64,000 nt of DNA from an uncultured Bacteroidales bacterium (GTDB taxonomy: Bacteria; Bacteroidota; Bacteroidia; Bacteroidales; Muribaculaceae), in the NCBI GenBank assembly GCA_902774055.1, contig CACYGX010000005.1, forward strand, positions 62,001 to 126,000, written 5' to 3'. The notes under the pieces were generated by a model that was not told where the DNA came from, did not search any database, and worked only from the letters and a program-made list of their open reading frames with translations. The translations under genes were made by a program, and so were the position numbers. Position 1 is the first letter of the stretch; every line of letters starts with the position of its first letter. This document shows, piece after piece, positions 1 to 64,000 of the stretch.

Positions 1-267
1 GGTCACCACAGGCGTCTCGCCGCCAAAGTTGATATTGATGACCTTGTCCCATTGGGTGTTCTCAACATAGTCGTTATAGGCAGGGTCGTCCTCGTCGGTC
101 ACGGGCACATCGGGTGCTTCATCCAAAGCCGAAAAATCCAACTCGATGCTGGCCGGCTCGACCTGATATTGGGCGATAATATCGCTAAAATCGGTATCAT
201 CGTTCTGGCACGACACCAGCGTGATACCTGCTAACATAACCAATAAGGCGTATATAATCTTTCTCAT
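1..267 (-). CDS. Cthe_2159-like carbohydrate-binding lipoprotein, N-terminal part only
   Basis: Only the first 89 codons lie in the window; the rest runs off the left edge. The protein opens with MRKIIYALLVML and has a lipobox (TLVSC, Cys about 20), so it is probably exported and lipid-anchored. An acidic linker is followed by YVENTQWDKVININFGG, which resembles the start of the Cthe_2159 beta-helix domain found in other Bacteroidales lipoproteins. It sits 15 bases after the DUF2490 gene as the last visible gene of the VTC-DUF4956-DUF2490 operon, where Cthe_2159 or CotH-type proteins are common partners. The lipoprotein nature is clear; the domain call is from memory of the family and only moderately sure. 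Confidence 0.6.
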   Translation of the reverse strand, partial: MRKIIYALLVMLAGITLVSCQNDDTDFSDIIAQYQVEPASIELDFSALDEAPDVPVTDEDDPAYNDYVENTQWDKVININFGGETPVVT

Positions 268-282
268 ATCGCTTCTATTGTA

Positions 283-1038
283 TCAGAATTTATAGGCATA
301 ACCCAAGCCCAGCATGTGGATGTTGGGTTCATCACTGCTACCGCTCACCTGGCCCCGGTAATAGAGCTTGAAGTTGTGTTTCTTCTTTAAACTGTGGTTT
401 ACGCCCACCAGGAAGCGGGTCTTTTCCAACTCTCGGGTCGTGTGAAACTCCACGCTTGCAAAGGGGTCAAACTTACACTTGGGGATGTCCCACTCCACTT
501 GCAGGCGGCTGCGCAGGACATTCTTGCCCTTACCTTTCACCTCATGGTCCTCCCACAGGCCCTCGTCGAAGTCAAAGTTGTCGATCATCTTACTGGGGCG
601 GTAGGTATATTGCCAGCGCTCACGCAGGCTTACCTCCACACGCCTGATCTTATAACTTGCCGTGAGCGCGAGGTTGAAGCGGTGGCGCAGTCCCCAATAG
701 CTGGGACGCCAGTTGTTGAAGCTCACGCCGTCCTTCTGATACTTGATCTCTTCGCGGTTGTTGTCGATGAGCAGGACGTAGCCCGCACTGGCCTTGAGCC
801 ACGGCAGCACCTTGTAACTGACGTCACCGCCGATGCTCACACGGTCGGCCGTGCGAAAGTCATTGCGCGAGCGAAATTCTGCTTCCAGTCCGGCACTCAA
901 CTTCTTGGAAAACTTGTGTGATGCCTCAATAGTAGCAACTAACCCGGCATCGTCGGCATGGGACAATGTCGGGAATAATGTTGCACACAAGAGGGTCAAC
1001 AGCAGGGTTGTCAGTTGTTTTCTTTTACTTCTTGCCAT
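283..1038 (-). CDS. DUF2490 family outer-membrane beta-barrel protein
   Basis: 251 residues. A signal peptide (about 1-28, ending SHA before DDAG) is followed by alternating strands with many aromatic and charged residues, for example YRPSKMIDNFDFDEGLWEDH in the middle, and a C-terminal YAYKF that suits insertion by the BAM complex. This is the DUF2490 pattern, a small porin-like barrel with no proven biochemical role. Its start overlaps the end of the DUF4956 gene by 28 bases, so the two are probably translationally coupled. It belongs to the polyphosphate polymerase operon and may act at the outer membrane for that system (inference). Confidence 0.85.
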   Translation of the reverse strand: MARSKRKQLTTLLLTLLCATLFPTLSHADDAGLVATIEASHKFSKKLSAGLEAEFRSRNDFRTADRVSIGGDVSYKVLPWLKASAGYVLLIDNNREEIKYQKDGVSFNNWRPSYWGLRHRFNLALTASYKIRRVEVSLRERWQYTYRPSKMIDNFDFDEGLWEDHEVKGKGKNVLRSRLQVEWDIPKCKFDPFASVEFHTTRELEKTRFLVGVNHSLKKKHNFKLYYRGQVSGSSDEPNIHMLGLGYAYKF

Positions 1039-1751
1039 TCGTCTCGGTGGATTTTCAATGTGTTGTTAACGTGGCTCCCGCCACCACCATCGTTCTCATA
1101 CTCAATCTTGAGGATGGCGGTGTCCTTGAGAAAGTCGATGGAGCCCACTTTCACCTTGGTAATATTCAGGCCCGTGCGCTTGTGCAGGTCCTCAAGCAGT
1201 TCCTCACGGCGTTCGGGCGTAATGAGTTCGATGCGGTCATAGAGCACCAGTTTACTGGCCAAATTGGCACGCAGAACAAAGGTCTCGAACAACCAAATGA
1301 GAACTGCAATCGCCACATTGGGCACCAGCAGTTCGACAAAACTCAACGAGTCGGCCAGCGCGTTGATGACCGAGAGGCTGATGACACCAAACATATAGGA
1401 CATCTCGCGCACAGGGATCGTCTCGGTGCGGTATCGTAGCACGCCAAAGATGGCGAACAGTCCTAACGCGAAGCCGATCTTTACTTTGACGCTGCCCAGC
1501 AGGTAAATGAGGAAAAAGATGCTCACACTGAGCAGCACGAGAGTAAAGAAATAGTCGCGGCGGTGGGTCTTACGGTAATAGAGAAAATAAACAATGATGA
1601 ACAACACCAGCATGAAGAAGCCGAAGCGTATCAACATCTCGCTGACACCTGCAGCATCAAACCACCTGAAGTCCATCGCAGTCGCGGTGGCGACCTCATG
1701 AACGGCACCAGCAATGCCGTCTTCTAATCCTAGATCTTGTAGTAGTATCAT
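1011..1751 (-). CDS. DUF4956 membrane protein
   Basis: 246 residues. Four hydrophobic segments lie at about 38-57, 67-90, 92-108 and 120-160, with the DUF4956 signature FGVLRYRTETIPVREMSY between them; the C-terminal third is soluble and mixed alpha/beta. The biochemical role of the family is unknown, but it is often encoded next to VTC-domain polyphosphate polymerases, as here, where the polymerase gene ends 55 bases upstream. A reasonable inference is a membrane partner that localises the polymerase or moves its product. The following gene starts inside this one, 28 bases before its stop. Confidence 0.9.
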   Translation of the reverse strand: MILLQDLGLEDGIAGAVHEVATATAMDFRWFDAAGVSEMLIRFGFFMLVLFIIVYFLYYRKTHRRDYFFTLVLLSVSIFFLIYLLGSVKVKIGFALGLFAIFGVLRYRTETIPVREMSYMFGVISLSVINALADSLSFVELLVPNVAIAVLIWLFETFVLRANLASKLVLYDRIELITPERREELLEDLHKRTGLNITKVKVGSIDFLKDTAILKIEYENDGGGGSHVNNTLKIHRDEWQEVKENN

Positions 1752-1806
1752 TCTTATTTCGATTATTTAGCCATTATCATTCATGTCCATCAATCACAGG
1801 ATGCCA

Positions 1807-2598
1807 TTAATTCATGGAAGAGAGCATGCGATCCACCATGTGCAAGCGCTCCTTGAAATTGTTGCGCTTGAGGGCCGGATTGGTCAGCGCCGAGCCCATG
1901 CAGTACTTGCTGAAACCGCTGGGCTTGATGCGCAACTCACGCAGCATCCCCAGGATGGGCGAGTGCTGCAAGCCATCACGCTTCAACTCGATGATAACCA
2001 GACCTGTCAAGTCGGCACGGTTGTCCGTCTTGAGGTTATGGAACTTGAGCGCCGTGTCGATGGTCAAGCGCTCGGTCTTAGCCTTGTTGACCAGGGTGAT
2101 GCGCTTGAAGTTGTTCTCCAAATGCTCGGTCAAAATCGACGGGTCATAACGCAGATGCTTGTGCAAGAACTCGTCATACTGCTTGAACTGGTCATCCTGA
2201 CGCAGGAAGCGGATGCCGTAGTCGGGGTGCATTGGGTCAAAGCCCACCATATCGACACGTTTCTTCTTGGTGCGACCATGGTTGTTTTTAGTCTTGACTT
2301 CCAAGAAATTTAACCCCGAATCCACGTAGGAACGGATGCGCAGTTTCTGCCTCCCGGCATGGCCGTTCTGGTGCACGATGTACATATTGTTATCGGGCGT
2401 ATCAAAGTAGGCGGTGTAATAGGAGGCTATGCGTTTTCCATCAATATCCTGGGCACGGTAATCATCGCGGGCAAGCATCAACAAGAGCTTGAGCCGGTCA
2501 ACCGTCGTGACAAACTTGGTGTCGGTGCGGTTCATCAGCTTGATGCCACTCATCTCTTCGAGGGTTATAGGGCTGTATGTCTTGATGATGCCTTCCAT
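1807..2598 (-). CDS. VTC-domain polyphosphate polymerase family protein
   Basis: 263 residues, the normal size of a bacterial single-domain VTC protein. The tunnel fold is recognised from MNRTDTKF near residue 22, ASYYTAYFDTPDNNMY, QKLRIRSY, and FLEVKTKNNHGRTKKKR, which supply the basic and acidic residues that bind phosphate chains and metal in VTC4-type enzymes. Known members polymerise the gamma-phosphate of ATP into polyphosphate at a membrane. It is the first gene of a four-gene minus-strand operon with DUF4956, DUF2490 and a lipoprotein. The -7 promoter element lies only eight bases before the ATG, so the message may be nearly leaderless. Confidence 0.9.
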   Translation of the reverse strand: MEGIIKTYSPITLEEMSGIKLMNRTDTKFVTTVDRLKLLLMLARDDYRAQDIDGKRIASYYTAYFDTPDNNMYIVHQNGHAGRQKLRIRSYVDSGLNFLEVKTKNNHGRTKKKRVDMVGFDPMHPDYGIRFLRQDDQFKQYDEFLHKHLRYDPSILTEHLENNFKRITLVNKAKTERLTIDTALKFHNLKTDNRADLTGLVIIELKRDGLQHSPILGMLRELRIKPSGFSKYCMGSALTNPALKRNNFKERLHMVDRMLSSMN

Positions 2599-2605
2599 CG
2601 GGGCG

Positions 2606-2613
2606 CAAATATA
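2606..2613 (-). promoter_or_regulatory. -7 element of the VTC operon
   Basis: The minus strand reads TATATTTG, a match to the Bacteroidota -7 consensus TAnnTTTG. Transcription would start near 2599, one base from the ATG at 2598. No clear -33 TTTG is seen at the usual distance. Confidence 0.55.
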
Positions 2614-2797
2614 TGACTATTTAACGAATTATAAACGCTTGAATTGTAATAATTTCCCTATTTTTCAACAAAATATTGATATTCATCAACCAATAATCAA
2701 AAAGCATCAGATGGATTATATAATCAAAGCACAATTCACCTCAAGTCGGGCGTACTGTGCTTTGATGATGATTCTAATGATAGGGGACAGGAGCGTT

Positions 2798-3499
2798 TTA
2801 TCGGGCAGGGGCCATGTCAAAGCCCAAGCGAACGCCGTCAAACTGCTTGCTCAGGTCTCCCACCGTCTGCAACGTGCTGTTTCCACTAATGGCGGCTACC
2901 GCCTGGAGCACCTTGAGCAGGTTCTTGCTCTCGAACGTGAATGCCAATCCGTGGGCAGTACGAGTCACATACATATTGGCGCTGAAGAGCATTGTCTGAA
3001 CCTTGATGGTAGCCTTTTCAGGGTCATAAGTGTAGGTTCCACTCAAAGGGATTCCCTTGACTTTAGCAGCGAACTGGTGATCCTGAGTGAATTGGAACTG
3101 AGTGTTCTGTCCATTGATGCCCAGGGTGTTATAGACGGGCAACATCTTCTCCTTACACGTCTCGGCAGCTACGGCACCGCCAGCCTTGGCCAGCAGATTC
3201 TCGCTGGTGAACGCACATCCAGGCTCGGTATAGTACCATGCACCATACAACTCGCTCTCCTGCACCTTAACACTGCCGATAACCAGGCCCAGCAAACCAT
3301 CAATCGTGTTCTGCGAGCCCAACGTGCCCAGCACGCCACCCAGCACACCGCCCAGGATGTCACCCAGACCACCGCCAGTAGTGGTGCCATTGCCGGTATC
3401 TCCGCCCAGGCCACCCAGGCCGCCCAGCAACCCTGTTCCACAGCCCGATGTGAGCAACATCACGGCCGTCAACACTATAGCGTAAAACTTTTTCATCAT
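2798..3499 (-). CDS. DUF4923 family lipoprotein
   Basis: 233 residues from the chosen start. The lipobox LTSGC (Cys about 20) is followed by a long glycine-rich low-complexity linker (GLLGGLGGLGGDTGNGTTTG type) and then the DUF4923 lipocalin-like domain with GAWYYTEPGCAFTSENLL and PLSGTYTYDPEKATIKV. An in-frame ATG at 3535 exists, but a -7 promoter element at 3533-3540 overlaps it, so the ATG pair at 3499/3496, directly before the Lys-Lys of the signal peptide, is preferred. The protein should sit in the periplasm or outer membrane. Its function is unknown; the family is confined mainly to Bacteroidales. Confidence 0.85.
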   Translation of the reverse strand: MMKKFYAIVLTAVMLLTSGCGTGLLGGLGGLGGDTGNGTTTGGGLGDILGGVLGGVLGTLGSQNTIDGLLGLVIGSVKVQESELYGAWYYTEPGCAFTSENLLAKAGGAVAAETCKEKMLPVYNTLGINGQNTQFQFTQDHQFAAKVKGIPLSGTYTYDPEKATIKVQTMLFSANMYVTRTAHGLAFTFESKNLLKVLQAVAAISGNSTLQTVGDLSKQFDGVRLGFDMAPAR

Positions 3500-3532
3500 C
3501 TTATTATTAGTTTCTTGATTAATATCTTGCTG

Positions 3533-3562
3533 CAAATATAATTACAAAAAATGATATAGCAA
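3533..3562 (-). promoter_or_regulatory. Promoter of the DUF4923 gene
   Basis: On the minus strand TATATTTG (3540-3533) lies 19 bases after a TTG (3562-3560), the Bacteroidota -7/-33 arrangement. It fixes the translation start at 3499 rather than 3535. Confidence 0.6.
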
Positions 3563-3611
3563 CCATCACGTCTTGCATTTTTAGCACCACTAGACACTTA
3601 TTCGAGGATTC

Positions 3612-5990
3612 TCATTTTTTTAATTCCCCGTCAACAGTAAAATAATCACGTAGCACTTCTGTAGCATCCAGAAGGCCCTGATCACTCGCTTTCTTCAACC
3701 ATTTATAGGCTTCTTTTGTATTCTTCTTAGTGCCCTCACCAGCAAGATAACAAAGACCCAATTTATACTGGCCATAGTCATAATCATTGGAGGCTGATTT
3801 TTTAAACCATTTAAAGGCCTTATCGGCATCTTGATTCAGTTCAAGACCCAATTGGTAACAAACACCATATCGGCATTGAGCGACCATTTCACCCTTCTCG
3901 GCGGCCTTCTTCCAATAATTCACGGCCTCCCTATTATCGAAATTCAGTCCAAGTTTTCCATTGAAATAACAGTCGCCAATATAGGTATTGGCATAATCAA
4001 AGCCTTGCTGCGCTGACAACTTGAAACATTCAAGAGCTTTCTCGTAATTTTGTTCGATGCCAAAGCCCTCCTCGTAACATAATCCAAGCCCAAAGAGACC
4101 AAGTTTATTGTTTTGCTGACTTGATTTTTCAAACCAGAAGTAGGACTTTTCAGGGTCAATGGGCATTTCATAACTCCCATCTCTGTAGCACTTACCCAAT
4201 AATGCCTGCGCTTTACTATCATTCATAGCGCTTGCTAAACCATAGATATAATAACGGGCTTTTTGCGGGTTCTCCTCCATCTGTTCTTTACTCATCGGGG
4301 TATATGAAGCTTTGTAGGAAGTCCCAACGTATCTGTCACCTGCAATCGCCATCTCAAGCAAGCCTTCCCCTGTCCAAATTTCGCACGGGACGCGCTCAAT
4401 AGCATATGCGACTAAAATGTCTCTATTAAATCCATTCAATCGTTCTAAATACTTCTTAGCCGTCTTTTTATCTTTCTTTACCCCGGCACCTTTTTGATAA
4501 CATACTCCCATATAGTAGCTTGCTAAATCAATGCCAGCGTCTGACGCTTGCTGAAAAAGATCTATGGCTAGTTTTTGATCTTGTGGAACACCATTGCCGT
4601 AAAAATAGCAGATACCCAGCTTGCATGCCGCCAACGGACTACCATTCTCATACGCCTTGTTATAATATTCAAATGCCTTTTCAAAGGCTTCAGTCCCTTG
4701 GGAACTATTTTCTACCAACTTATTTATTTCTTGAACATCGGCTATTTCTTGAATCAAACTATAATAATTCAAATCACCCAACTCAATCAATGCATTATTG
4801 TCTCCCTGGTTGGCGGCCCACCTAAGCTTGCTTACCTTTTCATCCGTCTCGCTTTTTATTTCCCATAAGCGACTGTCTGAACCTATATTATTCTGAATAT
4901 AATTTGGATCTTGTGACTTAGTTTTTTTCTTAACAATTTCATGCAAATAGTCCTTAAGGCTATAGGGGGTAACAAAGCCCCCAGTGTGCTCATAATAATA
5001 ACCAAAACCATCATCATCTCCTGACAAACTGTTGATTACTGCTTGGGCAAAAGGACTACCATAGCCTTCATATTCAATGGCTTGATGATCTTGATCCGTG
5101 GACCAATAACAAGCCATTTTACCAGAGAGTTCAAGGCAATTAAACACAGCGCCAGAATAGCATGCATCAATGAAGACGAGCACACGAGAACCTTTTTGAG
5201 TGAGTTGATGGATCCATGAATTGATTTCGCTTGCTGTAATTGTATTTGAAAAACTGGCGTTAATTGTATCAAAACGGGTATCAGTGGTAATAAAATGAAA
5301 TTGATTTGCCTTATCCTTCTCGCCATGACCTGATAAATATAGCATCACCAAATCAGACCCGCTATTGTAATTGTGAACGCAATCAATCAATGTGCGCACA
5401 CTCTGCCTTATGGAATCGGCGGTCGTCTCATCCTCATCATAGAGGATTTGATGATAGCCCGATTGGAAGCCATTATTAGGAATCATTCTCTCATGGATTG
5501 CCTTTTCCATTTGTTGAAGATTAGCGTCTGGAGTTAAGAGTGATTTCCAGTTGCTATCTTTAAACTGATGAACACCGACTAATAGCGAATGAAAAATGAC
5601 GCCTCTAGAAAAACTATTGGCCTCATCGACGTTGAACAAATCAATCTCACTACCTTTTGAAATGGCAGTAATACGTTCTATCTTGCTTTTTTTGCATCCT
5701 TTCTTTATCAGAACTGATAGCTTTTCGCCTTTGCTTGAAGAGGCACAACACTTCGCATTATGAGTTTTTAGGTCTTTAACTTCAAAATCGTTTTTTGACC
5801 TCACTAGGGTATTGTCTCTCAAAATAGTTTCTTTCTTTATTAATTCCCAACGTTTACTATCCGAATCATAGTAATAGAAAATACCGCCAGCGTATCGATA
5901 TTCATTTTGGGCTTGAGCAACATTGCCAATAAATAAAAACATTAGCAGAACGGCCAGAAAAATGGAGGCCTTATATATTCTCATCATCAT
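3612..5990 (-). CDS. Secreted caspase-family (C14-like) protein with Sel1 repeats
   Basis: 792 residues. A signal peptide (about 1-27, ending AQA) is followed by a variable region and a caspase-fold domain at about 130-360. The catalytic dyad is visible: His222 in YLSGHGEKD and Cys277 in VFIDACYSGAVF. From about 400 to the end there are some nine Sel1-type helical repeats (pattern LGxCYxxGxGxxxNxxxAxxxxxxAAxxG), which usually bind other proteins. The export signal places it in the periplasm, unusual for a caspase homologue. The start overlaps the stop of the CHASE2 gene by one base (TAATG), so the two are coupled. The gene is clearly richer in A+T than the housekeeping genes nearby. The substrate is unknown. 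Confidence 0.88.
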   Translation of the reverse strand: MMMRIYKASIFLAVLLMFLFIGNVAQAQNEYRYAGGIFYYYDSDSKRWELIKKETILRDNTLVRSKNDFEVKDLKTHNAKCCASSSKGEKLSVLIKKGCKKSKIERITAISKGSEIDLFNVDEANSFSRGVIFHSLLVGVHQFKDSNWKSLLTPDANLQQMEKAIHERMIPNNGFQSGYHQILYDEDETTADSIRQSVRTLIDCVHNYNSGSDLVMLYLSGHGEKDKANQFHFITTDTRFDTINASFSNTITASEINSWIHQLTQKGSRVLVFIDACYSGAVFNCLELSGKMACYWSTDQDHQAIEYEGYGSPFAQAVINSLSGDDDGFGYYYEHTGGFVTPYSLKDYLHEIVKKKTKSQDPNYIQNNIGSDSRLWEIKSETDEKVSKLRWAANQGDNNALIELGDLNYYSLIQEIADVQEINKLVENSSQGTEAFEKAFEYYNKAYENGSPLAACKLGICYFYGNGVPQDQKLAIDLFQQASDAGIDLASYYMGVCYQKGAGVKKDKKTAKKYLERLNGFNRDILVAYAIERVPCEIWTGEGLLEMAIAGDRYVGTSYKASYTPMSKEQMEENPQKARYYIYGLASAMNDSKAQALLGKCYRDGSYEMPIDPEKSYFWFEKSSQQNNKLGLFGLGLCYEEGFGIEQNYEKALECFKLSAQQGFDYANTYIGDCYFNGKLGLNFDNREAVNYWKKAAEKGEMVAQCRYGVCYQLGLELNQDADKAFKWFKKSASNDYDYGQYKLGLCYLAGEGTKKNTKEAYKWLKKASDQGLLDATEVLRDYFTVDGELKK

Positions 5991-7273
5991 TAATGTTTTT
6001 TTGTTAATAGCTTGAATAAGGCGTTTCCTCTATCAATAAATAAAACTGCCATAAAGAAAAGGGTTATATTAAGTATGTACTGAAATTTATCAGTTATCCA
6101 GAAGCAGATGCAAATAATTAGGTATTCTACAATCACTAAAGCAATGAATCCTAATACTATAGACAAAATACGACATTTTCGAGGTTTGATTGAAATCGCT
6201 CCTCGGTATGTCTTTTCAGATGCTAACAACAATAGATTTAAGAGACAAACAAGAATGAAAATAATCGCCCCATTTACATACGGATTGAGTGTACGAATTG
6301 GTAAATGATGGGATGAATCTTGATCACTTTTTTTTGCCAAAATTGTATTTAGTTGATACGCAACAACTTCAATTCCATATAACTGATTAGGATGGCTATA
6401 AGTCCCTATAACAAAAGGCATTTGAACAACATCCATTGGACTTTTCTGGCCAATCAATACAATAGTGTTTTCGTCAACGTTCATATCTACCCTAAAACTA
6501 TATTCTGCGGTATCTCCAAAATGCTCTATTGTTGGGAAATTCTTCTTTCTATAGTTAACATGGAATTCATCATGAGTATTAAAATGTCTGCCATTATAAG
6601 CGCTAGCTATAGCTGTTGCCAACCTTGGTGTTGAAATATCATCATAGAAAAAGTCATATTTTTCAAAACTCTTTTGATTAGCAAAACCATATTTCAGATT
6701 TAACTCTTTGGTAAAGAATGAATGAACCGTGTCATTTCCATCAACATATGCAGCAGTCACAATATTCACGCTATCTACTTCTTTGATATAACGTATTGCA
6801 TCCCTTAATTGTTGATTCCCCACAGAATCATATCCCTCTGATATTGAAAAAGTAGCATCGATTCCAATAACCTTAGGTTTTTCTTTTGCTATTCTTTTTA
6901 AAGCATCAGCGAAGTGACCTCGTGTAAACCATCCTTCATCGATACTGATGATAACAATATTATCAACATTCTTCCCTTCGTCCTCTACTGAACTATTATG
7001 TTTATCAAAATAAGTATTCAGATACCAATCATCAACTACAGGAACAACGATGCCATTAGTTATAGCATCATGCGAGAAGAAAAGGTTTAGGAAAAAAATA
7101 ACAACTGCAGCAAATACAAAAGCAATCGTACCACCCCAAAATGAAGTTTTCCAAACATCCTTAGTAAATAAACACTTAATGAATGCCAATAACACCAAAA
7201 ATATCTTTTTCAAGACACTTAAGATGGATCGTAATGTTTTAAACAATATGGATTTCATACGCTTCAATTCCAT
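5990..7273 (-). CDS. CHASE2-domain membrane sensor without output domain
   Basis: 427 residues. A basic N terminus and a membrane helix at about 44-66 precede an extracytoplasmic CHASE2 domain (about 80-310) marked by NIVIISIDEGWFTRG, KVIGIDATF and the late VLIGQKSPMDVVQMP region. Three C-terminal membrane helices follow (about 330-355, 370-395, 400-418), and then the protein stops. Usual CHASE2 proteins carry a cyclase, kinase or histidine kinase after these helices; none is present here. It lies 41 bases after the zinc-ribbon gene and is coupled to the caspase gene, which suggests that signal output is through a separate protein. The gene is AT-rich. Confidence 0.88.
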   Translation of the reverse strand: MELKRMKSILFKTLRSILSVLKKIFLVLLAFIKCLFTKDVWKTSFWGGTIAFVFAAVVIFFLNLFFSHDAITNGIVVPVVDDWYLNTYFDKHNSSVEDEGKNVDNIVIISIDEGWFTRGHFADALKRIAKEKPKVIGIDATFSISEGYDSVGNQQLRDAIRYIKEVDSVNIVTAAYVDGNDTVHSFFTKELNLKYGFANQKSFEKYDFFYDDISTPRLATAIASAYNGRHFNTHDEFHVNYRKKNFPTIEHFGDTAEYSFRVDMNVDENTIVLIGQKSPMDVVQMPFVIGTYSHPNQLYGIEVVAYQLNTILAKKSDQDSSHHLPIRTLNPYVNGAIIFILVCLLNLLLLASEKTYRGAISIKPRKCRILSIVLGFIALVIVEYLIICICFWITDKFQYILNITLFFMAVLFIDRGNALFKLLTKKH

Positions 7274-7314
7274 GTAAACATCGTTTAAACCAACATTGTG
7301 TGGATAACAAGGGA

Positions 7315-7902
7315 TTATATGGCGGGGTCGATGTTGAGGCCCGCGACGATGAAGCAGACAAACACAATGAGCAGGATAAGGATGATGGCGTAGGCTACGA
7401 TCTTGAAGGCTCTGCTGGGAGCGGTGCCATTCTGATGCAGGTGTGGGCGCATCGTGCTGTAGTGGTGGGTGATGGTGCGCAGGTTGTCTTCTACCTGGTC
7501 GGAGGACTTGCGGCGCGACGGCTGCCGCACGGGCTTTTCCTCAACGGGTTTGGGCTGCTCAACGGGCTTGGGGGCAGGCTCTGGTTGCTGGGGAATGGAG
7601 GCCTGTTGCTGAGTACTGTCAAAGGGGGCCTTGAGATCCACGCCGCAGTAGGGGCAGAACCTGATGCCGCTGGGAATCTGCTTGCCACAACTGTGGCAGA
7701 AACGCGAGTTTTCCTGCTTGGGCGTCTCGACGTTGACCGTGTGGCGATAGGGAGCGTCGGAGTCATCACGAACCACAAGCGCCCCATTCTCGTAACTGCA
7801 CACGGCCAGACACTGTGGGCACACAACTTGGCAATCGTGCATCACAAGTTCCTCTTGTGACACGGCCATCCATTTTCCGCATTGTGGGCACTTAAGTTCC
7901 AT
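7315..7902 (-). CDS. Double zinc-ribbon protein with C-terminal membrane anchor
   Basis: 195 residues. An N-terminal zinc-ribbon-like region (CPQCGKW then CPQCLAVC) and a second zinc ribbon at about 65-90 (FCHSCGKQIPSGIRFCPYCG) are followed by a Pro/Gln-rich linker and one membrane helix at about 170-190 (IVAYAIILILLIVFVCFIVA). With no signal peptide, the zinc ribbons probably face the cytoplasm. It is the first gene of the operon with CHASE2 and the caspase protein and has its own promoter. Proteins of this build are common and functionally undefined; membrane-bound adaptor is an inference. Confidence 0.8.
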   Translation of the reverse strand: MELKCPQCGKWMAVSQEELVMHDCQVVCPQCLAVCSYENGALVVRDDSDAPYRHTVNVETPKQENSRFCHSCGKQIPSGIRFCPYCGVDLKAPFDSTQQQASIPQQPEPAPKPVEQPKPVEEKPVRQPSRRKSSDQVEDNLRTITHHYSTMRPHLHQNGTAPSRAFKIVAYAIILILLIVFVCFIVAGLNIDPAI

Positions 7903-7926
7903 GATTCAATCTTTGGTTGAGTGGGG

Positions 7927-7958
7927 CAAAGATAATGCTTTAACGCCAATATTGCAAA
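7927..7958 (-). promoter_or_regulatory. Promoter of the zinc-ribbon/CHASE2/caspase operon
   Basis: The minus strand has TTTG (7958-7955), a 20-base spacer and TATCTTTG (7934-7927). Transcription would begin near 7920, 18 bases before the ATG at 7902. Confidence 0.65.
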
Positions 7959-8280
7959 TAATGACTGCCAGTAACCTGATGAAAACAATGATTTTTCATG
8001 GTTTTGAGGTTTGAAACGAGACTTGAAACCGGATTCTGCTATCACGGTCCACGGTTGGGACAATGGGTCGCACACGGTGTGTTGTTGTTAGAGGATTTTT
8101 TTACCATCAGTCCGCCTTTTTTGTTGAAAAATAGGCAAATTGGACCTCTGTAGAGGGCTCTAAACTGCTCAAAAATGTGCAAAAATCAAAAAATGTTGCC
8201 TTTTTGCTTTTTAATGTTAAGAATAACTATTACTTTTGCACCCGCAAAATTGTCGAAAACATTAAATTAACGCAGATAAA
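7959..8280. other. Intergenic region between divergent genes
   Basis: AT-rich spacer between the minus-strand zinc-ribbon operon and the plus-strand TPR gene. On the plus strand TACTTTTG at 8231-8238 fits the -7 consensus for the TPR gene, giving a leader of about 36 bases. No ORF, RNA gene or clear repeat was seen in the rest. Confidence 0.5.
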
Positions 8281-8961
8281 ATGGCAAAAAAACAAGATCA
8301 AGGTGCCCGCACAACCCTCGAAGAGGTGAATGAGTCCCTCTCGACCGCGGCACAACGCATTGAAGACAACAAGAAGTACATCAATTGGGCTCTCATCGCC
8401 ATCGCAGTGATTGTACTGCTGGCTGTAGGCTACATCTACGGCATCCGCAACCCGAACTTGCAGAAGGCTAAGACCCAGATTGGTAAGGCTGACCTGGAAC
8501 TGCTTCAGGGCAATGAGGATGAGGCTTTGAAGGAGTATGAGAAGGTAGCCGACGAGTTCAGCAACAAGCCTGCTGAGCGTGCACACCTCAACGCAGCAAT
8601 CCTGCTGTACCAGAAGGGTGAGTATGAGAAAGCTGCTAAGCACCTCGAGGATTTCAGCCCCGCTGGCAATCTTATCGGTCCCGCTAGCCAGTCGCTGCTG
8701 GGTGACTGCTACGTGAACCTGAAGAAGCTTGACAAGGCATTGGCAGCCTATGACAAGGCTATCAGCATGTCGGGCGACAATGAGAACATTACTCCCGCAT
8801 TCATGATCAAGAAGGCTACTGTGCTCCACGAGCAGAAGAAGTATGCCGATGAGGCCGCACTCTATCAGAGTCTCATGGACAAGTATCCCATGTATGATCG
8901 TCAGTCTGGTTTCAGCGTAGAGAAGTATCTGGAGCGTGCTAATGCCCTCGCAGGTAAATAA
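8281..8961 (+). CDS. Tetratricopeptide-repeat protein with N-terminal membrane anchor
   Basis: 226 residues. A charged N terminus is followed by one membrane helix at about 37-57 (INWALIAIAVIVLLAVGYIYG) and then about four TPR-like helical pairs, for example ELLQGNEDEALKEYEKVADEF, AILLYQKGEYEKAAKHLEDF and DCYVNLKKLDKALAAYDKAI. This is the YfgM-like layout common in Bacteroidota: a membrane-tethered periplasmic TPR domain that probably assists envelope proteins. A strong hairpin terminator follows (8991-9027), so it is probably transcribed apart from pyrH. Confidence 0.85.
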   Translation: MAKKQDQGARTTLEEVNESLSTAAQRIEDNKKYINWALIAIAVIVLLAVGYIYGIRNPNLQKAKTQIGKADLELLQGNEDEALKEYEKVADEFSNKPAERAHLNAAILLYQKGEYEKAAKHLEDFSPAGNLIGPASQSLLGDCYVNLKKLDKALAAYDKAISMSGDNENITPAFMIKKATVLHEQKKYADEAALYQSLMDKYPMYDRQSGFSVEKYLERANALAGK

Positions 8962-8990
8962 ATCACGATCTTAATGATTCTTAGATAACG

Positions 8991-9027
8991 GGTTGGACAA
9001 AACATGGTTTTGTGCCAACCTTTTTTT
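8991..9027 (+). terminator. Intrinsic terminator after the TPR gene
   Basis: GGTTGG-A-CAAAAC (8991-9003) pairs with GTTTTG-TG-CCAACC (9007-9020) across a small loop, followed by seven Ts at 9021-9027. It lies across an upstream in-frame ATG for pyrH and argues for the later start. Confidence 0.85.
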
Positions 9028-9047
9028 CAACCATCACTTTCAAGACT

Positions 9048-9764
9048 ATGACACCGATCTATCATCGCATATTGCTTAAACTCAGCGGCGAGTCGCTGGC
9101 TGCCGAGCAGGGTTCAGGCATCGACGCACAACGCGTTGCAGACTATGCCACTCAAATCAAGGAAATCGTGGACGCCGGCGTCCAAGTCGCTATCGTTGTT
9201 GGCGGCGGCAACATCTTCCGCGGCTTGAAGGGTGCGGCACAGGGATTTGACCGCGTCAAGGGCGACCAGATGGGCATGCTCGCCACCGTCATCAATGCGC
9301 TGGCACTGTCATCAGCACTCGAGGGCATTGGCCAACCCGCCCAGGTATTCACCGCCATCGGCATGTTCCCCATCGGTGAGCCTTACAGCAAGTGGCGCGC
9401 CATCGAGGCTATGCAGGCCGGTAAGGTCGCCATCTGCTCCTGCGGCACTGGAAGCCCCTTCTTCACCACCGACACGGGAAGCACATTACGAGCCATCGAG
9501 GTCGAGGCTGACGTTATGCTCAAGGGAACCCGCGTTGACGGCATCTATACCGCCGACCCCGAGAAGGACCCGACGGCCACCAAGTTTGACCGCATCACCT
9601 ATGACGAAATCTACAACCGTGGTCTCAAGGTCATGGACATGACCGCCACCGTGATGGCGCGTGACAACAAGTTGCCCATCCATGTGTTCAATATGGACGT
9701 GTATGGCAACCTGCACAAGGTGATGGCCGGCGAACCCATCGGCACTGTCGTCACCCTGGAATAA
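9048..9764 (+). CDS. pyrH: UMP kinase
   Basis: 238 residues, close to the 240 usual for the family. Converts UMP and ATP to UDP and ADP in pyrimidine nucleotide synthesis, as a cytoplasmic hexamer. Visible motifs are RILLKLSGESL at the N terminus, VVGGGNIFRG, GTGSPFFTTDT and the late GIYTADPEKDP, all characteristic of PyrH rather than other amino-acid-kinase-fold enzymes. The start at 9048 (MTPIYHR) is preferred to the in-frame ATG at 9012, which lies inside the preceding terminator. A terminator follows at 9790-9827. Confidence 0.96.
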   Translation: MTPIYHRILLKLSGESLAAEQGSGIDAQRVADYATQIKEIVDAGVQVAIVVGGGNIFRGLKGAAQGFDRVKGDQMGMLATVINALALSSALEGIGQPAQVFTAIGMFPIGEPYSKWRAIEAMQAGKVAICSCGTGSPFFTTDTGSTLRAIEVEADVMLKGTRVDGIYTADPEKDPTATKFDRITYDEIYNRGLKVMDMTATVMARDNKLPIHVFNMDVYGNLHKVMAGEPIGTVVTLE

Positions 9765-9789
9765 CAACAGTCACAGAATCCAACCCATC

Positions 9790-9827
9790 AAGCGCACCGC
9801 TGGCTCCGCTGGGCCGCAAGTGCGCTT
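9790..9827 (+). terminator. Hairpin terminator after pyrH
   Basis: AAGCGCAC (9790-9797) pairs with GTGCGCTT (9820-9827) around a GC-rich inner region that can pair further; four Ts follow. Confidence 0.7.
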
Positions 9828-9846
9828 TTAATGATTATTCCTAAAA

Positions 9847-10704
9847 ATGATGTATCCCTTTTATATTGTTGATGCCTTCACGAGCGAAGCCTTCGGCGGG
9901 AATCCCGCGGGCGTAGTGCTCCTGGGCCAAAATCATGATTTCCCCAGCGACCAGTTGATGCTCCTGGTTGCCGCAGAGTTGAGGTATAGCGAGACGGCCT
10001 TTGTGCAGCAGAATGGCCCTACTGAATTTACCGTGCGTTATTTCACGGCTGAAGGCGAAGTACCGCTATGCGGTCATGCGACGATTGCCACCTTTGGCGT
10101 GCTGCGCCACGAGGGCATGGTCAGTGACGGGGCAGTGTGCCGCAACCACACCCTGGCTGGAGACCTCGAGGTCATGATTGGCGAGCAGGTCATGATGCAG
10201 ATGGCAACTCCACAATGGATCGACAGGCATGTTGACGCAGACCGTCTCCACACCATCATGGCTGGCGAGCCGGCCCGGCAGTGGCCCTCGTTGCCCATCG
10301 AAATCATCTCCACCGGGCTGCCCGATATCATGATGGCTGTCGATAGTGTTGAAGCGCTGAATCAGCTGCATCCCGACATGGATGCCATGGCACGCATGAG
10401 CGAGGAACTCGACGTGGTGGGCGTGCATGCCTTTGCTATTGGCGATGACGGCTTCACAGCCCACGTCCGCAATTTTGGACCGCGATATGGCATCCCCGAG
10501 GAATCAGCCACGGGTACCGCCAACGGCGCGCTGACGCACTACCTGTACCGCCAAGGCATCATCGCTCCACAGGCCCAATGCCGCTTCCTGCAAGGCGAAG
10601 CCATGCGGCGCCCATCAGTCATCGCCACGACCCTCAAGGCCGACGGCTCCATCTGGGTGGGCGGCAACAGCCGTATCATCGCCACGGGCCACCTGCACCC
10701 TTAA
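9847..10704 (+). CDS. PhzF-family isomerase-like protein
   Basis: 285 residues, full length for the family. The N terminus YIVDAFTSEAFGGNPAGVVLL is the PhzF signature, followed by ELRYSETAFVQ with the conserved acidic residue, YFTAEGEVPLCGHATIAT, and in the second half GIPEESATGTANGALTHYL. PhzF itself isomerises a phenazine precursor; most homologues, including those in gut Bacteroidales without phenazine genes, have unknown substrates. The fold is two mirrored diaminopimelate epimerase-like halves. No phenazine gene lies nearby, so the substrate is left open. Confidence 0.92.
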   Translation: MMYPFYIVDAFTSEAFGGNPAGVVLLGQNHDFPSDQLMLLVAAELRYSETAFVQQNGPTEFTVRYFTAEGEVPLCGHATIATFGVLRHEGMVSDGAVCRNHTLAGDLEVMIGEQVMMQMATPQWIDRHVDADRLHTIMAGEPARQWPSLPIEIISTGLPDIMMAVDSVEALNQLHPDMDAMARMSEELDVVGVHAFAIGDDGFTAHVRNFGPRYGIPEESATGTANGALTHYLYRQGIIAPQAQCRFLQGEAMRRPSVIATTLKADGSIWVGGNSRIIATGHLHP

Positions 10705-11063
10705 ATACAGGCCAGAGGCCAGAACCTTTAATCAACCCGTTGGCCCAAGCCCTGCGGGGCTAATGCCATTTTCACGAATTGATCAGATGATTGCGAATAG
10801 TATAGTACTATTTCGTGAAAAATGGCTTCGCCGAGCTATGGGTTCGTTTGATTAGCGAAATTCTCCTAAAAGCATTCGAGCTCAACTTCTATATCGTTAT
10901 TTAATATTTTTCCGCACTTATATCATAAAAAGTAGTTCAAATCGTATACATGAAGCGAAGTATTCGCTACTAATGTGCGATAATTCAATAATAAGTTGTA
11001 CCTTTGTGACTATTAGTTGAGTTTGCATACATCTGATAGGATTACAATAAAATCTAGAATAAT
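10705..11063. other. Intergenic region with a long inverted repeat
   Basis: No gene seen. It holds GCCATTTTCACGAA (10765-10778) facing TTCGTGAAAAATGGC (10812-10826), a 14-bp imperfect stem with a 33-base loop. Just before it, CCCTGCGGGGCTAATGC (10750-10766) recurs exactly at 17235-17251 after the tRNA. A -7 element TACCTTTG at 10999-11006 serves the acyl-CoA ligase gene. Confidence 0.6.
10999..11006 (+). promoter_or_regulatory. -7 element of the acyl-CoA ligase gene
   Basis: TACCTTTG matches the Bacteroidota -7 consensus 58 bases before the ATG at 11064. No good -33 TTTG is seen at the usual spacing. Confidence 0.5.
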
Positions 11064-12683
11064 ATGAGGCACTATCTGAAGAATCTGGAGAACACGGTCC
11101 GTGAGCATTGGACACAAAACGCCCTGTGTGACTATAATGGCAGCAGTTTCACCTATGCCAACCTGGCCACGAACATCGAGCAGTTCCGTATCTTTTTCTC
11201 GGCCGCGGGAATCGGCAAGGGCGACAAAATCGCTATCTGTGCGCGTAATTGTGCCCGTTGGGCGATGACCTTCTGGGGCATCAATGTCAATGAATGTGTG
11301 GCAGTCCCGCTATTGGCCGACTTTCACCCCGACACGGTGTCGTTGTTGACCAACCATTCAGACAGTGTGGTGCTGTTTATTGACGATGACATCTGGGCTA
11401 AGATGAATCCTGCCGAGATGCCCAACCTCAAGGCTGCCATCAACATCAAGGACAACAGCCTGCTGTGGCACCAGGACGAGAAAGTGGCTGAGGCCTGGGA
11501 AAACCGCCTGAATGATTTTGCACAACAGTACCCCTACGGTATGTATCCCGAACAGGTGTCTTATCCCGGCGAAAACTTCGACGACCTGGCCATCATCAAT
11601 TACACATCGGGAACCACGGGCAACCCCAAGGGCGTGATGCTCACCTACAACGCCATCTCGGATACCGACGACTTTGCTAACTCCCACTTCCCGAACAAGC
11701 CCGGCGACACCATTGTTTCGATGTTGCCCTTGGCTCACATGTACGGATTGGCCATCGAGTTCATCCACCCCAACGTCGATGGCGTTACCGTGTATTTCCT
11801 CGGCAAGACCCCGTCGCCCACTACCCTGCTCAAAGCCATGCGCGACATCAAGCCCTATATGGTGGTCACCGTGCCACTGGTCATGGAGAAAATCTATGCC
11901 AACGCCATCAAGCCCTCGTTAGAGAAAGCCAAACTGGCACTGGCCATCCCTGGCTTGAATAAACTGATATATAGAACGGCGTGCAAGAAGGTGATCGCCG
12001 CCTTTGGAGGGGCTGTTAAGTGCTTTATTATGGGCGGCGCAGCGCTGAATCCCGAGGCTGAACGATGCTTTAAACTGATACATCTGCCTTATACCGTGGG
12101 CTATGGTATGACCGAAGCCTGTCCCCTGCTGGGCTATGAGTGGTGGACCAAGTTTGTGCCTGGGTCATGCGGTAAACCCGTACACGAACTGCGCATTGAC
12201 TCAGAGGATCCAGTACACATTCCAGGCGAAATCCAAGCCCGTGGCCGCAACCTGACAACCGGATACTACAAGAATCCCGAAGCCACCGCAGCCGCATTTA
12301 CCGAGGACGGCTGGTTCCGCACTGGCGACCTTGGCGTGATGGACGAGAAGCGCAACATCTTTATCCGCGGACGCATCAAGTCGATGATCCTCAACTCGTC
12401 AGGCCAAAACATCTACCCCGAGGAGGTGGAGGCTGTCGTGGCCAACTGCCAGTATGTCGAAGAATGCCTTGTGGTGGACCGCGACGGGAAGATTACCGCA
12501 CTCGTATATCCCGCACTCCCTGAAGGCATGGACGAGGAAGCAAAAGCGGCCATCCCGGGCATCATCCGTAATGCCGCAAACAAATCCCTCCCCAACTACA
12601 GCAAAATCGCCAAAGTGGAACTCATGGACACCCCCTTCGAGAAAACCCCGAAGCGCACCATCAAACGCTTCCTCTACCATTAA
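11064..12683 (+). CDS. AMP-dependent long-chain fatty acid--CoA ligase family enzyme
   Basis: 539 residues. An ANL-superfamily adenylating enzyme: the phosphate-binding loop is IINYTSGTTGNPKGVML (about 176-192), followed by YTVGYGMTEACPLLGYEW and GWFRTGDLGVMDEKRN, and by the hinge and C-terminal domain with GRIKSMILNSSGQNIYPEEVE and KTPKRTIKRFL holding the catalytic lysine region. It should activate a fatty acid through an acyl-AMP and load CoA in the cytoplasm; the exact chain length cannot be read. It stands alone with its own promoter and an 18-bp hairpin after the stop. Confidence 0.9.
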   Translation: MRHYLKNLENTVREHWTQNALCDYNGSSFTYANLATNIEQFRIFFSAAGIGKGDKIAICARNCARWAMTFWGINVNECVAVPLLADFHPDTVSLLTNHSDSVVLFIDDDIWAKMNPAEMPNLKAAINIKDNSLLWHQDEKVAEAWENRLNDFAQQYPYGMYPEQVSYPGENFDDLAIINYTSGTTGNPKGVMLTYNAISDTDDFANSHFPNKPGDTIVSMLPLAHMYGLAIEFIHPNVDGVTVYFLGKTPSPTTLLKAMRDIKPYMVVTVPLVMEKIYANAIKPSLEKAKLALAIPGLNKLIYRTACKKVIAAFGGAVKCFIMGGAALNPEAERCFKLIHLPYTVGYGMTEACPLLGYEWWTKFVPGSCGKPVHELRIDSEDPVHIPGEIQARGRNLTTGYYKNPEATAAAFTEDGWFRTGDLGVMDEKRNIFIRGRIKSMILNSSGQNIYPEEVEAVVANCQYVEECLVVDRDGKITALVYPALPEGMDEEAKAAIPGIIRNAANKSLPNYSKIAKVELMDTPFEKTPKRTIKRFLYH

Positions 12684-12719
12684 GAAGACTCCCCCAACGG
12701 GTCATTTTGCAAGACAAAG

Positions 12720-12761
12720 GCAGTGCCTGTAAAGCCGGGGCGGCGGCTTTACAGGCACTGC
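12720..12761 (+). terminator. 18-bp perfect hairpin after the acyl-CoA ligase
   Basis: GCAGTGCCTGTAAAGCCG (12720-12737) pairs perfectly with its complement at 12744-12761 across a six-base loop (GGGCGG). No T-run follows, so it may be a transcript-end stabiliser or a weak bidirectional terminator. Confidence 0.7.
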
Positions 12762-12923
12762 TATATCATAACGAGCTACCACATGGTAGTCCATCTCCTC
12801 AGCTATAGTTTGTTTAACTCACGTAATTCATAGTTCTACCTGAAACGCCTATCAGAAAAAATCTGCTCAATCTTTACAAGAAAAATACATCAAAAGAACC
12901 GTCCCTTTTTTCTTTTTTTTTCT

Positions 12924-13274
12924 TTACCATGAGCCAAAATGACGCAAATAAGCCCCAGATGAGATTGAAGACCATGCTTTATTATCCATGTCTCTTCTTG
13001 TTGGTTGGCTACCTTTTTTTAGCCATACTTGTTTAATGTTATCTAAAAGGTCCACGTCTTCATAATAAACAACACTTGTCGTTGCATTAAGAATTTTTAG
13101 TATATTATTCCAGGTTCCAATTTTCCGTAATGCCGTAGAACTATGATAACTTCCGTTTTTATCATATTCTCTAATAGTTAGAGTAGTTTTCCCAAGTTTT
13201 GCCATAACTTGTTTAATATCCTCTAAAATTTCGTCAACTGTAGGGCTTTTGCGTTTATTTACAGTATATTTCAT
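12924..13274 (-). CDS. Homing-endonuclease-associated (HNH) repeat protein, cut short
   Basis: 116 residues, rich in Lys and Ile and clearly more AT-rich than the genes on either side. Two repeats of the HNH-associated helical type are visible: one at about 13-65 (DILEDIKQVMAKLGK ... LRKIGTWNNILKIL) and a second at about 72-116 ending AYLRHFGSW. Such repeats usually continue with an Asn-rich helix after GSW, but here a TAA follows at once, then a run of As. No HNH catalytic motif is present. It may be a decayed remnant or a stand-alone DNA-binding repeat protein; its neighbour is a GIY-YIG-like protein. Confidence 0.6.
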   Translation of the reverse strand: MKYTVNKRKSPTVDEILEDIKQVMAKLGKTTLTIREYDKNGSYHSSTALRKIGTWNNILKILNATTSVVYYEDVDLLDNIKQVWLKKGSQPTRRDMDNKAWSSISSGAYLRHFGSW

Positions 13275-13335
13275 AACGACTATTTTTAAAATTAGGATCT
13301 GAGAGTATATTCAATTTTTGAACTATTTTCAATGC

Positions 13336-13881
13336 TTAATCAATATGATGTCTTATTTTTGGAGCGCTCCAGAATTCGTTATTAGAATAAAGAAGGACAT
13401 CCGGGAGTGCTCGTAAGATGTTCGATTTATTGAATCTAGCATCATCAGTATATCTCTTTTGCCATTTTGAGATGATACCTATAGGTTTCTCTGGATATTT
13501 CTTGGTCTTTTTATTATTGACTATTTTTAATTTTGGCAAACTTGAGAGATATCTAATTATAAGATTTTCAACTAATTCAGCTCTAGCTCGATTCCTTGGC
13601 TTCTCTAGATTATTGTATGATGAGACGGAAAAACGACCAGCCCAAAATTGCTTTTCTTTAATCTCACACTGCTTTTTCAAGTGATCTTTATCCGAAAGGC
13701 GATCTTCGGGCAGGCGCTTTGTAATACCTACATACTTAATGTTTCTAACTCTATCATAATTAATTCGGCCAGTTATCAAATAGATACAACAATTAGCCGT
13801 GTCTTTTCTATTGCATATATCGTCAAGGGACTTATAAGGCCCCATCCACTCAATCACATATAATTCTTTTATCTCTGACAT
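13336..13881 (-). CDS. GIY-YIG-like nuclease-fold protein
   Basis: 181 residues from the ATG at 13881 (MSEIKELYVIEWMG). The core shows NCCIYLITGR then NIKYVGITKRLPEDRL, which match the IY, YVG and downstream Arg of the GIY-YIG fold, and a later ELVENLIIRYL that could give the catalytic Glu. An open frame runs further upstream, but that part only shadows comM and is Pro/Arg-rich. The gene is AT-rich and begins 11 bases past the end of the broken comM, beside the HNH-repeat gene, which suggests an acquired islet. Whether it still cuts DNA is not known. Confidence 0.65.
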   Translation of the reverse strand: MSEIKELYVIEWMGPYKSLDDICNRKDTANCCIYLITGRINYDRVRNIKYVGITKRLPEDRLSDKDHLKKQCEIKEKQFWAGRFSVSSYNNLEKPRNRARAELVENLIIRYLSSLPKLKIVNNKKTKKYPEKPIGIISKWQKRYTDDARFNKSNILRALPDVLLYSNNEFWSAPKIRHHID

Positions 13882-13892
13882 GATCAAGAATT

Positions 13893-15412
13893 CTATAGGT
13901 TGGTGCCGAGGTAGGTGGGGCGGTCGAGGTTGCGGTAGGCGATGGCTTCCATGATGTGGTGGTCGAGGACGTCGGCGCAGGCCTCGAGGTCGGCGATGGT
14001 GCGGGCGACTTTGAGGATGCGGTCGTAGGCGCGAGCCGACATGTTCATGCGTTCCATGGCGTCTTTCAACTTCTCCAGGCCGGCGGCGTTGGGCTCGGCG
14101 TATTTGTGGAGCAGGGACGGGGTCATCTGGGCGTTGCACGTTCCTGGAGCATCCTGGCGGCGATGACGCGCTTGCGGATGGCGGCGCTGGATTCGCCTGG
14201 GGCTTTGCTTGACATCTGGTCAAAATCGACGGGCTGGACCTCGATCTGCAGGTCGATGCGGTCGAGCAGCGGGCCCGAAATCTTGCTCATATAATGCGTG
14301 CGCTGGTATTCGTTGCAGACGCATTTCTTCTTGGGGTGACCATAGTACCCGCATGGGCAGGGATTCATGCTGGCCACGAGCATAAATGATGCGGGGTATT
14401 CGGTGCTGTATTTTGCCCTTGAAATCGAAATAATCCTGTCTTCCAACGGCTGACGCATCACCTCCAAAACGGAGCGATTGAATTCAGGTAGTTCGTCCAG
14501 GAAGAGTACGCCATTGTGGGCAAGGCTGATTTCGCCGGGCATGGGGTAAGTGCCGCCACCCACGAGGGCGACGGGCGAGATGGTGTGGTGCGGACTGCGG
14601 AAGGGGCGAACGGTCATCAGTGTGGTACCTTGGGGCAGTTTTCCGGCCACGCTGTGGATCTTGGTGGTTTCGAGGGCCTCGCTCAGCGTGAGCGGTGGCA
14701 TAATAGACGGCAACCGCTTGGCCATCATCGATTTACCAGACCCTGGGCTACCCACCAGCAGGATGTTGTGGCCTCCGGCACAAGCGACCTCAAAGGCGCG
14801 CTTCACGTTCTCCTGCCCCTTGACATCGGCAAAGTCAAAGGGGAAGATGCCCTGCGCCTTGGCAAACTCGGCGCGGGTGTCCACCACGGTTGGCGTGAGG
14901 TCAATATCACCGTTGAGGAACTGCACCACCTCGATGATACTGTCCACACCATAAATATTGAGATTGTTGACGACAGCCGCCTCGAGGGCATTGGCGCGCG
15001 GCACGATGAATCCGTCAAGATGGAGTTCGCGGGCAAGAATCGCCATGGGCAGGGCGCCCTTGATGGGACGCAGGCTGCCGTCCAGCGAGAGTTCGCCCAT
15101 GAGCATGTAGCGGTCAAGCTTGTCGGGACTGATTTTTTCATCTCCCGCCAAGATACCGACCGCTAGCGGCAGGTCATAGGCCGAGCCCTCCTTCTTGATA
15201 TCGGCGGGCGACATGTTCACCATCACCTTCTTGCCGGGAAAATCAAACCCCGTCTGATGTATGGCACAACGCACACGCTCAGCGCTCTCCTTGACGGCAG
15301 TGTCGGGGAGTCCGATTACCATGAAACCAGACCCCCAATCCACCGTTACTTCAATCTCCACCCTGATGGCATCAATGCCATGAACAGCGGCGGCAATCGT
15401 CCTTGCTAACAT
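13893..15412 (-). pseudogene. comM: YifB/ComM-family Mg-chelatase-like AAA+ ATPase, frameshifted
   Basis: The first 429 codons (15412-14123) give a normal ComM: N-terminal Lon-protease-like fold, Walker A GSPGSGKSMMAKRLP (about 220), Walker B GVLFLDELPEF, and the zinc-binding NPCPCGYYGHPKKKCVC. The frame then ends RMLQERATPR. The missing C terminus lies in another frame at 14126-13893, with MTPSLLHKYAEPNAAG, AMERMNMSARAYDRILKVARTIADLE and YRNLDRPT. Together they make about 506 residues, a full ComM less a few. The join lacks roughly eight residues usual between QER and CNAQM, so a short deletion that broke the frame is likely. ComM drives branch migration in transformation. The gene starts 2 bases after pepP ends. 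Confidence 0.8.
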
Positions 15413-15414
15413 AA

Positions 15415-16815
15415 TCAGTTTGCGGCCATAAAGTCCTCAACATCCTGGGGATGGTAAGGAATACGTTTCTCGCCCAGGAAGCGACAACCATCGGCAGTGA
15501 TGAGGATGTCGTCCTCGATGCGGATACCGCCAAAGTCCTTATAAGTCTCCAACTTGTCGAAGTTCAGGAATTCGGCACAGTGGCCGCTGGCGCGCCAGTC
15601 ATCGATGAGGGCGGGGATAAAGTAGATGCCCGGCTCATCGGTCACGACGAAGCCTTCCTGCAGGCGGCGTCCCATGCGCAGGCAGTTGGTGCCGAATTGG
15701 TCGAGATTAGGACGAGTCTCCTCGTCAAAGCCGACGTAGATCTGGCCCAGGCCCTCCATGTCGTGCACATCCATACCCATCATGTGACCCAGTCCGTGAG
15801 GCAGGAACATGGCGTGGGCACCGGCAGCGACAGCCTCGTCCACATCGCCCTTCATCAGGCCGAGTTCCTTGAGCCTCTCGGTCATCAAGCGGCAAACCGC
15901 CATGTGCACGTCCATATACTTCATTCCCGGCTTGGAGATGTCCAAGGCCAGGTCATGGCACTCCTCGACGATGCGGTAAATCTCCAGCTGACGCTGGTCA
16001 TACTTGCCGCTGACAGGCATCGTGCGCGTGTTGTCACTGCAATAGAACTCCATGGTCTCGGCACCGCAGTCACACAGGGCGAGTCGGCCAGCCTCGAGTG
16101 GAGCCATCGACGGATTGCCATGCATGATCTCGCCATGCTGCGAGAAAATCGTGGCAAAGCTCACCTTGGCACCATAGCTCTCGGCAATGCCATCCACCTG
16201 GCCACCAATGAACTTCTCGGTCACGCCCGGCTTGATGAGGCGCATGGCGGTGGTGTGCATCAGGTAGCCCACCTCGGCAGCGCGCTCCAGTTCCACAATC
16301 TCCTCGGCCGTCTTTACCGAGCGCATGTTGATGACCGCCATGCGCAGGTCATGGGACACAGCCTCGGCCTGCTTGTCGGGATGGATGCCCAGCAGGTCCA
16401 TGATCTGGATCTTGGTGTCATGGCGATAGGGCGGCAAGAAGTGGATGCGGCGTCCCTTGGCCTTAGCCTCGTCACAGATGGCCTGCAACTGCTTCATCGG
16501 CGCCGAATTGGCAACGCCCACCTGGGCAGCCATGTCGGCCACGCTGTCCACCGAACCATACCACACGATATCCTCGATGTCGATGTCATCGCCAATGAGC
16601 GTTTCCACATTGTTATCAATGTCGATAACACCTACCAGGCCATCGCGCTGCTGCCCGAAGTAGTAGAGAAACGACGAATCCTGACGGAAAGGATAATAGG
16701 CATTGTTGGGATAATTACAAGGCGACTCGTTGTTGCCGAAGAGTAAAATCACGCCATCGCCCACGAGTTTTTTCAACTCGTTGCGGCGATTGATGTAAGT
16801 CTGTTTACTGAACAT
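15415..16815 (-). CDS. pepP: Xaa-Pro aminopeptidase (M24B)
   Basis: 466 residues. An N-terminal creatinase-like domain is followed by the pita-bread fold. Metal ligands are visible as Asp in LALCDCGAE and YCSDNTRTMPVSG, His in PHGLGHMMGMDVHD, and Glu in VVTDEPGIYF and GGIRIEDDILIT, the full PepP set for two Mn ions. It removes the N-terminal residue before proline from peptides in the cytoplasm. It reads from a -7 promoter element at 16867-16874 and is followed after two bases by comM, so both are probably on one transcript. Confidence 0.94.
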   Translation of the reverse strand: MFSKQTYINRRNELKKLVGDGVILLFGNNESPCNYPNNAYYPFRQDSSFLYYFGQQRDGLVGVIDIDNNVETLIGDDIDIEDIVWYGSVDSVADMAAQVGVANSAPMKQLQAICDEAKAKGRRIHFLPPYRHDTKIQIMDLLGIHPDKQAEAVSHDLRMAVINMRSVKTAEEIVELERAAEVGYLMHTTAMRLIKPGVTEKFIGGQVDGIAESYGAKVSFATIFSQHGEIMHGNPSMAPLEAGRLALCDCGAETMEFYCSDNTRTMPVSGKYDQRQLEIYRIVEECHDLALDISKPGMKYMDVHMAVCRLMTERLKELGLMKGDVDEAVAAGAHAMFLPHGLGHMMGMDVHDMEGLGQIYVGFDEETRPNLDQFGTNCLRMGRRLQEGFVVTDEPGIYFIPALIDDWRASGHCAEFLNFDKLETYKDFGGIRIEDDILITADGCRFLGEKRIPYHPQDVEDFMAAN

Positions 16816-16866
16816 AATGTCTTTTATTTAGTTTATAAGGTTGTTAACGTCTTATCATTGGTATCG

Positions 16867-16874
16867 CAAAGGTA
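16867..16874 (-). promoter_or_regulatory. -7 element of the pepP-comM operon
   Basis: Minus-strand TACCTTTG, 51 bases before the pepP ATG at 16815. No convincing -33 element. Confidence 0.5.
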
Positions 16875-17022
16875 ATGAATTTCATCCAAAAAGTGAATCA
16901 CACTGATTGATTTTTCACTCAAGCTGCACATTTACCATGATAAGAAAGGGCCAGAATCAGTCTTACAATAACGAGAATGGCTAGTAAAACACAATTTTTT
17001 GGCATTTTTTTTGACAAATCTC

Positions 17023-17051
17023 TTGTATATTAAAAAAAAGTACTACCTTTG
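17023..17051 (+). promoter_or_regulatory. tRNA-Leu promoter
   Basis: TTG at 17023-17025, an 18-base spacer and TACCTTTG at 17044-17051, with the tRNA starting at 17089. Confidence 0.65.
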
Positions 17052-17088
17052 CACCGCTAAACGCAAAACGAATTGCGCAAAGCCATCA

Positions 17089-17173
17089 GCCCAGGTGGCG
17101 GAATTGGTAGACGCGCACGTTTCAGGTGCGTGTGCCGCGAGGTGTGCGGGTTCGAGTCCCGCCCTGGGCACCA
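17089..17173 (+). tRNA. tRNA-Leu (anticodon CAG)
   Basis: 85 bases with encoded CCA. The acceptor stem GCCCAGG pairs with CCTGGGC. D-loop GGAATTGGTAGAC, anticodon loop TTCAGGT (anticodon CAG), a class II variable arm (TGTGCCGCGAGGTG region) and T-loop GGTTCGAGTCC follow the pattern of E. coli tRNA-Leu(CAG). It has its own promoter and a strong terminator at 17179-17219. Confidence 0.95.
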
Positions 17174-17178
17174 AAAAG

Positions 17179-17219
17179 AATCCCTGACAATCGAAAGATT
17201 GCCGGGGATTACTTTTTTT
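17179..17219 (+). terminator. Intrinsic terminator of tRNA-Leu
   Basis: AATCCCTGACAATC (17179-17192) pairs with GATTGCCGGGGATT (17197-17210) around a GAAA tetraloop, followed by seven Ts. Confidence 0.9.
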
Positions 17220-17315
17220 GCAATGTCCAGCTCCCCCTGCGGGGCTAATGCGAATTATACGAATTTATCTAATGGACTTTATCGTCATTTTTTGCAAAAT
17301 TCGCAGTTTAAATGA

Positions 17316-18308
17316 TTACTTGGTGGCGGCTGAGATGGCGAGGTCGATGTTGGGACCCGAATAGGTGACAAGGCCCGTGCTGTCGGTCACAGCAAACCAT
17401 GGCATCGAGGCGATACCCAGCAACTGTATGCCAGGTTCCATTGGTCCCCCAGGCGCCCAGTAGTGCTGCCAGGCCTCGGGATCGGCGCCAATGGTGTGAT
17501 GCCAACGCAGGGTGTCGCTCTCGGCCAGCACATCAATTATCCGAACCGATTCATCTAGTTTCTGCATCTTATTGATGAGGTCCTTGCGATCCTTCTGCGG
17601 GTTGGCCCACAGGTTGAACAACGTGCGCCGTCCCGTGAGCTTGATTTCCTCAAACTTTCCGCCATGCTTGGCCAGCGTCAACGTCATCAGACGCGGCAAC
17701 CTAGGGGCCTTGCGCTCGGCGGGACTGTCGAGCAATGCTGCTGCCAGAGATTCGGGACGAGCCTTGGGATCAATGCCCTTGAACAACTTATTCACCTTGA
17801 CAAAGTCGCTGTAATCGCTATAATCCGATGCCAGCAACACCGTCGAAAGCATGTCTGCGGGATGTTCACGCACATACTTCTCGATAGCGGCATCCAGTCG
17901 GCTGGGGTTGGGATCGTTATAGAACGCCAAGTGCTCATCTATAAAAAGTTGCCAATCCTCATTAATGTGGTTACCCTTGACCTTGATAGCCATGCCCTTG
18001 CTGGCGTCCCCTTTCAACTTCAAATGGTCGCCGTTAGTGGCCACTACCCTCTTCAGCAGTTCGCCACGCTGGTCCATGATGCTCACCAGCACAGGAACTG
18101 CCGACGCTCCCTCGAACGAGAATTTCCCCTTCTTGTCCAAGTTAGCAAACTCATTGACGATGCCCGAATCGCCACGAAAGACAATCCTGACGGCCGTGCC
18201 GTTGAGGTGGGTCAGTTCACCGTCTATCTTGAAGTTGTCGCTGCTGCACGAGGCCAACAGTGTAGCCAACAACAGCATCAACAATGCAAGGGAATGTATC
18301 TTTTTCAT
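17316..18308 (-). CDS. DUF4369/thioredoxin-like lipoprotein
   Basis: 330 residues. Lipobox LLASC (Cys about 21), then a DUF4369 beta-domain (about 25-120: KIDGELTHLNGTAVRIVF ... FSFEGASAVPVLV) and a C-terminal region with the thioredoxin-like order GRRTLFNLWANPQKDRKDLIN ... GIASMPWFAVTDSTG. Normal family members carry a CxxC where this one has ANPQK, so it should not do redox chemistry. It probably sits on the periplasmic face of a membrane. It follows ispG by 33 bases and is the last gene of the rpoN operon. Confidence 0.8.
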   Translation of the reverse strand: MKKIHSLALLMLLLATLLASCSSDNFKIDGELTHLNGTAVRIVFRGDSGIVNEFANLDKKGKFSFEGASAVPVLVSIMDQRGELLKRVVATNGDHLKLKGDASKGMAIKVKGNHINEDWQLFIDEHLAFYNDPNPSRLDAAIEKYVREHPADMLSTVLLASDYSDYSDFVKVNKLFKGIDPKARPESLAAALLDSPAERKAPRLPRLMTLTLAKHGGKFEEIKLTGRRTLFNLWANPQKDRKDLINKMQKLDESVRIIDVLAESDTLRWHHTIGADPEAWQHYWAPGGPMEPGIQLLGIASMPWFAVTDSTGLVTYSGPNIDLAISAATK

Positions 18309-18341
18309 TCTTTCAATCGTTTTCGTTATCAGGACGCCCGT

Positions 18342-20168
18342 TTAGGGTTCACGCCAGTCGCCATGCTTCTTGATGAGTTCAATCAAGCGGTCTATGGCCT
18401 GCTCTTCGGGAATATTCATCTCGACGCACTCCTTGCCCTTATAGAGGCTGATGCGGCCTGCAGCAGCACCCACATAGCCGTAGTCGGCATCGGCCATTTC
18501 GCCGGGGCCGTTGACAATACACCCCATCACGCCAATCTTGAGATGGCTCAGGTGAGCCGTTGCCTGCTGCACGCTCTTGACGGTAGTCTGCAAGTCAAAC
18601 ATCGTCCTTCCGCAACCGGGGCAAGAGATAAACTCCGTCTTGCTCATGCGCTGGCGTGCCGCCTGCAGGATGGCAAAGGCATAATTTACTACATCCACAT
18701 TGCTGTGACTGTTGGGAGCCTCCAGCCAGATGCCATCGGCACGGCAGTTGAGCAACACAGCCCCCATGTCGGCGCCAGCCTTGACCTGCAGCCACTCTTT
18801 AGAGCTGTCGATATAGGTATTGCGAATGATTACGGGGCACTTGATGCCAGCCCTGTCAAGCGCATGCGTCAGCGCTTGCTGTTCGCCAGGGATATTCACG
18901 CCCACAGGGGTGATGACAAGAATCGTATCGCTGCGCCCTTTGAGGAACTCCAACCGGTGAACGGGTGTAGTGGCCGGCAACTGCAGGAAACGCTGCTTAG
19001 CCGACGAGCAACGGTCCCACTCGCCCAGGGTGAGCAACGGATAAACATTGCGCTCGCCACTCCAGCGATCTAGCGGCACCAAGAACTGGTGCATGCCGTC
19101 GATAAGTCCATCGGCACTGTAATAGAAGTCGGGCTGAATCTCAGCCTGATCAAGTTCGTCAGGGCGATAGCTCGCAATGACCACGGGAGGCCTGTTTCCG
19201 CCGATTCGGTCGTCCACGGTAACTGTCTCGCGTCGCACGGGACACAAGGGGTCGTAGCCCTCGGCAAACTCTCCCTCGATGGTCTCATGCCCCTTGCGGG
19301 AAGCGATATAATCTACCAGTTTGCGTGCCACAGGGATTTCCAGTTCAGGCTCCTCACTGAGCGAGACACGGATGGTATCACCCAGTCCCTCGGCCATGAG
19401 CGCGCCGATGCCCACAGCACTCTTGATGCGGCCATCCTCGCCAAAGCCTGCCTCGGTCACTCCCAGATGCAACGGGAAGTGCATGTCCTCGCGGTCCATA
19501 GCATCCACCAAACGACGGACGGCCTCGACCATGACGACGACATTCGAAGCCTTCATCGAGATGACCACATCCATGAAACCTTCCTGAACAAACACGCGCA
19601 GAAACTCCATCACACTCTCGACCATACCCGCCGCGGTGTTGCCATAGCGGCTCATGATGCGGTCGCTGAGTGAGCCGTGATTCACGCCCAAGCGCACCGC
19701 AGTGTGATGCTCACGGCACACGGCAATGAACGGCAACAACGCTTCGCGTATGCGGCCAAGTTCGGCCTGATACTCCTCATCGGTATAATCCAGTTGCTTG
19801 AAAGTGCGGGCTGGGTCCACAAAGTTTCCCGGGTTGATGCGCACACCCTCGCACACGGCAGCCGCTGCAAGCGCAGCGTTGGGGTTGAAATGGATATCGG
19901 CGATAACAGGAATGTCGCAGTCTTGTGCCCTGAGCACCTGGGTCATCTCACCAATGCTCTGTGCCTGCTTCACGCCCTGTGCAGTCAGGCGGACATAATC
20001 GGCCCCTGCAAAGGCGATGCGCTGGCACTGCGCCGCGCTGGCTGCAATATCGTCGGTAGGGGTATTGGTCATCGATTGCACACGAACGGGCCACTCACTG
20101 CCTAGAGGGATATTCCCCACAGGGACGCTGACAGTGGCACGACGGCAATAATTGAAAGTCTTGTTCAT
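18342..20168 (-). CDS. ispG: 4-hydroxy-3-methylbut-2-en-1-yl diphosphate synthase, large form
   Basis: 608 residues, the three-domain form with an extra middle domain seen in Bacteroidota, Chlamydia and plants. The enzyme reduces the cyclic diphosphate MEcPP to HMBPP in the non-mevalonate isoprenoid pathway. The N-terminal TIM barrel holds GSEWPVRVQSMTNTPTDD and DIHFNPNAAL; the C-terminal iron-sulphur domain holds ISCPGCGRTMFDLQ and GVMGCIVNGPGEMADADYGY, with the three cluster cysteines and the following glutamate. It lies 40 bases after the PAP2-family gene in a minus-strand operon. Confidence 0.96.
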   Translation of the reverse strand: MNKTFNYCRRATVSVPVGNIPLGSEWPVRVQSMTNTPTDDIAASAAQCQRIAFAGADYVRLTAQGVKQAQSIGEMTQVLRAQDCDIPVIADIHFNPNAALAAAAVCEGVRINPGNFVDPARTFKQLDYTDEEYQAELGRIREALLPFIAVCREHHTAVRLGVNHGSLSDRIMSRYGNTAAGMVESVMEFLRVFVQEGFMDVVISMKASNVVVMVEAVRRLVDAMDREDMHFPLHLGVTEAGFGEDGRIKSAVGIGALMAEGLGDTIRVSLSEEPELEIPVARKLVDYIASRKGHETIEGEFAEGYDPLCPVRRETVTVDDRIGGNRPPVVIASYRPDELDQAEIQPDFYYSADGLIDGMHQFLVPLDRWSGERNVYPLLTLGEWDRCSSAKQRFLQLPATTPVHRLEFLKGRSDTILVITPVGVNIPGEQQALTHALDRAGIKCPVIIRNTYIDSSKEWLQVKAGADMGAVLLNCRADGIWLEAPNSHSNVDVVNYAFAILQAARQRMSKTEFISCPGCGRTMFDLQTTVKSVQQATAHLSHLKIGVMGCIVNGPGEMADADYGYVGAAAGRISLYKGKECVEMNIPEEQAIDRLIELIKKHGDWREP

Positions 20169-20208
20169 CTTTATTCTTGGTAGTTTCTAATTTTCTGGTA
20201 CTATCTTT

Positions 20209-20853
20209 CTAACCTAGGTATTTCATCGTTAGGCACACGCACAGGAAACCCACTACAACGCCAGCCAGCACCTGGAGCATGTCATGACGCCTGAGGGCAA
20301 GACGAGCAGAGCCCAACACACCTGCCAATATAATGATCAGACACATGATCCAGAACAGATCAAAGGCGCTCAAGTCCTGCACGTGAATCTGAAAAATCAA
20401 GGCTATCAAGCCGCCGATGCCAGCCATGTGGGCACTGATTTTCCACTTCAGGTTGATGAGTGCCATGACCACGACCGTCAACGCCGATCCCACCATGAAC
20501 ATCGTGAACCACTGCGGTGAGTGGCAATAATACAGGTAGAACGCGGCGACCGCATAGCACAATGCCGTAAACAGGTAAGGAATCAAACGCTGCTCACGCA
20601 CATCAACATGGAGGCTCTTCACAAGTTTAAAATGCCGTAACACACTCAGGAAAATGAGCGGCACAATGCAGGTGATGCCCATGCACACGAGCAGTACCGC
20701 CACACGGGTTCCATAGGGCAACACACACAGCACCGACACCGAGAGCACCAGGAACACGCCATAGGTGGGCATGAGCAACGGGCTCAATGCCGTGGACATG
20801 AAGTTAGCCAAGCCTGCGATAAACTTGTTGACTGTATATCTGTTCATTTTCAT
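20209..20853 (-). CDS. PAP2-family integral membrane protein
   Basis: About 214 residues from MKMNRYTV; an upstream in-frame ATG at 20889 would add 12 residues. Five or six membrane helices. The phosphatase motifs are degenerate: KWKISAHMAGIGG resembles motif 2 (SGHAAG) and RRHDMLQVLAGVVVG resembles motif 3 with the nucleophilic His. PAP2 enzymes remove phosphate from lipid phosphates such as undecaprenyl diphosphate. Its place between rpoN and ispG is common in Bacteroidales, as far as I recall. Activity is uncertain because of the altered motif 2. Confidence 0.75.
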   Translation of the reverse strand: MKMNRYTVNKFIAGLANFMSTALSPLLMPTYGVFLVLSVSVLCVLPYGTRVAVLLVCMGITCIVPLIFLSVLRHFKLVKSLHVDVREQRLIPYLFTALCYAVAAFYLYYCHSPQWFTMFMVGSALTVVVMALINLKWKISAHMAGIGGLIALIFQIHVQDLSAFDLFWIMCLIIILAGVLGSARLALRRHDMLQVLAGVVVGFLCVCLTMKYLG

Positions 20854-20895
20854 CTTATTCTGGCAGATGCATGCTAAAACTGATAGCAAGCATTG

Positions 20896-22359
20896 TTATT
20901 TGGCCATCTTGCGGCGCACTGTGCTACTGGGGATGTTGAGGACATCACGATACTTAGCCACCGTGCGGCGCTCGAGTTTGTATCCCATCTCCTTGAGTCG
21001 CTCACACAGTGCATCGTCACTCAACGGGTGAGCCTTGTCCTCGGCTTCGACCAGTTTTTTCAGGTCATCATACACCTCATGCCTGGAGGCACCATTGATG
21101 TCCTCCGAGAAGAAGGATTTCAGGCTCTTGACGCCCCAAGGCAGTTGCACATACTTGTTGCTCACGGCACGTGACACGACCGACACGTCCTTGCCAATCA
21201 TGTCGGCAATCTGCTGCTGGCCCAATGGTTTCAAGTCACGCTCATCACCGCTCATGAAGAAATCAGGCTGGCACTTGACGATGGCGCTCATGGTGTTGAA
21301 CAACGTCTCCTGGCGTTGCTTGAGTACCTCAATAAACATGCTGGCGCGCTGATAAGCGTCCTGTATCTGCTTTTTCTCCTTGGTTTCCTTCACGCTCAAG
21401 GTGCCCGCCTGCTTGTAACGCTCATTCATCATGGCGTAGCTCTCACTGATTTGCAGCGCAGGGATGTTGTTGCGTAGCGTTACGGTTAAGCGCCCGCTAT
21501 CCTCGTCAATCTCCACGTCAAAGTCAGGGGTGACCTGCTGGCTATTGTCGTTGTGGGAACCGAAAGCATTACCAGGGAAGGGATTCAACCCACGGCGAAT
21601 CTCACGCCTGAACACATCGTTGAGATGCTGCGTGTCAACACCCAAGCGACGGCTCAATGCATCAAACTTCATGCTGGCGAGTTCGTCAAAATACGACTCG
21701 ACGAGTTGCACGGCCAGCCCCACGTCGGGTGTCTGCGGCTTGCGCTTGAGTTGCAAGAGCATGCACTCACGCAAGTCCCTTGCACCGATGCCCGGCGGGT
21801 CCAGGGACTGTACAATTTTCAGCACCTCATCTACCTGGTTGGCGTCCACGACATATCCATCATTGAACGTCACGTCATCGGCAATCTCGGTAGAGCTGCG
21901 ACGCAGGTAACCGTTATCCTCGATGTTGCCCACAATGGCACGGGCAATAATCTGTTGCGTCTCGTCCAACTCGAGTTCACCCAATTGATCGAGAAGATAC
22001 TCCTGAAGGGTCTTCTCGCTCACGGCAGTCGGCGCATAGTACTCGTCGTCACGGCTGCGGTTGTTGGCAAAGTAGCGGTACCATGCCATCGTGTCATCGT
22101 CGCCGTTAGTCTCGGAGTTGACCTCGTCGGCCGGCGTGCGGCTATTCTCGCGCTCGTTGTCGTTGTCGCTCGCGTTGTTGCCAAATTCATCGTTCTCGTC
22201 CGACTTCTTCTCGAGAGCCTGAATTTCATTGACCTTATTGTCGATGAACTCGGCCATCTCGGCATCGCTTTTCTCCAGCACCAAGCCCAACATGCGTTGT
22301 TGCTCTAGTGCCAGACGCTGCGTCTGCTTCTGTTCTTGTGTGAGTCCCTGTTTTGCCAT
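20896..22359 (-). CDS. rpoN: RNA polymerase sigma-54 factor
   Basis: 487 residues. Region I is Gln/Leu-rich (QKQTQRLALEQQRMLGLV), region II is acidic (DENDEFGNNASDNDNERE), and region III ends with the RpoN box ERRTVAKYRDVLNIPSSTVRR, which reads the -24 promoter element. The core-binding part has LDPPGIGARDLRECMLLQ. Sigma-54 directs activator-dependent transcription. A -7 element at 22390-22397 lies 31 bases upstream, and the gene leads an operon with the PAP2-family gene, ispG and the DUF4369 lipoprotein. Confidence 0.96.
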   Translation of the reverse strand: MAKQGLTQEQKQTQRLALEQQRMLGLVLEKSDAEMAEFIDNKVNEIQALEKKSDENDEFGNNASDNDNERENSRTPADEVNSETNGDDDTMAWYRYFANNRSRDDEYYAPTAVSEKTLQEYLLDQLGELELDETQQIIARAIVGNIEDNGYLRRSSTEIADDVTFNDGYVVDANQVDEVLKIVQSLDPPGIGARDLRECMLLQLKRKPQTPDVGLAVQLVESYFDELASMKFDALSRRLGVDTQHLNDVFRREIRRGLNPFPGNAFGSHNDNSQQVTPDFDVEIDEDSGRLTVTLRNNIPALQISESYAMMNERYKQAGTLSVKETKEKKQIQDAYQRASMFIEVLKQRQETLFNTMSAIVKCQPDFFMSGDERDLKPLGQQQIADMIGKDVSVVSRAVSNKYVQLPWGVKSLKSFFSEDINGASRHEVYDDLKKLVEAEDKAHPLSDDALCERLKEMGYKLERRTVAKYRDVLNIPSSTVRRKMAK

Positions 22360-22389
22360 TGTTCTCAGAGGTTTTTATCTTGTAACCTA

Positions 22390-22397
22390 CAAAATTA
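22390..22397 (-). promoter_or_regulatory. -7 element of the rpoN operon
   Basis: Minus-strand TAATTTTG, giving a leader of about 24 bases before the rpoN ATG. Confidence 0.5.
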
Positions 22398-22459
22398 CAA
22401 TAAAGTTGTTAGTTGTTGGTTGTCATGGGCTGGATTTTTTTGATTTTTCTATAAAAGAC

Positions 22460-22503
22460 CGATGCCACCGCCACGGGGATAGTCCCCAAGGCCGATGGCA
22501 TCG
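22460..22503 (-). terminator. Hairpin after the GIN-domain gene
   Basis: CGATGCCA (22460-22467) pairs with TGGCATCG (22496-22503), with an inner GGGGA/TCCCC stem. Four Ts follow on the minus strand, so it probably ends the dusB-GIN transcript. Confidence 0.6.
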
Positions 22504-22533
22504 CTTTTCATCTATAGTATTATGTCTCGATGG

Positions 22534-23241
22534 CTAATCCATCGGAATAGCCTTGATGGTGCCCAACTTGCGCACCGAGACTTTGGAGGGATTGCCTTTA
22601 TAATAGACCTTTCCCGTGCCGCTGCCGCTCACTTTGAGTTCGCCACCGAGCACGTTGCAGCCGACGCTTCCCGTGCCAATGATGCGGCACTTGACGTTGG
22701 TTGCATCCACCTTATCGGCTTGTATTTCTCCCGTACCCACCAGTTTGATGTCCAAGTTATCGCACGAGCCGTCGGCAATGAGTTTGCCCTTACCGCTAAG
22801 GATTTGCAACTCCAGTTTTGAAGCACGCACACCGCGCAGGATAATCTTGCCGTTATCGACGACGCGCGCCTTAAATTCCTTCATCGGCGAGAGTCCCGAT
22901 ACCCTCAAGACACTGTCTCCCGCATTTCCAATCTCTTCGAGTGAAGACGAGTACAACGTCAGTGTGGGCAGGCCACCCTGTTTCTCGAGCACATCATCGA
23001 CCTGCAAGGTCAATCGGCCATTGCTGTTGAGATTGAACATCAGGCCTTGAAGTACTTCGGGTGTGCATTCTATCACGGCGATACCTGCCGAATCGGCATT
23101 GCAACGGTACACCACATTAATGTTGTCAATTAAGCTAAAACGGCTGAAATTCCCCACCTGGATTTCATGACGGCTGACTTGAGCGCCAAGGGTCAGTGAT
23201 ACCAGGACCATCAGCATGATGCTAATCAATTCTTTCTTCAT
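22534..23241 (-). CDS. GIN-domain (DUF2807) adhesin-like protein
   Basis: 235 residues from MKKELIS; two codons further upstream are also in frame. A signal peptide (about 1-20, ending LGAQ) is followed by a repetitive beta-helix: NFSRFSLIDNINVVYRCNADS, GKIILRGVRASKLELQILSGKGKLIADGSCDNLDIKLVGTGEI and GSGTGKVYYKG, the DUF2807 pattern of short strands with Gly turns. Probably periplasmic or surface-located; the function of the family is not established. Its start overlaps the end of dusB by about 20 bases, so it is co-translated with it. Confidence 0.85.
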   Translation of the reverse strand: MKKELISIMLMVLVSLTLGAQVSRHEIQVGNFSRFSLIDNINVVYRCNADSAGIAVIECTPEVLQGLMFNLNSNGRLTLQVDDVLEKQGGLPTLTLYSSSLEEIGNAGDSVLRVSGLSPMKEFKARVVDNGKIILRGVRASKLELQILSGKGKLIADGSCDNLDIKLVGTGEIQADKVDATNVKCRIIGTGSVGCNVLGGELKVSGSGTGKVYYKGNPSKVSVRKLGTIKAIPMD

Positions 23242-24259
23242 TATCGTCATTCGTTTGCTCAGTTATAGATTCGTCAACAGTAGGTAATATGTCTTTCTCG
23301 ATATGGTCGAGTATTGCGACGAGTTCGTCGCGGGTATTGGCTTGGAGCATGGCAATGCGCGTGGGACGGAAATTGAGGATCCCCTTAAACAGCGGCGTGG
23401 CGGCCAAGTGGCGGCGGATGTGCAGAATGCCGCGGTACTCGTCGATGCGGTCGATGCTTTCATCAATCTGGCGACGTATCAGCGCCATCTTCTCCTCGTT
23501 GGAGATTTCGGGCACTTCACCCGTTAGCAAGTACTGCTTCATCTCGCGGAAAATCCACGGCGCACCGATGCTTGCACGGCCCACCATCACGCCGTCAACA
23601 CCATAGCGGTCATAGCACTCCTTCAAGCGCTGCGGCGTTGTCACATCGCCATTGCCGATGATGGGAATCGTCATGCGGGGGTTATTCTTTACCTCGCCGA
23701 TGAGGGTCCAGTCGGCCTCGCCAGTGTAAATCTGCGAACGTGTCCTGCCATGGATGGTGAGTGCCGCGATACCGCAGTCCTGCAACTGCTCGGCAAGATC
23801 AACGATGATTTTGCTGTTGTGGTCCCAGCCCAGACGCGTTTTCACGGTCACGGGCAAGTCAACGGCATTGACCACGGCACGGGTAATCTCGAGCATGAGC
23901 GGAATGTTGCGCAACATGCCAGCGCCTGAGCCTTTGCCCGCAATCTTTTTCACGGGGCAGCCCCAATTGATGTCGATGAATTCAGGCTTGGCGGTAGCAG
24001 CAATGCGTGCGGCCTCGACCATCGCGTCCACATCGCGACCATAGATCTGGATAGCCGCCGGGCGCTCGCCAGGGGCTATGGCCATCTTCTGAATAGAACG
24101 TTCAATGTTGCGGATGAGCGCGTCGGCACTGACAAACTCGGTATAGACCATGTCGGCGCCCTGCTCACGGCAGATGAGCCTAAATGACTGATCGGTGACG
24201 TCTTCCATCGGAGCCAACATCACCGGGCGTTCGCCTAAGTCTGTATTCCCTATTTTCAT
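23222..24259 (-). CDS. dusB: tRNA-dihydrouridine synthase
   Basis: 345 residues from MKIGNTDL; an in-frame ATG 45 bases upstream is less likely. An FMN-dependent TIM barrel that reduces uridines in the tRNA D-loop. Motifs: APMEDVTDQSFR, INWGCPVKKIAGKGSGAGML with the catalytic Cys, TVKTRLGW, ALTIHGRTRSQ, IGNGDVTTPQ and GVMVGRASIGAPW. These fit the DusB group. The C-terminal extension is acidic. It leads a small operon with the GIN-domain gene. Confidence 0.95.
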   Translation of the reverse strand: MKIGNTDLGERPVMLAPMEDVTDQSFRLICREQGADMVYTEFVSADALIRNIERSIQKMAIAPGERPAAIQIYGRDVDAMVEAARIAATAKPEFIDINWGCPVKKIAGKGSGAGMLRNIPLMLEITRAVVNAVDLPVTVKTRLGWDHNSKIIVDLAEQLQDCGIAALTIHGRTRSQIYTGEADWTLIGEVKNNPRMTIPIIGNGDVTTPQRLKECYDRYGVDGVMVGRASIGAPWIFREMKQYLLTGEVPEISNEEKMALIRRQIDESIDRIDEYRGILHIRRHLAATPLFKGILNFRPTRIAMLQANTRDELVAILDHIEKDILPTVDESITEQTNDDNEERID

Positions 24260-24454
24260 CGCGGTCCTGTGCCTTGCATTTGTTTTACAGTGCGAAATTA
24301 CCACAATTTGCCAAATCCCACAAACTCTTAACGCATTTTAGGACACAATTAAGTAAAAATAGGACTCTATCATACCGCTATTTAACAGTAAAAAAGGCTG
24401 CCACACATGGTTGTGCAGCAGCCATAGCTTTAATGGGGAGGTGGAGGAGCTTGG

Positions 24455-27400
24455 TTATGAACCGATGGAGCACTTCATAGTATCAACGTGATTGCCACTG
24501 CGGCCCTGCACGATGTAGATGCCTCGTGACAAGTGATGCAGGCCAACAGCATCAGTACCTGTCGCTACAGCCTGTCCGTTGATATTATAAACGACGATTG
24601 CACCAGGATAGGTCGCAACCTTGTCACGCACCTGAATCATCGGAGCCACATCAAAAATGTGCTCGACGACGGTTGCTTGGGTCTCAACGACCTCGCTATC
24701 GGTGATGGTGAAGAAATAGTCACGGTCGGCAACGATATCATAGTCGGGCAACTGCAAACCATTGTTCCAGTTGTTGAAAATGAGGTGGTAATTGCCGCTG
24801 TTGGCGTCAAGCAGGAAGACCTTGTAGGTTGAGCCATTGACGATGGAATCGCCCACACTGGCCTCGCCTGGCCATGCGCCAAAGAGTTCGCTGTCGCCCC
24901 ATGCATACAGGCCCAGAGCATCCCAGCCTGTCAGGTCATTGACAAAGATGTAGTGCTGTGAAGCGGGAATCTTGGGCAACTCACCACGAATGCTGAAGTC
25001 ATCGATACCCAGTGCCATAGCACCCTGGGCAGCGCTACCGCTAGCCACACTGATGTTCCATGCCAGATACAGGTCACAACCACGGGCAATCTTGGTGCCG
25101 AGCACGGCATTCACGGGCACGGTTTCGCCAGGCACGGTTTCATAGCCTGCCGTCTCGCTGTCGGGAGCGAAATAGGTGTAGAAATCGTTGCCGGCACTTG
25201 TCCAGTTACGGCCGTCGATGGAGTAGTAGAGTTGTACGGCAAAGCCAGCGCTATTATTGCCCTTGCGGTACTTCTCGACGTTATAGGTGATGTTGACGTT
25301 CTCAATGTCCTTCTTGCCTGTGTTGAGCAGGTGAGCATAGACATTGACACACCTCGTGCCATTATCAACGCCTGTCGAGATGCCGCCCAGGGCACGGTCG
25401 CTACCTGCATTGTCGCCAAAGTTCCAAGTACCGTTCTTGGCATTGCTGGGCAGGCTCACGCCACCACTGTACATCGTTTGGTCATCAGCTTGGTCATAGC
25501 GGCCTACCGTGCGCGGAGCGGTAAGGATTCTGTCGATGCGCCAAGCCTCGGGCAGCGTGGCGGTAGCGGCGTCACCCATCATGTCAAATGCCTCGCTGGC
25601 GCTCAGGGTCGTCTCGTTCAGTTCAATGGCGGGATAAGTAATCACCTCGGTCAGGGCGTCTGCCACCTTGAGGTTTGCGGTCTGCGTGAAGTTGCCGGTT
25701 GCTGCAGTCACCGTGTATTCGCCATTGGTACCGTCGCTGGTAAACACGCCGTTAGCATCGATTTCACCACCAGCGCTCAAGGTCATCACCACGGGTTCGG
25801 GAGCCTCGATTTCCATGCCGAACTGGTCGCGAACGGTCACCTTGTAATGAACTTGGCCTGCAGTATGGTCAACATAGTTGGTAAAGCCGTTCAAGGCGCG
25901 GCTGGCATAGCCTCGCATGGCGGCAGCATCACTGGCACTCATGGCAGCGGGAGCCCACGAGATATCCATCGGATCAACGCCGTAGATGAGGCCATACTCC
26001 ATCGCTGCGGCCATATAGGTTGCCTTGAGGGTGGGATGGCGGTCGTCGAGGAACCAAGTCAAGGTGCCCTCGCTGCCCTCCAGGTCATAGACTTCCTGAT
26101 AGGCCACGCCCACGGGGCACAGGGTCACGCCCAGATCAAGGGCAACATCCTGATAGTTCTTGACAAAGGTCGAGTTAAACGCAGTGTAATTGGCCCAATC
26201 GCCACTATAAGCCCAGTTGATGGGCACGATGATGATGGCATTGGGGTTGGGGCAGTACTCGCGGATGTAGTCCACCCAACGCTTGACGTTGGCGCGGAAG
26301 GTCTCCACATCGGTGCGGGGCAACGAACTCTGCTCCTGCAGGATAATGTGGCTCCAGGCCTCGCTGCGCACGAGCATCTTAGCGCCAGGGTTGCCGTCCT
26401 CGGCAACGCCGTCGCCCTCGTCCCAGTGGGTCTTGAGAGACTTGCCCAACAGGGTGTGCTTGGTCCAAACGGCATCCTTGCCCATCGACTCAGCGATACT
26501 GTTGAACACGGCATCCTGGTCATTATAATAAATGAGGCTATTGTTGAGCGAGAGCACCTTGACATGCTCGGGCACTTGGGGCACAAGCACGACATCGGCC
26601 GGCTGCAACGTCATCGTGGTGGGAGTGGAAGCGGCCAACTCAAGGTTGTATTCACCGGTTCCCAGGTTGAAGGTCACATCATAGGTGCCCGGGGCAGTCG
26701 AGACGCGGCCGTTGGCGCCCTTGATAAGCGTGCCGCTGGTATTGTTACCAGTGAGGTCGCTTTCTGCACCCCAGACGCCACCCATACCCAGGCGCTGATA
26801 GATGCGCCAGTGGCTATAGCCGTCACCCACAGCGGGCAGGGTCACCTGACCCTTGAAAATCTTGTCACTGACGAGTTTGAGCTCGCCCGAAGCGTCCATG
26901 TAGTTCCAACCATTGTTGTCACCGATGACATAAACCGAGGTCAGGCCCGTGTCGTCATCATCGCTCTCGAGCAAGAGCGTTGCAGTTCCATCGACAATCG
27001 TGAGAACGATGCGTGAGCACATGAATGCATTGCCGCCGCACGAGATATTGTCGTTGGTACCCAAAACGAGGGCATAGGGCGTACCCATCTGGATGCTCGT
27101 ACCATTGCTGCCGTAATTGCAAGCGCTGCTCCAGTTGGCGTCAGCCACCTTGAAAGCGCCACTCAGCGTTTTGTCATACAGCACATAGGTGTTGCCACCC
27201 TCGTCGCTGAATTCCCAGTCGGTCACGGCACCCCAACTGTTCACTTCACCGCGCAGGAAGATGCCCGATGCGACAAACGGGGGCCTGGTGGGATCAACAT
27301 AACCCGTGTAGTTCGACGGATCGGTGATTTCAATCACCTCTTCCTTGGTCAGGCACAGGTAGTAGTCACGGTTAGCTGTAATGCTGGTGTTCAGCGCGTT

Positions 27401-28342
27401 GGAGAGATTGTCACCGAAGGCGAGCTGGTGCTCATTGCCATCCATGTCAAGTGACCACACTTTGTAGGTCACACCATTGACTACAGCACTGCTTTCGGGC
27501 AGTTGCGAAGCAGCCCCGTCAATGCCAAGGTACAGTGCACTCCACTTGGTCACGTCCTCAACATAGACGTAGCAGGACTGATCCTGAGAAGCAAACGTGG
27601 CATCGATAACCACATTGTCAATGGCAAGGCCCATGGCCTTGTTGGGGCTAGTGCCACTGGCCACACTGATGTTCCATGCCAGATACAGGTCTGCACCAGC
27701 AGCAACATTCACTTTGAGCTGTTTGCCCGTGATGGCCGTTGTGCTGATAGGAACGACTTCGGCACCTATCGTAGCGGCATCGGGAGCAAAGAAAGTGTAG
27801 AAATCCTCACCGGCATTGTTCCAATTGACACCATCGGTCGAGACATAGAGTTGCACGGCAAAGCCAGCGGCATTGTCACCGTCGCGGTACTTCTCAATGT
27901 CGTAATTCAGCGCCAACTTGTTGATGTCCTCATTACCGGCATTATGCAGGCAGGTCATCAGATTGATGCAGCGCGTGCCGCCGTCAACGGTGGTCGATAA
28001 GCCACCCACCGAGCAATCGCTGGGCACACTGCTTGAAACAAAGTTCCAAGTACCGTTCTTGGCGTTGCTGGCAAGACTGGTGCCGCCAGTGTACATGACC
28101 GTGGTCGAAGCCGCAGCAAAGCTGCCCACAGTTCGCGGCGCACTCATCTGGCGCTCTACACGCCATCCCTGCGGCATGTCCAAGGTCGCTTCTTGGCCAT
28201 TCCACATGCCGTCAAAATTCTGGGTCACCTGGGTAGCGTCTGCCGTCACTTGAAGCACATCCTGTGCCATGACGGTGCCGCTCCATGTGCTCATCAGCAA
28301 CATGACAGCAATAAAGTTCAAAAAAGTTGAAAACTTCTTCAT
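24455..28342 (-). CDS. Large secreted SGNH-hydrolase multidomain protein with type IX-like C terminus
   Basis: 1295 residues. Signal peptide 1-26. Two copies of a beta-sandwich-like module lie at about 40-250 and 930-1135, sharing PRTVG, SNAKNGTWNF, GGTRCINL/NGTRCVNV, AAGFAVQLY and DLYLAWNISVASG. Each is followed by a CBM26-like segment (about 255-345 and 1150-1235; the second has ELFGAWPGE). SusE/F-like domains lie at about 355-580. An SGNH (DUF4886-like) hydrolase at about 590-840 shows NNSLIYYN, IILQEQSS and DDRHPT. The tail (VVYNINGQAVATG ... GIYIVQG) resembles a type IX secretion signal. Probably a surface esterase acting on acylated polysaccharide (inference). Confidence 0.8.
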   Translation of the reverse strand: MKKFSTFLNFIAVMLLMSTWSGTVMAQDVLQVTADATQVTQNFDGMWNGQEATLDMPQGWRVERQMSAPRTVGSFAAASTTVMYTGGTSLASNAKNGTWNFVSSSVPSDCSVGGLSTTVDGGTRCINLMTCLHNAGNEDINKLALNYDIEKYRDGDNAAGFAVQLYVSTDGVNWNNAGEDFYTFFAPDAATIGAEVVPISTTAITGKQLKVNVAAGADLYLAWNISVASGTSPNKAMGLAIDNVVIDATFASQDQSCYVYVEDVTKWSALYLGIDGAASQLPESSAVVNGVTYKVWSLDMDGNEHQLAFGDNLSNALNTSITANRDYYLCLTKEEVIEITDPSNYTGYVDPTRPPFVASGIFLRGEVNSWGAVTDWEFSDEGGNTYVLYDKTLSGAFKVADANWSSACNYGSNGTSIQMGTPYALVLGTNDNISCGGNAFMCSRIVLTIVDGTATLLLESDDDDTGLTSVYVIGDNNGWNYMDASGELKLVSDKIFKGQVTLPAVGDGYSHWRIYQRLGMGGVWGAESDLTGNNTSGTLIKGANGRVSTAPGTYDVTFNLGTGEYNLELAASTPTTMTLQPADVVLVPQVPEHVKVLSLNNSLIYYNDQDAVFNSIAESMGKDAVWTKHTLLGKSLKTHWDEGDGVAEDGNPGAKMLVRSEAWSHIILQEQSSLPRTDVETFRANVKRWVDYIREYCPNPNAIIIVPINWAYSGDWANYTAFNSTFVKNYQDVALDLGVTLCPVGVAYQEVYDLEGSEGTLTWFLDDRHPTLKATYMAAAMEYGLIYGVDPMDISWAPAAMSASDAAAMRGYASRALNGFTNYVDHTAGQVHYKVTVRDQFGMEIEAPEPVVMTLSAGGEIDANGVFTSDGTNGEYTVTAATGNFTQTANLKVADALTEVITYPAIELNETTLSASEAFDMMGDAATATLPEAWRIDRILTAPRTVGRYDQADDQTMYSGGVSLPSNAKNGTWNFGDNAGSDRALGGISTGVDNGTRCVNVYAHLLNTGKKDIENVNITYNVEKYRKGNNSAGFAVQLYYSIDGRNWTSAGNDFYTYFAPDSETAGYETVPGETVPVNAVLGTKIARGCDLYLAWNISVASGSAAQGAMALGIDDFSIRGELPKIPASQHYIFVNDLTGWDALGLYAWGDSELFGAWPGEASVGDSIVNGSTYKVFLLDANSGNYHLIFNNWNNGLQLPDYDIVADRDYFFTITDSEVVETQATVVEHIFDVAPMIQVRDKVATYPGAIVVYNINGQAVATGTDAVGLHHLSRGIYIVQGRSGNHVDTMKCSIGS

Positions 28343-28347
28343 TGTGA

Positions 28348-28390
28348 CAAAATTAATAGTGAATAAAATGATGTTTATGTCACAAAATTA
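28348..28390 (-). promoter_or_regulatory. Two -7 elements before the SGNH-hydrolase gene
   Basis: TAATTTTG occurs on the minus strand at 28355-28348 and again at 28390-28383. The first would place the start of transcription at the ATG itself, the second would give a leader of about 34 bases. Confidence 0.4.
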
Positions 28391-28560
28391 TCACTTCATG
28401 GCCACTTATTCAAGATACCCAATCAAAAATCTAGCACAATAACAACCATAACAATCTATAAAACAAGACAATACACTTTTGCTCTATCCAAAAAAATCAA
28501 AGCGACAATCTAACCTTTCTATTTCGACCGATTCCCATAACCATAACCCGCATAGATGAC

Positions 28561-28598
28561 AAAAAATCCCGATTTCATCGAGTGAAATCAGGATTTTT
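28561..28598 (-). terminator. Terminator after the Cys/Lys repeat gene
   Basis: AAAAATCC-GATTTCA pairs with TGAAATC-GGATTTTT (one C/A mismatch) around TCGAG, with A and T runs at both ends; it can work in both directions. Confidence 0.85.
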
Positions 28599-28621
28599 AA
28601 ACCTTTGTGTTGCAAGAAGTC

Positions 28622-29269
28622 TTATTTCTTCTTGGGAGCAGCCTTCTCCTTGCAGTCAGGGCATTGCTGGTCGGCGGGTTTGTCACACTTCTTCATGCCT
28701 TCCTTGCACTCGTGCTTCATGCCCTCGGCCTTGTCACACTTCTTCATGCCTTCAGGCTTGTCGCACTTCTTTGCGCCTTCCTTGCACTCATGCTTCATGG
28801 CACCAGCCTTGTCGCACTGCTTGGCGCCGTCCTTGCACTCGTGCTTCATGCCTTCCTTGGGGCACTGCTTGGCGCCGTCCTTGCATTCCTGCTTCATGCC
28901 TTCCTTGGGGCACTGCTTGGCGCCGTCCTTGCATTCCTGCTTCATGGCACCAGCCTTGTCGCACTTCTGGCCTTCGCCCTTCTTGCACTCATGCTTCTGT
29001 GCAGCAGCCTTTGCCTTGCAGTCGTCGCACTGCTGGTCAGCAGGCTTGGTGCAGGGCTGTCCGTCCTTGTGGTCCTTGCACTCATGCTTGGGAGCAACCA
29101 CTTGAGGCCTTTCGTTGCTAGTGAGAATATCTTTACCCGTAGGATCCTTTGAGAGCTCTCTCATCTGGACGCGATCGGGTTCTTCAACAACACCTTGGGT
29201 ATTGGTTTGAGCCATTAATGAACTGGTGGCGATAGCCACAGTAGCTAGAGTTAATAAAAACTTCTTCAT
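28622..29269 (-). CDS. Exported Cys/Lys-rich tandem-repeat protein
   Basis: 215 residues. Signal peptide 1-20 (MKKFLLTLATVAIATSSLMA), a short linker, then from about residue 58 to the end a run of 10-to-13-residue units such as MKHECKDGAKQC, PKEG, MKQECKDGAKQC and DKAGA. About 24 cysteines occur, mostly in ECK, QC and KCDK contexts, with His and many Lys and Glu; CxxC pairs (CDDC, CPDC) lie near both ends of the repeat region. It ends APKKK. The function is unknown. Regular Cys/His spacing in an exported protein suggests metal binding or disulphide cross-linking (inference). Terminator at 28561-28598, promoter at 29318-29325, divergent from panB. Confidence 0.75.
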   Translation of the reverse strand: MKKFLLTLATVAIATSSLMAQTNTQGVVEEPDRVQMRELSKDPTGKDILTSNERPQVVAPKHECKDHKDGQPCTKPADQQCDDCKAKAAAQKHECKKGEGQKCDKAGAMKQECKDGAKQCPKEGMKQECKDGAKQCPKEGMKHECKDGAKQCDKAGAMKHECKEGAKKCDKPEGMKKCDKAEGMKHECKEGMKKCDKPADQQCPDCKEKAAPKKK

Positions 29270-29317
29270 GTCTGTTATTGTTTAATATTTAATAGGTTGA
29301 TAGTTAATTTTCGGTGC

Positions 29318-29325
29318 CAAAGTTA
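29318..29325 (-). promoter_or_regulatory. -7 element of the Cys/Lys repeat gene
   Basis: Minus-strand TAACTTTG, 49 bases before the ATG at 29269. Confidence 0.5.
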
Positions 29326-29385
29326 GCAATAAAAACCGAATTATTAGACGTTTTAAACTTTTTTTGGTTTAAGCATGGTCCAAAA

Positions 29386-29417
29386 TTTGAATAATGTGTT
29401 CAAAACTACTACCTTTG
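29386..29417 (+). promoter_or_regulatory. panB promoter
   Basis: TTTG at 29386-29389, a 20-base spacer and TACCTTTG at 29410-29417, a textbook Bacteroidota promoter 42 bases before the ATG. Confidence 0.75.
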
Positions 29418-29459
29418 CCCCAATTATAACAACAATTAATCATCTATTAAAGAAGATAC

Positions 29460-30281
29460 ATGTCAACCTATACTGTTACTGACCCCCGCAAGGTCACAAC
29501 CAAGCGCATCGCCGACATGCGCATCGCTGGCGAGAAGATCGCCATGATCACCGCCTATGACTACACCATGGCCACCCTCGTGGACCAAGCCGGCATCGAT
29601 ATCATCCTGGTGGGCGACAGCGCCTCCAATGTCATGCAGGGTAACGCCACCACCATCCCCATCACCATCGACGACATGATTGTGTATGGCCGTACCGTGG
29701 TCCGCGCCGTCAAGCGCGCGATGGTCATCGTGGACATGCCGTTTGGCACCTATCAGGGCGATCCCATCGAGGCGCAACGCAATGCCGTGCGCATCATGCA
29801 GGAAACGGGCGCCGACGGTGTGAAGCTGGAGGGAGGCCGTGAGATGCGCGCCGCCATCGAGATGATCTTGCGCGCCGGCATCCCCGTGATGGGTCATCTG
29901 GGCCTCACGCCGCAGAGCATCAACAAGTTCGGCACCTACTCCACCCGCGCCCAGGACGAGGCCGAGGCCACACGCCTGCTGGCCGACGCCAAGGTGCTGG
30001 CCGAGATCGGCTGCTTTGGTATCGTGCTAGAGAAAATCCCCGCCACACTGGCTGCCAAGGTCACCCAGTCTATCAACGTGCCCACCATCGGCATTGGCGG
30101 CGGTGGAGCCTGCAGCGGACAAGTGCTGGTGCTTCACGACATGTTGGGACTGAACCGCGAATTCAAGCCCAAGTTCTTGCGCGTGTATAACAACCTGGGC
30201 GAGCAGATCATCGACAGCGTGGGCAACTACATCACCGACGTCAAGAGCGGTGACTTCCCCAACGCCGACGAACAATACTGA
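29460..30281 (+). CDS. panB: 3-methyl-2-oxobutanoate hydroxymethyltransferase
   Basis: 273 residues, standard length. First committed step of pantothenate synthesis: transfers a hydroxymethyl group from methylene-tetrahydrofolate to ketoisovalerate. Motifs are MITAYDYTMATLVDQAG, LVGDSASNVMQGN, VVDMPFGTYQ, GADGVKLEGG, VMGHLGLTPQS, FGIVLEKIPA and TIGIGGGGACSGQVLVLHDMLG, with the metal-binding Asp and the catalytic Glu. No other pantothenate gene is in the window. Two hairpin repeats headed GGCATCCGCA follow the stop. Confidence 0.97.
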   Translation: MSTYTVTDPRKVTTKRIADMRIAGEKIAMITAYDYTMATLVDQAGIDIILVGDSASNVMQGNATTIPITIDDMIVYGRTVVRAVKRAMVIVDMPFGTYQGDPIEAQRNAVRIMQETGADGVKLEGGREMRAAIEMILRAGIPVMGHLGLTPQSINKFGTYSTRAQDEAEATRLLADAKVLAEIGCFGIVLEKIPATLAAKVTQSINVPTIGIGGGGACSGQVLVLHDMLGLNREFKPKFLRVYNNLGEQIIDSVGNYITDVKSGDFPNADEQY

Positions 30282-30311
30282 TACCTTAATAAAACAACTG
30301 AATTGTTTGAG

Positions 30312-30413
30312 GGCATCCGCACTCAGATAAAACAACAACAATAAGTACAATAAATACAATTTATTGATTAACAATTATTTATATTGTATTTGTTGTACTT
30401 ATTGTCTTCCTTG
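30312..30413 (+). repeat. Gene-end hairpin repeat, copy 1
   Basis: Header GGCATCCGCA (30312-30321), then a long AT-rich hairpin: 23 bases at 30338-30360 pair with 30383-30405 with a single G-T pair. It follows panB and probably ends or stabilises its transcript. The same header and hairpin type occur at 30434, 42294 and, reversed, 32163-32172. Confidence 0.8.
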
Positions 30414-30433
30414 AAAGACAAGAAAAACGACTT

Positions 30434-30533
30434 GGCATCCGCATCCTTGAAATAAACAACAAGAAATACAAGAAGTACAATTGATTGATTAACAGTTGTT
30501 TAAAATTGTTTTTGTTATACTTATTGTTTTCCT
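30434..30533 (+). repeat. Gene-end hairpin repeat, copy 2
   Basis: Header GGCATCCGCA (30434-30443) directly after copy 1. The hairpin arms are more decayed (AATACAAGAAGTACAATT against AATTGTTTTTGTTATACTT). It lies between the convergent panB and MATE genes. Confidence 0.65.
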
Positions 30534-30562
30534 TTTAAAAAAGGGTGGGAAACAAAGCAAGT

Positions 30563-31897
30563 TTATTTGGAAAGTGAGCGGAAGAAATGGATGGTTAATG
30601 GAATGGCGAGGATAAAGGAGAGTATGTCGCAGACGGCTTGACAGATTTCCACACCGAAGAGCCCCAGTACGCGGGGCAAGATCAGAATTAGCGGGATAAA
30701 GAAGATGCCGTTGCGGGCCGCAGCGAGGATGTTGGCCGACAGACTTTGACCACTTGTTTGCAAGGTCATGTTGCACACGGTAATCACTGCCGCCATGGGA
30801 AGGGTAACGAGTTGCCAACGCAGGGCGACAGCACCCACAGCGACGACCTCGGGGTCGTCACGCAAGAGGTCCACCAGCTCATCGGCAAAGACAAAGGCGG
30901 GACCGCACATCACCACAAGCACTGCCATGTCGAGCAAAATAGTAAAATAAAAACCTTTAAGCAAGCGCTTATACTGGCCTGCCCCGTAATTGAATCCGCA
31001 GAAAGGTTGATAGCCCTGCCCGATGCCGATGATGATGGCAAAGATGATGAAGGCCAACCTGGAGACAATCGACATGCCGGCAATGGCCGCGTCGCCATAT
31101 ACGCCCGCTGCCACGTTCAACATCAGGGTGGCGATGCTGGCGAGGGCTTGTCGAGTGAGCGACGGCGTGCCGCCCTTGAGGATTTCCTGCTGGAAATGCC
31201 ACTTGCGGGAGGCTTGTGACAACTGGATGGGGATGTTCTCTCCGCGCCGCGACATCACCCACAAGACGATGAAACCGAACAACTGGCTCAGCACCGTGCC
31301 GATGGCTGTGCCCAGAATGCCCAGCCCAAAGGTGAACATGAACAAGGGCACGAGCACCACGTTAAGCACCGCGCCCGATATCATGCCGTACATCGCCTGG
31401 GTGGCGTTGCCCTGGAAACGCATCTGGTTGTTGATGACCATCGAGGCGGTCATCAAGGGGGCGCCTAACAGAATGACGCCCATAAACTGCATGGTATAGG
31501 GCAAAATGGTGGGAGTGGAACCCAGGGCGATGGATAAAGGCTTGAGGAAAAGCAGGCCCAACACGGTGATAATCAGGCCACAGACGATGCTGCCGACAAA
31601 CGAGGTGGCGGCCATCTGACGCGCCTCATCGATGCGGCGAGCCCCCAGGTGGCGCGACATATAAGTGCCGGAGCCCTGCCCGAACATGAAACCGATTGAT
31701 TGGATAATTGCCATGACGGGGAACACCACGCCAACGGCTGCCGTCGCCTGGGTGTTGATCAGGCCGACGAAATAGGTGTCCACCAAGTTGTAGATGCTCG
31801 TGACCAGCATACTGATGACTGTGGGCACCGCCATCGCGGGAATCACACGACGAATGGGTGCCTGAGTCAAGAATGTATAGTTGTCCTGCTTGCGCAT
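30563..31897 (-). CDS. MATE-family multidrug/Na+ antiporter
   Basis: 444 residues from MRKQDNYTFLTQAPIRR. Twelve membrane helices, the two six-helix halves being recognisable from VISMLVTSIYNLVDTYFVG and LASIATLMLNVAAGVYGDAAIAGM. The FGQGSGTYMSRHLGARR segment is typical of the bacterial NorM/DinF branch. It exports organic cations or other compounds in exchange for sodium or protons; the substrate cannot be read. A longer frame starts at 31972, but the -7 element at 31919-31926 lies inside it, so the start at 31897 is chosen. Confidence 0.92.
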   Translation of the reverse strand: MRKQDNYTFLTQAPIRRVIPAMAVPTVISMLVTSIYNLVDTYFVGLINTQATAAVGVVFPVMAIIQSIGFMFGQGSGTYMSRHLGARRIDEARQMAATSFVGSIVCGLIITVLGLLFLKPLSIALGSTPTILPYTMQFMGVILLGAPLMTASMVINNQMRFQGNATQAMYGMISGAVLNVVLVPLFMFTFGLGILGTAIGTVLSQLFGFIVLWVMSRRGENIPIQLSQASRKWHFQQEILKGGTPSLTRQALASIATLMLNVAAGVYGDAAIAGMSIVSRLAFIIFAIIIGIGQGYQPFCGFNYGAGQYKRLLKGFYFTILLDMAVLVVMCGPAFVFADELVDLLRDDPEVVAVGAVALRWQLVTLPMAAVITVCNMTLQTSGQSLSANILAAARNGIFFIPLILILPRVLGLFGVEICQAVCDILSFILAIPLTIHFFRSLSK

Positions 31898-31918
31898 CGA
31901 GCGTTCATTTTGAGGGTG

Positions 31919-31926
31919 CAAAGGTA
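31919..31926 (-). promoter_or_regulatory. -7 element of the MATE gene
   Basis: Minus-strand TACCTTTG; transcription would start near 31912, 15 bases before the chosen ATG. Confidence 0.6.
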
Positions 31927-32076
31927 CAAAAAAAACTTGCCTTAATCGCTGATTTGAAGACAAGAAATTCAAGATTAACTAATTTGGCAACCTCATCTTC
32001 AAACAACTTTTTTTTCAAACAACATTAACAACGTTGAACAACAATAACAACAATTTTTTGTAATTCGAATTTGAAA

Positions 32077-32172
32077 ACAAGAAATACAATAAGTGTAATT
32101 TGTTGATTATCAACTAATTAATTGTAATTATTGTATTTATTGTCTTCCTTTTTTTTACAGTGTGCGGATGCC
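32077..32172 (-). repeat. Gene-end hairpin repeat, copy 3 (minus orientation)
   Basis: The header reads GGCATCCGCA on the minus strand (32172-32163), 21 bases past the stop of the esterase gene, followed by a hairpin whose arms lie at about 32118-32141 and 32077-32100. Orientation follows the preceding gene, as in the other copies. Confidence 0.75.
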
Positions 32173-32192
32173 AAATCTCATAGTATTGTTTT

Positions 32193-32885
32193 CTAGTTAT
32201 CGTGGTCTAGTTGCAGGAGCCACTTGATGCCCTTGACCACGCGCAGGGGCGGGTTCTTGAAGTGGTTACCGGGGTTGAGTTGGAATGTGGCGGGGATGCC
32301 GCGATCGGCCATCAGCTGAGCCAACGCCTGTGTGCGCTCGCCGACAGTCTGCAGTACGGCATTGCGCGAGGTGCTCTCCTTGTCGCCCACCGAGAGATAG
32401 ATGCCCTGCAAGGGTGCCGCCAGTTGGTGTTCATGGGCATATTCCAGCCAGCCGGGAAACCACATCGACCCCGAGGCCGAGAGGATGCGGGTGAACAAAT
32501 CGGTCTGAAAAGCGGTCCACACGGCAAACAGTCCCCCCAGCGAGTAACCGGCCAGACAGCGCCATGCGGGCGGGGCGTCGAGCAGTCGCTCGACCTGCGG
32601 TACCACCTCGCTAGTGAGTAACGGCAACAGTTCGGGAGCGCCACCCGTGAAGCGGTCATCCCGCGAAACGACCGTCTCGATGGGCCACGGCGACAGTTCC
32701 TGGTTCCAATGCAGGCCGCTGATGGTCACTAGGTTAAAGCCACTGCAATCCACCTGCTGGCACGCATCCAGCAACAACTGGCCATTCTCGTGATAGTCAA
32801 TCGAATAGACCAGCGGCACGCTGCCCTGCACCAAATGGTAAACACACACCCTGCGGTGCCCAAACTGCAACTCCTGAACTTCCAT
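32193..32885 (-). CDS. Alpha/beta-hydrolase esterase, enterochelin esterase (Fes/IroE)-like
   Basis: 230 residues with no signal peptide. The nucleophile elbow is GYSLGGLFAVWTAFQ (Ser about 130); PLVYSIDYHENG, SASGSMWFPGW and GDKESTSRNA are typical of the putative esterase family PF00756, and the catalytic His is probably that in LNPGNHFKNPP. It should hydrolyse an ester in the cytoplasm; the substrate is not evident and no siderophore genes are near. A -7 element lies just upstream of the ATG, so the mRNA may be leaderless. Confidence 0.85.
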   Translation of the reverse strand: MEVQELQFGHRRVCVYHLVQGSVPLVYSIDYHENGQLLLDACQQVDCSGFNLVTISGLHWNQELSPWPIETVVSRDDRFTGGAPELLPLLTSEVVPQVERLLDAPPAWRCLAGYSLGGLFAVWTAFQTDLFTRILSASGSMWFPGWLEYAHEHQLAAPLQGIYLSVGDKESTSRNAVLQTVGERTQALAQLMADRGIPATFQLNPGNHFKNPPLRVVKGIKWLLQLDHDN

Positions 32886-32890
32886 AGCGA

Positions 32891-32898
32891 CAAAATTA
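32891..32898 (-). promoter_or_regulatory. -7 element of the esterase gene
   Basis: Minus-strand TAATTTTG; transcription would start at about 32884-32885, at the ATG itself. Confidence 0.45.
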
Positions 32899-33051
32899 CA
32901 AAATAATCCATAAAATATGGTGGTTTGATGCCGTGATTACTGATTGCTAATTGTGCTTTTTGGCCTGGATGAAAAGATTTTTCTCGTTTTCCTTGTTTAA
33001 AAAGGGGGTGGTTATGTGTTATATTAGTAAATTAGCAAAAATTTAAGCGAA

Positions 33052-33549
33052 TTGATGACGATAGACGCATTTAACCAACAAGCGACTCGGCTCAGGAAGC
33101 TAGCACTGCAGGCATCAGCGACTGCGGGAGCCGATGCCGACACCGCTGAGGACATCGCCCAAGAGACGATGTTGCGCTTGTGGCAGATGCGTGACGATAC
33201 TCGGCTATACAATCCCGAGGGTTATGCCTCGACGATTGCCCGCCACCTGACCCTGAACCTGTTGCGCCGCAAGACGCCCCTCCCGCTCAACGAGCACCAA
33301 GCCGCAGACCTGACGGTACCCTCTCCACTGGACATGATGCTGCAAAGGGAGGACGAGAAGTGGCTCAGGCAACGCATCCGCAACCTGCCCTACACCCAGC
33401 ATGCCATCCTCAGGCTGCGCGAGGTGGAGCACCGCACCAATGAGGAGATTGCCCACATCTTGGGCATCCAGCCATCGAGCGTTAACACACTGCTGGCCAG
33501 GGCAAGAAGACAACTACTCAACGAAATCCAACAATTAAGGAAGACCTGA
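33052..33549 (+). CDS. ECF-type RNA polymerase sigma factor
   Basis: 165 residues. Region 2 shows DTAEDIAQETMLRLWQM and the -10 reading helix near NPEGYASTIARHLTLNLLRR; region 4 shows EVEHRTNEEIAHILGIQPSSVNTLLARARRQLL, a clear helix-turn-helix. It starts a same-strand series with an anti-sigma-like membrane protein, a coiled-coil protein, a TonB-receptor-like barrel and a peptidase. The target promoters are unknown; autoregulation of this operon is an inference. Confidence 0.92.
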   Translation: MMTIDAFNQQATRLRKLALQASATAGADADTAEDIAQETMLRLWQMRDDTRLYNPEGYASTIARHLTLNLLRRKTPLPLNEHQAADLTVPSPLDMMLQREDEKWLRQRIRNLPYTQHAILRLREVEHRTNEEIAHILGIQPSSVNTLLARARRQLLNEIQQLRKT

Positions 33550-33554
33550 AACCG

Positions 33555-34265
33555 ATGAAACAGTTATCACAACAACAAGCGGGCGCATTGCTCGACAGAT
33601 ACATGGACGGCCTCACCTCGCACGATGAGGAAGCCGCGCTGCGTCGGTACTTCCGCACCCACGACGTCCCCGACGAGTGGCAGGACTACAAGGTGATGTT
33701 TGACTACCTGGATAGCGGCATGGAGGACGGCATGCTGACAGCTCAGGAGCCCCTTTCCACACCGCCCATCAACCAAATGGGCCGTCGCTGGTGGGGCATC
33801 GCTGCCGCAGCATGCATCACGGCTGCCATCGTAGTGACCGCCTTGCTCCATAAGCCGGCATCAACAGCTCCACAAGAGTCCCCCACCATTGCCGCCCAAG
33901 TGGACAATGACACCGCCACAGTTCCCGCAACTGCAGTAAAAGAAATTGCTCCCCAGTATTTAGCATCGGCCACCCCACCCCGTCCAGTTCATGCAGTCCG
34001 TGCTACTCGTCCAGCCCGTCCTGCCTCCCACAAAGGCCGCTTGCAGGCTCGCAACGACAGCCTCGCCCGCGAGAACGCACGCCTGCAACGCGAACTGGCC
34101 GACCTGAAGCGCCGCGCCTTCATCATCGACCTGGAAGCCAACGGATTCAGGGCCATCCAAGACGAGGATGGCAGCATCGTGCTCATCGACCTCGAGCAAG
34201 AAATCGAGAACGAATTGAACAATCAATTGAACAACCAACCAACAACCAATATCCCTGCATTATGA
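33555..34265 (+). CDS. Anti-sigma-factor-like single-pass membrane protein
   Basis: 236 residues. An N-terminal acidic helical part (QQQAGALLDRYMDGLTSHDEEAALRRYF) resembles zinc-free anti-sigma domains, one membrane helix follows at about 78-97 (GIAAAACITAAIVVTALL), then a periplasmic low-complexity stretch and a coiled coil at about 160-195 (NDSLARENARLQRELADLKRR). It begins five bases after the sigma gene and its stop overlaps the next start (ATGA), which fits a sigma/anti-sigma pair. The role is inferred from position and build, not from a strong domain match. Confidence 0.7.
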   Translation: MKQLSQQQAGALLDRYMDGLTSHDEEAALRRYFRTHDVPDEWQDYKVMFDYLDSGMEDGMLTAQEPLSTPPINQMGRRWWGIAAAACITAAIVVTALLHKPASTAPQESPTIAAQVDNDTATVPATAVKEIAPQYLASATPPRPVHAVRATRPARPASHKGRLQARNDSLARENARLQRELADLKRRAFIIDLEANGFRAIQDEDGSIVLIDLEQEIENELNNQLNNQPTTNIPAL

Positions 34266-35455
34266 AAACAACCAACTATATCATCATCGCGACGCTTATC
34301 GCCCTGCTCGTGCCTGCAACGGCCAGCGCCAACGTCTATGAGGACCGCCTGAAAGAGGCTTTCGACGACATCATCAGCGCCGTTTCCTTCCCGTTCAGCG
34401 ACAAGGACGCCAGCCAGATGCACACCATCTATTCCGATCCCGAGACCGGGGTCAAGGAAGGCCAGCTTGATGTGTACAAGTTCACCCTCGACCGCAATGG
34501 CATCGACTTGATCAACAACGCCAAAGAGGCCTATGAGCAACTTAATGGCAACAGCAACGCAGATGTCTACACCCTGTGGTGGAACGACAATGATGACGGG
34601 AGTTTCCAGGGCTATCGGCTCTATTACAGCCCCGAGAATGCCATTGTCGTGGGTCTGGCCTGTGACCACTGCTACACCGTTGGCTTTATCGCCCCCAACG
34701 ACAAGCAGCATCGCACGACCTACACCATCGAGTGGGACGATGCCAGTGCAGAAAACGATAGCATCAGTGGGCGCCTCATCACCACTTATGCCCCCATCAA
34801 GGCCAAAGCTGCCAACGATGGCTCAAGGATAATCACCTCTGGTAATATCAACGGCCATCTCCTCGCCCCTGCTTATACCCCTGACATTGACACTGACAAC
34901 TTCGACAAGTGGATAGAGCAACTACAGGCCGGGATGGAGGAATACCATAACAAGGACTTAGAGAAGTATCAACAAGGCATGGAGGAGTACCAAAAGAGCA
35001 TGGAAAAGGCCATGGAGGAGTATCAGGCTGCGAAAGAAAAGGCTCTGGCTGCCAAGGAGAAAGCCCAGGCCGCCAAGGAGAAGGCTCAAAGCGAATTGAA
35101 CGAACTGGATGAGTTGTCCAAGTTGTCCAGAAACAACGATTTATCTGACCTCTTCCTTCGCGTTCCCCGCGACAAGTCCCTCACGCCCAGCAAACCCAAT
35201 GCCAAGGACTGGATGAAGAAGCTGCTCTTCTACATCAACAAGGTTCAAGAGAACGGCGACCGCTACCTCTACCTGTCCAAACTCTACGAGCTGTGCAAGG
35301 ACACCGACGGCCTGGACCAGACCGACCTGAAAATCGCGGCACAACAGCTAGAATCGGTCTATAATCAACTCAAGTCCAAAAACAAACTCAAGGAAAACGA
35401 ACTCCTTTTCCTCAAGAGCATGGTCGATCTGCTCCAGAGCAAAATCAAGAACTAA
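34262..35455 (+). CDS. Exported protein with central coiled coil, function unknown
   Basis: 397 residues. A signal peptide (about 1-23, ending ASA) is followed by a mixed alpha/beta domain (about 25-200) with YTLWWNDNDDGSFQGYRLYY and LACDHCYTVGFI, then a long charged helix at about 215-285 with repeats of EEYQ, KAMEEYQAAKEKA and LAAKEKAQAAKEKAQ, and a C-terminal helical domain. It overlaps the preceding anti-sigma-like gene by four bases. I do not recognise the family. It is probably periplasmic and part of whatever envelope system the sigma factor controls. Confidence 0.65.
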   Translation: MKTTNYIIIATLIALLVPATASANVYEDRLKEAFDDIISAVSFPFSDKDASQMHTIYSDPETGVKEGQLDVYKFTLDRNGIDLINNAKEAYEQLNGNSNADVYTLWWNDNDDGSFQGYRLYYSPENAIVVGLACDHCYTVGFIAPNDKQHRTTYTIEWDDASAENDSISGRLITTYAPIKAKAANDGSRIITSGNINGHLLAPAYTPDIDTDNFDKWIEQLQAGMEEYHNKDLEKYQQGMEEYQKSMEKAMEEYQAAKEKALAAKEKAQAAKEKAQSELNELDELSKLSRNNDLSDLFLRVPRDKSLTPSKPNAKDWMKKLLFYINKVQENGDRYLYLSKLYELCKDTDGLDQTDLKIAAQQLESVYNQLKSKNKLKENELLFLKSMVDLLQSKIKN

Positions 35456-35486
35456 CCGCCATTAATCATATCAACATTTAACCCAT

Positions 35487-35502
35487 TGTTTCATGTGAAA
35501 CA
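35487..35502. promoter_or_regulatory. parS-like 16-mer
   Basis: TGTTTCATGTGAAACA differs at one base from the bacterial parS consensus TGTTTCACGTGAAACA bound by ParB. It lies in the 78-base gap before the TonB-receptor-like gene. One site only was seen in the window. Confidence 0.5.
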
Positions 35503-35533
35503 TCGCATGAAACAGCCACCACTATACCCTATT

Positions 35534-38221
35534 ATGAAACACATTATATTAATTATTTTACTGATTTTCAGCGCTTTATCAGCTCATGCCGATATCATCA
35601 GCGGTCGCGTCATCGATACCGATACCCGGGAGACCTTGCCCGGTGCAACGGTTCAGCACATGAAGCAAATCAATGAAACCAGTTATTCAGGCAGCACCGT
35701 GATTGCCGACTCGCTGGGCCGATTTACGTTCTATACCGATGGACGTGTAGAGTTGACGGTGTCCATGCTGGGCTATTACAACAAGAAGAAAAACGTCATG
35801 GCACTGTCCGACAGCCGCAAGGACACACTCGACATCGGTGCCATCGAGTTGAAGATGTCCTCGCAGATGTTGCAGATGGTCGAGGTCACGGGGCATGCTA
35901 AGCGTTTCACTATGCACGGCGATACCATCGTGTTCAACCCGTCGGCCTTCAGGCTGCAAGAAGGCGCCCGTCTCGACGAACTGATTAAACAACTGCCTGG
36001 CGTTGAAACGGATGCTAACGGCAAACTGTGGTGGAACGGCAAACCCATCCGCCTGACGATGGACGGCGAGAGCCTCTTTGGCGGCAATGACCTGGTGAGC
36101 CAACTGCCTGCCGAGGCGGTGCAGAACATCAAAGCCTACAACAAGGCGTCGGAACTCAAGGAACACACCGGCAATGACGACGGCAGTGAGGACATGGTGC
36201 TGGACCTGACCATCAAACCGGGATTTCTAGACCGATGGTATGGCGACGCCACTGCAGGCTACAGGAGCCGCGACCACTATGAGGTCGAGGTCCTGATGAA
36301 CCGTCTCTCCAAGAATGACCCCGTCATGGTGTTCGGTGACGCCAATAATATCGCCAAACGACATCGACGCTACCAAAACCAATCTATATTAAGTTCGGGT
36401 TACGGCTATGGCCAAGAGCAGGGCATTTCGGGCGGATATCAGCACAACTGGAACCGCGAGCAGGGCAATAAGCCATTGAAAAGCTACTACAGCATCAGTG
36501 GAGGACTGGCACATGACGACCGATGGAAAAATTCGGGCATCGAGACCAAGAACTACTTCCCTGGTGAGGCTCAGAGCTATAACAAGACTTCGGGCTTTGA
36601 CCGCAGCCATGAATTGATGCCGACAATCCTTGGCATGATGCGATGGAGGCCCGACACTACCAACAATATCTTCCTGTGGGCACAACTCGAGTATAATAAC
36701 TACCGGTCCAACAACCGACGGGAGACCGAACAGTCGGTCAATTCGGGCAACGGCTATGTTCCCACCATCAATCAAGAGGCAAATACACTGAGCCACGGAC
36801 ACGAGACCCAATTTGAGACTACTGGAAACTGGACGCACTTATTCAAGAATAGCTCTCTCAAAATTGCCGGAGGACTGAACTACACCGACAGCAAGAGCAA
36901 GCAGTGGACCGACCGCGCCATCACCGACTATCAGAGTGACTTTTCATCGGTGCTCAGCCAATATGCGATTGAGCCTTCATCCAAGTTCGGATTGAACGGC
37001 AGCATGACCTATCAGCACTGGCTGACCAAGCAATGGATGCTCAACATGATCTATCAATTGGACTATAACAACATTCGGACAGACCGTGAATTCACTACCA
37101 ACGGCATGGCCGATGCCGCCAACTCGTTCATCAACCGCTACCACAATACGGGCCACACTGTCACCGCTGGCTCGACATTCAACATCGGCCAAGTGCAGTT
37201 GCTGCCCAGTGCGGCTCTGAATTGGAATCGTGAGCATCAAGACTATACCCGTGCGATGCTTGACACGACAGCCGCCAGGAACAGTTTCAAGATTGAGCCA
37301 TCATTCAAAGTCTCATGGAAAATGAACAACGGCATGAACTTGGAGTTGAATTACAGTTACAAAACCGCGCGTCCCGAACTGCTCCAGACCATCGGCTATC
37401 GAGACTTGAGCGACCCCTTGTTCATTACCGAAGGTAATCCCGGCCTTAAGAACAGCCACACCAACGAATTCCAGATGAGCTATAAGGCCGTGATACCCAG
37501 TAGGCAACTTTCGATAGGCTTCAACGCCAAATACAGCACGTCAGACCACAGCAACATCACAGCACTCAGTTATGACCCGGCGACTAACGTCTTTACTAGC
37601 CGTCCCGAGACGGTCATCGGTAGCCGCACGTGGGAAGTGAACCTCAACTATGACCACGGCTTGGGCAACTACTTCCGCCTGCAGAACGACCTGAAAGTCA
37701 CGGGAGGACGCTATTACGGTTACTTGACCATGCTGCCCACCCACGAGGAGCGTATACTTAACCGTCAGACAAGCGTCCACCCCAAGGACAAACTGACCGT
37801 ATCGTTTGACCATAACTGGATCAAGGCCTCGATCTTTGCTGAACTCAATGCCGACCGGTTACGTTTCTCGCAGTCGCCAATCCAGAACACCACACTCTGG
37901 AACAACAACTACGGCATGGAGTTTGAGGCCAACTACCGCAACTTTGTATTTGAAACATCCCTCACTGAGGCTATGCGGCGCGGCTATGCCTCCAGCGGCA
38001 TGAACCGTAACCGCCTGCTTTGGGACGCTTCCATTACTTGGAAGATCCTGAAAAATAAAGGCAATATCAGGCTCTTTGCCGATGACATCCTCAACCAGGA
38101 TGACTGGCGCTGGAGCAGCCAGACCGCCTATCAACAGACCAACGAGTGGCAAGACACGCTGCACCACTACATCGGCATCTCGTTCACCTACCATCTGGAC
38201 GCCAAAAAGAAAGAGAACTAA
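35534..38221 (+). CDS. TonB-dependent receptor-like outer-membrane protein with carboxypeptidase-like domain
   Basis: 895 residues from MKHIILIIL; an upstream in-frame ATG at 35486 lacks a signal peptide. After the signal peptide (about 1-20) comes a carboxypeptidase-regulatory-like domain (about 22-110: ISGRVIDTDTRETLPGATV), a plug-like part with LDELIKQLPGVETDANGKLWWNGKPI and a large beta-barrel ending IGISFTYHL. The plug lacks an obvious TonB box, and no SusD partner follows. Related barrels without SusD are common in Bacteroidales and are often termed outer-membrane beta-barrel proteins. It lies in the ECF-sigma series and is followed after seven bases by the peptidase gene. Confidence 0.85.
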   Translation: MKHIILIILLIFSALSAHADIISGRVIDTDTRETLPGATVQHMKQINETSYSGSTVIADSLGRFTFYTDGRVELTVSMLGYYNKKKNVMALSDSRKDTLDIGAIELKMSSQMLQMVEVTGHAKRFTMHGDTIVFNPSAFRLQEGARLDELIKQLPGVETDANGKLWWNGKPIRLTMDGESLFGGNDLVSQLPAEAVQNIKAYNKASELKEHTGNDDGSEDMVLDLTIKPGFLDRWYGDATAGYRSRDHYEVEVLMNRLSKNDPVMVFGDANNIAKRHRRYQNQSILSSGYGYGQEQGISGGYQHNWNREQGNKPLKSYYSISGGLAHDDRWKNSGIETKNYFPGEAQSYNKTSGFDRSHELMPTILGMMRWRPDTTNNIFLWAQLEYNNYRSNNRRETEQSVNSGNGYVPTINQEANTLSHGHETQFETTGNWTHLFKNSSLKIAGGLNYTDSKSKQWTDRAITDYQSDFSSVLSQYAIEPSSKFGLNGSMTYQHWLTKQWMLNMIYQLDYNNIRTDREFTTNGMADAANSFINRYHNTGHTVTAGSTFNIGQVQLLPSAALNWNREHQDYTRAMLDTTAARNSFKIEPSFKVSWKMNNGMNLELNYSYKTARPELLQTIGYRDLSDPLFITEGNPGLKNSHTNEFQMSYKAVIPSRQLSIGFNAKYSTSDHSNITALSYDPATNVFTSRPETVIGSRTWEVNLNYDHGLGNYFRLQNDLKVTGGRYYGYLTMLPTHEERILNRQTSVHPKDKLTVSFDHNWIKASIFAELNADRLRFSQSPIQNTTLWNNNYGMEFEANYRNFVFETSLTEAMRRGYASSGMNRNRLLWDASITWKILKNKGNIRLFADDILNQDDWRWSSQTAYQQTNEWQDTLHHYIGISFTYHLDAKKKEN

Positions 38222-38228
38222 CCAAATT

Positions 38229-39761
38229 ATGAATAAGACAAAACTGTACAGGATATTTATTTTCATGCTGTCAATGCTGTCAGTAGCAACATTTGTGGTG
38301 GCACAGACGGGCAGGGATTATTGGTTAGCTGCTGACAAAGCTTTGGCGGCTGGTGATACTGACAGCACATTCTACTATTTCAATCTGTTCAGAGAGAAAT
38401 TCGGCAGGCAATATGCATTTGCTTACACAACTTTCTTAACAGAAGAAGACTACAGAACACTTCACAACGATGCAAGATGGACGGCCTTTATGGACTCGAT
38501 GTGTACCTACAAGCATGAGGCAGAGGACAAGAGGGAAATTACTTATCCGAGGAAAACGGTCGTGGAGGATACCAATGCCCCAATCGTCAAGCGATACGAC
38601 ATTCTGCTTGACATTGACGTGGAGAAAAAGACGCTCGCCGTGACAGCGACGGCACAAATTGATTTCAAAGGCAGGGAGAGCATTGATTTCACGCTCTGGA
38701 AATATTCAACCATCAATCACGTCACCTGCAAGAAGGAACTGACATACTCATTTGACACAAAGGCAAAATCGTCTAACACCTACATTCGCCAGGGAGCGCC
38801 GCTTCGCCTTACCGCGCCAAAGAAGAAGGGTATTTGCAGTATCACATTTGACTATACCTGTAATCTCGACAGCCTGGACACTTGGATGAGTTCGATGGAA
38901 AAGGACTGGGTGCAATTGGGCTATTACATGGCATGGTTCCCCATTAACAGCAATAGCCGTGACTTCACGGCAAGCGTCTCCGTTTCCATCAACAAAGGCT
39001 ACAAGGTCAGCGGTTCAGGCATTGTGGAGCGTAAGGGTGATAAGTGGGAAATGTCGCAGCCGTGGGAGAGTTTCGACCTCCAGATTGTGGCCTCACCAAA
39101 ACTTAAATCTAAGAAGATGACCAGTGATGGGCGTACATTCGAAGTAGTCTATACCGACTTTGCCGATGCAGATGCCGACTCTGCGCTGGTCGCATGCAGT
39201 GAGGCTCTGCAATTCTATACCCGCTTGTTCAAAACCAATCCCAGCAATGATTATATGAAATTCCTTGTTGTGCCAAGTCGTGGTGGTGGCATCAGCCGCA
39301 AAAATTTCATTGCCTTCGCGACGAAACGCTTCAATGAGCACTTCAAAACCGCTATTGGCCATGAAATGGGTCATTTCTGGTGGAACAAAGCACCGACGTT
39401 TAGTTGGGAAGATTGGCTCAACGAAGGTTTTGCTGAGTTTAGCATGCTGTGGTATGTCAAGTGCCATTTCGACAAGCATGTTTTCGACTGTTATCTGGAA
39501 GCCTGCCGCGAAAATGCCCGCCATGCTTGTCCCATCTACGAGGTTGACCGTGACGCTCCTGAAGCCTATGATGCCTTGTACAATAAAGGTGCCTTGCTTC
39601 TGTATGATTTAGAGCAGGACGTCGGCGAAACGCGTTTCTTTGAGTTCATGCAGGAAGTAGCTGAATGTGAAATATCCTCTACTGCCACCCTTTTGCAGTA
39701 TGCAGAAATAATATTTGGGAAAGAAACACGCGAATGGATTGAGAACAGGATTAAGTCATGA
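38229..39761 (+). CDS. Exported M1-like (gluzincin) metallopeptidase
   Basis: 510 residues from MNKTKLYR. A signal peptide (about 1-25, ending VVAQ) is followed by an N-terminal beta domain (VEKKTLAVTATAQIDFKG) and a catalytic domain. The zinc site is HEMGHFWW (His378, His382) with Glu399 in WLNEGFAEF; the gap to this Glu is two residues shorter than in classic M1 aminopeptidases, and there is no GxMEN exopeptidase motif, so specificity may differ. It begins seven bases after the outer-membrane barrel gene and is the last gene of the ECF-sigma series. Confidence 0.85.
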   Translation: MNKTKLYRIFIFMLSMLSVATFVVAQTGRDYWLAADKALAAGDTDSTFYYFNLFREKFGRQYAFAYTTFLTEEDYRTLHNDARWTAFMDSMCTYKHEAEDKREITYPRKTVVEDTNAPIVKRYDILLDIDVEKKTLAVTATAQIDFKGRESIDFTLWKYSTINHVTCKKELTYSFDTKAKSSNTYIRQGAPLRLTAPKKKGICSITFDYTCNLDSLDTWMSSMEKDWVQLGYYMAWFPINSNSRDFTASVSVSINKGYKVSGSGIVERKGDKWEMSQPWESFDLQIVASPKLKSKKMTSDGRTFEVVYTDFADADADSALVACSEALQFYTRLFKTNPSNDYMKFLVVPSRGGGISRKNFIAFATKRFNEHFKTAIGHEMGHFWWNKAPTFSWEDWLNEGFAEFSMLWYVKCHFDKHVFDCYLEACRENARHACPIYEVDRDAPEAYDALYNKGALLLYDLEQDVGETRFFEFMQEVAECEISSTATLLQYAEIIFGKETREWIENRIKS

Positions 39762-39893
39762 GCAAAACAATTATTGATGTTGCTAAAACCAAAATCATGG
39801 GCAATCAGTTATTGCCCGTTAGCAGGCAAAAATCAAAGCAATAGAATTAAGCTATTGATCAATCTGTTTAACTACAATAAACCTGTTTCTTGC

Positions 39894-39945
39894 GGTTATA
39901 GTCGCAGTTGTTCACCTGCTTCTTGCGATTATAACCGCAGTTTTT
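39894..39945. repeat. Paired 16-bp inverted/direct repeats between convergent genes
   Basis: TGCGGTTATAGTCGCA and TGCGATTATAACCGCA, each flanked by TTCT and GTT, can pair with each other (one G-T pair), and each also has TGCG/CGCA ends. They lie between the convergent peptidase and DUF4143 genes and may act as a terminator. Confidence 0.55.
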
Positions 39946-39959
39946 CTTTGTGGTGATTT

Positions 39960-41087
39960 CTACATCAAGTAGTCAAGGTAATTCTCTGGGGTAATAATCA
40001 CAGACTCGGCAACTGGGTATGCCTTCAAGAAACTTGGCGGAATGGTTGACTTAGATCTTTTGGGATTCCATTTCATTTCAAAAACTGTAAATTGACCATC
40101 GGCCTCTTCAATATAATCTATTTCCTGCTGAGCCTTAGTACGCCAAAAGTAAACATTACAATAGTGCTGCCTATAGTGGTTATACTTCATGCGCTCGGCA
40201 ATAAAGAAATTTTCCCACAGAGCACCGATGTCATTGCGCATATCAAGCGGAGCAAACTGCTGAATCACTGCATTGCGCACACCATTATCGTAGAAGTATA
40301 TTTTCTTAGCTTTTTTCAATTCATTTCTCAAGTTGCGGCTCAGGCCATTTAGACGGAAAATAATGAAACACTTTTCCAAGAGCTCAATGTAACGTTCAAC
40401 CGTCTTGGCGTCACTGCCAATAATCTGCGATAACTCGTTATAGGATACTTCAGAACCAACTTGAAATGCCAGAGCCTTCAGTAATTTATCTAGCAAGTCT
40501 GGCTTGCGTAGATTATCTGTTGCAAGAATATCTTTGTAAAGATAACTATCTGCTAATGACTTTAGAAGTTCATGCGCTTCGGCAGCATGAGTAAGGATAT
40601 CGGGATAAGAGCCATAAATGAGTCTTGGTTCCAGTAATTGCACCACATCAATATAGCTTCCCGTCTTGTATATTTCGCTAGTAGATATCGGGAACAATTG
40701 GTATTCATATTTTCGCCCAGTCAATGGTTCATTCAATTTGTTGCGCAATTCAAAGGCCGATGACCCTGTGGCTATCACTTGCAAATCAGGAAAATTATCT
40801 ACCATCATCTTGAGCGTCAAACCGACATTATCAACTTTCTGAGCCTCATCAATAACAATGATTCTAGCCGTACCAACCAACAACTGCAACTGTTTGAGAT
40901 TGCGATTGGTCAGCAATGATACTGTCATTGGGTCATCGCAATTAAGAAAAAGCACTTCATCTGCTTTTCCCTGAATGAATTCCTTAAGTAAGGTCGTTTT
41001 TCCGACCTGCCGTGCCCCTAAAATTATAATGGCTTTTCGACGGAAACACTTATCCTTGATGATTGGTAATAAGTCCCTATAATACAT
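39960..41087 (-). CDS. AAA+ ATPase with DUF4143 (first copy)
   Basis: 375 residues. Walker A GARQVGKTTLLKEF (about 23-36), Walker B RIIVIDEAQKV, sensor ATGSSAFELRNKL, then the DUF4143 winged-helix and nuclease-fold part with SYNELSQIIGSDAKTVERYIELLEKCFIIFRL and a C-terminal YFWRTKAQQEIDYIE ... FEMKWNPK that matches a PD-(D/E)XK-like core (D, ExK). The family is widespread in gut Bacteroidales, with no established role. The gene is AT-rich, stands alone, and carries two 24-bp direct repeats just upstream of its promoter. Confidence 0.88.
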   Translation of the reverse strand: MYYRDLLPIIKDKCFRRKAIIILGARQVGKTTLLKEFIQGKADEVLFLNCDDPMTVSLLTNRNLKQLQLLVGTARIIVIDEAQKVDNVGLTLKMMVDNFPDLQVIATGSSAFELRNKLNEPLTGRKYEYQLFPISTSEIYKTGSYIDVVQLLEPRLIYGSYPDILTHAAEAHELLKSLADSYLYKDILATDNLRKPDLLDKLLKALAFQVGSEVSYNELSQIIGSDAKTVERYIELLEKCFIIFRLNGLSRNLRNELKKAKKIYFYDNGVRNAVIQQFAPLDMRNDIGALWENFFIAERMKYNHYRQHYCNVYFWRTKAQQEIDYIEEADGQFTVFEMKWNPKRSKSTIPPSFLKAYPVAESVIITPENYLDYLM

Positions 41088-41106
41088 ACCTTTAATCTTT
41101 TTCCGA

Positions 41107-41137
41107 CAAAAGTAGATGATTTTTTTGGATTCTGCAA
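41107..41137 (-). promoter_or_regulatory. Promoter of the first DUF4143 gene
   Basis: Minus-strand TACTTTTG (41114-41107) with GTTG at 41138-41135, about 20 bases upstream. The downstream leader is about 12 bases. Confidence 0.55.
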
Positions 41138-41138
41138 C

Positions 41139-41194
41139 TTTTTTGGAACATAATCCCGAAAAGTTATTTCTTTTTTGGAATATTATCCCGAAAA
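41139..41194 (-). repeat. Two 24-bp direct repeats upstream of the first DUF4143 gene
   Basis: On the plus strand TTTTTTGGAACATAATCCCG-AAAA (41139-41162) and TTTTTTGGAATATTATCCCG-AAAA (41171-41194), 32 bp apart, two mismatches. The core GGGATAATATTCC is nearly palindromic. They abut the -33 region and look like operators. Confidence 0.75.
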
Positions 41195-41274
41195 TACATA
41201 CTTTTCTAGATTAAGATAAGATGATACAATTGTCCTGATTCTTTAGGGAGATAATCAAAACAGAACTGTTGCTT

Positions 41275-41429
41275 GGTTGGCGGCGCCTCGAGATAAAAAA
41301 AGAATGAATTCCTTTTTGTTCTCCACTCGGCTTGCACTACCGCTGCCTTACGGCGAAGGTTGGCGGCGCCTCGAGATAAAAAAAGAATGAATTCTTTTTG
41401 TTCTCCACTCGGCTTGCACTACCTTTGCC
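41275..41429 (+). repeat. Tandem duplication of a promoter block
   Basis: About 72 bases starting GGTTGGCGGCGCCTCGAG occur at 41275-41347 and again at 41358-41429, nearly identical. The second ends with a full promoter, the first with a damaged -7 element (TACCGCTG in place of TACCTTTG). Confidence 0.85.
41397..41427 (+). promoter_or_regulatory. Promoter of the lipoprotein gene
   Basis: TTTG at 41397-41400, a 19-base spacer and TACCTTTG at 41420-41427, in the second copy of the duplicated block; the ATG is at 41465. Confidence 0.75.
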
Positions 41430-41464
41430 AGAGTAAACAAATATTGAAATTATTAAACTGAGTA

Positions 41465-42265
41465 ATGACTATGAAAGAGATGAGAGATTGGCTGATGGTT
41501 GCCGCTGTGATTGCACTGTGCGGCATGATGATGGGTTGCAAGAGCGATAAGGCCCAGCGCCCCGTGAATGGAACGATGGAAGAGGCCGTTGCTCCTGGTG
41601 AAGCGCCCCAAGCGGTGGTGGACCTGATGAAACAGGTCAACATTGATGACTGCTACGAGACACTGATGGAGGACAAGACGACGGGCGTGAGCGTGTGGAG
41701 CCTGTTGAAGTGCTCGGACGAGGTGTCCAGCGAGGGCTATGGCATCGTCGTTGGCAAGGGTGACGTGAAGACCGCCTTGCCCCACATGCGCCATGGCCGC
41801 ATGCCACGTGCGCGCTACGATGCCACAACGGGTGACCTGTGGATCCTGGGTAGCGACATGGAGGGAACGGGCGTGAACGTTGAGCGTCCCTATCTGCTCC
41901 GCTTTGACGACAATGGCTATGCCAGCATCGCCAACTCCATCGACCCCTACGAGATGCAGCAGGCCCTGTGCAAGGCTTTGACCTATAGCATCGACGGCCA
42001 GGAGATCACTTTCTATGCCGAGGGTAAGGAACTTGCCAAGGCGACCAACACTCTCGAGGACATGGGTGGCTTTATGGACGATGCCATCTACATTGGTGAG
42101 CAAATCTCCTACGGCATCGAGGGCCCGATGACGGTTCAGGTCACCCCTGGCGTGAACTTCGTCGTGGGCAAGGTGCTGCATTATGATGACATGCCCACCA
42201 TCAGCGCTACCGTCACCATGACCGACAACGGCAGCTTCAAGCTGAGCGATTTCAAGGTTGATTGA
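41465..42265 (+). CDS. Lipoprotein of unknown function
   Basis: 266 residues. The lipobox GMMMGC puts the lipid-bearing Cys at residue 25. After a short linker there is one soluble domain with RYDATTGDLWILGSDMEGTGV and PGVNFVVGKVLHYDDMPTISATVTMTDNG, rich in beta strands. I do not recognise a family. GC content and codon use match the core genome. It has a strong promoter and a gene-end hairpin repeat 29 bases after the stop, and it stands alone. Confidence 0.7.
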   Translation: MTMKEMRDWLMVAAVIALCGMMMGCKSDKAQRPVNGTMEEAVAPGEAPQAVVDLMKQVNIDDCYETLMEDKTTGVSVWSLLKCSDEVSSEGYGIVVGKGDVKTALPHMRHGRMPRARYDATTGDLWILGSDMEGTGVNVERPYLLRFDDNGYASIANSIDPYEMQQALCKALTYSIDGQEITFYAEGKELAKATNTLEDMGGFMDDAIYIGEQISYGIEGPMTVQVTPGVNFVVGKVLHYDDMPTISATVTMTDNGSFKLSDFKVD

Positions 42266-42293
42266 CAACAACTGAGAAAAAGAAGTTTCTAGT

Positions 42294-42384
42294 TGGCATC
42301 CGCACTCTAGAAAATAAGGAAAACAATAAATACAATAAGTACAAATTATTGATTTACAACAGTTTGTATTTATTGTATTTATTG
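42294..42384 (+). repeat. Gene-end hairpin repeat, copy 4
   Basis: Header GGCATCCGCA (42294-42303), then 23 bases at 42322-42344 that pair with 42362-42384 with one G-T pair. It follows the lipoprotein stop at 42265. Confidence 0.8.
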
Positions 42385-42496
42385 TTGTTGTTTAAGCATG
42401 TTGTTTATTTTTTGTCGTATTATTTACGTCGAAGTGATGTTCCACTGCATGGTATCGCCTTGATAACGTTTTTTAGTACAAAAACTTGAATTTTTA

Positions 42497-42529
42497 TTTG
42501 CAATTATCAAACTGCCGTTATTATCTTTG
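42497..42529 (+). promoter_or_regulatory. Promoter of the C10 protease gene
   Basis: TTTG (42497-42500), 21-base spacer, TATCTTTG (42522-42529); leader of about 40 bases. Between the hairpin repeat (to 42384) and this promoter nothing else was seen. Confidence 0.7.
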
Positions 42530-42575
42530 CGAACCGTAACTTATTCAATATTAACACCATCCAATCTTACTATTT

Positions 42576-43913
42576 ATGTCAACTAGATTTTTACAAATAT
42601 TCACTATTCTGATGGCTATGCTCCTGTTGAGCGCACCAGCATGGAGTGCACCGCGCGACAAGCAAGCCATGTTGCAATCGGCCCGGCAAGCCTTGATGAC
42701 AATGACCTCAGGTGGCCATCGCCTCAATGCCTCCTCGCCGCTGATCGAGACCCGGACAACCAGTGCCTACACCCTGTATCAAACCCGTCAAGGCGACTTC
42801 GCCCTGATTGCGGCCGATGACCGCCTGCCCGCTGTGTTGGCTGTGGGCAATGGCAAAATATCAGGTACAGCGCAGGCGAACCCTGGCTTTGAGTGGTTCT
42901 GTGCCAGCATCGAGCAAGTGTCACGAATTCTTACCAGCAGCGATAAGACCTTCACGACCACCCTGCCCGATCCAGACAAATATCCTGCCAAAGTCGATGC
43001 CCTAATCACATCGCAATGGGGTCAGGACGCCCCCTACAGCTACTGGTGCCCGACTGGCTATGGCGAAATCTGTGACGATTACACGCCCGATGTGGTCCAT
43101 TGCTGTGTGGGATGTGTGGCCACCGCCCTAGCCCAATTAACGCGCTATTACCGCTTTCCCGACCACGCCTCGGGCACGGCCAATTTCCTGATCGGCAACC
43201 AAAATGCCAGCACCAGTTTTGACGCGACCTTTGACTGGGACAACATGCTGGACTCCTACCCCGAAGGCCAGTATACCGAGGCCCAAGGACGCGCTGCGGC
43301 ACTATTGTCCTACGTCTGCGGACTGATTAGCTATATGAACTACGCCACCAACGAGTCAGGGTCAAGCAATGTGGCGGGACTAGCGGGCGCACAGAACTAC
43401 TTCGGCTACAGCAAGGATGCTGAAATCGTCGTGCGCACTGACTACAGCGAGCCAGAGTGGATGGATATGGTCTATAACGAGTTGAGCCATCGTCGCCCGT
43501 TGTACTATCAAGGCGTGTATGTGAACTTCGATCCGACGGTGGGTCTGATGGCAGCCGGCCACTCATTTCTCATTGATGGATACAACGAACAGGGACTGGT
43601 TCACGTCAACTGGGGATGGTATGGCAACTACGACGGCTATTTTGACATCGCCCTGCTTGACGTGCGAGGCCTGCAATTCAACACCTATCAAGACATGGTC
43701 ATCAACTTTATGCCCGACACAGGCGTTGAAGTAGTCACTGGCGATGTCGATGATGACGGCCTTGTTAACATCAACGACCTGGCCCTGCTCATTGACCATC
43801 TGCTGAACAATTCAGTTCAGATTAACACAGCCAATGCCGATGTTGACCCTGATGGCATCATTAACATCTCAGATTTATCGGCACTTATCGACATTCTGCT
43901 CCACCAGTCCTAA
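42576..43913 (+). CDS. C10-family (streptopain-like) cysteine protease with dockerin
   Basis: 445 residues. A signal peptide (about 1-25) and an inhibitory pro-region precede the papain-like C10 domain: the catalytic Cys is in CCVGCVATALAQL (about 179) and the His in AAGHSFLIDGYNEQG (about 329), followed by VHVNWGWYGNYDGYF. Residues about 390-445 form a type I dockerin with two calcium loops, GDVDDDGLVNINDLALLID and ADVDPDGIINISDLSALID. Cohesins are rare in Bacteroidales, so the dockerin may bind a partner at the cell surface or simply be a folding module. Exported; probably degrades host or dietary protein. Confidence 0.92.
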   Translation: MSTRFLQIFTILMAMLLLSAPAWSAPRDKQAMLQSARQALMTMTSGGHRLNASSPLIETRTTSAYTLYQTRQGDFALIAADDRLPAVLAVGNGKISGTAQANPGFEWFCASIEQVSRILTSSDKTFTTTLPDPDKYPAKVDALITSQWGQDAPYSYWCPTGYGEICDDYTPDVVHCCVGCVATALAQLTRYYRFPDHASGTANFLIGNQNASTSFDATFDWDNMLDSYPEGQYTEAQGRAAALLSYVCGLISYMNYATNESGSSNVAGLAGAQNYFGYSKDAEIVVRTDYSEPEWMDMVYNELSHRRPLYYQGVYVNFDPTVGLMAAGHSFLIDGYNEQGLVHVNWGWYGNYDGYFDIALLDVRGLQFNTYQDMVINFMPDTGVEVVTGDVDDDGLVNINDLALLIDHLLNNSVQINTANADVDPDGIINISDLSALIDILLHQS

Positions 43914-43940
43914 CCAGGACAAAGTGGCATAATCATAAAA

Positions 43941-43978
43941 TGAACCCCAAAAGTTTTTTGTCTAACTTTTGGGGTTCA
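43941..43978. terminator. Bidirectional terminator
   Basis: TGAACCCCAAAAGTT (43941-43955) pairs perfectly with 43964-43978 across TTTTGTCT, between the convergent C10 protease and Na/Pi cotransporter genes. Confidence 0.85.
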
Positions 43979-43999
43979 CTTTGATGGTCAATTGAGACG

Positions 44000-45832
44000 T
44001 CACCTGGGAGATGGCATGGCGGTCTTCTCGGGATTCAACTCACCGATGGGCAAGCCACTGGTAACCGAAGAACTGCGGCGCATGATGTCCTCCATGCTGT
44101 CGATGACGTTGACAATGAAGTCGCCCAACTTCTCGGCCTCGCACACGATATCCATGTAGAAGATGCCCGCCTTGTAGGGGTACTTCTTCTGGTTGACGTT
44201 CTCGATGTTCTCGGTGCGGCACTGGTTGCGGAAGTTGTTGATCTCGCGCTCCTTGTTGTAGCTGCGCATGAGGTCCTCGGCCGTGACATTGTCGATGTCG
44301 GTGAGCACCATGAGCATGTTGGTCATCGCCTCGCTCACGAGACGCAGCATCTCGTCGATGTTGGCATAGTTATACTCGTTGAAGTGGGCGTCGGCTTCCT
44401 CCTTGCGGACAAGCGCTTTGGCGATGTTATTACAGCTGTCACCGATGCTCTCCAGCTCGCTGATGATGCTCAGCAAGCTGGCAACACGCGACTTGGCCTG
44501 GCTGCTCAAGCGTCCGTCAAGCACCTTGTTCAGGTAACTGCCGATTTCAAATTCCATGCGGTCGGTGATGTCCTCATACTTCTGGATACGGGACAGGATC
44601 TTGTTGAACTCGGGGGTACCCGTCTTGGTGTGTACCAGTTCCTTGACCATGCCCAGCATGCGTTCAACACGACCAGCAAACACGACAATTTCCCTCTGGG
44701 CCTGGTCGATATTCAACTCGCTGGCGCTCATGAGACCACCCTGGATATACTTCAACTGGAACTCCTCGTCCTCCTTCTTCCTGCTCTTGACGAGAGCGTT
44801 GAGCAACTTGACATAGAGTTTGGTGAACCATATCATAATCAACAGGTTGCACAACTTGAAGATGGTGTGGAACATCGTCATGCCGATGGACATGGCCACC
44901 TGTTCCTGCATCAGCGCACTGCCCTCGACGCTGGCACCGGCTTTTACACTATTATACAGTGCCAAGGGGTCACCCAGGTTGAACAGGTCCCTGACTACCC
45001 ACGTCACCATCGACACAAAGGGCTGGAACACGGCCAGCACCCACACGGCACCAAACAGATTGAACAAAGCGTGACCCAGCGCTGCCTTCTTGGCCTCGGC
45101 ATTACCGCCCAATGACGCCAGCAATGGCGTGATGCTGGTTCCGATGCTCGCACCGAGCACCATCGCACAACCGATGTCAAACGAAATCCACCCCTTGGCA
45201 GCCATAATCAACACAATGGCAAAGGTGGCGGCACTGGACTGAATCATCATCGTGATTACCCAACTTGCAAGGGTGAAAATCAGGACAGACCAGAAACCCA
45301 TTGAGGTGTACTGCTGCAGCCATGCAAAAATCTCGGGCGACTTGGACAGGTCGGGCACATTGGCGCTGATGGCATCCAAACCCATGAACAAGAAGGCGAA
45401 ACCAATGAGCAACTCACCGATATTCTTGTAGTTGTTTCGCTTGATGAAAAGCATGGGCACGGCAAAGGCCAACAGGGGCAACAGGAATGCCGACATCTTG
45501 ACCTTGAAACCGAAGATGGCGATAATCCACTCGGTGAACGTCGTTCCCAAAGCGGCACCAAAGCTCACTGCCAGCGACTGCTCCAGCGGCATCAAGCCCG
45601 CGTTAACAAAGCTGACCACCATCGACACCGATGCCGACGAACTCTGGATCAATGCTGTGATTACAATACCCGTGATGATAGCAAGAAAACGGTTCTTGGT
45701 CATCCACGCGAGGATGGAACGCAAACGGCTACCGGCGGTCTTCTGCAAACCTTCGCTCATGATCTTCATTCCATACAGGAACAGACACACAGCACCCAGC
45801 AGAGCCAAGAAATCAATGAAAGAGTAATCCAT
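44000..45832 (-). CDS. Na+/phosphate cotransporter family protein with PhoU-like domain
   Basis: 610 residues. The N-terminal half has two Na_Pi_cotrans repeats with the QSSSA signature (TALIQSSSASVSMVV and VITMMIQSSAATFAIVLI) in about eight membrane helices; the C-terminal half (about 350-600) is a helical PhoU-like domain (ILSRIQKYEDITDRMEFEIGSYLNKVL). This is the bacterial NptA/YjbB-type layout, which moves phosphate with sodium across the inner membrane, often outward in homologues. Transcribed alone. Confidence 0.93.
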   Translation of the reverse strand: MDYSFIDFLALLGAVCLFLYGMKIMSEGLQKTAGSRLRSILAWMTKNRFLAIITGIVITALIQSSSASVSMVVSFVNAGLMPLEQSLAVSFGAALGTTFTEWIIAIFGFKVKMSAFLLPLLAFAVPMLFIKRNNYKNIGELLIGFAFLFMGLDAISANVPDLSKSPEIFAWLQQYTSMGFWSVLIFTLASWVITMMIQSSAATFAIVLIMAAKGWISFDIGCAMVLGASIGTSITPLLASLGGNAEAKKAALGHALFNLFGAVWVLAVFQPFVSMVTWVVRDLFNLGDPLALYNSVKAGASVEGSALMQEQVAMSIGMTMFHTIFKLCNLLIMIWFTKLYVKLLNALVKSRKKEDEEFQLKYIQGGLMSASELNIDQAQREIVVFAGRVERMLGMVKELVHTKTGTPEFNKILSRIQKYEDITDRMEFEIGSYLNKVLDGRLSSQAKSRVASLLSIISELESIGDSCNNIAKALVRKEEADAHFNEYNYANIDEMLRLVSEAMTNMLMVLTDIDNVTAEDLMRSYNKEREINNFRNQCRTENIENVNQKKYPYKAGIFYMDIVCEAEKLGDFIVNVIDSMEDIMRRSSSVTSGLPIGELNPEKTAMPSPR

Positions 45833-45874
45833 TGGGTTAATTGTATTAGTAGAATAATGATTGTAATTTGGTCA

Positions 45875-45904
45875 CAAAATTACAAAAATAATACAATCAA
45901 TCAA
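45875..45904 (-). promoter_or_regulatory. Promoter of the Na/Pi cotransporter gene
   Basis: Minus-strand TTG (45904-45902), 19-base spacer, TAATTTTG (45882-45875). The rest of the 308-base gap up to the divergent promoter at 46032 shows no other feature. Confidence 0.6.
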
Positions 45905-46031
45905 TAACTTAAAGCTACTATTTTCAATGAAACCGTCTGATTTCGATTGCATGGAATGCAGTTTTGGCCTAATAATCGCACCATTCCATATCTGGTTTTG
46001 GCGCATTTTGTTGAAAAACAAATGCCTGTAA

Positions 46032-46064
46032 TTTGGTACTATTCACAAATAAACCGTAATTTTG
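46032..46064 (+). promoter_or_regulatory. Promoter of the beta-helix protein gene
   Basis: TTTG (46032-46035), 21-base spacer, TAATTTTG (46057-46064). It leaves a leader of about 70 bases before the ATG at 46141 and makes an upstream in-frame ATG at 46072 unlikely. Confidence 0.7.
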
Positions 46065-46140
46065 CACCCTCATGTGGAATCATCCCTATTCATGCTTGCT
46101 TATTCATCTTACTATAAACCACTTAATACATTTATTTTTT

Positions 46141-47520
46141 ATGAAGAAAATCTACGCATTCGTGCTCATGGCAGCAATGGCTGCAGGAGCAATGGCCGAT
46201 GACTTCGTGAGCGACGGCACCGGCAACGTTTACACTTTTAACTCTTTAAGCCAGATCGAGGGCACTGGTGTGACCCTGCAGGACGACGGCTCCTATCTGG
46301 TGAGCGCCAATTTCACCATCGCCGAGGGCGACGTGCTGCAGTTGGTGAACAACGATGTCATCAAGATGGCTAACGGCGTGCAAATCACCGTCAACGGTAA
46401 CGCCGACTTCGCGCCCGCCGACACCGCCGTCGTTACCCGCGACGCCGAGGGCAGCAACCCCAAGGGCTTTTGGATGCTGGGCGAGAACGGCAACGCCGAG
46501 CTCAAGAACGTGACCTTCGAGTATGTGGGCGTCGTCTTCGGTGGCGAGAACAGCAGCCTGCATGCGGACAACTGCACCTTCACCCTGCACAACGGCAAGT
46601 CGTCGAGTTCGGGTGCCCTGTCGTTTAACGCATCATGCGGCAACAACATCGTGGAGAACTGCTATTTTATCGAGAACAGCGTCAATGCCATCGGTAACGG
46701 CAGCACCAACCCCGTGGGCATCATCATCCGCAACAACGTCTTCTGGCACAACACCACGTCCAACCGCAACAAGCCCCAGATCAACATGAGCGTGGGTGGC
46801 GCCTATGACGTCATCATCGCCGACAACCAGGTGATTGGTGGCCAGTTCACCATGTCGGGCGGCATCGGCCTGAGCAACATGATGGGTATGGCTCACAGCG
46901 GCATCAACATCATCGAGAACAACTACATTGCCGACAACCGCTACGGCATCACCACCATCGGCAGCGTGGACGCCATCATCCGCAACAACACGATGATCAA
47001 CAACTGCTACGAGACCAACCCCAACAACGGCGGCAGCTGCATCAGCATCTATGACAGCAGCAGCTCGGCCAATGTCTATATCGAGGGCAACTGGATGGAA
47101 GGCGGCCTGTGGGGTATCACCGTGCCCACCGGCGCTCCCAACATCAACCTGGGTAAGGTCGAGGATCCCGAGGCCGAGGACTACAACCCCGGCAACAACA
47201 CCTTTGTCAACAACGGCAACAATGGCGTGCTCTATGACCTGTTCAACAACGGCACCGCCACCATCTGGGCACAGGGCAACACCTGGAACGTGACCGAGCA
47301 GACCGAGGAAAACATCGAGGAGGTGATCTACCATCAGGTGGACGATCCCAGCAAGGGTCTTGTCATCTTCATGCCTGCCAAGTCGCCTGTAACCGCTGTC
47401 GATGAGATCAAGGCAGCCGAGCTGACCGACGGCCTCTACTACGACCTGATGGGCGTTCCCACCCAGAATCCCACCAACGGCATCTACATCCACAACGGCA
47501 AGAAGATCCTCGTGAAGTAA
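46141..47520 (+). CDS. Secreted right-handed beta-helix protein with type IX-like C terminus
   Basis: 459 residues from MKKIYAFVLMAAMAAGAMA, a clear signal peptide. The body is a parallel beta-helix of Asn/Gly-rich rungs: NIVENCYFIENSVNAIG, IIIRNNVFWHN, VIIADNQVIGGQF, NIIENNYIADNRYGITTIG and AIIRNNTMINN, as in pectate-lyase-like and NosD-like folds. The tail DLMGVPTQNPTNGIYIHNGKKILVK matches the type IX secretion tail of Bacteroidota. Perhaps a surface glycan-binding or lyase protein; no catalytic residues were identified. Directly after the stop comes the first copy of the 170-bp repeat. Confidence 0.85.
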   Translation: MKKIYAFVLMAAMAAGAMADDFVSDGTGNVYTFNSLSQIEGTGVTLQDDGSYLVSANFTIAEGDVLQLVNNDVIKMANGVQITVNGNADFAPADTAVVTRDAEGSNPKGFWMLGENGNAELKNVTFEYVGVVFGGENSSLHADNCTFTLHNGKSSSSGALSFNASCGNNIVENCYFIENSVNAIGNGSTNPVGIIIRNNVFWHNTTSNRNKPQINMSVGGAYDVIIADNQVIGGQFTMSGGIGLSNMMGMAHSGINIIENNYIADNRYGITTIGSVDAIIRNNTMINNCYETNPNNGGSCISIYDSSSSANVYIEGNWMEGGLWGITVPTGAPNINLGKVEDPEAEDYNPGNNTFVNNGNNGVLYDLFNNGTATIWAQGNTWNVTEQTEENIEEVIYHQVDDPSKGLVIFMPAKSPVTAVDEIKAAELTDGLYYDLMGVPTQNPTNGIYIHNGKKILVK

Positions 47521-47521
47521 G

Positions 47522-47694
47522 CCTCCACGACTATCCCTGATAAGGGAACAACAAGAAATACAATAAATACAAGGCCCATCCACGGCCTGTAGCCAGTATT
47601 TAACGACAACTGGGACCACTTGAACAACTTTTATTGGGTTGCTCGAGGGTTCCAGTTGATTTTTATAGGATTTCTATAATAGAATTTCTATAAA
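47522..47694 (+). repeat. Structured intergenic repeat, copy 1
   Basis: Begins CCTCCACGAC two bases after the beta-helix stop. Contains the mini-hairpin TCCCT-GATA-AGGGA, AGGCC-N7-GGCCT, a long hairpin from CAACTGGGA (47607) to TTCCAGTTG (with a nested CTTGAACAAC/GTTGCTCGAG arm), then TATAG-N5-CTATA and ATAGAA-T-TTCTAT. The same order appears at 50329 and 51717. Confidence 0.85.
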
Positions 47695-47750
47695 ACTGAA
47701 GAAATGTGACTATTTCTGTCAATTTAGTTTCTTGACTTGCTGAAAAACAC

Positions 47751-47758
47751 TATCTTTG
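47751..47758 (+). promoter_or_regulatory. -7 element of the methyltransferase operon
   Basis: TATCTTTG; transcription would start near 47764, exactly at the first base-paired position of the structured leader. Confidence 0.6.
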
Positions 47759-47763
47759 CCCAT

Positions 47764-48036
47764 GGAAATGGTACGCCCGCGTGCCCTTTCCAAGACATTG
47801 TGGAAAAATTTAGCGTTGGCTATTATTCAAACGTTCAGAAACTTGCAGGTGAAAGAACAAACCAAAAGAATAGTGGTGACGCTCACTTCGTGTGGGCGTT
47901 TCCTGTCTTTTGGTTTAGGTTTCCTGCAAGTACCTTGAACGTTGGACGGGGATTCGTCCACCTTCTATGTCCCAAGGTACTTGCAGGAACGCTTTGTATA
48001 TTGGCCCAGCGCATTAATTGACATCAAATTAATGCA
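47764..48036 (+). ncRNA. Structured 5' leader RNA of the methyltransferase gene
   Basis: Helices seen by eye: P1 GGAAA-GGTACG/CGTGCC-TTTCC (47764-47791); P2 ACTTGCAGG (47841-47849) with CCTGCAAGT (47923-47931); P3 AAACCAAAAGA (47859-47869) with TCTTTTGGTTT (47906-47916); P4 ACGCTCAC/GTGGGCGT (47879-47899) with a UUCG-like loop; P5, a perfect 17-bp stem 47921-47937 with 47973-47989, enclosing TGGACG/CGTCCA; and P6 GCATTAATT/AATTAATGC (48011-48035), ending three bases before the ATG. P2 and P5 use the same bases 47923-47931, so they exclude each other. ATG at 47762 opens a 58-codon frame that ends at 47938, inside P5. A regulatory leader is inferred; no known class was recognised. Confidence 0.7.
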
Positions 48037-48038
48037 TC

Positions 48039-49151
48039 ATGGCAAACGAGAATTTATCTAAAGCCAAGGAGGCCAAGAATGATGAGTTCTATACTCAATA
48101 CCATGACATTGAGAAAGAAATCTCGGCCTATCTTGAGTATAATCCAGACGTGTTCCGTGGCAAGACGGTGCTATTGCCGTGTGACGATCCCGAGTGGAGC
48201 AACTTCACCAAGTATTTTGCCCAAAACTTTGAGAACTTCGGACTCAAGCGGCTTATTTCTACGAGTTATGCCCCAGAGAGCAAGAAGTACAAATTTGGCT
48301 ACCAGCCATCGCTATTTGAGACCGAATCACCGCATTTCGATGCCGACAAGAGCAAGACTCACGGCAAAATCTTTATCCTAGACCACGACGTGACGGGTGA
48401 CGGGCGCATCAATGTCGAAGACCTGCAATGGCAATACCTAGAGGGCGATGGCGACTTCCGTAGCGAGGAAATCTGCAAATTGCGCGACCAAGCCGACTTT
48501 ATCATCACCAACCCACCCTTCTCCTTGTTCCGTGAATTCCTCGCCTGGATCATCGAAGCGGAAAAGCAATTTCTTGTCATCGGCAATATGAACGCAGTAA
48601 CCTATAAAGAGGTTTTTCCACTAATAAAGGAAAACAAAATCTGGATTGGAGTCACGAATTTTAATACTGGTATGTATTTTATTGTTCCCGATGGTTTTGT
48701 TTATGCCTCAACATATAAGTTTGATAGAGAACAAAATGGCATAAAAGTCAATCGAGTTCCAGGTGTATGCTGGTTTACCAATATCGAACATGGTCGTCGC
48801 CATCAGCCTCTTTCTTTAATGACCATGGCTGATAATCTGAAGTTCAGCCGACACAAGGAAATACGTGGGCGAAATAATTACGAAAACTATATTAACTATG
48901 ATGCTATCGAAGTCCCATTTACTGATGCAATACCAAATGACTATGAAGGGATAATGGGTGTTCCAGTTTCTTTTCTTGATAAGTATTGTCCAGAGCAGTT
49001 TGAGATAATTGGCATTGGATTGCAATTGGCTAATATGGATATTATTAGAGAGAAATTGGGCAAACTCAATGGAGGACCAAGAATGTATGTTGAAAGAGAC
49101 GGAGAACTGATTCGCCTGTATGAGAGAATCTTAATCCGCAAAAAACAGTAA
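48039..49151 (+). CDS. EcoRI-family adenine-specific DNA methyltransferase
   Basis: 370 residues. The N terminus ANENLSKAKEAKNDEFYTQYHDIEKEI and the following PCDDPEWSNFTKYFAQNFENFGLK are typical of the EcoRI-methylase family, and the catalytic motif IV is NPPF in FIITNPPFSLFREFL (about 158-161). It should transfer a methyl group from SAM to N6 of adenine in a short palindrome; the target cannot be read. The first half (to about 48590) has GC near that of the core genome, the second half is clearly AT-rich, so the gene looks mosaic. It has a long structured leader and is followed after four bases by a DUF262-HNH gene, its probable partner. Confidence 0.88.
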   Translation: MANENLSKAKEAKNDEFYTQYHDIEKEISAYLEYNPDVFRGKTVLLPCDDPEWSNFTKYFAQNFENFGLKRLISTSYAPESKKYKFGYQPSLFETESPHFDADKSKTHGKIFILDHDVTGDGRINVEDLQWQYLEGDGDFRSEEICKLRDQADFIITNPPFSLFREFLAWIIEAEKQFLVIGNMNAVTYKEVFPLIKENKIWIGVTNFNTGMYFIVPDGFVYASTYKFDREQNGIKVNRVPGVCWFTNIEHGRRHQPLSLMTMADNLKFSRHKEIRGRNNYENYINYDAIEVPFTDAIPNDYEGIMGVPVSFLDKYCPEQFEIIGIGLQLANMDIIREKLGKLNGGPRMYVERDGELIRLYERILIRKKQ

Positions 49152-49155
49152 AACG

Positions 49156-50316
49156 ATGAAGACTACATTAAAGACTGATATAACGATTCGCGACATCTGC
49201 GAGGGATTTGTTTATAACGAGCTGGAAGGCAAGGGATTGTTTGGCTTGAACGGCAAATTGACTATCCAGCCTGAGTACCAGCGCAATTACATCTATGCCG
49301 ATGGCAAGAAAGACGTTGCGGTTATCGACTCGGTGCTAAAAGGCTATCCACTGGGATTGATTTACTTCAATCAAGTGGGCGACCGATATGAGGTGCTCGA
49401 TGGACAGCAGCGCATCACCAGCCTAGGGCGTTTCTTGACCCACAAACTCGCCATCAAAGACAAGAACGGAATGCAGCAATATATCGATGGTTTGAACGAG
49501 GAAGACCGTAACAAAGTGCTGAATACCAAGTTGCTCATTTACATCTGTGAGGGTACTGAGAGCGAAATTAAAGACTGGTTCCAGACCGTGAACATCCCTG
49601 GAGTGAATCTGAATAATCAAGAAAAACTCAATGCGATATACTCGGGTCCATTTGTGTCGAAGCTAAAGGAGGAATTCAGTAACAGCGAGAATGCCAATAT
49701 CCAAAAGTGGAAATGTTATGTCAAGGGTTCGGCCAATCGGCAGGACTTCCTGGAACGGGCCTTGCAATGGGTGAGCCAGGGCAACGTTGAGTCTTACATG
49801 AGCCTTCATCGCCAGGACACTGACATCATGCCCGTGAGGACCTATTTCAATGCGGTCATCGATTGGGTTTCAGCCGTGTTTAGCGATGTACTGCCCGAAA
49901 TGAGAGGTCTGGAATGGGGACGATTATATGAGGAGTACCACAACAAGCCCTACAATGTGACAGAGGTGTCTAAACGGGTCCACGAACTCTATGCCGATCC
50001 TTACGTCACCAATCACAAGGGCATCTTTGAGTATATCCTGGGCAATGAACAAGATAAAAGCCTGCTGAACATCCGAGTCTTTGACCGTGCGACGATAAAT
50101 CAAGTCTATACCAAGCAGACCCAGGCCGCCAAGGAGAAAGGAGTGAGCAACTGCCCCGACTGCGCCTTGCAGCAGGGAAGCAATAGCACCCGCATCTATA
50201 AACAGAGCGAGATGGAAGCTGATCACGTCACCGCATGGAGTAAGGGCGGAGCCACCGACGCGAGCAATTGCCAAATGCTGTGTCGCCACCACAACCGCTC
50301 CAAGGGCAACAAATAA
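49156..50316 (+). CDS. DUF262-HNH protein, probable restriction partner of the methyltransferase
   Basis: 386 residues. The N-terminal DUF262 (ParB-like/GmrS) domain shows IQPEYQRNYIY and the nucleotide-hydrolysis motif DGQQRITSL (Asp82 on). The C terminus is an HNH nuclease: CPDC, then MEADHVTAWSKGGATDASNCQMLCRHHNRSKGNK (given here only as the segment at 352-386) with the His-Asn-His triad. Related DUF262 proteins are NTP-driven nucleases in phage-defence and modification-dependent restriction systems. It starts four bases after the methyltransferase stop, so the pair forms an operon. Restriction of unmethylated foreign DNA is inferred. Confidence 0.85.
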   Translation: MKTTLKTDITIRDICEGFVYNELEGKGLFGLNGKLTIQPEYQRNYIYADGKKDVAVIDSVLKGYPLGLIYFNQVGDRYEVLDGQQRITSLGRFLTHKLAIKDKNGMQQYIDGLNEEDRNKVLNTKLLIYICEGTESEIKDWFQTVNIPGVNLNNQEKLNAIYSGPFVSKLKEEFSNSENANIQKWKCYVKGSANRQDFLERALQWVSQGNVESYMSLHRQDTDIMPVRTYFNAVIDWVSAVFSDVLPEMRGLEWGRLYEEYHNKPYNVTEVSKRVHELYADPYVTNHKGIFEYILGNEQDKSLLNIRVFDRATINQVYTKQTQAAKEKGVSNCPDCALQQGSNSTRIYKQSEMEADHVTAWSKGGATDASNCQMLCRHHNRSKGNK

Positions 50317-50328
50317 CCCCACTACACC

Positions 50329-50492
50329 CCTCCACGACTGTCCCTGATTAGGGAACAACAAGAAATACAAGGCCCATCCGGCCTGTAGCTGGTATTTAAC
50401 GACAACTGGGACCACTTGAACAACTTTTTAAAGGGTTGCTCGAGGGCCCCAGTTGATTTTTATAGGATTTCTATAATAGAATTTCTATAAAA
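50329..50492 (+). repeat. Structured intergenic repeat, copy 2
   Basis: Starts CCTCCACGAC 12 bases after the HNH gene stop. Same order of hairpins as copy 1: TCCCT-GATT-AGGGA, AGGCC-N5-GGCCT, CAACTGGG ... CCCAGTTG (50404 to 50454) with the nested arm, then TATAG-N5-CTATA and ATAGAA-T-TTCTAT. It lacks the CAATAAATA stretch of copy 1. Confidence 0.85.
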
Positions 50493-50505
50493 ACAAAAAA
50501 ATGAT

Positions 50506-50513
50506 TATCTTTG
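50506..50513 (+). promoter_or_regulatory. -7 element of the AAA ATPase gene
   Basis: TATCTTTG directly after repeat copy 2, 34 bases before the ATG at 50547. Confidence 0.6.
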
Positions 50514-50546
50514 CCTCGTCATTGAATCCTTATTAAGCGATAGATT

Positions 50547-51713
50547 ATGAAAAAGATTGTCAATCCGTTTATCGTATCGGGCAAGATAGAGCCTAAATAC
50601 TTCTGCGACCGTGCCAGCGAGAGCGCAAATCTTATTAAGTCGCTCACCAACGGCAATAACCTGGTGTTGATATCTCCCCGCCGCATGGGCAAGACTGGGC
50701 TAATACATTATTGCTACGACAAGGAACCTTTCTGTGACTATTATCACACGATCTTCATCGACATCTTGCATACAACTAGCCTACGCGAGTTTACTTTCCT
50801 GTTTGGCAAGAGCATTTTTGAAGCTATTATGCCACTGGGACAGAAAATGCTCACTTCGTTTGTGCAAACTCTTAAATCACTCAGTGGTAAGTTCAGTATA
50901 GATTTGGTTACCAATATGCCCACGTTCAATCTGGAATTGGGTGACATCACCCGACCGGCATTGACCCTTGAAGAGATTTTTTCCTATTTGGAACATGCCG
51001 ACAAGCCTTGCATTGTCGCTTTTGACGAATTTCAACAGATTGCTCATTATCCTGAAAAAAATATTGAGGCACTTCTCAGGACCCACGTCCAACAAGCCAC
51101 CAATACACATTTCATCTTTGCCGGCAGCGAATATCACATTATGCAGGAGATGTTTATGTCATCGGCAAAACCTTTCTACAATAGCGCCGACACGCTGGAA
51201 CTTAAGGCCATTGACATTCAAGTCTATACACAGTTTGTCATTGAACACATGAAAAGCGGCAATCGCATCATCAGCCCTGATCTTGTTCAAGCTGTTTATC
51301 GGCTCTATCGTGGCAATACCTACGCCATGCAGAAAACCTTTAACGATCTTTATTCCATCACTGATGAGGGTACCGTTGTAACCATTGACATGATTATTAC
51401 GGCGATTAATAACGTCATCGACTCCAAGGAGCCTATGTTTAGAGAGCAACTGTCCAATATCCCTGACAAACACAAACCTCTGCTCTATGCCATCGCCCAG
51501 GAAGGGGAGGCCGAGCGCATGACTTCGGCCAAATTTGTCAAGGACCACAAGTTAGCCTCGGCTAGTGCCGTCCAGTATGCCACGACTCAACTCCTCAATA
51601 AGGGAGTTATCACAAAACTTGCAGGAAAGTACTCCCTGAATGACCCATTCTTTGCGCTATGGATCAATAGATTATACGGTATTAAAACTCTTCAACAACT
51701 ACTAACAGATTAA
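50547..51713 (+). CDS. AAA ATPase of the archaeal-ATPase/NACHT-like type
   Basis: 388 residues. NPFIVSGKIEPKYFCDRASE opens the protein in the manner of archaeal-type ATPases; Walker A is ISPRRMGKTGLIHY (about 47-60), Walker B is CIVAFDEFQQI, and the sensor region is FIFAGSEYHIMQEMF. The C terminus is a winged helix (SAKFVKDHKLASASAVQYATTQLLNKGVI) followed by NDPFFALWINRL. Such ATPases are frequent in accessory regions of gut Bacteroidales and have no settled role; some relatives belong to defence islands. It sits alone between repeat copies 2 and 3. Confidence 0.85.
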   Translation: MKKIVNPFIVSGKIEPKYFCDRASESANLIKSLTNGNNLVLISPRRMGKTGLIHYCYDKEPFCDYYHTIFIDILHTTSLREFTFLFGKSIFEAIMPLGQKMLTSFVQTLKSLSGKFSIDLVTNMPTFNLELGDITRPALTLEEIFSYLEHADKPCIVAFDEFQQIAHYPEKNIEALLRTHVQQATNTHFIFAGSEYHIMQEMFMSSAKPFYNSADTLELKAIDIQVYTQFVIEHMKSGNRIISPDLVQAVYRLYRGNTYAMQKTFNDLYSITDEGTVVTIDMIITAINNVIDSKEPMFREQLSNIPDKHKPLLYAIAQEGEAERMTSAKFVKDHKLASASAVQYATTQLLNKGVITKLAGKYSLNDPFFALWINRLYGIKTLQQLLTD

Positions 51714-51716
51714 AAC

Positions 51717-51879
51717 CCTCCACGACTGTCCCTTGATAAGGGAACAACAAGAAATACAACAAATACAAGGCCCATCCGGCCTGTAGCCAGTATTTAAAGA
51801 CAACTGGGACCACTTGAACAACTTTTTAAAGGGTTGTTCGAGCGTCCCAGTTGATTTTTTATAGGATTTCTATAAAAAC
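51717..51879 (+). repeat. Structured intergenic repeat, copy 3
   Basis: Starts CCTCCACGAC three bases after the ATPase stop. The pairing is the best of the three copies: TCCCTT-GAT-AAGGGA, AGGCC-N5-GGCCT, CAACTGGGA/TCCCAGTTG and CTTGAACAAC/GTTGTTCGAG. It keeps TATAG-N5-CTATA but lacks the second ATAGAA element. Confidence 0.85.
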
Positions 51880-51895
51880 AGGTCACAGGGTGTTT

Positions 51896-51942
51896 CAAAG
51901 TAGTCGGAATCTCGAAAAAAAAGTGAGATTCCGACTACTTTG
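51896..51942 (+). terminator. 18-bp perfect hairpin after the accessory cassettes
   Basis: CAAAGTAGTCGGAATCTC (51896-51913) pairs perfectly with 51925-51942 around an A-rich loop. It closes the cassette region. Confidence 0.75.
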
Positions 51943-52208
51943 GATGTTTTAAACAGCGATCTTGGCACTATCCCATGGCGTCACTTCATGGCACTATGTT
52001 ATTGTGATTGGACCGCCCATGAAAAGGCTAATGGGAGTTGCTGATGTGTTGAATCGGTCTTTATTTTGAAGACAAGATGGACCAGGCAATTTTTTATCAA
52101 AAAATTGTAATTCTTGTCTTTCTTGTCTTTAAATCAGTGTTTGAGGAAATTTTTTCGTACCTTTGCACCCCAAATAGGAAACAACCGATAAAATAACGAT
52201 ACAGATTT
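51943..52208. other. Intergenic region before metG
   Basis: Holds an AT-rich hairpin (CAATTTTTT/AAAAAATTG flanked by GACAAG/CTTGTC, 52071-52118) and the metG -7 element TACCTTTG at 52158-52165. No ORF of substance was seen. Confidence 0.5.
52158..52165 (+). promoter_or_regulatory. -7 element of metG
   Basis: TACCTTTG, 44 bases before the ATG at 52209. Confidence 0.55.
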
Positions 52209-54275
52209 ATGGAGAATGATAAGAAATTTGCGCGGACGTTGGTGACGACGGCGTTGCCCTATGCTAACGGTCCGGTCCACATCGGGCATCTGGCTGGCGT
52301 GTACGTGCCTGCCGACATCTATGTGCGTTACCTGCGACTGCAGGGCGAGAACGTTTTGTTCGTGGGCGGTAGCGACGAGCATGGTGTACCCGTGACCCAG
52401 CGCGCCCGCAAGGAGGGCATCACCCCGCAACAGGTTGTGGACCGCTACCACACCTTGATCAAGGGATCGTTTGAGGAGTTCGGCATCTCCTACGACATTT
52501 ATAGCCGCACGACCTCAAAGATTCACCACCAGTTCGCCGCCGAGTTTTTCCGCAAGCTCTATGACGAAGGCAAACTCATCGAGAAGGTAACCAAGCAGTT
52601 CTATGATGAGCAGGATGGCAAATTCCTCACCGACCGCGACGTCGAGGGCGAGTGCCCCTATTGCCACCACCCCGCCGCCAAGGGCAACCAGTGCGAGGAC
52701 GGCTGCGGCCGTGACCTGGACCCGACGGAGTTAATCAATCCGCACGCCAAGGACAGCGACCATCCCCTCATCCTCAAGGACACCACCAACTGGTTCCTGC
52801 CCCTCAATGAGTATGAGGGCTGGCTGAAAGAGTGGATCCTCGAGGGCCACAAGGAGTGGCGCAGCAACGTGTACGGCCAGTGCAAATCATGGCTCGACAA
52901 CGGATTGCAGCCCCGCGCGATGACGCGCGACCTGGACTGGGGCATCCCCGTTCCCGTCGAGGGAGCCGATGGCAAGGTGCTCTACGTGTGGTTTGACGCG
53001 CCCATCGGTTACATCAGCAACACCAAGGAACTGTGCGATGCCCAGCCCGAACGCTGGGGCACGTGGCAGCAATGGTGGCAGCAAGAGGACACGCGCCTCA
53101 TCCACTTCATCGGCAAGGACAACATCGTGTTCCACTGCATCATCTTCCCCACGATGATGAAGGCCCACGGTGCCTATGTGATGCCCGACAATGTACCCGC
53201 CAACGAGTTCCTGAACCTGGAGGGCGACAAGATTTCGACCAGCCGCAACTGGGCCGTATGGCTGCATGAATACCTCAAGGACTTCCCTGGCAAGCAGGAC
53301 GTGCTGCGCTATGTGCTCACGGCCAATGCTCCCGAGACCAAGGACAACGACTTCACCTGGAAGGACTTCCAGGCACGCAACAACAACGAGTTGGTGGCCA
53401 TCCTGGGTAACTTTGTGAACCGTGCCCTGGTGCTGACCCACAAGTTCTGTGGCGGAGTTGTGCCCGAGGCAGGCGAACTCAATGATATTGACCGCGCCGC
53501 TATCGAGGAATTCAAGAACGTGAAGGCCACCCTGAGCGACCACATCGAGCACTTCCACCTGCGTGAGGCGCTCAAGGACGCTATGGACCTGGCGCGCTGC
53601 GGCAACAAATACCTGGCTGACACTGAGCCCTGGAAACTTGCCAAAACCGACATGGCACGTGTGCAGACCATCATGAATCTGGCGCTGCAAATCACCGCCA
53701 ACCTGGCCATCGCCTTCGAACCGTTCCTGCCCTTCAGTTCTGCAAAACTGCGTGGCATGATTGGTATGGACGGCGCCGACTGGAACCGTCTTGGCGACAT
53801 CGACATCCTTCCTACCGGCCGCCAGTTGGAACAGCCCGTGTTGTTGTTCGAGAAAATCGAGGACGACGTCATCGATGCCCAAATCCAGCGTTTAGAGCGC
53901 ATCAAACAGGAAAACATCATCAATAATTTCAAGCCCAAGCCCGTCACTACATCGTGCACCATCGACGACTTCGCCAAACTCGACATCCGTGTGGGCACCG
54001 TCGTGGAGTGCGAAAAAGTGAAAAAGGCCGACAAGCTGTTGAAATTCACCATTGATGACGGCATGGCAGGACGCACCATCATCAGCGGTATTGCCAAGTG
54101 GTATGAGCCCGAGGACCTGGTGGGCAAGCAGGTGTGCTTCATCGCCAACTTCCCGCCCCGCAAACTCAAGGGCATCGAGAGCCAAGGCATGATCCTCAGC
54201 GCCGAGGATGCAGGAGGACGCCTCGTCGTCATCGGTCCCACGGGCCCCGTCAAGCCCGGCTGCCAAGTAGGATAA
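52209..54275 (+). CDS. metG: Methionyl-tRNA synthetase
   Basis: 688 residues, the long dimeric form. Class I signatures: [16 protein letters not shown] (HIGH) and DKISTSRNW in place of KMSKS. The zinc knuckle is [20 protein letters not shown] (two CxxC-type pairs). The C-terminal domain (about 575-688: [19 protein letters not shown] ... [14 protein letters not shown]) is the EMAP/Trbp111-like tRNA-binding module. Charges initiator and elongator tRNA-Met with methionine. It stands alone between its promoter and a terminator. Confidence 0.97.
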
Positions 54276-54317
54276 ATTCAAGCAGCAACACTGCTTGAAG
54301 ATTAAAGATTAGAGATT

Positions 54318-54345
54318 AGTGGTTAGAGAGGGCTCTCTAGCCACT
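54318..54345. terminator. Bidirectional hairpin between metG and the rRNA methyltransferase gene
   Basis: AGTGGTTAGAGAG pairs with CTCTCTAGCCACT (one G-T pair), almost without a loop; the two flanking genes converge here. The plus side continues TACTTTTG. Confidence 0.65.
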
Positions 54346-54354
54346 TACTTTTGT

Positions 54355-55725
54355 TCAGTAAAGAATTACCATAGGTTTGGTGGTGGGGAGGTGGGTGCTG
54401 AGGATGCGTTGGGATTTGGGATAGAGGTTGTTGGCACGGTTGCCGAGGTTGTTGGCGAAGCCTAGGACGGCACCCTGATGGGCGATGAGGACGTAGCCAC
54501 GTGGACCATCGAGCGTGATGCTCTCGCCACGCAGGTAGCGGAGGGCTGTGGCATAATCCAACTCACAAGTGGGGAAAGCCGTGGCTGACCGTGCCACAGA
54601 CATCGCCAAGGCGTGATGGGGGACCATCTTGCGGCCCATGAGTGTAGCCGTTTCCACGCCGGCATGCAAAACGTTCAACGAGGTGCGCAGGGCGGCCACA
54701 TCACGGCTGACGTCTCGAGGAACCGCGATGAAAAGGTCGCCTTGCTGGTCTATTGTGTATTCGTCAGGCTTCGAGAGCCAATTTTTGCCGATTTCATCGG
54801 CTTTTTTCGCATTTTTCTCCTTGATGCGGATGTCTTGTCGACGAGCATCGCCATCCTTGCGGAAAACTGCCATAAACAAGCCCTCGCCATCGACACGATG
54901 CGGCATAAAACGGTAACAGTAGCACTCACTGCCGATGGCGGGATAGATGTTCCATGAGGATTCAACAGGTACCTCGAGGGAAGTTGCGCCCAACTCACTG
55001 ACGATAAAATGAGCCATTTCCTCGTTCTCCTGACGATTGTAGGTACAGGTGCTGTAGATGAACAAACCTCCAGGCCGCAAGGCATCCCATACATCGGTGA
55101 GAATCTCGCGCTGGCGTTGGGCACACTGCTCGACCAGCGCGGGCGACCATTGGGCAACGGCTTCGTCATCCTTGCGCATCATTCCCTCGCCACTGCAAGG
55201 CACATCGGCAGCGATAACGTCAAAGAAATGGGTCAATTTGCCCACCTGGGCTGGAGCGTTGCTCGTCACCACGCAATAAGGGTTGCCCCAGCGGACGACA
55301 TTATCGGCAAGCACCCGCGCCCGAGGCGGCACAATCTCGTTGGCAACCACCAGCGACCGCGGCGACAACGCCTGAATGGCAGCCGTTGTCTTGCCTCCCG
55401 GAGCTGCACACAGGTCCAGATAGCGCACGGGCTCATGAATGAATTGCTTGATGACGTGCCCAATGAACATCGACGACGCATCCTGGACATAATACCGGCC
55501 CGCATGCCAGTCGGTATCAAAAGTGAAGGCAGGACGATCGGCAAGATAAAAGCCATGTTCACACCATGGAACACGCCGCGCGCCATCGGGCACCTCGATG
55601 CCACGTGCCGAGTTGACACGCACAGCGACGCTGGGTTCGCTCGTTGTGATGGCGGCAACCAGCGCTTCACTCTCGCCGGGCAACAGTCCCTGTAATTGCT
55701 CTATGAACTCATCATGCAGTTTCAT
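54355..55725 (-). CDS. RsmF/NOL1-family rRNA cytosine-C5 methyltransferase
   Basis: 456 residues from the ATG at 55725; a GTG one codon earlier is also in frame. SAM-binding motif I is YLDLCAAPGGKTTAAIQAL, and the two catalytic cysteines lie in ADVPCSGEGMMRKDD and YSTCTYNRQENEEM. The C terminus is a PUA-like domain (LRYLRGESITLDGPRGYVLIAHQGAVLGFANNLGNR). It methylates a cytosine of 16S rRNA; which position is not readable. A -7 element just upstream of the ATG suggests a leaderless message. Confidence 0.9.
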   Translation of the reverse strand: MKLHDEFIEQLQGLLPGESEALVAAITTSEPSVAVRVNSARGIEVPDGARRVPWCEHGFYLADRPAFTFDTDWHAGRYYVQDASSMFIGHVIKQFIHEPVRYLDLCAAPGGKTTAAIQALSPRSLVVANEIVPPRARVLADNVVRWGNPYCVVTSNAPAQVGKLTHFFDVIAADVPCSGEGMMRKDDEAVAQWSPALVEQCAQRQREILTDVWDALRPGGLFIYSTCTYNRQENEEMAHFIVSELGATSLEVPVESSWNIYPAIGSECYCYRFMPHRVDGEGLFMAVFRKDGDARRQDIRIKEKNAKKADEIGKNWLSKPDEYTIDQQGDLFIAVPRDVSRDVAALRTSLNVLHAGVETATLMGRKMVPHHALAMSVARSATAFPTCELDYATALRYLRGESITLDGPRGYVLIAHQGAVLGFANNLGNRANNLYPKSQRILSTHLPTTKPMVILY

Positions 55726-55730
55726 CACTG

Positions 55731-55738
55731 CAAAAGTA
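55731..55738 (-). promoter_or_regulatory. -7 element of the rRNA methyltransferase gene
   Basis: Minus-strand TACTTTTG; transcription would start at 55724-55725, at the ATG. Confidence 0.45.
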
Positions 55739-55922
55739 ACATAAATGCATAAAACTAGGCACTAATCATGTCCACTAATTCGTTTTTCGTCCAAATCTGC
55801 ATGTCCTTACCCGCATTTGGGCAAAAAACTCGCATTTACCCACTGGAAAACTGGTGCTTCCAACATCCCGTTTTTGGGGTGAAAAGAGGGGATGAAATTA
55901 AAATTTTTTAAGGTTTTAACCT

Positions 55923-57991
<2,069 letters not shown>

Positions 57992-57995
57992 TCCT

Positions 57996-58022
57996 AAAAT
58001 TGTCAGCATTTCTGGCAATTTT
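57996..58022 (+). terminator. gyrB terminator
   Basis: AAAATTGTCAG (57996-58006) pairs with CTGGCAATTTT (58012-58022), one G-T pair, with As and Ts at the ends. A second hairpin, CGTGGGG/CCCCACG, lies at 58063-58082. Confidence 0.75.
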
Positions 58023-58206
58023 AGAAGTTTAGTTTAGAGAGATTTGAACGAGCCTTTGGCTCCGTGGGGCGCAATCCCCACGACGAAATATACTTCTACA
58101 ACAACCCCCGGGACCACCATTTGGACCCAGGGGTAATTTTTTTGTTGGCGCCAGTCATGTCCACCTTGATTGAAAGCAGTATCATAACAGCACTGCCTGG
58201 GATTGA

Positions 58207-59505
58207 TTACAGGAACTGGGACAGGTAGAGGGGCAGGTAAAGAACACCACGATGGCTTTCTACATTGTAAGGGCTGAATACGATGGCCCGCTCTATCTTT
58301 TCGGGGTATGCCTTTATTGCCGCGTCTAATGACGCATGGCGCTTATAATCGCTTCCAGACTTAACTTCAATAATGGTGATTCGATTATTCTCATCGATGA
58401 TAAAGTCAAGTTCTTGCCGACTTTTCTTGTCATAGTAATGAAGTGATGTGCCCTTACTTGAGAGCGAGCATGCAATGTAATTCTCTGTCAATGCACCCTC
58501 ATTAACACCTAAATTACCATTCAACACATCAAATTGGATGCCCTTGAGCAAGAGACTGCTTAGCAAACCGGTATCCACCATATATAGCTTGAATAGCTTC
58601 CTATTCTCGGTTGCGGTAAATGGTAGGGCAAAATCTCTGACATTGAATGAATAGTAGGCTATTCCCGCATCAATGAGCCATTGGGTCGGATCTTCATATT
58701 TACGCATAGATGCCCCCTTTTCGAGAGAGGCAAGGATAAATCTTTTGTCCTGTTTGCCAAGTTGAGAAGGTATAGCGTCAAAGATTCTCTTGACCAGCAC
58801 TTGGTCTTTTCCAGCATAGTTGGTAATGTCAGCACGATAAGTTGTGAGTATCGAGCGCTGCACATTCAGAACGTTACCAAAGTCTGCATTGTCAATAAAA
58901 GTTTGTACCACATTGGGCATACCTCCCACGACTAAGTGCTGGCGATAGAACTGGCTTATCTGATTATGAATGAATGGTGGTACAGGCTGCTCTTTACTGT
59001 AGCAATGCAGCAAAATATCAATAACATCGGTTGATACACCGTTTGCCCAAAGAAATTCCTCAAAATCGAGCGGATACATCTTCAGTTCCTGTTCATATCC
59101 AACGGGATAGGATGTGACGGGCTTATAGTTAATGCCTAATAGAGAGCCTGACTCAATGAAATCATATCGATGCTCTTCTACTAGAAATTTAATTGCGGTG
59201 CGGGCATTAGGGCATTCCTGAATTTCATCAAAGAAAATCAGTGTTTTGCCTTCAACAAACGGGCCAAACCCCATTGCCGAGAGGTTAGTAACAATGGTCT
59301 TAGTATCAAGATTGCCGTCAAATGCCTGCTTAGCGCGGGGATACTTGACAAAATTGATTTCCACAAAATGCGAATAATTTGCCTTGGCAAATTCACGCAC
59401 TGAGGTCGTTTTACCCACTTGACGTGATCCAGTGAGTAATAAAGCTTTCTTACATCCTGATTGATACCACTTTGCGATATCATCACTTACCTTTCGTTTG
59501 AGCAT
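58207..59505 (-). CDS. AAA+ ATPase with DUF4143 (second copy)
   Basis: 432 residues from MLKRKVSDDIAKWYQ; an upstream in-frame extension to 59598 only reads the repeats (three LQKVV peptides) and is rejected. Walker A LTGSRQVGKTTSVREF (about 25-40), Walker B KTLIFFDEIQEC, then the DUF4143 part with YYDKKSRQELDFIIDENNRITIIEVKSG, a PD-(D/E)XK-like core. It is only distantly like the first DUF4143 ATPase in this window. Three 16-bp direct repeats at exact 33-bp spacing cover its promoter and leader, which suggests self-regulation. Confidence 0.88.
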   Translation of the reverse strand: MLKRKVSDDIAKWYQSGCKKALLLTGSRQVGKTTSVREFAKANYSHFVEINFVKYPRAKQAFDGNLDTKTIVTNLSAMGFGPFVEGKTLIFFDEIQECPNARTAIKFLVEEHRYDFIESGSLLGINYKPVTSYPVGYEQELKMYPLDFEEFLWANGVSTDVIDILLHCYSKEQPVPPFIHNQISQFYRQHLVVGGMPNVVQTFIDNADFGNVLNVQRSILTTYRADITNYAGKDQVLVKRIFDAIPSQLGKQDKRFILASLEKGASMRKYEDPTQWLIDAGIAYYSFNVRDFALPFTATENRKLFKLYMVDTGLLSSLLLKGIQFDVLNGNLGVNEGALTENYIACSLSSKGTSLHYYDKKSRQELDFIIDENNRITIIEVKSGSDYKRHASLDAAIKAYPEKIERAIVFSPYNVESHRGVLYLPLYLSQFL

Positions 59506-59507
59506 AT

Positions 59508-59589
59508 TTACAACTTTTTGCAAACAGTTTATCGTTAGTTTTACAACTTTTTGCAACCTTATTGAGTGCAAAATTACAACTTTTTGCAA
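59508..59589 (-). repeat. Three iterons over the promoter and leader of the second DUF4143 gene
   Basis: TTGCAAAAAGTTGTAA (minus strand) occurs three times without a mismatch, at 59508-59523, 59541-59556 and 59574-59589, each start exactly 33 bp from the next. The last one overlaps the -7 element; the first ends two bases before the ATG. Confidence 0.9.
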
Positions 59590-59599
59590 AAGTGGCAAA
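59569..59599 (-). promoter_or_regulatory. Promoter of the second DUF4143 gene
   Basis: Minus-strand TTTG (59599-59596), 19-base spacer, TAATTTTG (59576-59569); leader of about 57 bases. Confidence 0.65.
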
Positions 59600-59755
59600 T
59601 AGTTAGCGCTATTTCTTTGGAAAAGATTGGGTTTTCCTTATTATTGTGTTGTATATAACCTGAATTTGATACGACAAAGTGCTGATACTCAATTTGTCTG
59701 CATTGTGGTAGCTAAGTCTTTGACAATTAAGGCTTATTATCGTCTTTGCAGCTGG

Positions 59756-60946
59756 TCACCACCTGAGGGCAGGTGTTAGTGTGAGCTGGCGGGACTCGCC
59801 GTTGGCGCCGATTACGTCTAGTGTGATTTGGGGCAGCTCATCGATGCGGGATTCTTCCTCCCAGGTGAAGCCCTCCACGGGCCTGCTGTTGACAGCAGTG
59901 ATGCGGTCGTTTAATTGCAACCCTGCTTGGGCAGCGTCTCCATTGCGCGTGAGCGATGAAACAATCCAGCCCTTGCCGATGTCGGTGCGGTTTCTGAAAT
60001 CGAAGTCATAGGTGGGTTTGACGGGTTGGTCTGCCTTGAAACGCTTCAGGTAGAGAACACTGTGCGGAATGTCAATAATCAAATTGAACTTGGAAAACAC
60101 CTTATTGCCGATGATGCCGACATAATCCTTCTGGCCAAAGGCGCCTGTTCCGTCGGGCAAATAGGAAATCACCTCGTTGCTGGTGGTGTCAGAGCCGATG
60201 ATGATGCGCTGTGACTGCATCTCGATAATTGACTCTTGTGACATGTCTCCAATGCCAAATTGCGTCATGTCCTTAACATATTTCTTGCCTGGCAGCGATT
60301 CAAGCCCGTACTGCTTAACGGTACTTGCCGTGAAGTCGACCGCGGCACCTGAGCCCGTGTCCACAAGAAACCAACCCTGGATGCTCTTGCCGCCGACGAG
60401 GACCTCGGCCTGAACCTGGATTCGGTGGTCATGGCAACGGATCGGCAATTTCTCATAGTCCTCGACCTGTGGATTTCCATCCTTGTAATACTTCAAGAAA
60501 CTGTGCTCAAAGTTGATTTCCAACGGATGCTCCTCAATGTCCTTGATGCCCCAGATGCCATCGACATGGCAATCCACCACATCCCTCAACTTGAAAATCG
60601 GCACAATCTGGTAAGTGCTCTTTAACGACCCGACGCTCAACGATGTAAGGTCCATGATGACGCGCACGCTGGTGCCGCCGGCGGCGCCCCCTGTTCTAGC
60701 CCGGCCGAGGCTCTGCGGATGCCATTCCGAGGCCGAGAGATAGACACTGTCGATGCCGAACAGGTCAGAGCCTCCCGTGTCAAAGATAACGTTGGCCTGA
60801 TATTCATAGTTGATACAAGCAGGGAGATAGAGATGCCCACGGTACAGGAACGGGATGCTATCATTGCCCCACGCCACTGCAACCCATGACCAAAGTACGG
60901 CCAGGACAATGATAAGCAATCGCTGATTATTCTTTAAAAACATCAT
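59756..60946 (-). CDS. Exported retropepsin-like aspartic protease with PDZ domain
   Basis: 396 residues from MMFLKNNQRLL, which opens a good signal peptide (ending VAWG); an in-frame start at 60982 lies further up. Two aspartic-protease lobes are visible: VIFDTGGSDLFG near residue 56 and FLVDTGSGAAVDF near residue 205, both with DTG. A PDZ domain closes the protein (about 310-396: GWIVSSLTRNGDAAQAGLQLNDRITAVNSRPV). Periplasmic or surface protease; the substrate is unknown. It follows the BlaR1-TonB gene on the same strand after a hairpin. Confidence 0.85.
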   Translation of the reverse strand: MMFLKNNQRLLIIVLAVLWSWVAVAWGNDSIPFLYRGHLYLPACINYEYQANVIFDTGGSDLFGIDSVYLSASEWHPQSLGRARTGGAAGGTSVRVIMDLTSLSVGSLKSTYQIVPIFKLRDVVDCHVDGIWGIKDIEEHPLEINFEHSFLKYYKDGNPQVEDYEKLPIRCHDHRIQVQAEVLVGGKSIQGWFLVDTGSGAAVDFTASTVKQYGLESLPGKKYVKDMTQFGIGDMSQESIIEMQSQRIIIGSDTTSNEVISYLPDGTGAFGQKDYVGIIGNKVFSKFNLIIDIPHSVLYLKRFKADQPVKPTYDFDFRNRTDIGKGWIVSSLTRNGDAAQAGLQLNDRITAVNSRPVEGFTWEEESRIDELPQITLDVIGANGESRQLTLTPALRW

Positions 60947-60988
60947 CTTCGTTAATTGACTGTTCATCAATGATTTGCGCATACTTAA

Positions 60989-61023
60989 CGTGAGTCCGAC
61001 GACATCTAATCGTCGAACTCACG
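60989..61023 (-). terminator. Hairpin between the BlaR1-TonB and aspartic protease genes
   Basis: CGTGAGT-C-CGACGA pairs with TCGTCG-A-ACTCACG around CATCTAA, 13 base pairs with one mismatch. No T-run, so it may be a processing or stability element. Confidence 0.5.
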
Positions 61024-61085
61024 CTAGTATAATCACATAGGATAATCAACTTTATATTAACAAATTAAACGGCTTGATGCTGGGC

Positions 61086-62528
61086 TTACTGCTCCTGGGA
61101 TTTATCGTCCTTCCCCTGGAGTTTGGCGGTGCCATGCACGGCTGGCGTGTTCTGTGTCTCAACGGGATTTCCCTGGAGTTTAAAATTGATGGGCAGGGTA
61201 TACCACACTGAGACGGCTTCACCGTCTTGGCGGCCAGGTTCAAACTTGGGTAAGGTTTTGACCACACGGACAGCCTCGGCATCCAGTTCATCACTGACCG
61301 AGCGGACGACTTTGACTTCTCCCACCTGACCAGTCTCGTCAATAATAAACTGAACAATGACACGGCCTTCAATATCGTTCTTTGCGGCCTCTGGCGGATA
61401 CTTGATGTTTTCGGACAGGTATCTCATCAGTCCAACTACGCCACCAGGGAACTCGGGCATCTGCTCGACAGAATTATACACCTTTTTGGATTGAGGTTCA
61501 GTTTCTTCGAGAGCCTGCTCTTCGGTATTCATCTCGACAGCCTCGGGAACGGCCTCAGCCTCGACAGGCTGGGTAGCGGCCTCGACCTGGACGGGCTCGG
61601 GCGACTGCACTTCTGACTGGACAGCGCGATCTTGCGGAACACTCGCCGTCACTACTGCTGCTACACTCTTGGGGTTGGCAAAGGCCAACAGCGCCAATGC
61701 TATCACGGGCACCACAGCCAGCGCACGCAATGTCTTCCATTGGCTGCTTTTGTTCATCGTCATCATACGGATTCGTTTTTTTAGAGATTGATAATTGAAG
61801 TTATTTGCCATCGAGAATAGCTGGTCCCCGACGGACTTTCGTATCAGCAGCAACTGGTACTGCTTCACGTCGACGTTAGCGTTTAATACTGCCTCATCGG
61901 CCTCATACTCATGCACTTGCCTCAGTTCATTGCTCAACAGCCAGACTGCCGGATTCCACCATTGGAATAGAGTTATCAGTCCCAAGAACATCACATCCCA
62001 TGAATGCCGCAAGTCGATGTGTGCCTGCTCGTGGATAAGAATCTCACGCGGGTTATCACGGTAATCCTGCTCGTTGATCACGATGTGCTTGAAGTAGCTG
62101 AACGGAGCCAGATCGCCAGGAACAATATGCAATGTGACACCGCCAGGTAGTGATTCCTTACGCCCCTTTTTCATCAATCGGCGCAGGTTCCATTGGCTAT
62201 GCAGTATCCATGCGGCCACCAGAGCCATCCCGATGAAATAGACCGCGGTGACGATGCCCATTACAGTCCATGACGGAGCAGCCTGCTGGGCTCGAACGGC
62301 ACCATCGGGGGTCACAATCAAGTCCTCCAGCGTCACCATCTGCTTGGCAACAGGGGTCATGGCATCAAGTGAAATCTTGATCCAAGGCAACACCAGTGCG
62401 AGCACCATGACCACGAGTAGCGCCACGCGGTTGAAGCGGTGGAACGTCTCGCGGCTGAGCAGCAGCTTCCACAACAGATAGAAAGCGATGAGGCAGAGGC
62501 CAACTTTTATTTGATAAATGAGTAACAT
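61086..62528 (-). CDS. BlaR1-family M56 metallopeptidase fused to a TonB C-terminal domain
   Basis: 480 residues. Membrane helices at about 3-20, 33-52 and 85-108, then the M56 zinc site HEQAH (166-170) in LIHEQAHIDLRHSWDV, with NELRQVHEYEADEAVL supplying further ligands; a helix follows at about 260-280. After a Glu/Pro/Gln-rich periplasmic linker (about 285-345) the C terminus is a TonB domain: EFPGGVVGLMRYLSENIKYPPEA and GRVIVQFIIDETGQVGEVKVVRS. In BlaR1 the ligand signal triggers cytoplasmic cleavage that relieves BlaI; here a TonB domain replaces the penicillin sensor. It starts 15 bases after the blaI-like gene. Confidence 0.92.
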   Translation of the reverse strand: MLLIYQIKVGLCLIAFYLLWKLLLSRETFHRFNRVALLVVMVLALVLPWIKISLDAMTPVAKQMVTLEDLIVTPDGAVRAQQAAPSWTVMGIVTAVYFIGMALVAAWILHSQWNLRRLMKKGRKESLPGGVTLHIVPGDLAPFSYFKHIVINEQDYRDNPREILIHEQAHIDLRHSWDVMFLGLITLFQWWNPAVWLLSNELRQVHEYEADEAVLNANVDVKQYQLLLIRKSVGDQLFSMANNFNYQSLKKRIRMMTMNKSSQWKTLRALAVVPVIALALLAFANPKSVAAVVTASVPQDRAVQSEVQSPEPVQVEAATQPVEAEAVPEAVEMNTEEQALEETEPQSKKVYNSVEQMPEFPGGVVGLMRYLSENIKYPPEAAKNDIEGRVIVQFIIDETGQVGEVKVVRSVSDELDAEAVRVVKTLPKFEPGRQDGEAVSVWYTLPINFKLQGNPVETQNTPAVHGTAKLQGKDDKSQEQ

Positions 62529-62543
62529 AGTGAGAGAGGAGTT

Positions 62544-62912
62544 TTACTGTTGGTTGTTTTCTTCCACTTCACGGATGAGTTCCTTCAGGTCCTCAACACT
62601 GACCTTTTCACTCTTGACAAGCGCCGAGACGGCACTCAGGTAGGACTTGCCGAAGAACTTGTTGACCACGCCCTCCAACGAGCCACCGCGATATTCCTCG
62701 CGGCTAATGCGGGCAAAATACTGGAAGCAGCGGGCAGTAATGGCCTTGTGGCCCAGAAAGCCCTTCTCCTCCAATATCTTCATTAATGTAGCAAGGGTAT
62801 TGACATGGGGGCGCGGTTCGTCATAGCAAGCCTGCAACTCGCGCACGAGCATGGGTCCATGGTCCCACATTCGCTCCATGATTTCCTCTTCTTTTTGGGT
62901 TAACTGTTTCAT
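62544..62912 (-). CDS. BlaI/MecI-family repressor
   Basis: 122 residues. A winged helix (TQKEEEIMERMWDHGPMLVRELQACY ... PHVNTLATLMKILEEKGFL) and a C-terminal dimerisation helix region (ALVKSEKVSVEDLKELIREVEENN), the usual BlaI layout. It should bind paired TTAGT-type operators as a dimer and be inactivated by cleavage through its partner, the M56 protein encoded next. Several such palindromes lie directly upstream (62948-63009), so it probably controls its own operon. Confidence 0.94.
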   Translation of the reverse strand: MKQLTQKEEEIMERMWDHGPMLVRELQACYDEPRPHVNTLATLMKILEEKGFLGHKAITARCFQYFARISREEYRGGSLEGVVNKFFGKSYLSAVSALVKSEKVSVEDLKELIREVEENNQQ

Positions 62913-62947
62913 AATTCCAGCCTTTTATAAGATTTACGATGCAAATT

Positions 62948-63009
62948 AACTAAATGTTTTAGTTATAAAACAAATTATTTTAGTTAATAAAACTAAAAAT
63001 ATTAGTTTT
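62948..63009 (-). promoter_or_regulatory. BlaI-type operators
   Basis: AACTAAA-TGT-TTTAGTT (62948-62964), TTTTAGTT-N5-AACTAAAA (62978-62998) and AAAACTAA-N5-TTAGTTTT (62989-63009), the last two overlapping. The half-site ACTAA/TTAGT matches the spirit of known BlaI/MecI sites. Confidence 0.75.
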
Positions 63010-63124
63010 TCAAGGATCTGCGCCAAAATCAGGGCCAATCGGGTAAAATGGGGAGATTTGGCACGGGATTTGCAGGTTGATGGAGGAATGAAATTTGAGA
63101 ATTAATAATAGAGAGGAGAGAACG

Positions 63125-63343
63125 ATGAGCTGCTTCAGAGTAATATTATCGATTATTTTCCCGCCGCTGGCTGTGCTGGACAAGGGATGTGGATCGGTGC
63201 TGATAGTGACGATACTCACTTGCTGCGGATGGATTCCCGGCGTGATTGCCGCTCTGGTGATTCTCAACAAGAACACCACCGTGGTCAACAACAACTATCC
63301 CACCTACCCTACCAACCCCAGCCGCAACCGCTGCGAGTACTAA
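63125..63343 (+). CDS. Pmp3/YqaE-family small membrane protein
   Basis: 72 residues from MSCFRVILSII. Two membrane helices (about 3-22 and 27-48) with the family pattern IIFPPLAVLDKGCGSVLIVTILTCCGWIPGVIAALVIL, then a polar tail rich in Asn, Thr and Pro. Pmp3 proteolipids affect membrane potential and salt tolerance in yeast; the bacterial role is unclear. A start ten codons upstream is possible but less fitting. It is divergent from the blaI operon. Confidence 0.85.
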   Translation: MSCFRVILSIIFPPLAVLDKGCGSVLIVTILTCCGWIPGVIAALVILNKNTTVVNNNYPTYPTNPSRNRCEY

Positions 63344-63409
63344 CCTAGGAAAAAACAGCCCATAAAAGCATACACATCACCAGGGCAATTCCCTGACTGC
63401 CCAGTGCGA

Positions 63410-63437
63410 GCAGAGCCGCAAGATGTTGCGGCTCTGC
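63410..63437 (+). terminator. Terminator after the Pmp3-family gene
   Basis: GCAGAGCCGCAA pairs perfectly with TTGCGGCTCTGC around GATG; a weak T-rich tail follows. Confidence 0.7.
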
Positions 63438-63504
63438 TTGTATCTTGACATGATTATGCATAATTGTTAAAAAATAGTAATGGGGCAAAAAAAAGGACGA
63501 TTAT

Positions 63505-63535
63505 TTTGCCAGTTCGGCAACTTGCCGTAACTTTG
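63505..63535 (+). promoter_or_regulatory. Promoter of tnaA
   Basis: TTTG (63505-63508), 19-base spacer, TAACTTTG (63528-63535), with a leader of about 82 bases before the ATG at 63624. The leader has no obvious TnaC-like peptide. Confidence 0.7.
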
Positions 63536-63623
63536 CATAAAAATTGAATATAATTACCTTTTTAAGGGGTTCAATTTTTGCCGAAAACAGTAAAGAAAGT
63601 TTAACCTAAATAATTGAAGATCA

Positions 63624-64000
63624 ATGGAATTACCATTTGCTGAATCTTGGAAAATCAAGATGATCGAGCCGCTTCGCAAGAGCACTCGCGCCGAGCGTGA
63701 GCAATGGCTCAAAGAAGCTCACAACAACGTTTTCATGCTCAAGGCTGAGCAGGTTTACATCGACTGCCTCACCGACTCGGGTACGGGCGCAATGAGCGAC
63801 CGCCAGTGGGCCGAGATGATGCTGGGCGACGAGAGCTACGCCGGTGCCACCTCGTTCTACAAGTTTGAGAGCGTCGTACAACGCATCTTCGGCTTCAAGT
63901 ATGTCATCCCCACCCACCAGGGCCGTGCAGCCGAGAACGTGCTGTTCTCCTATCTGGTGAAGGAAGGTAACGTCATCCCCGGCAACGCCCACTTCGACAC
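63624..64000 (+). CDS. tnaA: Tryptophanase, N-terminal part only
   Basis: The first 125 codons before the right edge: MELPFAESWKIKMIEPLRKSTRAERE, then LTDSGTGAMSDRQWAEMMLGDESYAG and YVIPTHQGRAAENVLFS. These are the N-terminal hallmarks of the beta-eliminating lyases tryptophanase and tyrosine phenol-lyase; the AAEN reading favours tryptophanase. A PLP enzyme that splits tryptophan to indole, pyruvate and ammonia. The PLP lysine lies beyond the window. Confidence 0.88.
   Translation, partial: MELPFAESWKIKMIEPLRKSTRAEREQWLKEAHNNVFMLKAEQVYIDCLTDSGTGAMSDRQWAEMMLGDESYAGATSFYKFESVVQRIFGFKYVIPTHQGRAAENVLFSYLVKEGNVIPGNAHFD

Follow-up and report, generated by a model that had tools for sequence, protein, structure and literature searches.

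The cobalamin and SAM-II riboswitches combine a conserved core that contains a pseudoknot with a closing helix of the P1 type and mutually exclusive expression-platform helices, and JUMPstart/ops and EAR are antitermination elements in the leaders of accessory and surface-polysaccharide operons. The families from a study with 224 candidate RNAs are reportedly included in Rfam. Control of restriction-modification (RM) systems is known to involve C proteins, dual-function methyltransferases, antisense RNA (EcoRI, Eco29kI) and hairpins at the start site of the restriction endonuclease. Sections of two RM reviews discuss antisense RNA (PMC3874152, PMC12707154) and those of one also start-site hairpins; hairpins that limit access to the start codon are on record for RM in a section of PMC12707154, and the word riboswitch is absent from the main text of both reviews.

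Here we analyse the leader of an RM operon in a 64,000-nt stretch of DNA from an uncultured Muribaculaceae bacterium (the window, by which we mean this whole stretch). The family to which the leader belongs shares with the riboswitches a large pseudoknotted core, a P1 closing helix, exclusive helices and an occurrence in several copies per genome, but it has no Rfam match and no known ligand, and its genes serve defence and surface functions instead of one metabolic pathway. With JUMPstart/ops and EAR it has in common the place in the leader of accessory and surface-polysaccharide operons, from which it differs in lacking an Rfam family match, in a similar distance to the start codon and in helices that involve the start region. 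A role in governing RM expression would be shared with the known RM control systems; however, the described cases of these belong to single systems, whilst the leader family serves unrelated RM types. Bacteroidales-1 RNA (RF01693) and the other Bacteroidetes RNAs covered in the relevant sections of PMC2864571 resemble it in host group and in being structured, but our Rfam scans give no hit to them. The preliminary description of the region had recognised no known riboswitch class, and this agrees with our scans: no family of Rfam 15 reaches its gathering score for the leader, and the window as a whole matches tRNA only. A permissive scan of the leader returned five sub-threshold matches (best: mir-532, 29.7 bits with 75.2 needed); we rejected these microRNA and snoRNA matches (best E = 8.7e-5), which lie far below the gathering score, as chance matches to long hairpins. 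An Rfam scan of one relative (L139) yielded nothing up to E = 1. A literature search, including sections of PMC2864571, PMC3874152, PMC12707154 and PMC7366714, revealed no published description of the family. The RNA family and its gene set thus appear to be new, whilst the mechanism would by analogy work like that of known leader RNAs.

Promoter, operon and flanking repeats

The leader (47764-48038) is untranslated, begins directly after a -7 promoter element and lies ahead of the gene for a methyltransferase (M), which is separated by 4 nt from the gene for a restriction enzyme (R):

47751..47758, + strand: -7 promoter element TATCTTTG, Bacteroidetes TAnnTTTG type (sequence)
48039..49151, + strand: EcoRI-family DNA adenine methyltransferase, M (PF13651, 439 bits)
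49156..50316, + strand: restriction enzyme with GmrSD_N and HNH domains, R, the next gene of the operon (PF03235, PF01844; PADLOC REase_II, 278 bits)

TAnnTTTG is the Bacteroidetes -7 promoter consensus according to the relevant section of PMC7366714, and of 188 loci in the leader family, 146 carry it no more than 200 nt upstream, against 19.7 expected from mononucleotide shuffles. The PADLOC label for the GmrSD_N/HNH protein is type II restriction enzyme. M and R form a single operon behind a single leader, which speaks against the earlier proposal that the RNA provides tight timing of M versus R: as both genes are served together, the device would adjust the overall level of the system and not the order of its two enzymes.

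Three direct repeats of about 165 bp (47522-47695, 50329-50500 and 51716-51875) border both the M-R cassette and an ATPase gene (50547-51713), and no further copies were found in the genome. Six stretches were taken from other genomes of this genus for comparison: in five of them, an ATPase gene related to this one (76-87% identity) has a copy of the palindromic 36-bp repeat end on either side, which suggests that the ATPase gene and these ends may constitute a mobile unit. In a related locus (L007), the leader is 88% identical to that of the window and R is 86% identical over 139 residues, with M merely 59% identical; M seems, from these identities, to have been exchanged or to diverge faster inside the operon. 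At 42576-43913, the window also encodes a C10 peptidase that carries a Spi inhibitor and a dockerin domain.

Fold of the window leader and its conservation in close relatives

Folding of the 275-nt leader gives a minimum free energy (MFE) of -113.5 kcal/mol compared to -76.1 kcal/mol for shuffled sequences (z = -7.21; equalled by 0 of 200 shuffles). Its elements are as follows:

47764..47791, + strand: P0, 5' hairpin GGAAA...TTTCC, about at the predicted transcript start (MFE)
47813..47822, + strand: P1 5' strand GCGTTGGCTA, within the family motif AGCRTTnGCTATTATT at 47812-47827 (RNAalifold)
47830..47837, + strand: P2 5' strand AACGTTCA (100% paired in 13 leaders; aligns with the family P2)
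47841..47849, + strand: P3 5' strand ACTTGCAGG, upstream partner of the putative switching strand (sequence, conserved pairing)
47859..47869, + strand: 5' strand of a variable 11-bp stem (double changes at 8 of 11 pairs, 13 leaders)
47878..47900, + strand: inner hairpin, equivalent of P6 (MFE, RNAalifold)
47906..47916, + strand: 3' strand of the variable 11-bp stem (RNAalifold alignment of 13 leaders)
47917..47920, + strand: pseudoknot 5' strand AGGT, partner at 47932-47935 across P3 (100% in 13 leaders, invariant)
47921..47937, + strand: 5' strand of the competing perfect 17-bp stem (inverted repeat; pairing in 13 leaders)
47923..47931, + strand: P3 3' strand CCTGCAAGT, the putative switching strand (two perfect partners, both conserved)
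47932..47935, + strand: pseudoknot 3' strand ACCT (pairing in 13 leaders; swap test in the family)
47936..47943, + strand: P2 3' strand TGAACGTT (pairing in 13 leaders; family alignment)
47973..47989, + strand: 3' strand of the competing 17-bp stem, with a second ACTTGCAGG at 47979-47987 (inverted repeat; pairing in 13 leaders)
48002..48012, + strand: P1 3' strand TGGCCCAGCGC (RNAalifold, MFE of growing transcripts)
48011..48035, + strand: pre-start hairpin P8, ending 3 nt before the ATG at 48039 (sequence, MFE, RNAalifold)

The preliminary description had noticed that the nine bases at 47923-47931 can pair either upstream, at 47841, or downstream, at 47979, and had listed a perfect 17-bp stem, an 11-bp stem and a 9-bp hairpin ending three bases before the ATG. 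The sequence confirms each of these: the 17-bp stem (47921-47937/47973-47989) is the sole perfect one among four inverted repeats in 3 kb, the 11-bp stem lies at 47859-47869/47906-47916, the hairpin is P8 with GCATTAATT/AATTAATGC (48011-48019/48027-48035), and both partners of the nine bases are kept in 13 of 13 leaders of the window's subgroup, with no random loss of either one. A further claim, namely that TTTCC has two partners, stands for the hairpin at 47764-47791, which by inspection is retained in homologues with changing sequence, but not for the other partner: the second GGAAA is found at 47802-47806, not at 47801, and homologues possess GTGGAT, GCGGTA and the like instead.

In forced folds of the window leader, the upstream state lies 6.0 kcal/mol above the 17-bp competitor. 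When transcripts of increasing length were folded in steps of 6 nt, the MFE structure contained the upstream helix for ends at 47935-47983 and the competitor took over from 47989. For the full-length leader, the upstream helix has an equilibrium probability of just 0.0002 with the pseudoknot left out; including the pseudoknot, which all these energies omit, would favour the upstream state. The P1 pairs of the window (RNAalifold) join 47815-47818 with 48007-48010 and 47819-47822 with 48002-48005, and the register 47813-47819/48006-48012 is that of the MFE structure when the transcript ends at 48013-48031. As P1 and P8 overlap by 2 nt only, their competition is weak in the window and the foremost candidate for a switch there is the P3 alternative; pairing between the P6 3' strand and a P7 strand further downstream, searched for by eye, was not found in the window.

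A DNA search detected the leader in 13 of 397 genomes of the family that includes the window (the window's own genome being one of the 13), all from one genus, with one of the matches being a 59-nt fragment (L016). This partial match, which has neither an RM gene nor a model hit and is possibly a relic of a leader, was omitted from the alignments; a further locus (L019) was added from a second genome collection, and the alignment comprises 13 complete leaders including the window's. P3 with its upstream partner is paired at all nine positions in all 13 leaders, and so are P2 and the 4-bp pseudoknot, almost without variation. In the 17-bp competitor, 212 of 219 cells are paired (96.8%) and seven are not: its 5' strand is invariant, the 3' strand alone varies, mostly to wobble pairs, and there are no double changes. 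Being invariant in the subgroup, the nine-base alternative exhibits no covariation of its own. Across the 13 leaders, the energy of the upstream state minus that of the competitor ranges from -3.6 to +9.0 kcal/mol, with the upstream state preferred in two. The 17-bp alternative is confined to the window's subgroup, with no such complement present in the other subgroups tested.

Models, covariation and exclusive helices in the wider family

A set of 110 regions upstream of EcoRI-type methyltransferases contains a second cluster of 39, all from other Bacteroidales, whose leaders are similar to that of the window in size and position and of which 26 were aligned. From the core of these leaders we made a covariance model (R1, and hence trained on methyltransferase leaders). 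In an order-wide sample of 393 genomes from 207 genera, R1 matches 23 genomes belonging to 12 genera; it recognises the window leader marginally (14.9 bits, E = 0.04). Model R2, made from 61 sequences with none from the window's subgroup, recognises the window leader over its full length (1-204) and at the right place with 30.9 bits (E = 2.2e-4); this is the sole match better than E = 0.1 in the window's own 3.17-Mb genome, where the next match up to E = 1 scores 15.6 bits. All 13 subgroup members are found at the homologous position with 26.9-34.6 bits. The score is not our sole argument, since antisense matches to two true members (L038, L080; 24.7 and 28.5 bits), which reflect helix self-complementarity, and the 5' motif alone in motif-selected sequences (20-25 bits, up to 25.4) score nearly as high; promoter, motif, helix order, pseudoknot and gene context agree with R2 membership of the window leader.

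The genomes of the relatives belong to Prevotellaceae, Muribaculaceae and other Bacteroidales. In three families, matches turned up in 8 of 14, 15 of 18 and 46 of 159 genomes; a single genome contained as many as seven. A class-wide R2 search with stricter filters (6 of 302 candidates scored) gave 0 matches in 395 genomes, which says little on absence, as the window's own genome was in the sample and was missed as well. Homologues of the window leader were not found on plasmids or phages, nor those of the leaders of two relatives on plasmids. Three pattern scans of viral contigs gave four exact hits to the 5' motif (3, 0 and 1), which by inspection lie in unrelated sequence that lacks the rest of the RNA; their R2 scores of 11.7-25.4 bits correspond to the motif alone. 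Throughout, E-values are rough, related sequences are not independent events and the sampled genomes include metagenome-assembled ones; loci representing the same contig in two collections were removed before alignment A1. Four loci (L040, L052, L071, L093) possess a shorter leader variant with a long, nearly perfect P1 (R2 weak, 20.9-32.1 bits), whose 3' strand can, by inspection, pair with sequence overlapping the start codon.

Common to the family are the 5' strand GCATTnGCTATTAT, P2, P3, a G-rich/C-rich pseudoknot across P3, the hairpin P6 and a post-core strand, P7, with the P1 3' strand close to the start codon; the window leader has the P1, P2, P3 and pseudoknot of the R1/R2 family. Pairing in P2, P3 and the pseudoknot amounts to 97.3% when 26 members are aligned by sequence; double-change cells number 72, versus 22.7 in shuffled alignments, and shifting the partners lowers pairing to 31-47%. 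P2, P3 and P6 were not counted on alignment A6, because it was fitted to the model for these helices. For partner tests, 89 of 91 members were kept (the antisense matches L038 and L080 were dropped), and the own pseudoknot partner proved better than the mean of swapped partners in 85 of 89. The mean energy of P1 with its own partner was matched by 0 of 5000 permutations for 54 divergent members and by 9 of 5000 for 23 non-redundant ones; taken one by one, the own partner was better than the mean of swapped ones in 38 of 54 and 15 of 22 cases, and P1 with a reversed 5' strand still gave -10.1 and -10.2 kcal/mol. Within subgroup 2 there are no double changes in P1 and hence no covariation. By inspection, both P1 strands are replaced in L183, L191, L250 and L254.

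Strands of this core also have alternative partners elsewhere in the family. In subgroups 2 and 3, the P6 3' strand can pair with its local 5' partner or, over about 10-15 bp in most of the members listed, with the downstream P7 strand. In the 54 divergent members, the mean energy observed for either helix was attained by 0 of 3000 permutations, and the same holds for 29 non-redundant ones; in subgroup 2 the local and the P6-P7 helix are reached by 2 and 3 of 3000 (5 of 5000 in a separate run). A strong P6-P7 helix is missing in 6 of the 26 divergent members listed (-7.4 to -8.8 kcal/mol). The P1 3' strand can instead form a hairpin abutting the start codon (P8) in 54 of 74 loci, with a median end 1 nt before the ATG, and P8 was undetected by this motif-based count in the other 20; the count used 74 of 76 members, two without a usable start codon having been dropped. 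In the 54 loci the mean energies are similar, at -12.1 kcal/mol for the P1 duplex and -13.5 kcal/mol for the start-region hairpin. A further candidate, pairing of the P2 3' strand (AACG) with a downstream CGTT in subgroup 2, is not claimed, as own pairs beat swapped ones in just 15 of 22 and 28 of 54 cases. The arrangement typical of riboswitches, a conserved core with exclusive expression-platform helices, is present as judged by covariation in the family: this extends to the core helices and both alternatives of the P6 3' strand in the relatives, although not to the invariant nine-base alternative for which covariation had originally been envisaged.

Downstream genes and possible modes of action

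We examined the RNA's own strand in 153 context loci, of which 64 precede an EcoRI-type methyltransferase, 69 another ORF within 130 nt and 20 remain unassigned. The anticipated association with EcoRI-family methyltransferases is therefore present, albeit in counts biased by the way in which the models were seeded, and especially so in subgroups 1 and 2, whose loci were first gathered through the methyltransferase (best 80 of 511 kept). An order-wide search with the RNA alone gave 33 places, 30 with a locus, of which 17 are EcoRI-type and six other RM. Among the 25 of 33 Pfam families listed for the 69 other ORFs are N6_N4_Mtase (8), N6_Mtase (6), MmeI domains (3), FRG (2) and one each of D12, Tsp45I, ResIII and YhcG nuclease, together with glycosyltransferase 2 (4), GDSL lipase (4), acyltransferase 3 (3), DUF2334 (2) and sulfatase (2). 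The commonest downstream genes are RM genes of unrelated types, followed by surface-glycan and other genes. Among the 64 EcoRI-type loci, 51 have their start codon 61-73 nt from the core. Small proteins were also observed behind the RNA: in 11 genomes of one genus (L254, L255, L257-L261, L264, L265, L267, L271) a divergent RNA precedes a conserved small protein that by eye resembles an HTH regulator (L254, the sole one scanned, gave no Pfam match), and in one family of genomes (L184, L187, L193, L198, L273, L275, L277-L279) the RNA precedes small P-loop-like proteins (MKLIVLYGPENSGKT), sometimes at several loci per genome. In L138, the downstream ORF, counted from an ATG close to the RNA, is broken by an in-frame stop after 56 codons, and a long open frame follows.

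The leader and the genes it precedes can occur apart from each other. A copy 81% identical to the leader stands directly before an N6/N4 methyltransferase followed by a 672-codon helicase-like ORF, which by inspection we read as a putative type III Mod-Res operon, in a genome (95% complete) where an EcoRI-type methyltransferase was not found. Conversely, locus L018 possesses M (81% identical) and R (85% identical) with the leader absent, and among 74 loci with enough flank, 45 combine a subgroup 1 or 2 leader with R whilst 29 have R without a recognised leader. Judged from these arrangements, the leader is apparently a module separable from the M-R genes; a dedicated role in RM timing also fits poorly with the 29 operons that have no recognised leader and with family members ahead of other RM types and surface-glycan genes.

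We consider it reasonably likely, with a probability of roughly 0.6, that the leader is a cis-regulatory RNA which gates the whole operon through its exclusive helices, probably at translation initiation. That it acts in cis is indicated by its place between promoter and start codon and by helices involving the start region. Transcription from the leader's own promoter would make it the 5' portion of the operon's mRNA, and it would fold into a core with closing helix P1, stacked P2 and P3 and the pseudoknot across P3, the strands of which could join competing downstream helices instead: in the window the 17-bp stem would capture the P3 3' strand, and in the relatives the P6 3' strand would move to P7 and the start-abutting hairpin would capture the P1 3' strand. 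The balance between core and competing helices would set ribosome access to the start region and hence expression of the whole operon, M and R together in the window, with a cellular signal or factor tipping this balance. Bacteroidetes mRNAs lack a Shine-Dalgarno sequence and their initiation is tuned by secondary structure, according to the relevant sections of PMC6847099 and PMC3155529, so that a hairpin adjoining the ATG plausibly matters. Conservation, covariation, gene association and calculated energies of similar size form the basis of this reading, and the strand exchanges suggest a two-state device; that switching occurs in the cell, that translation is the read-out and that a signal tips the balance is what we infer from them. 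The proposal of a switch in the preliminary description is accordingly upheld as regards a conserved leader with mutually exclusive helices before an EcoRI-family methyltransferase, with the act of switching itself an extrapolation.

Control at the level of transcription appears unlikely by comparison, be it that the P7 hairpin with its U-rich 3' side is a terminator and P6-P7 the antiterminator, or that the RNA resembles JUMPstart/ops or EAR and keeps the polymerase going through accessory operons. Processive antitermination would suit the combination of RM and surface-glycan genes, which resembles operons served by such elements, and attenuation the covarying P6-P7 helix, a U-rich P7 (six or more U residues among nine nucleotides in 47 of the 54 divergent members) and two terminator-like consensus sites on the + strand of the window leader (47878-47900 and 47943-47960; with both strands counted, 600 bases contain four such sites, compared to 0.5 in shuffles). 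However, terminator scans find none in the leaders of L157, L216 and L088, many of the U residues sit inside the P7 stem, and the narrow start-codon spacing with the adjoining P1/P8 fits translation better. It is less probable again that the RNA is a constitutive 5' structure, serving as stability element or translation enhancer with the alternative helices as folding intermediates: the hairpin at the transcript start would agree with this, as would the fact that the two states come from calculated energies, which in the window favour one of them at equilibrium, yet two covarying partners for one strand are hard to explain unless both are used.

The gene contexts bear upon two further explanations. 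A trans-acting RNA derived from the leader, for example processed and used in defence, would account for the 20 context loci without an assigned near ORF; given that an ORF start lies behind the RNA in the other 133 (on the RNA's own strand), mostly at similar distance, and that there is no fixed protein partner, we regard this as very improbable. Autogenous control, in which the EcoRI-type methyltransferase binds its own leader, draws on the 64 loci that precede such an enzyme, but we set it aside, with slightly less credence still, on account of the leader copy in front of the N6/N4 methyltransferase in a genome where no EcoRI-type enzyme was found, and of the members that stand in front of MmeI, D12, N6/N4, Tsp45I and glycan genes. 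An origin as degenerate coding sequence, mobile DNA palindrome or artefact, to which a 94-codon frame spanning 47737-48021 and the direct repeats bordering the cassette might point, we deem negligible: the 13 homologues display 1-2 nt indels and compensatory changes, which speak against coding, and the upstream repeat stops before the promoter.

It is conceivable, if doubtful, that a signal related to infection or to the envelope is sensed by a single class of RNA, which by helix exchange in the mRNA leader sets RM operons of unrelated types as well as genes for surface-glycan modification; if true, phage exposure and phage defence in Bacteroidales would belong to one RNA-based regulon. RM control is known to involve proteins, promoter methylation and antisense RNA, to which a large class of leader RNA shared by unrelated RM types would add a new layer and make the regulation of defence in Bacteroidales directly testable. 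The family also offers a structured, pseudoknotted RNA of gut and rumen bacteria, with no known ligand and with candidate exclusive helices, one set of which covaries on both sides.
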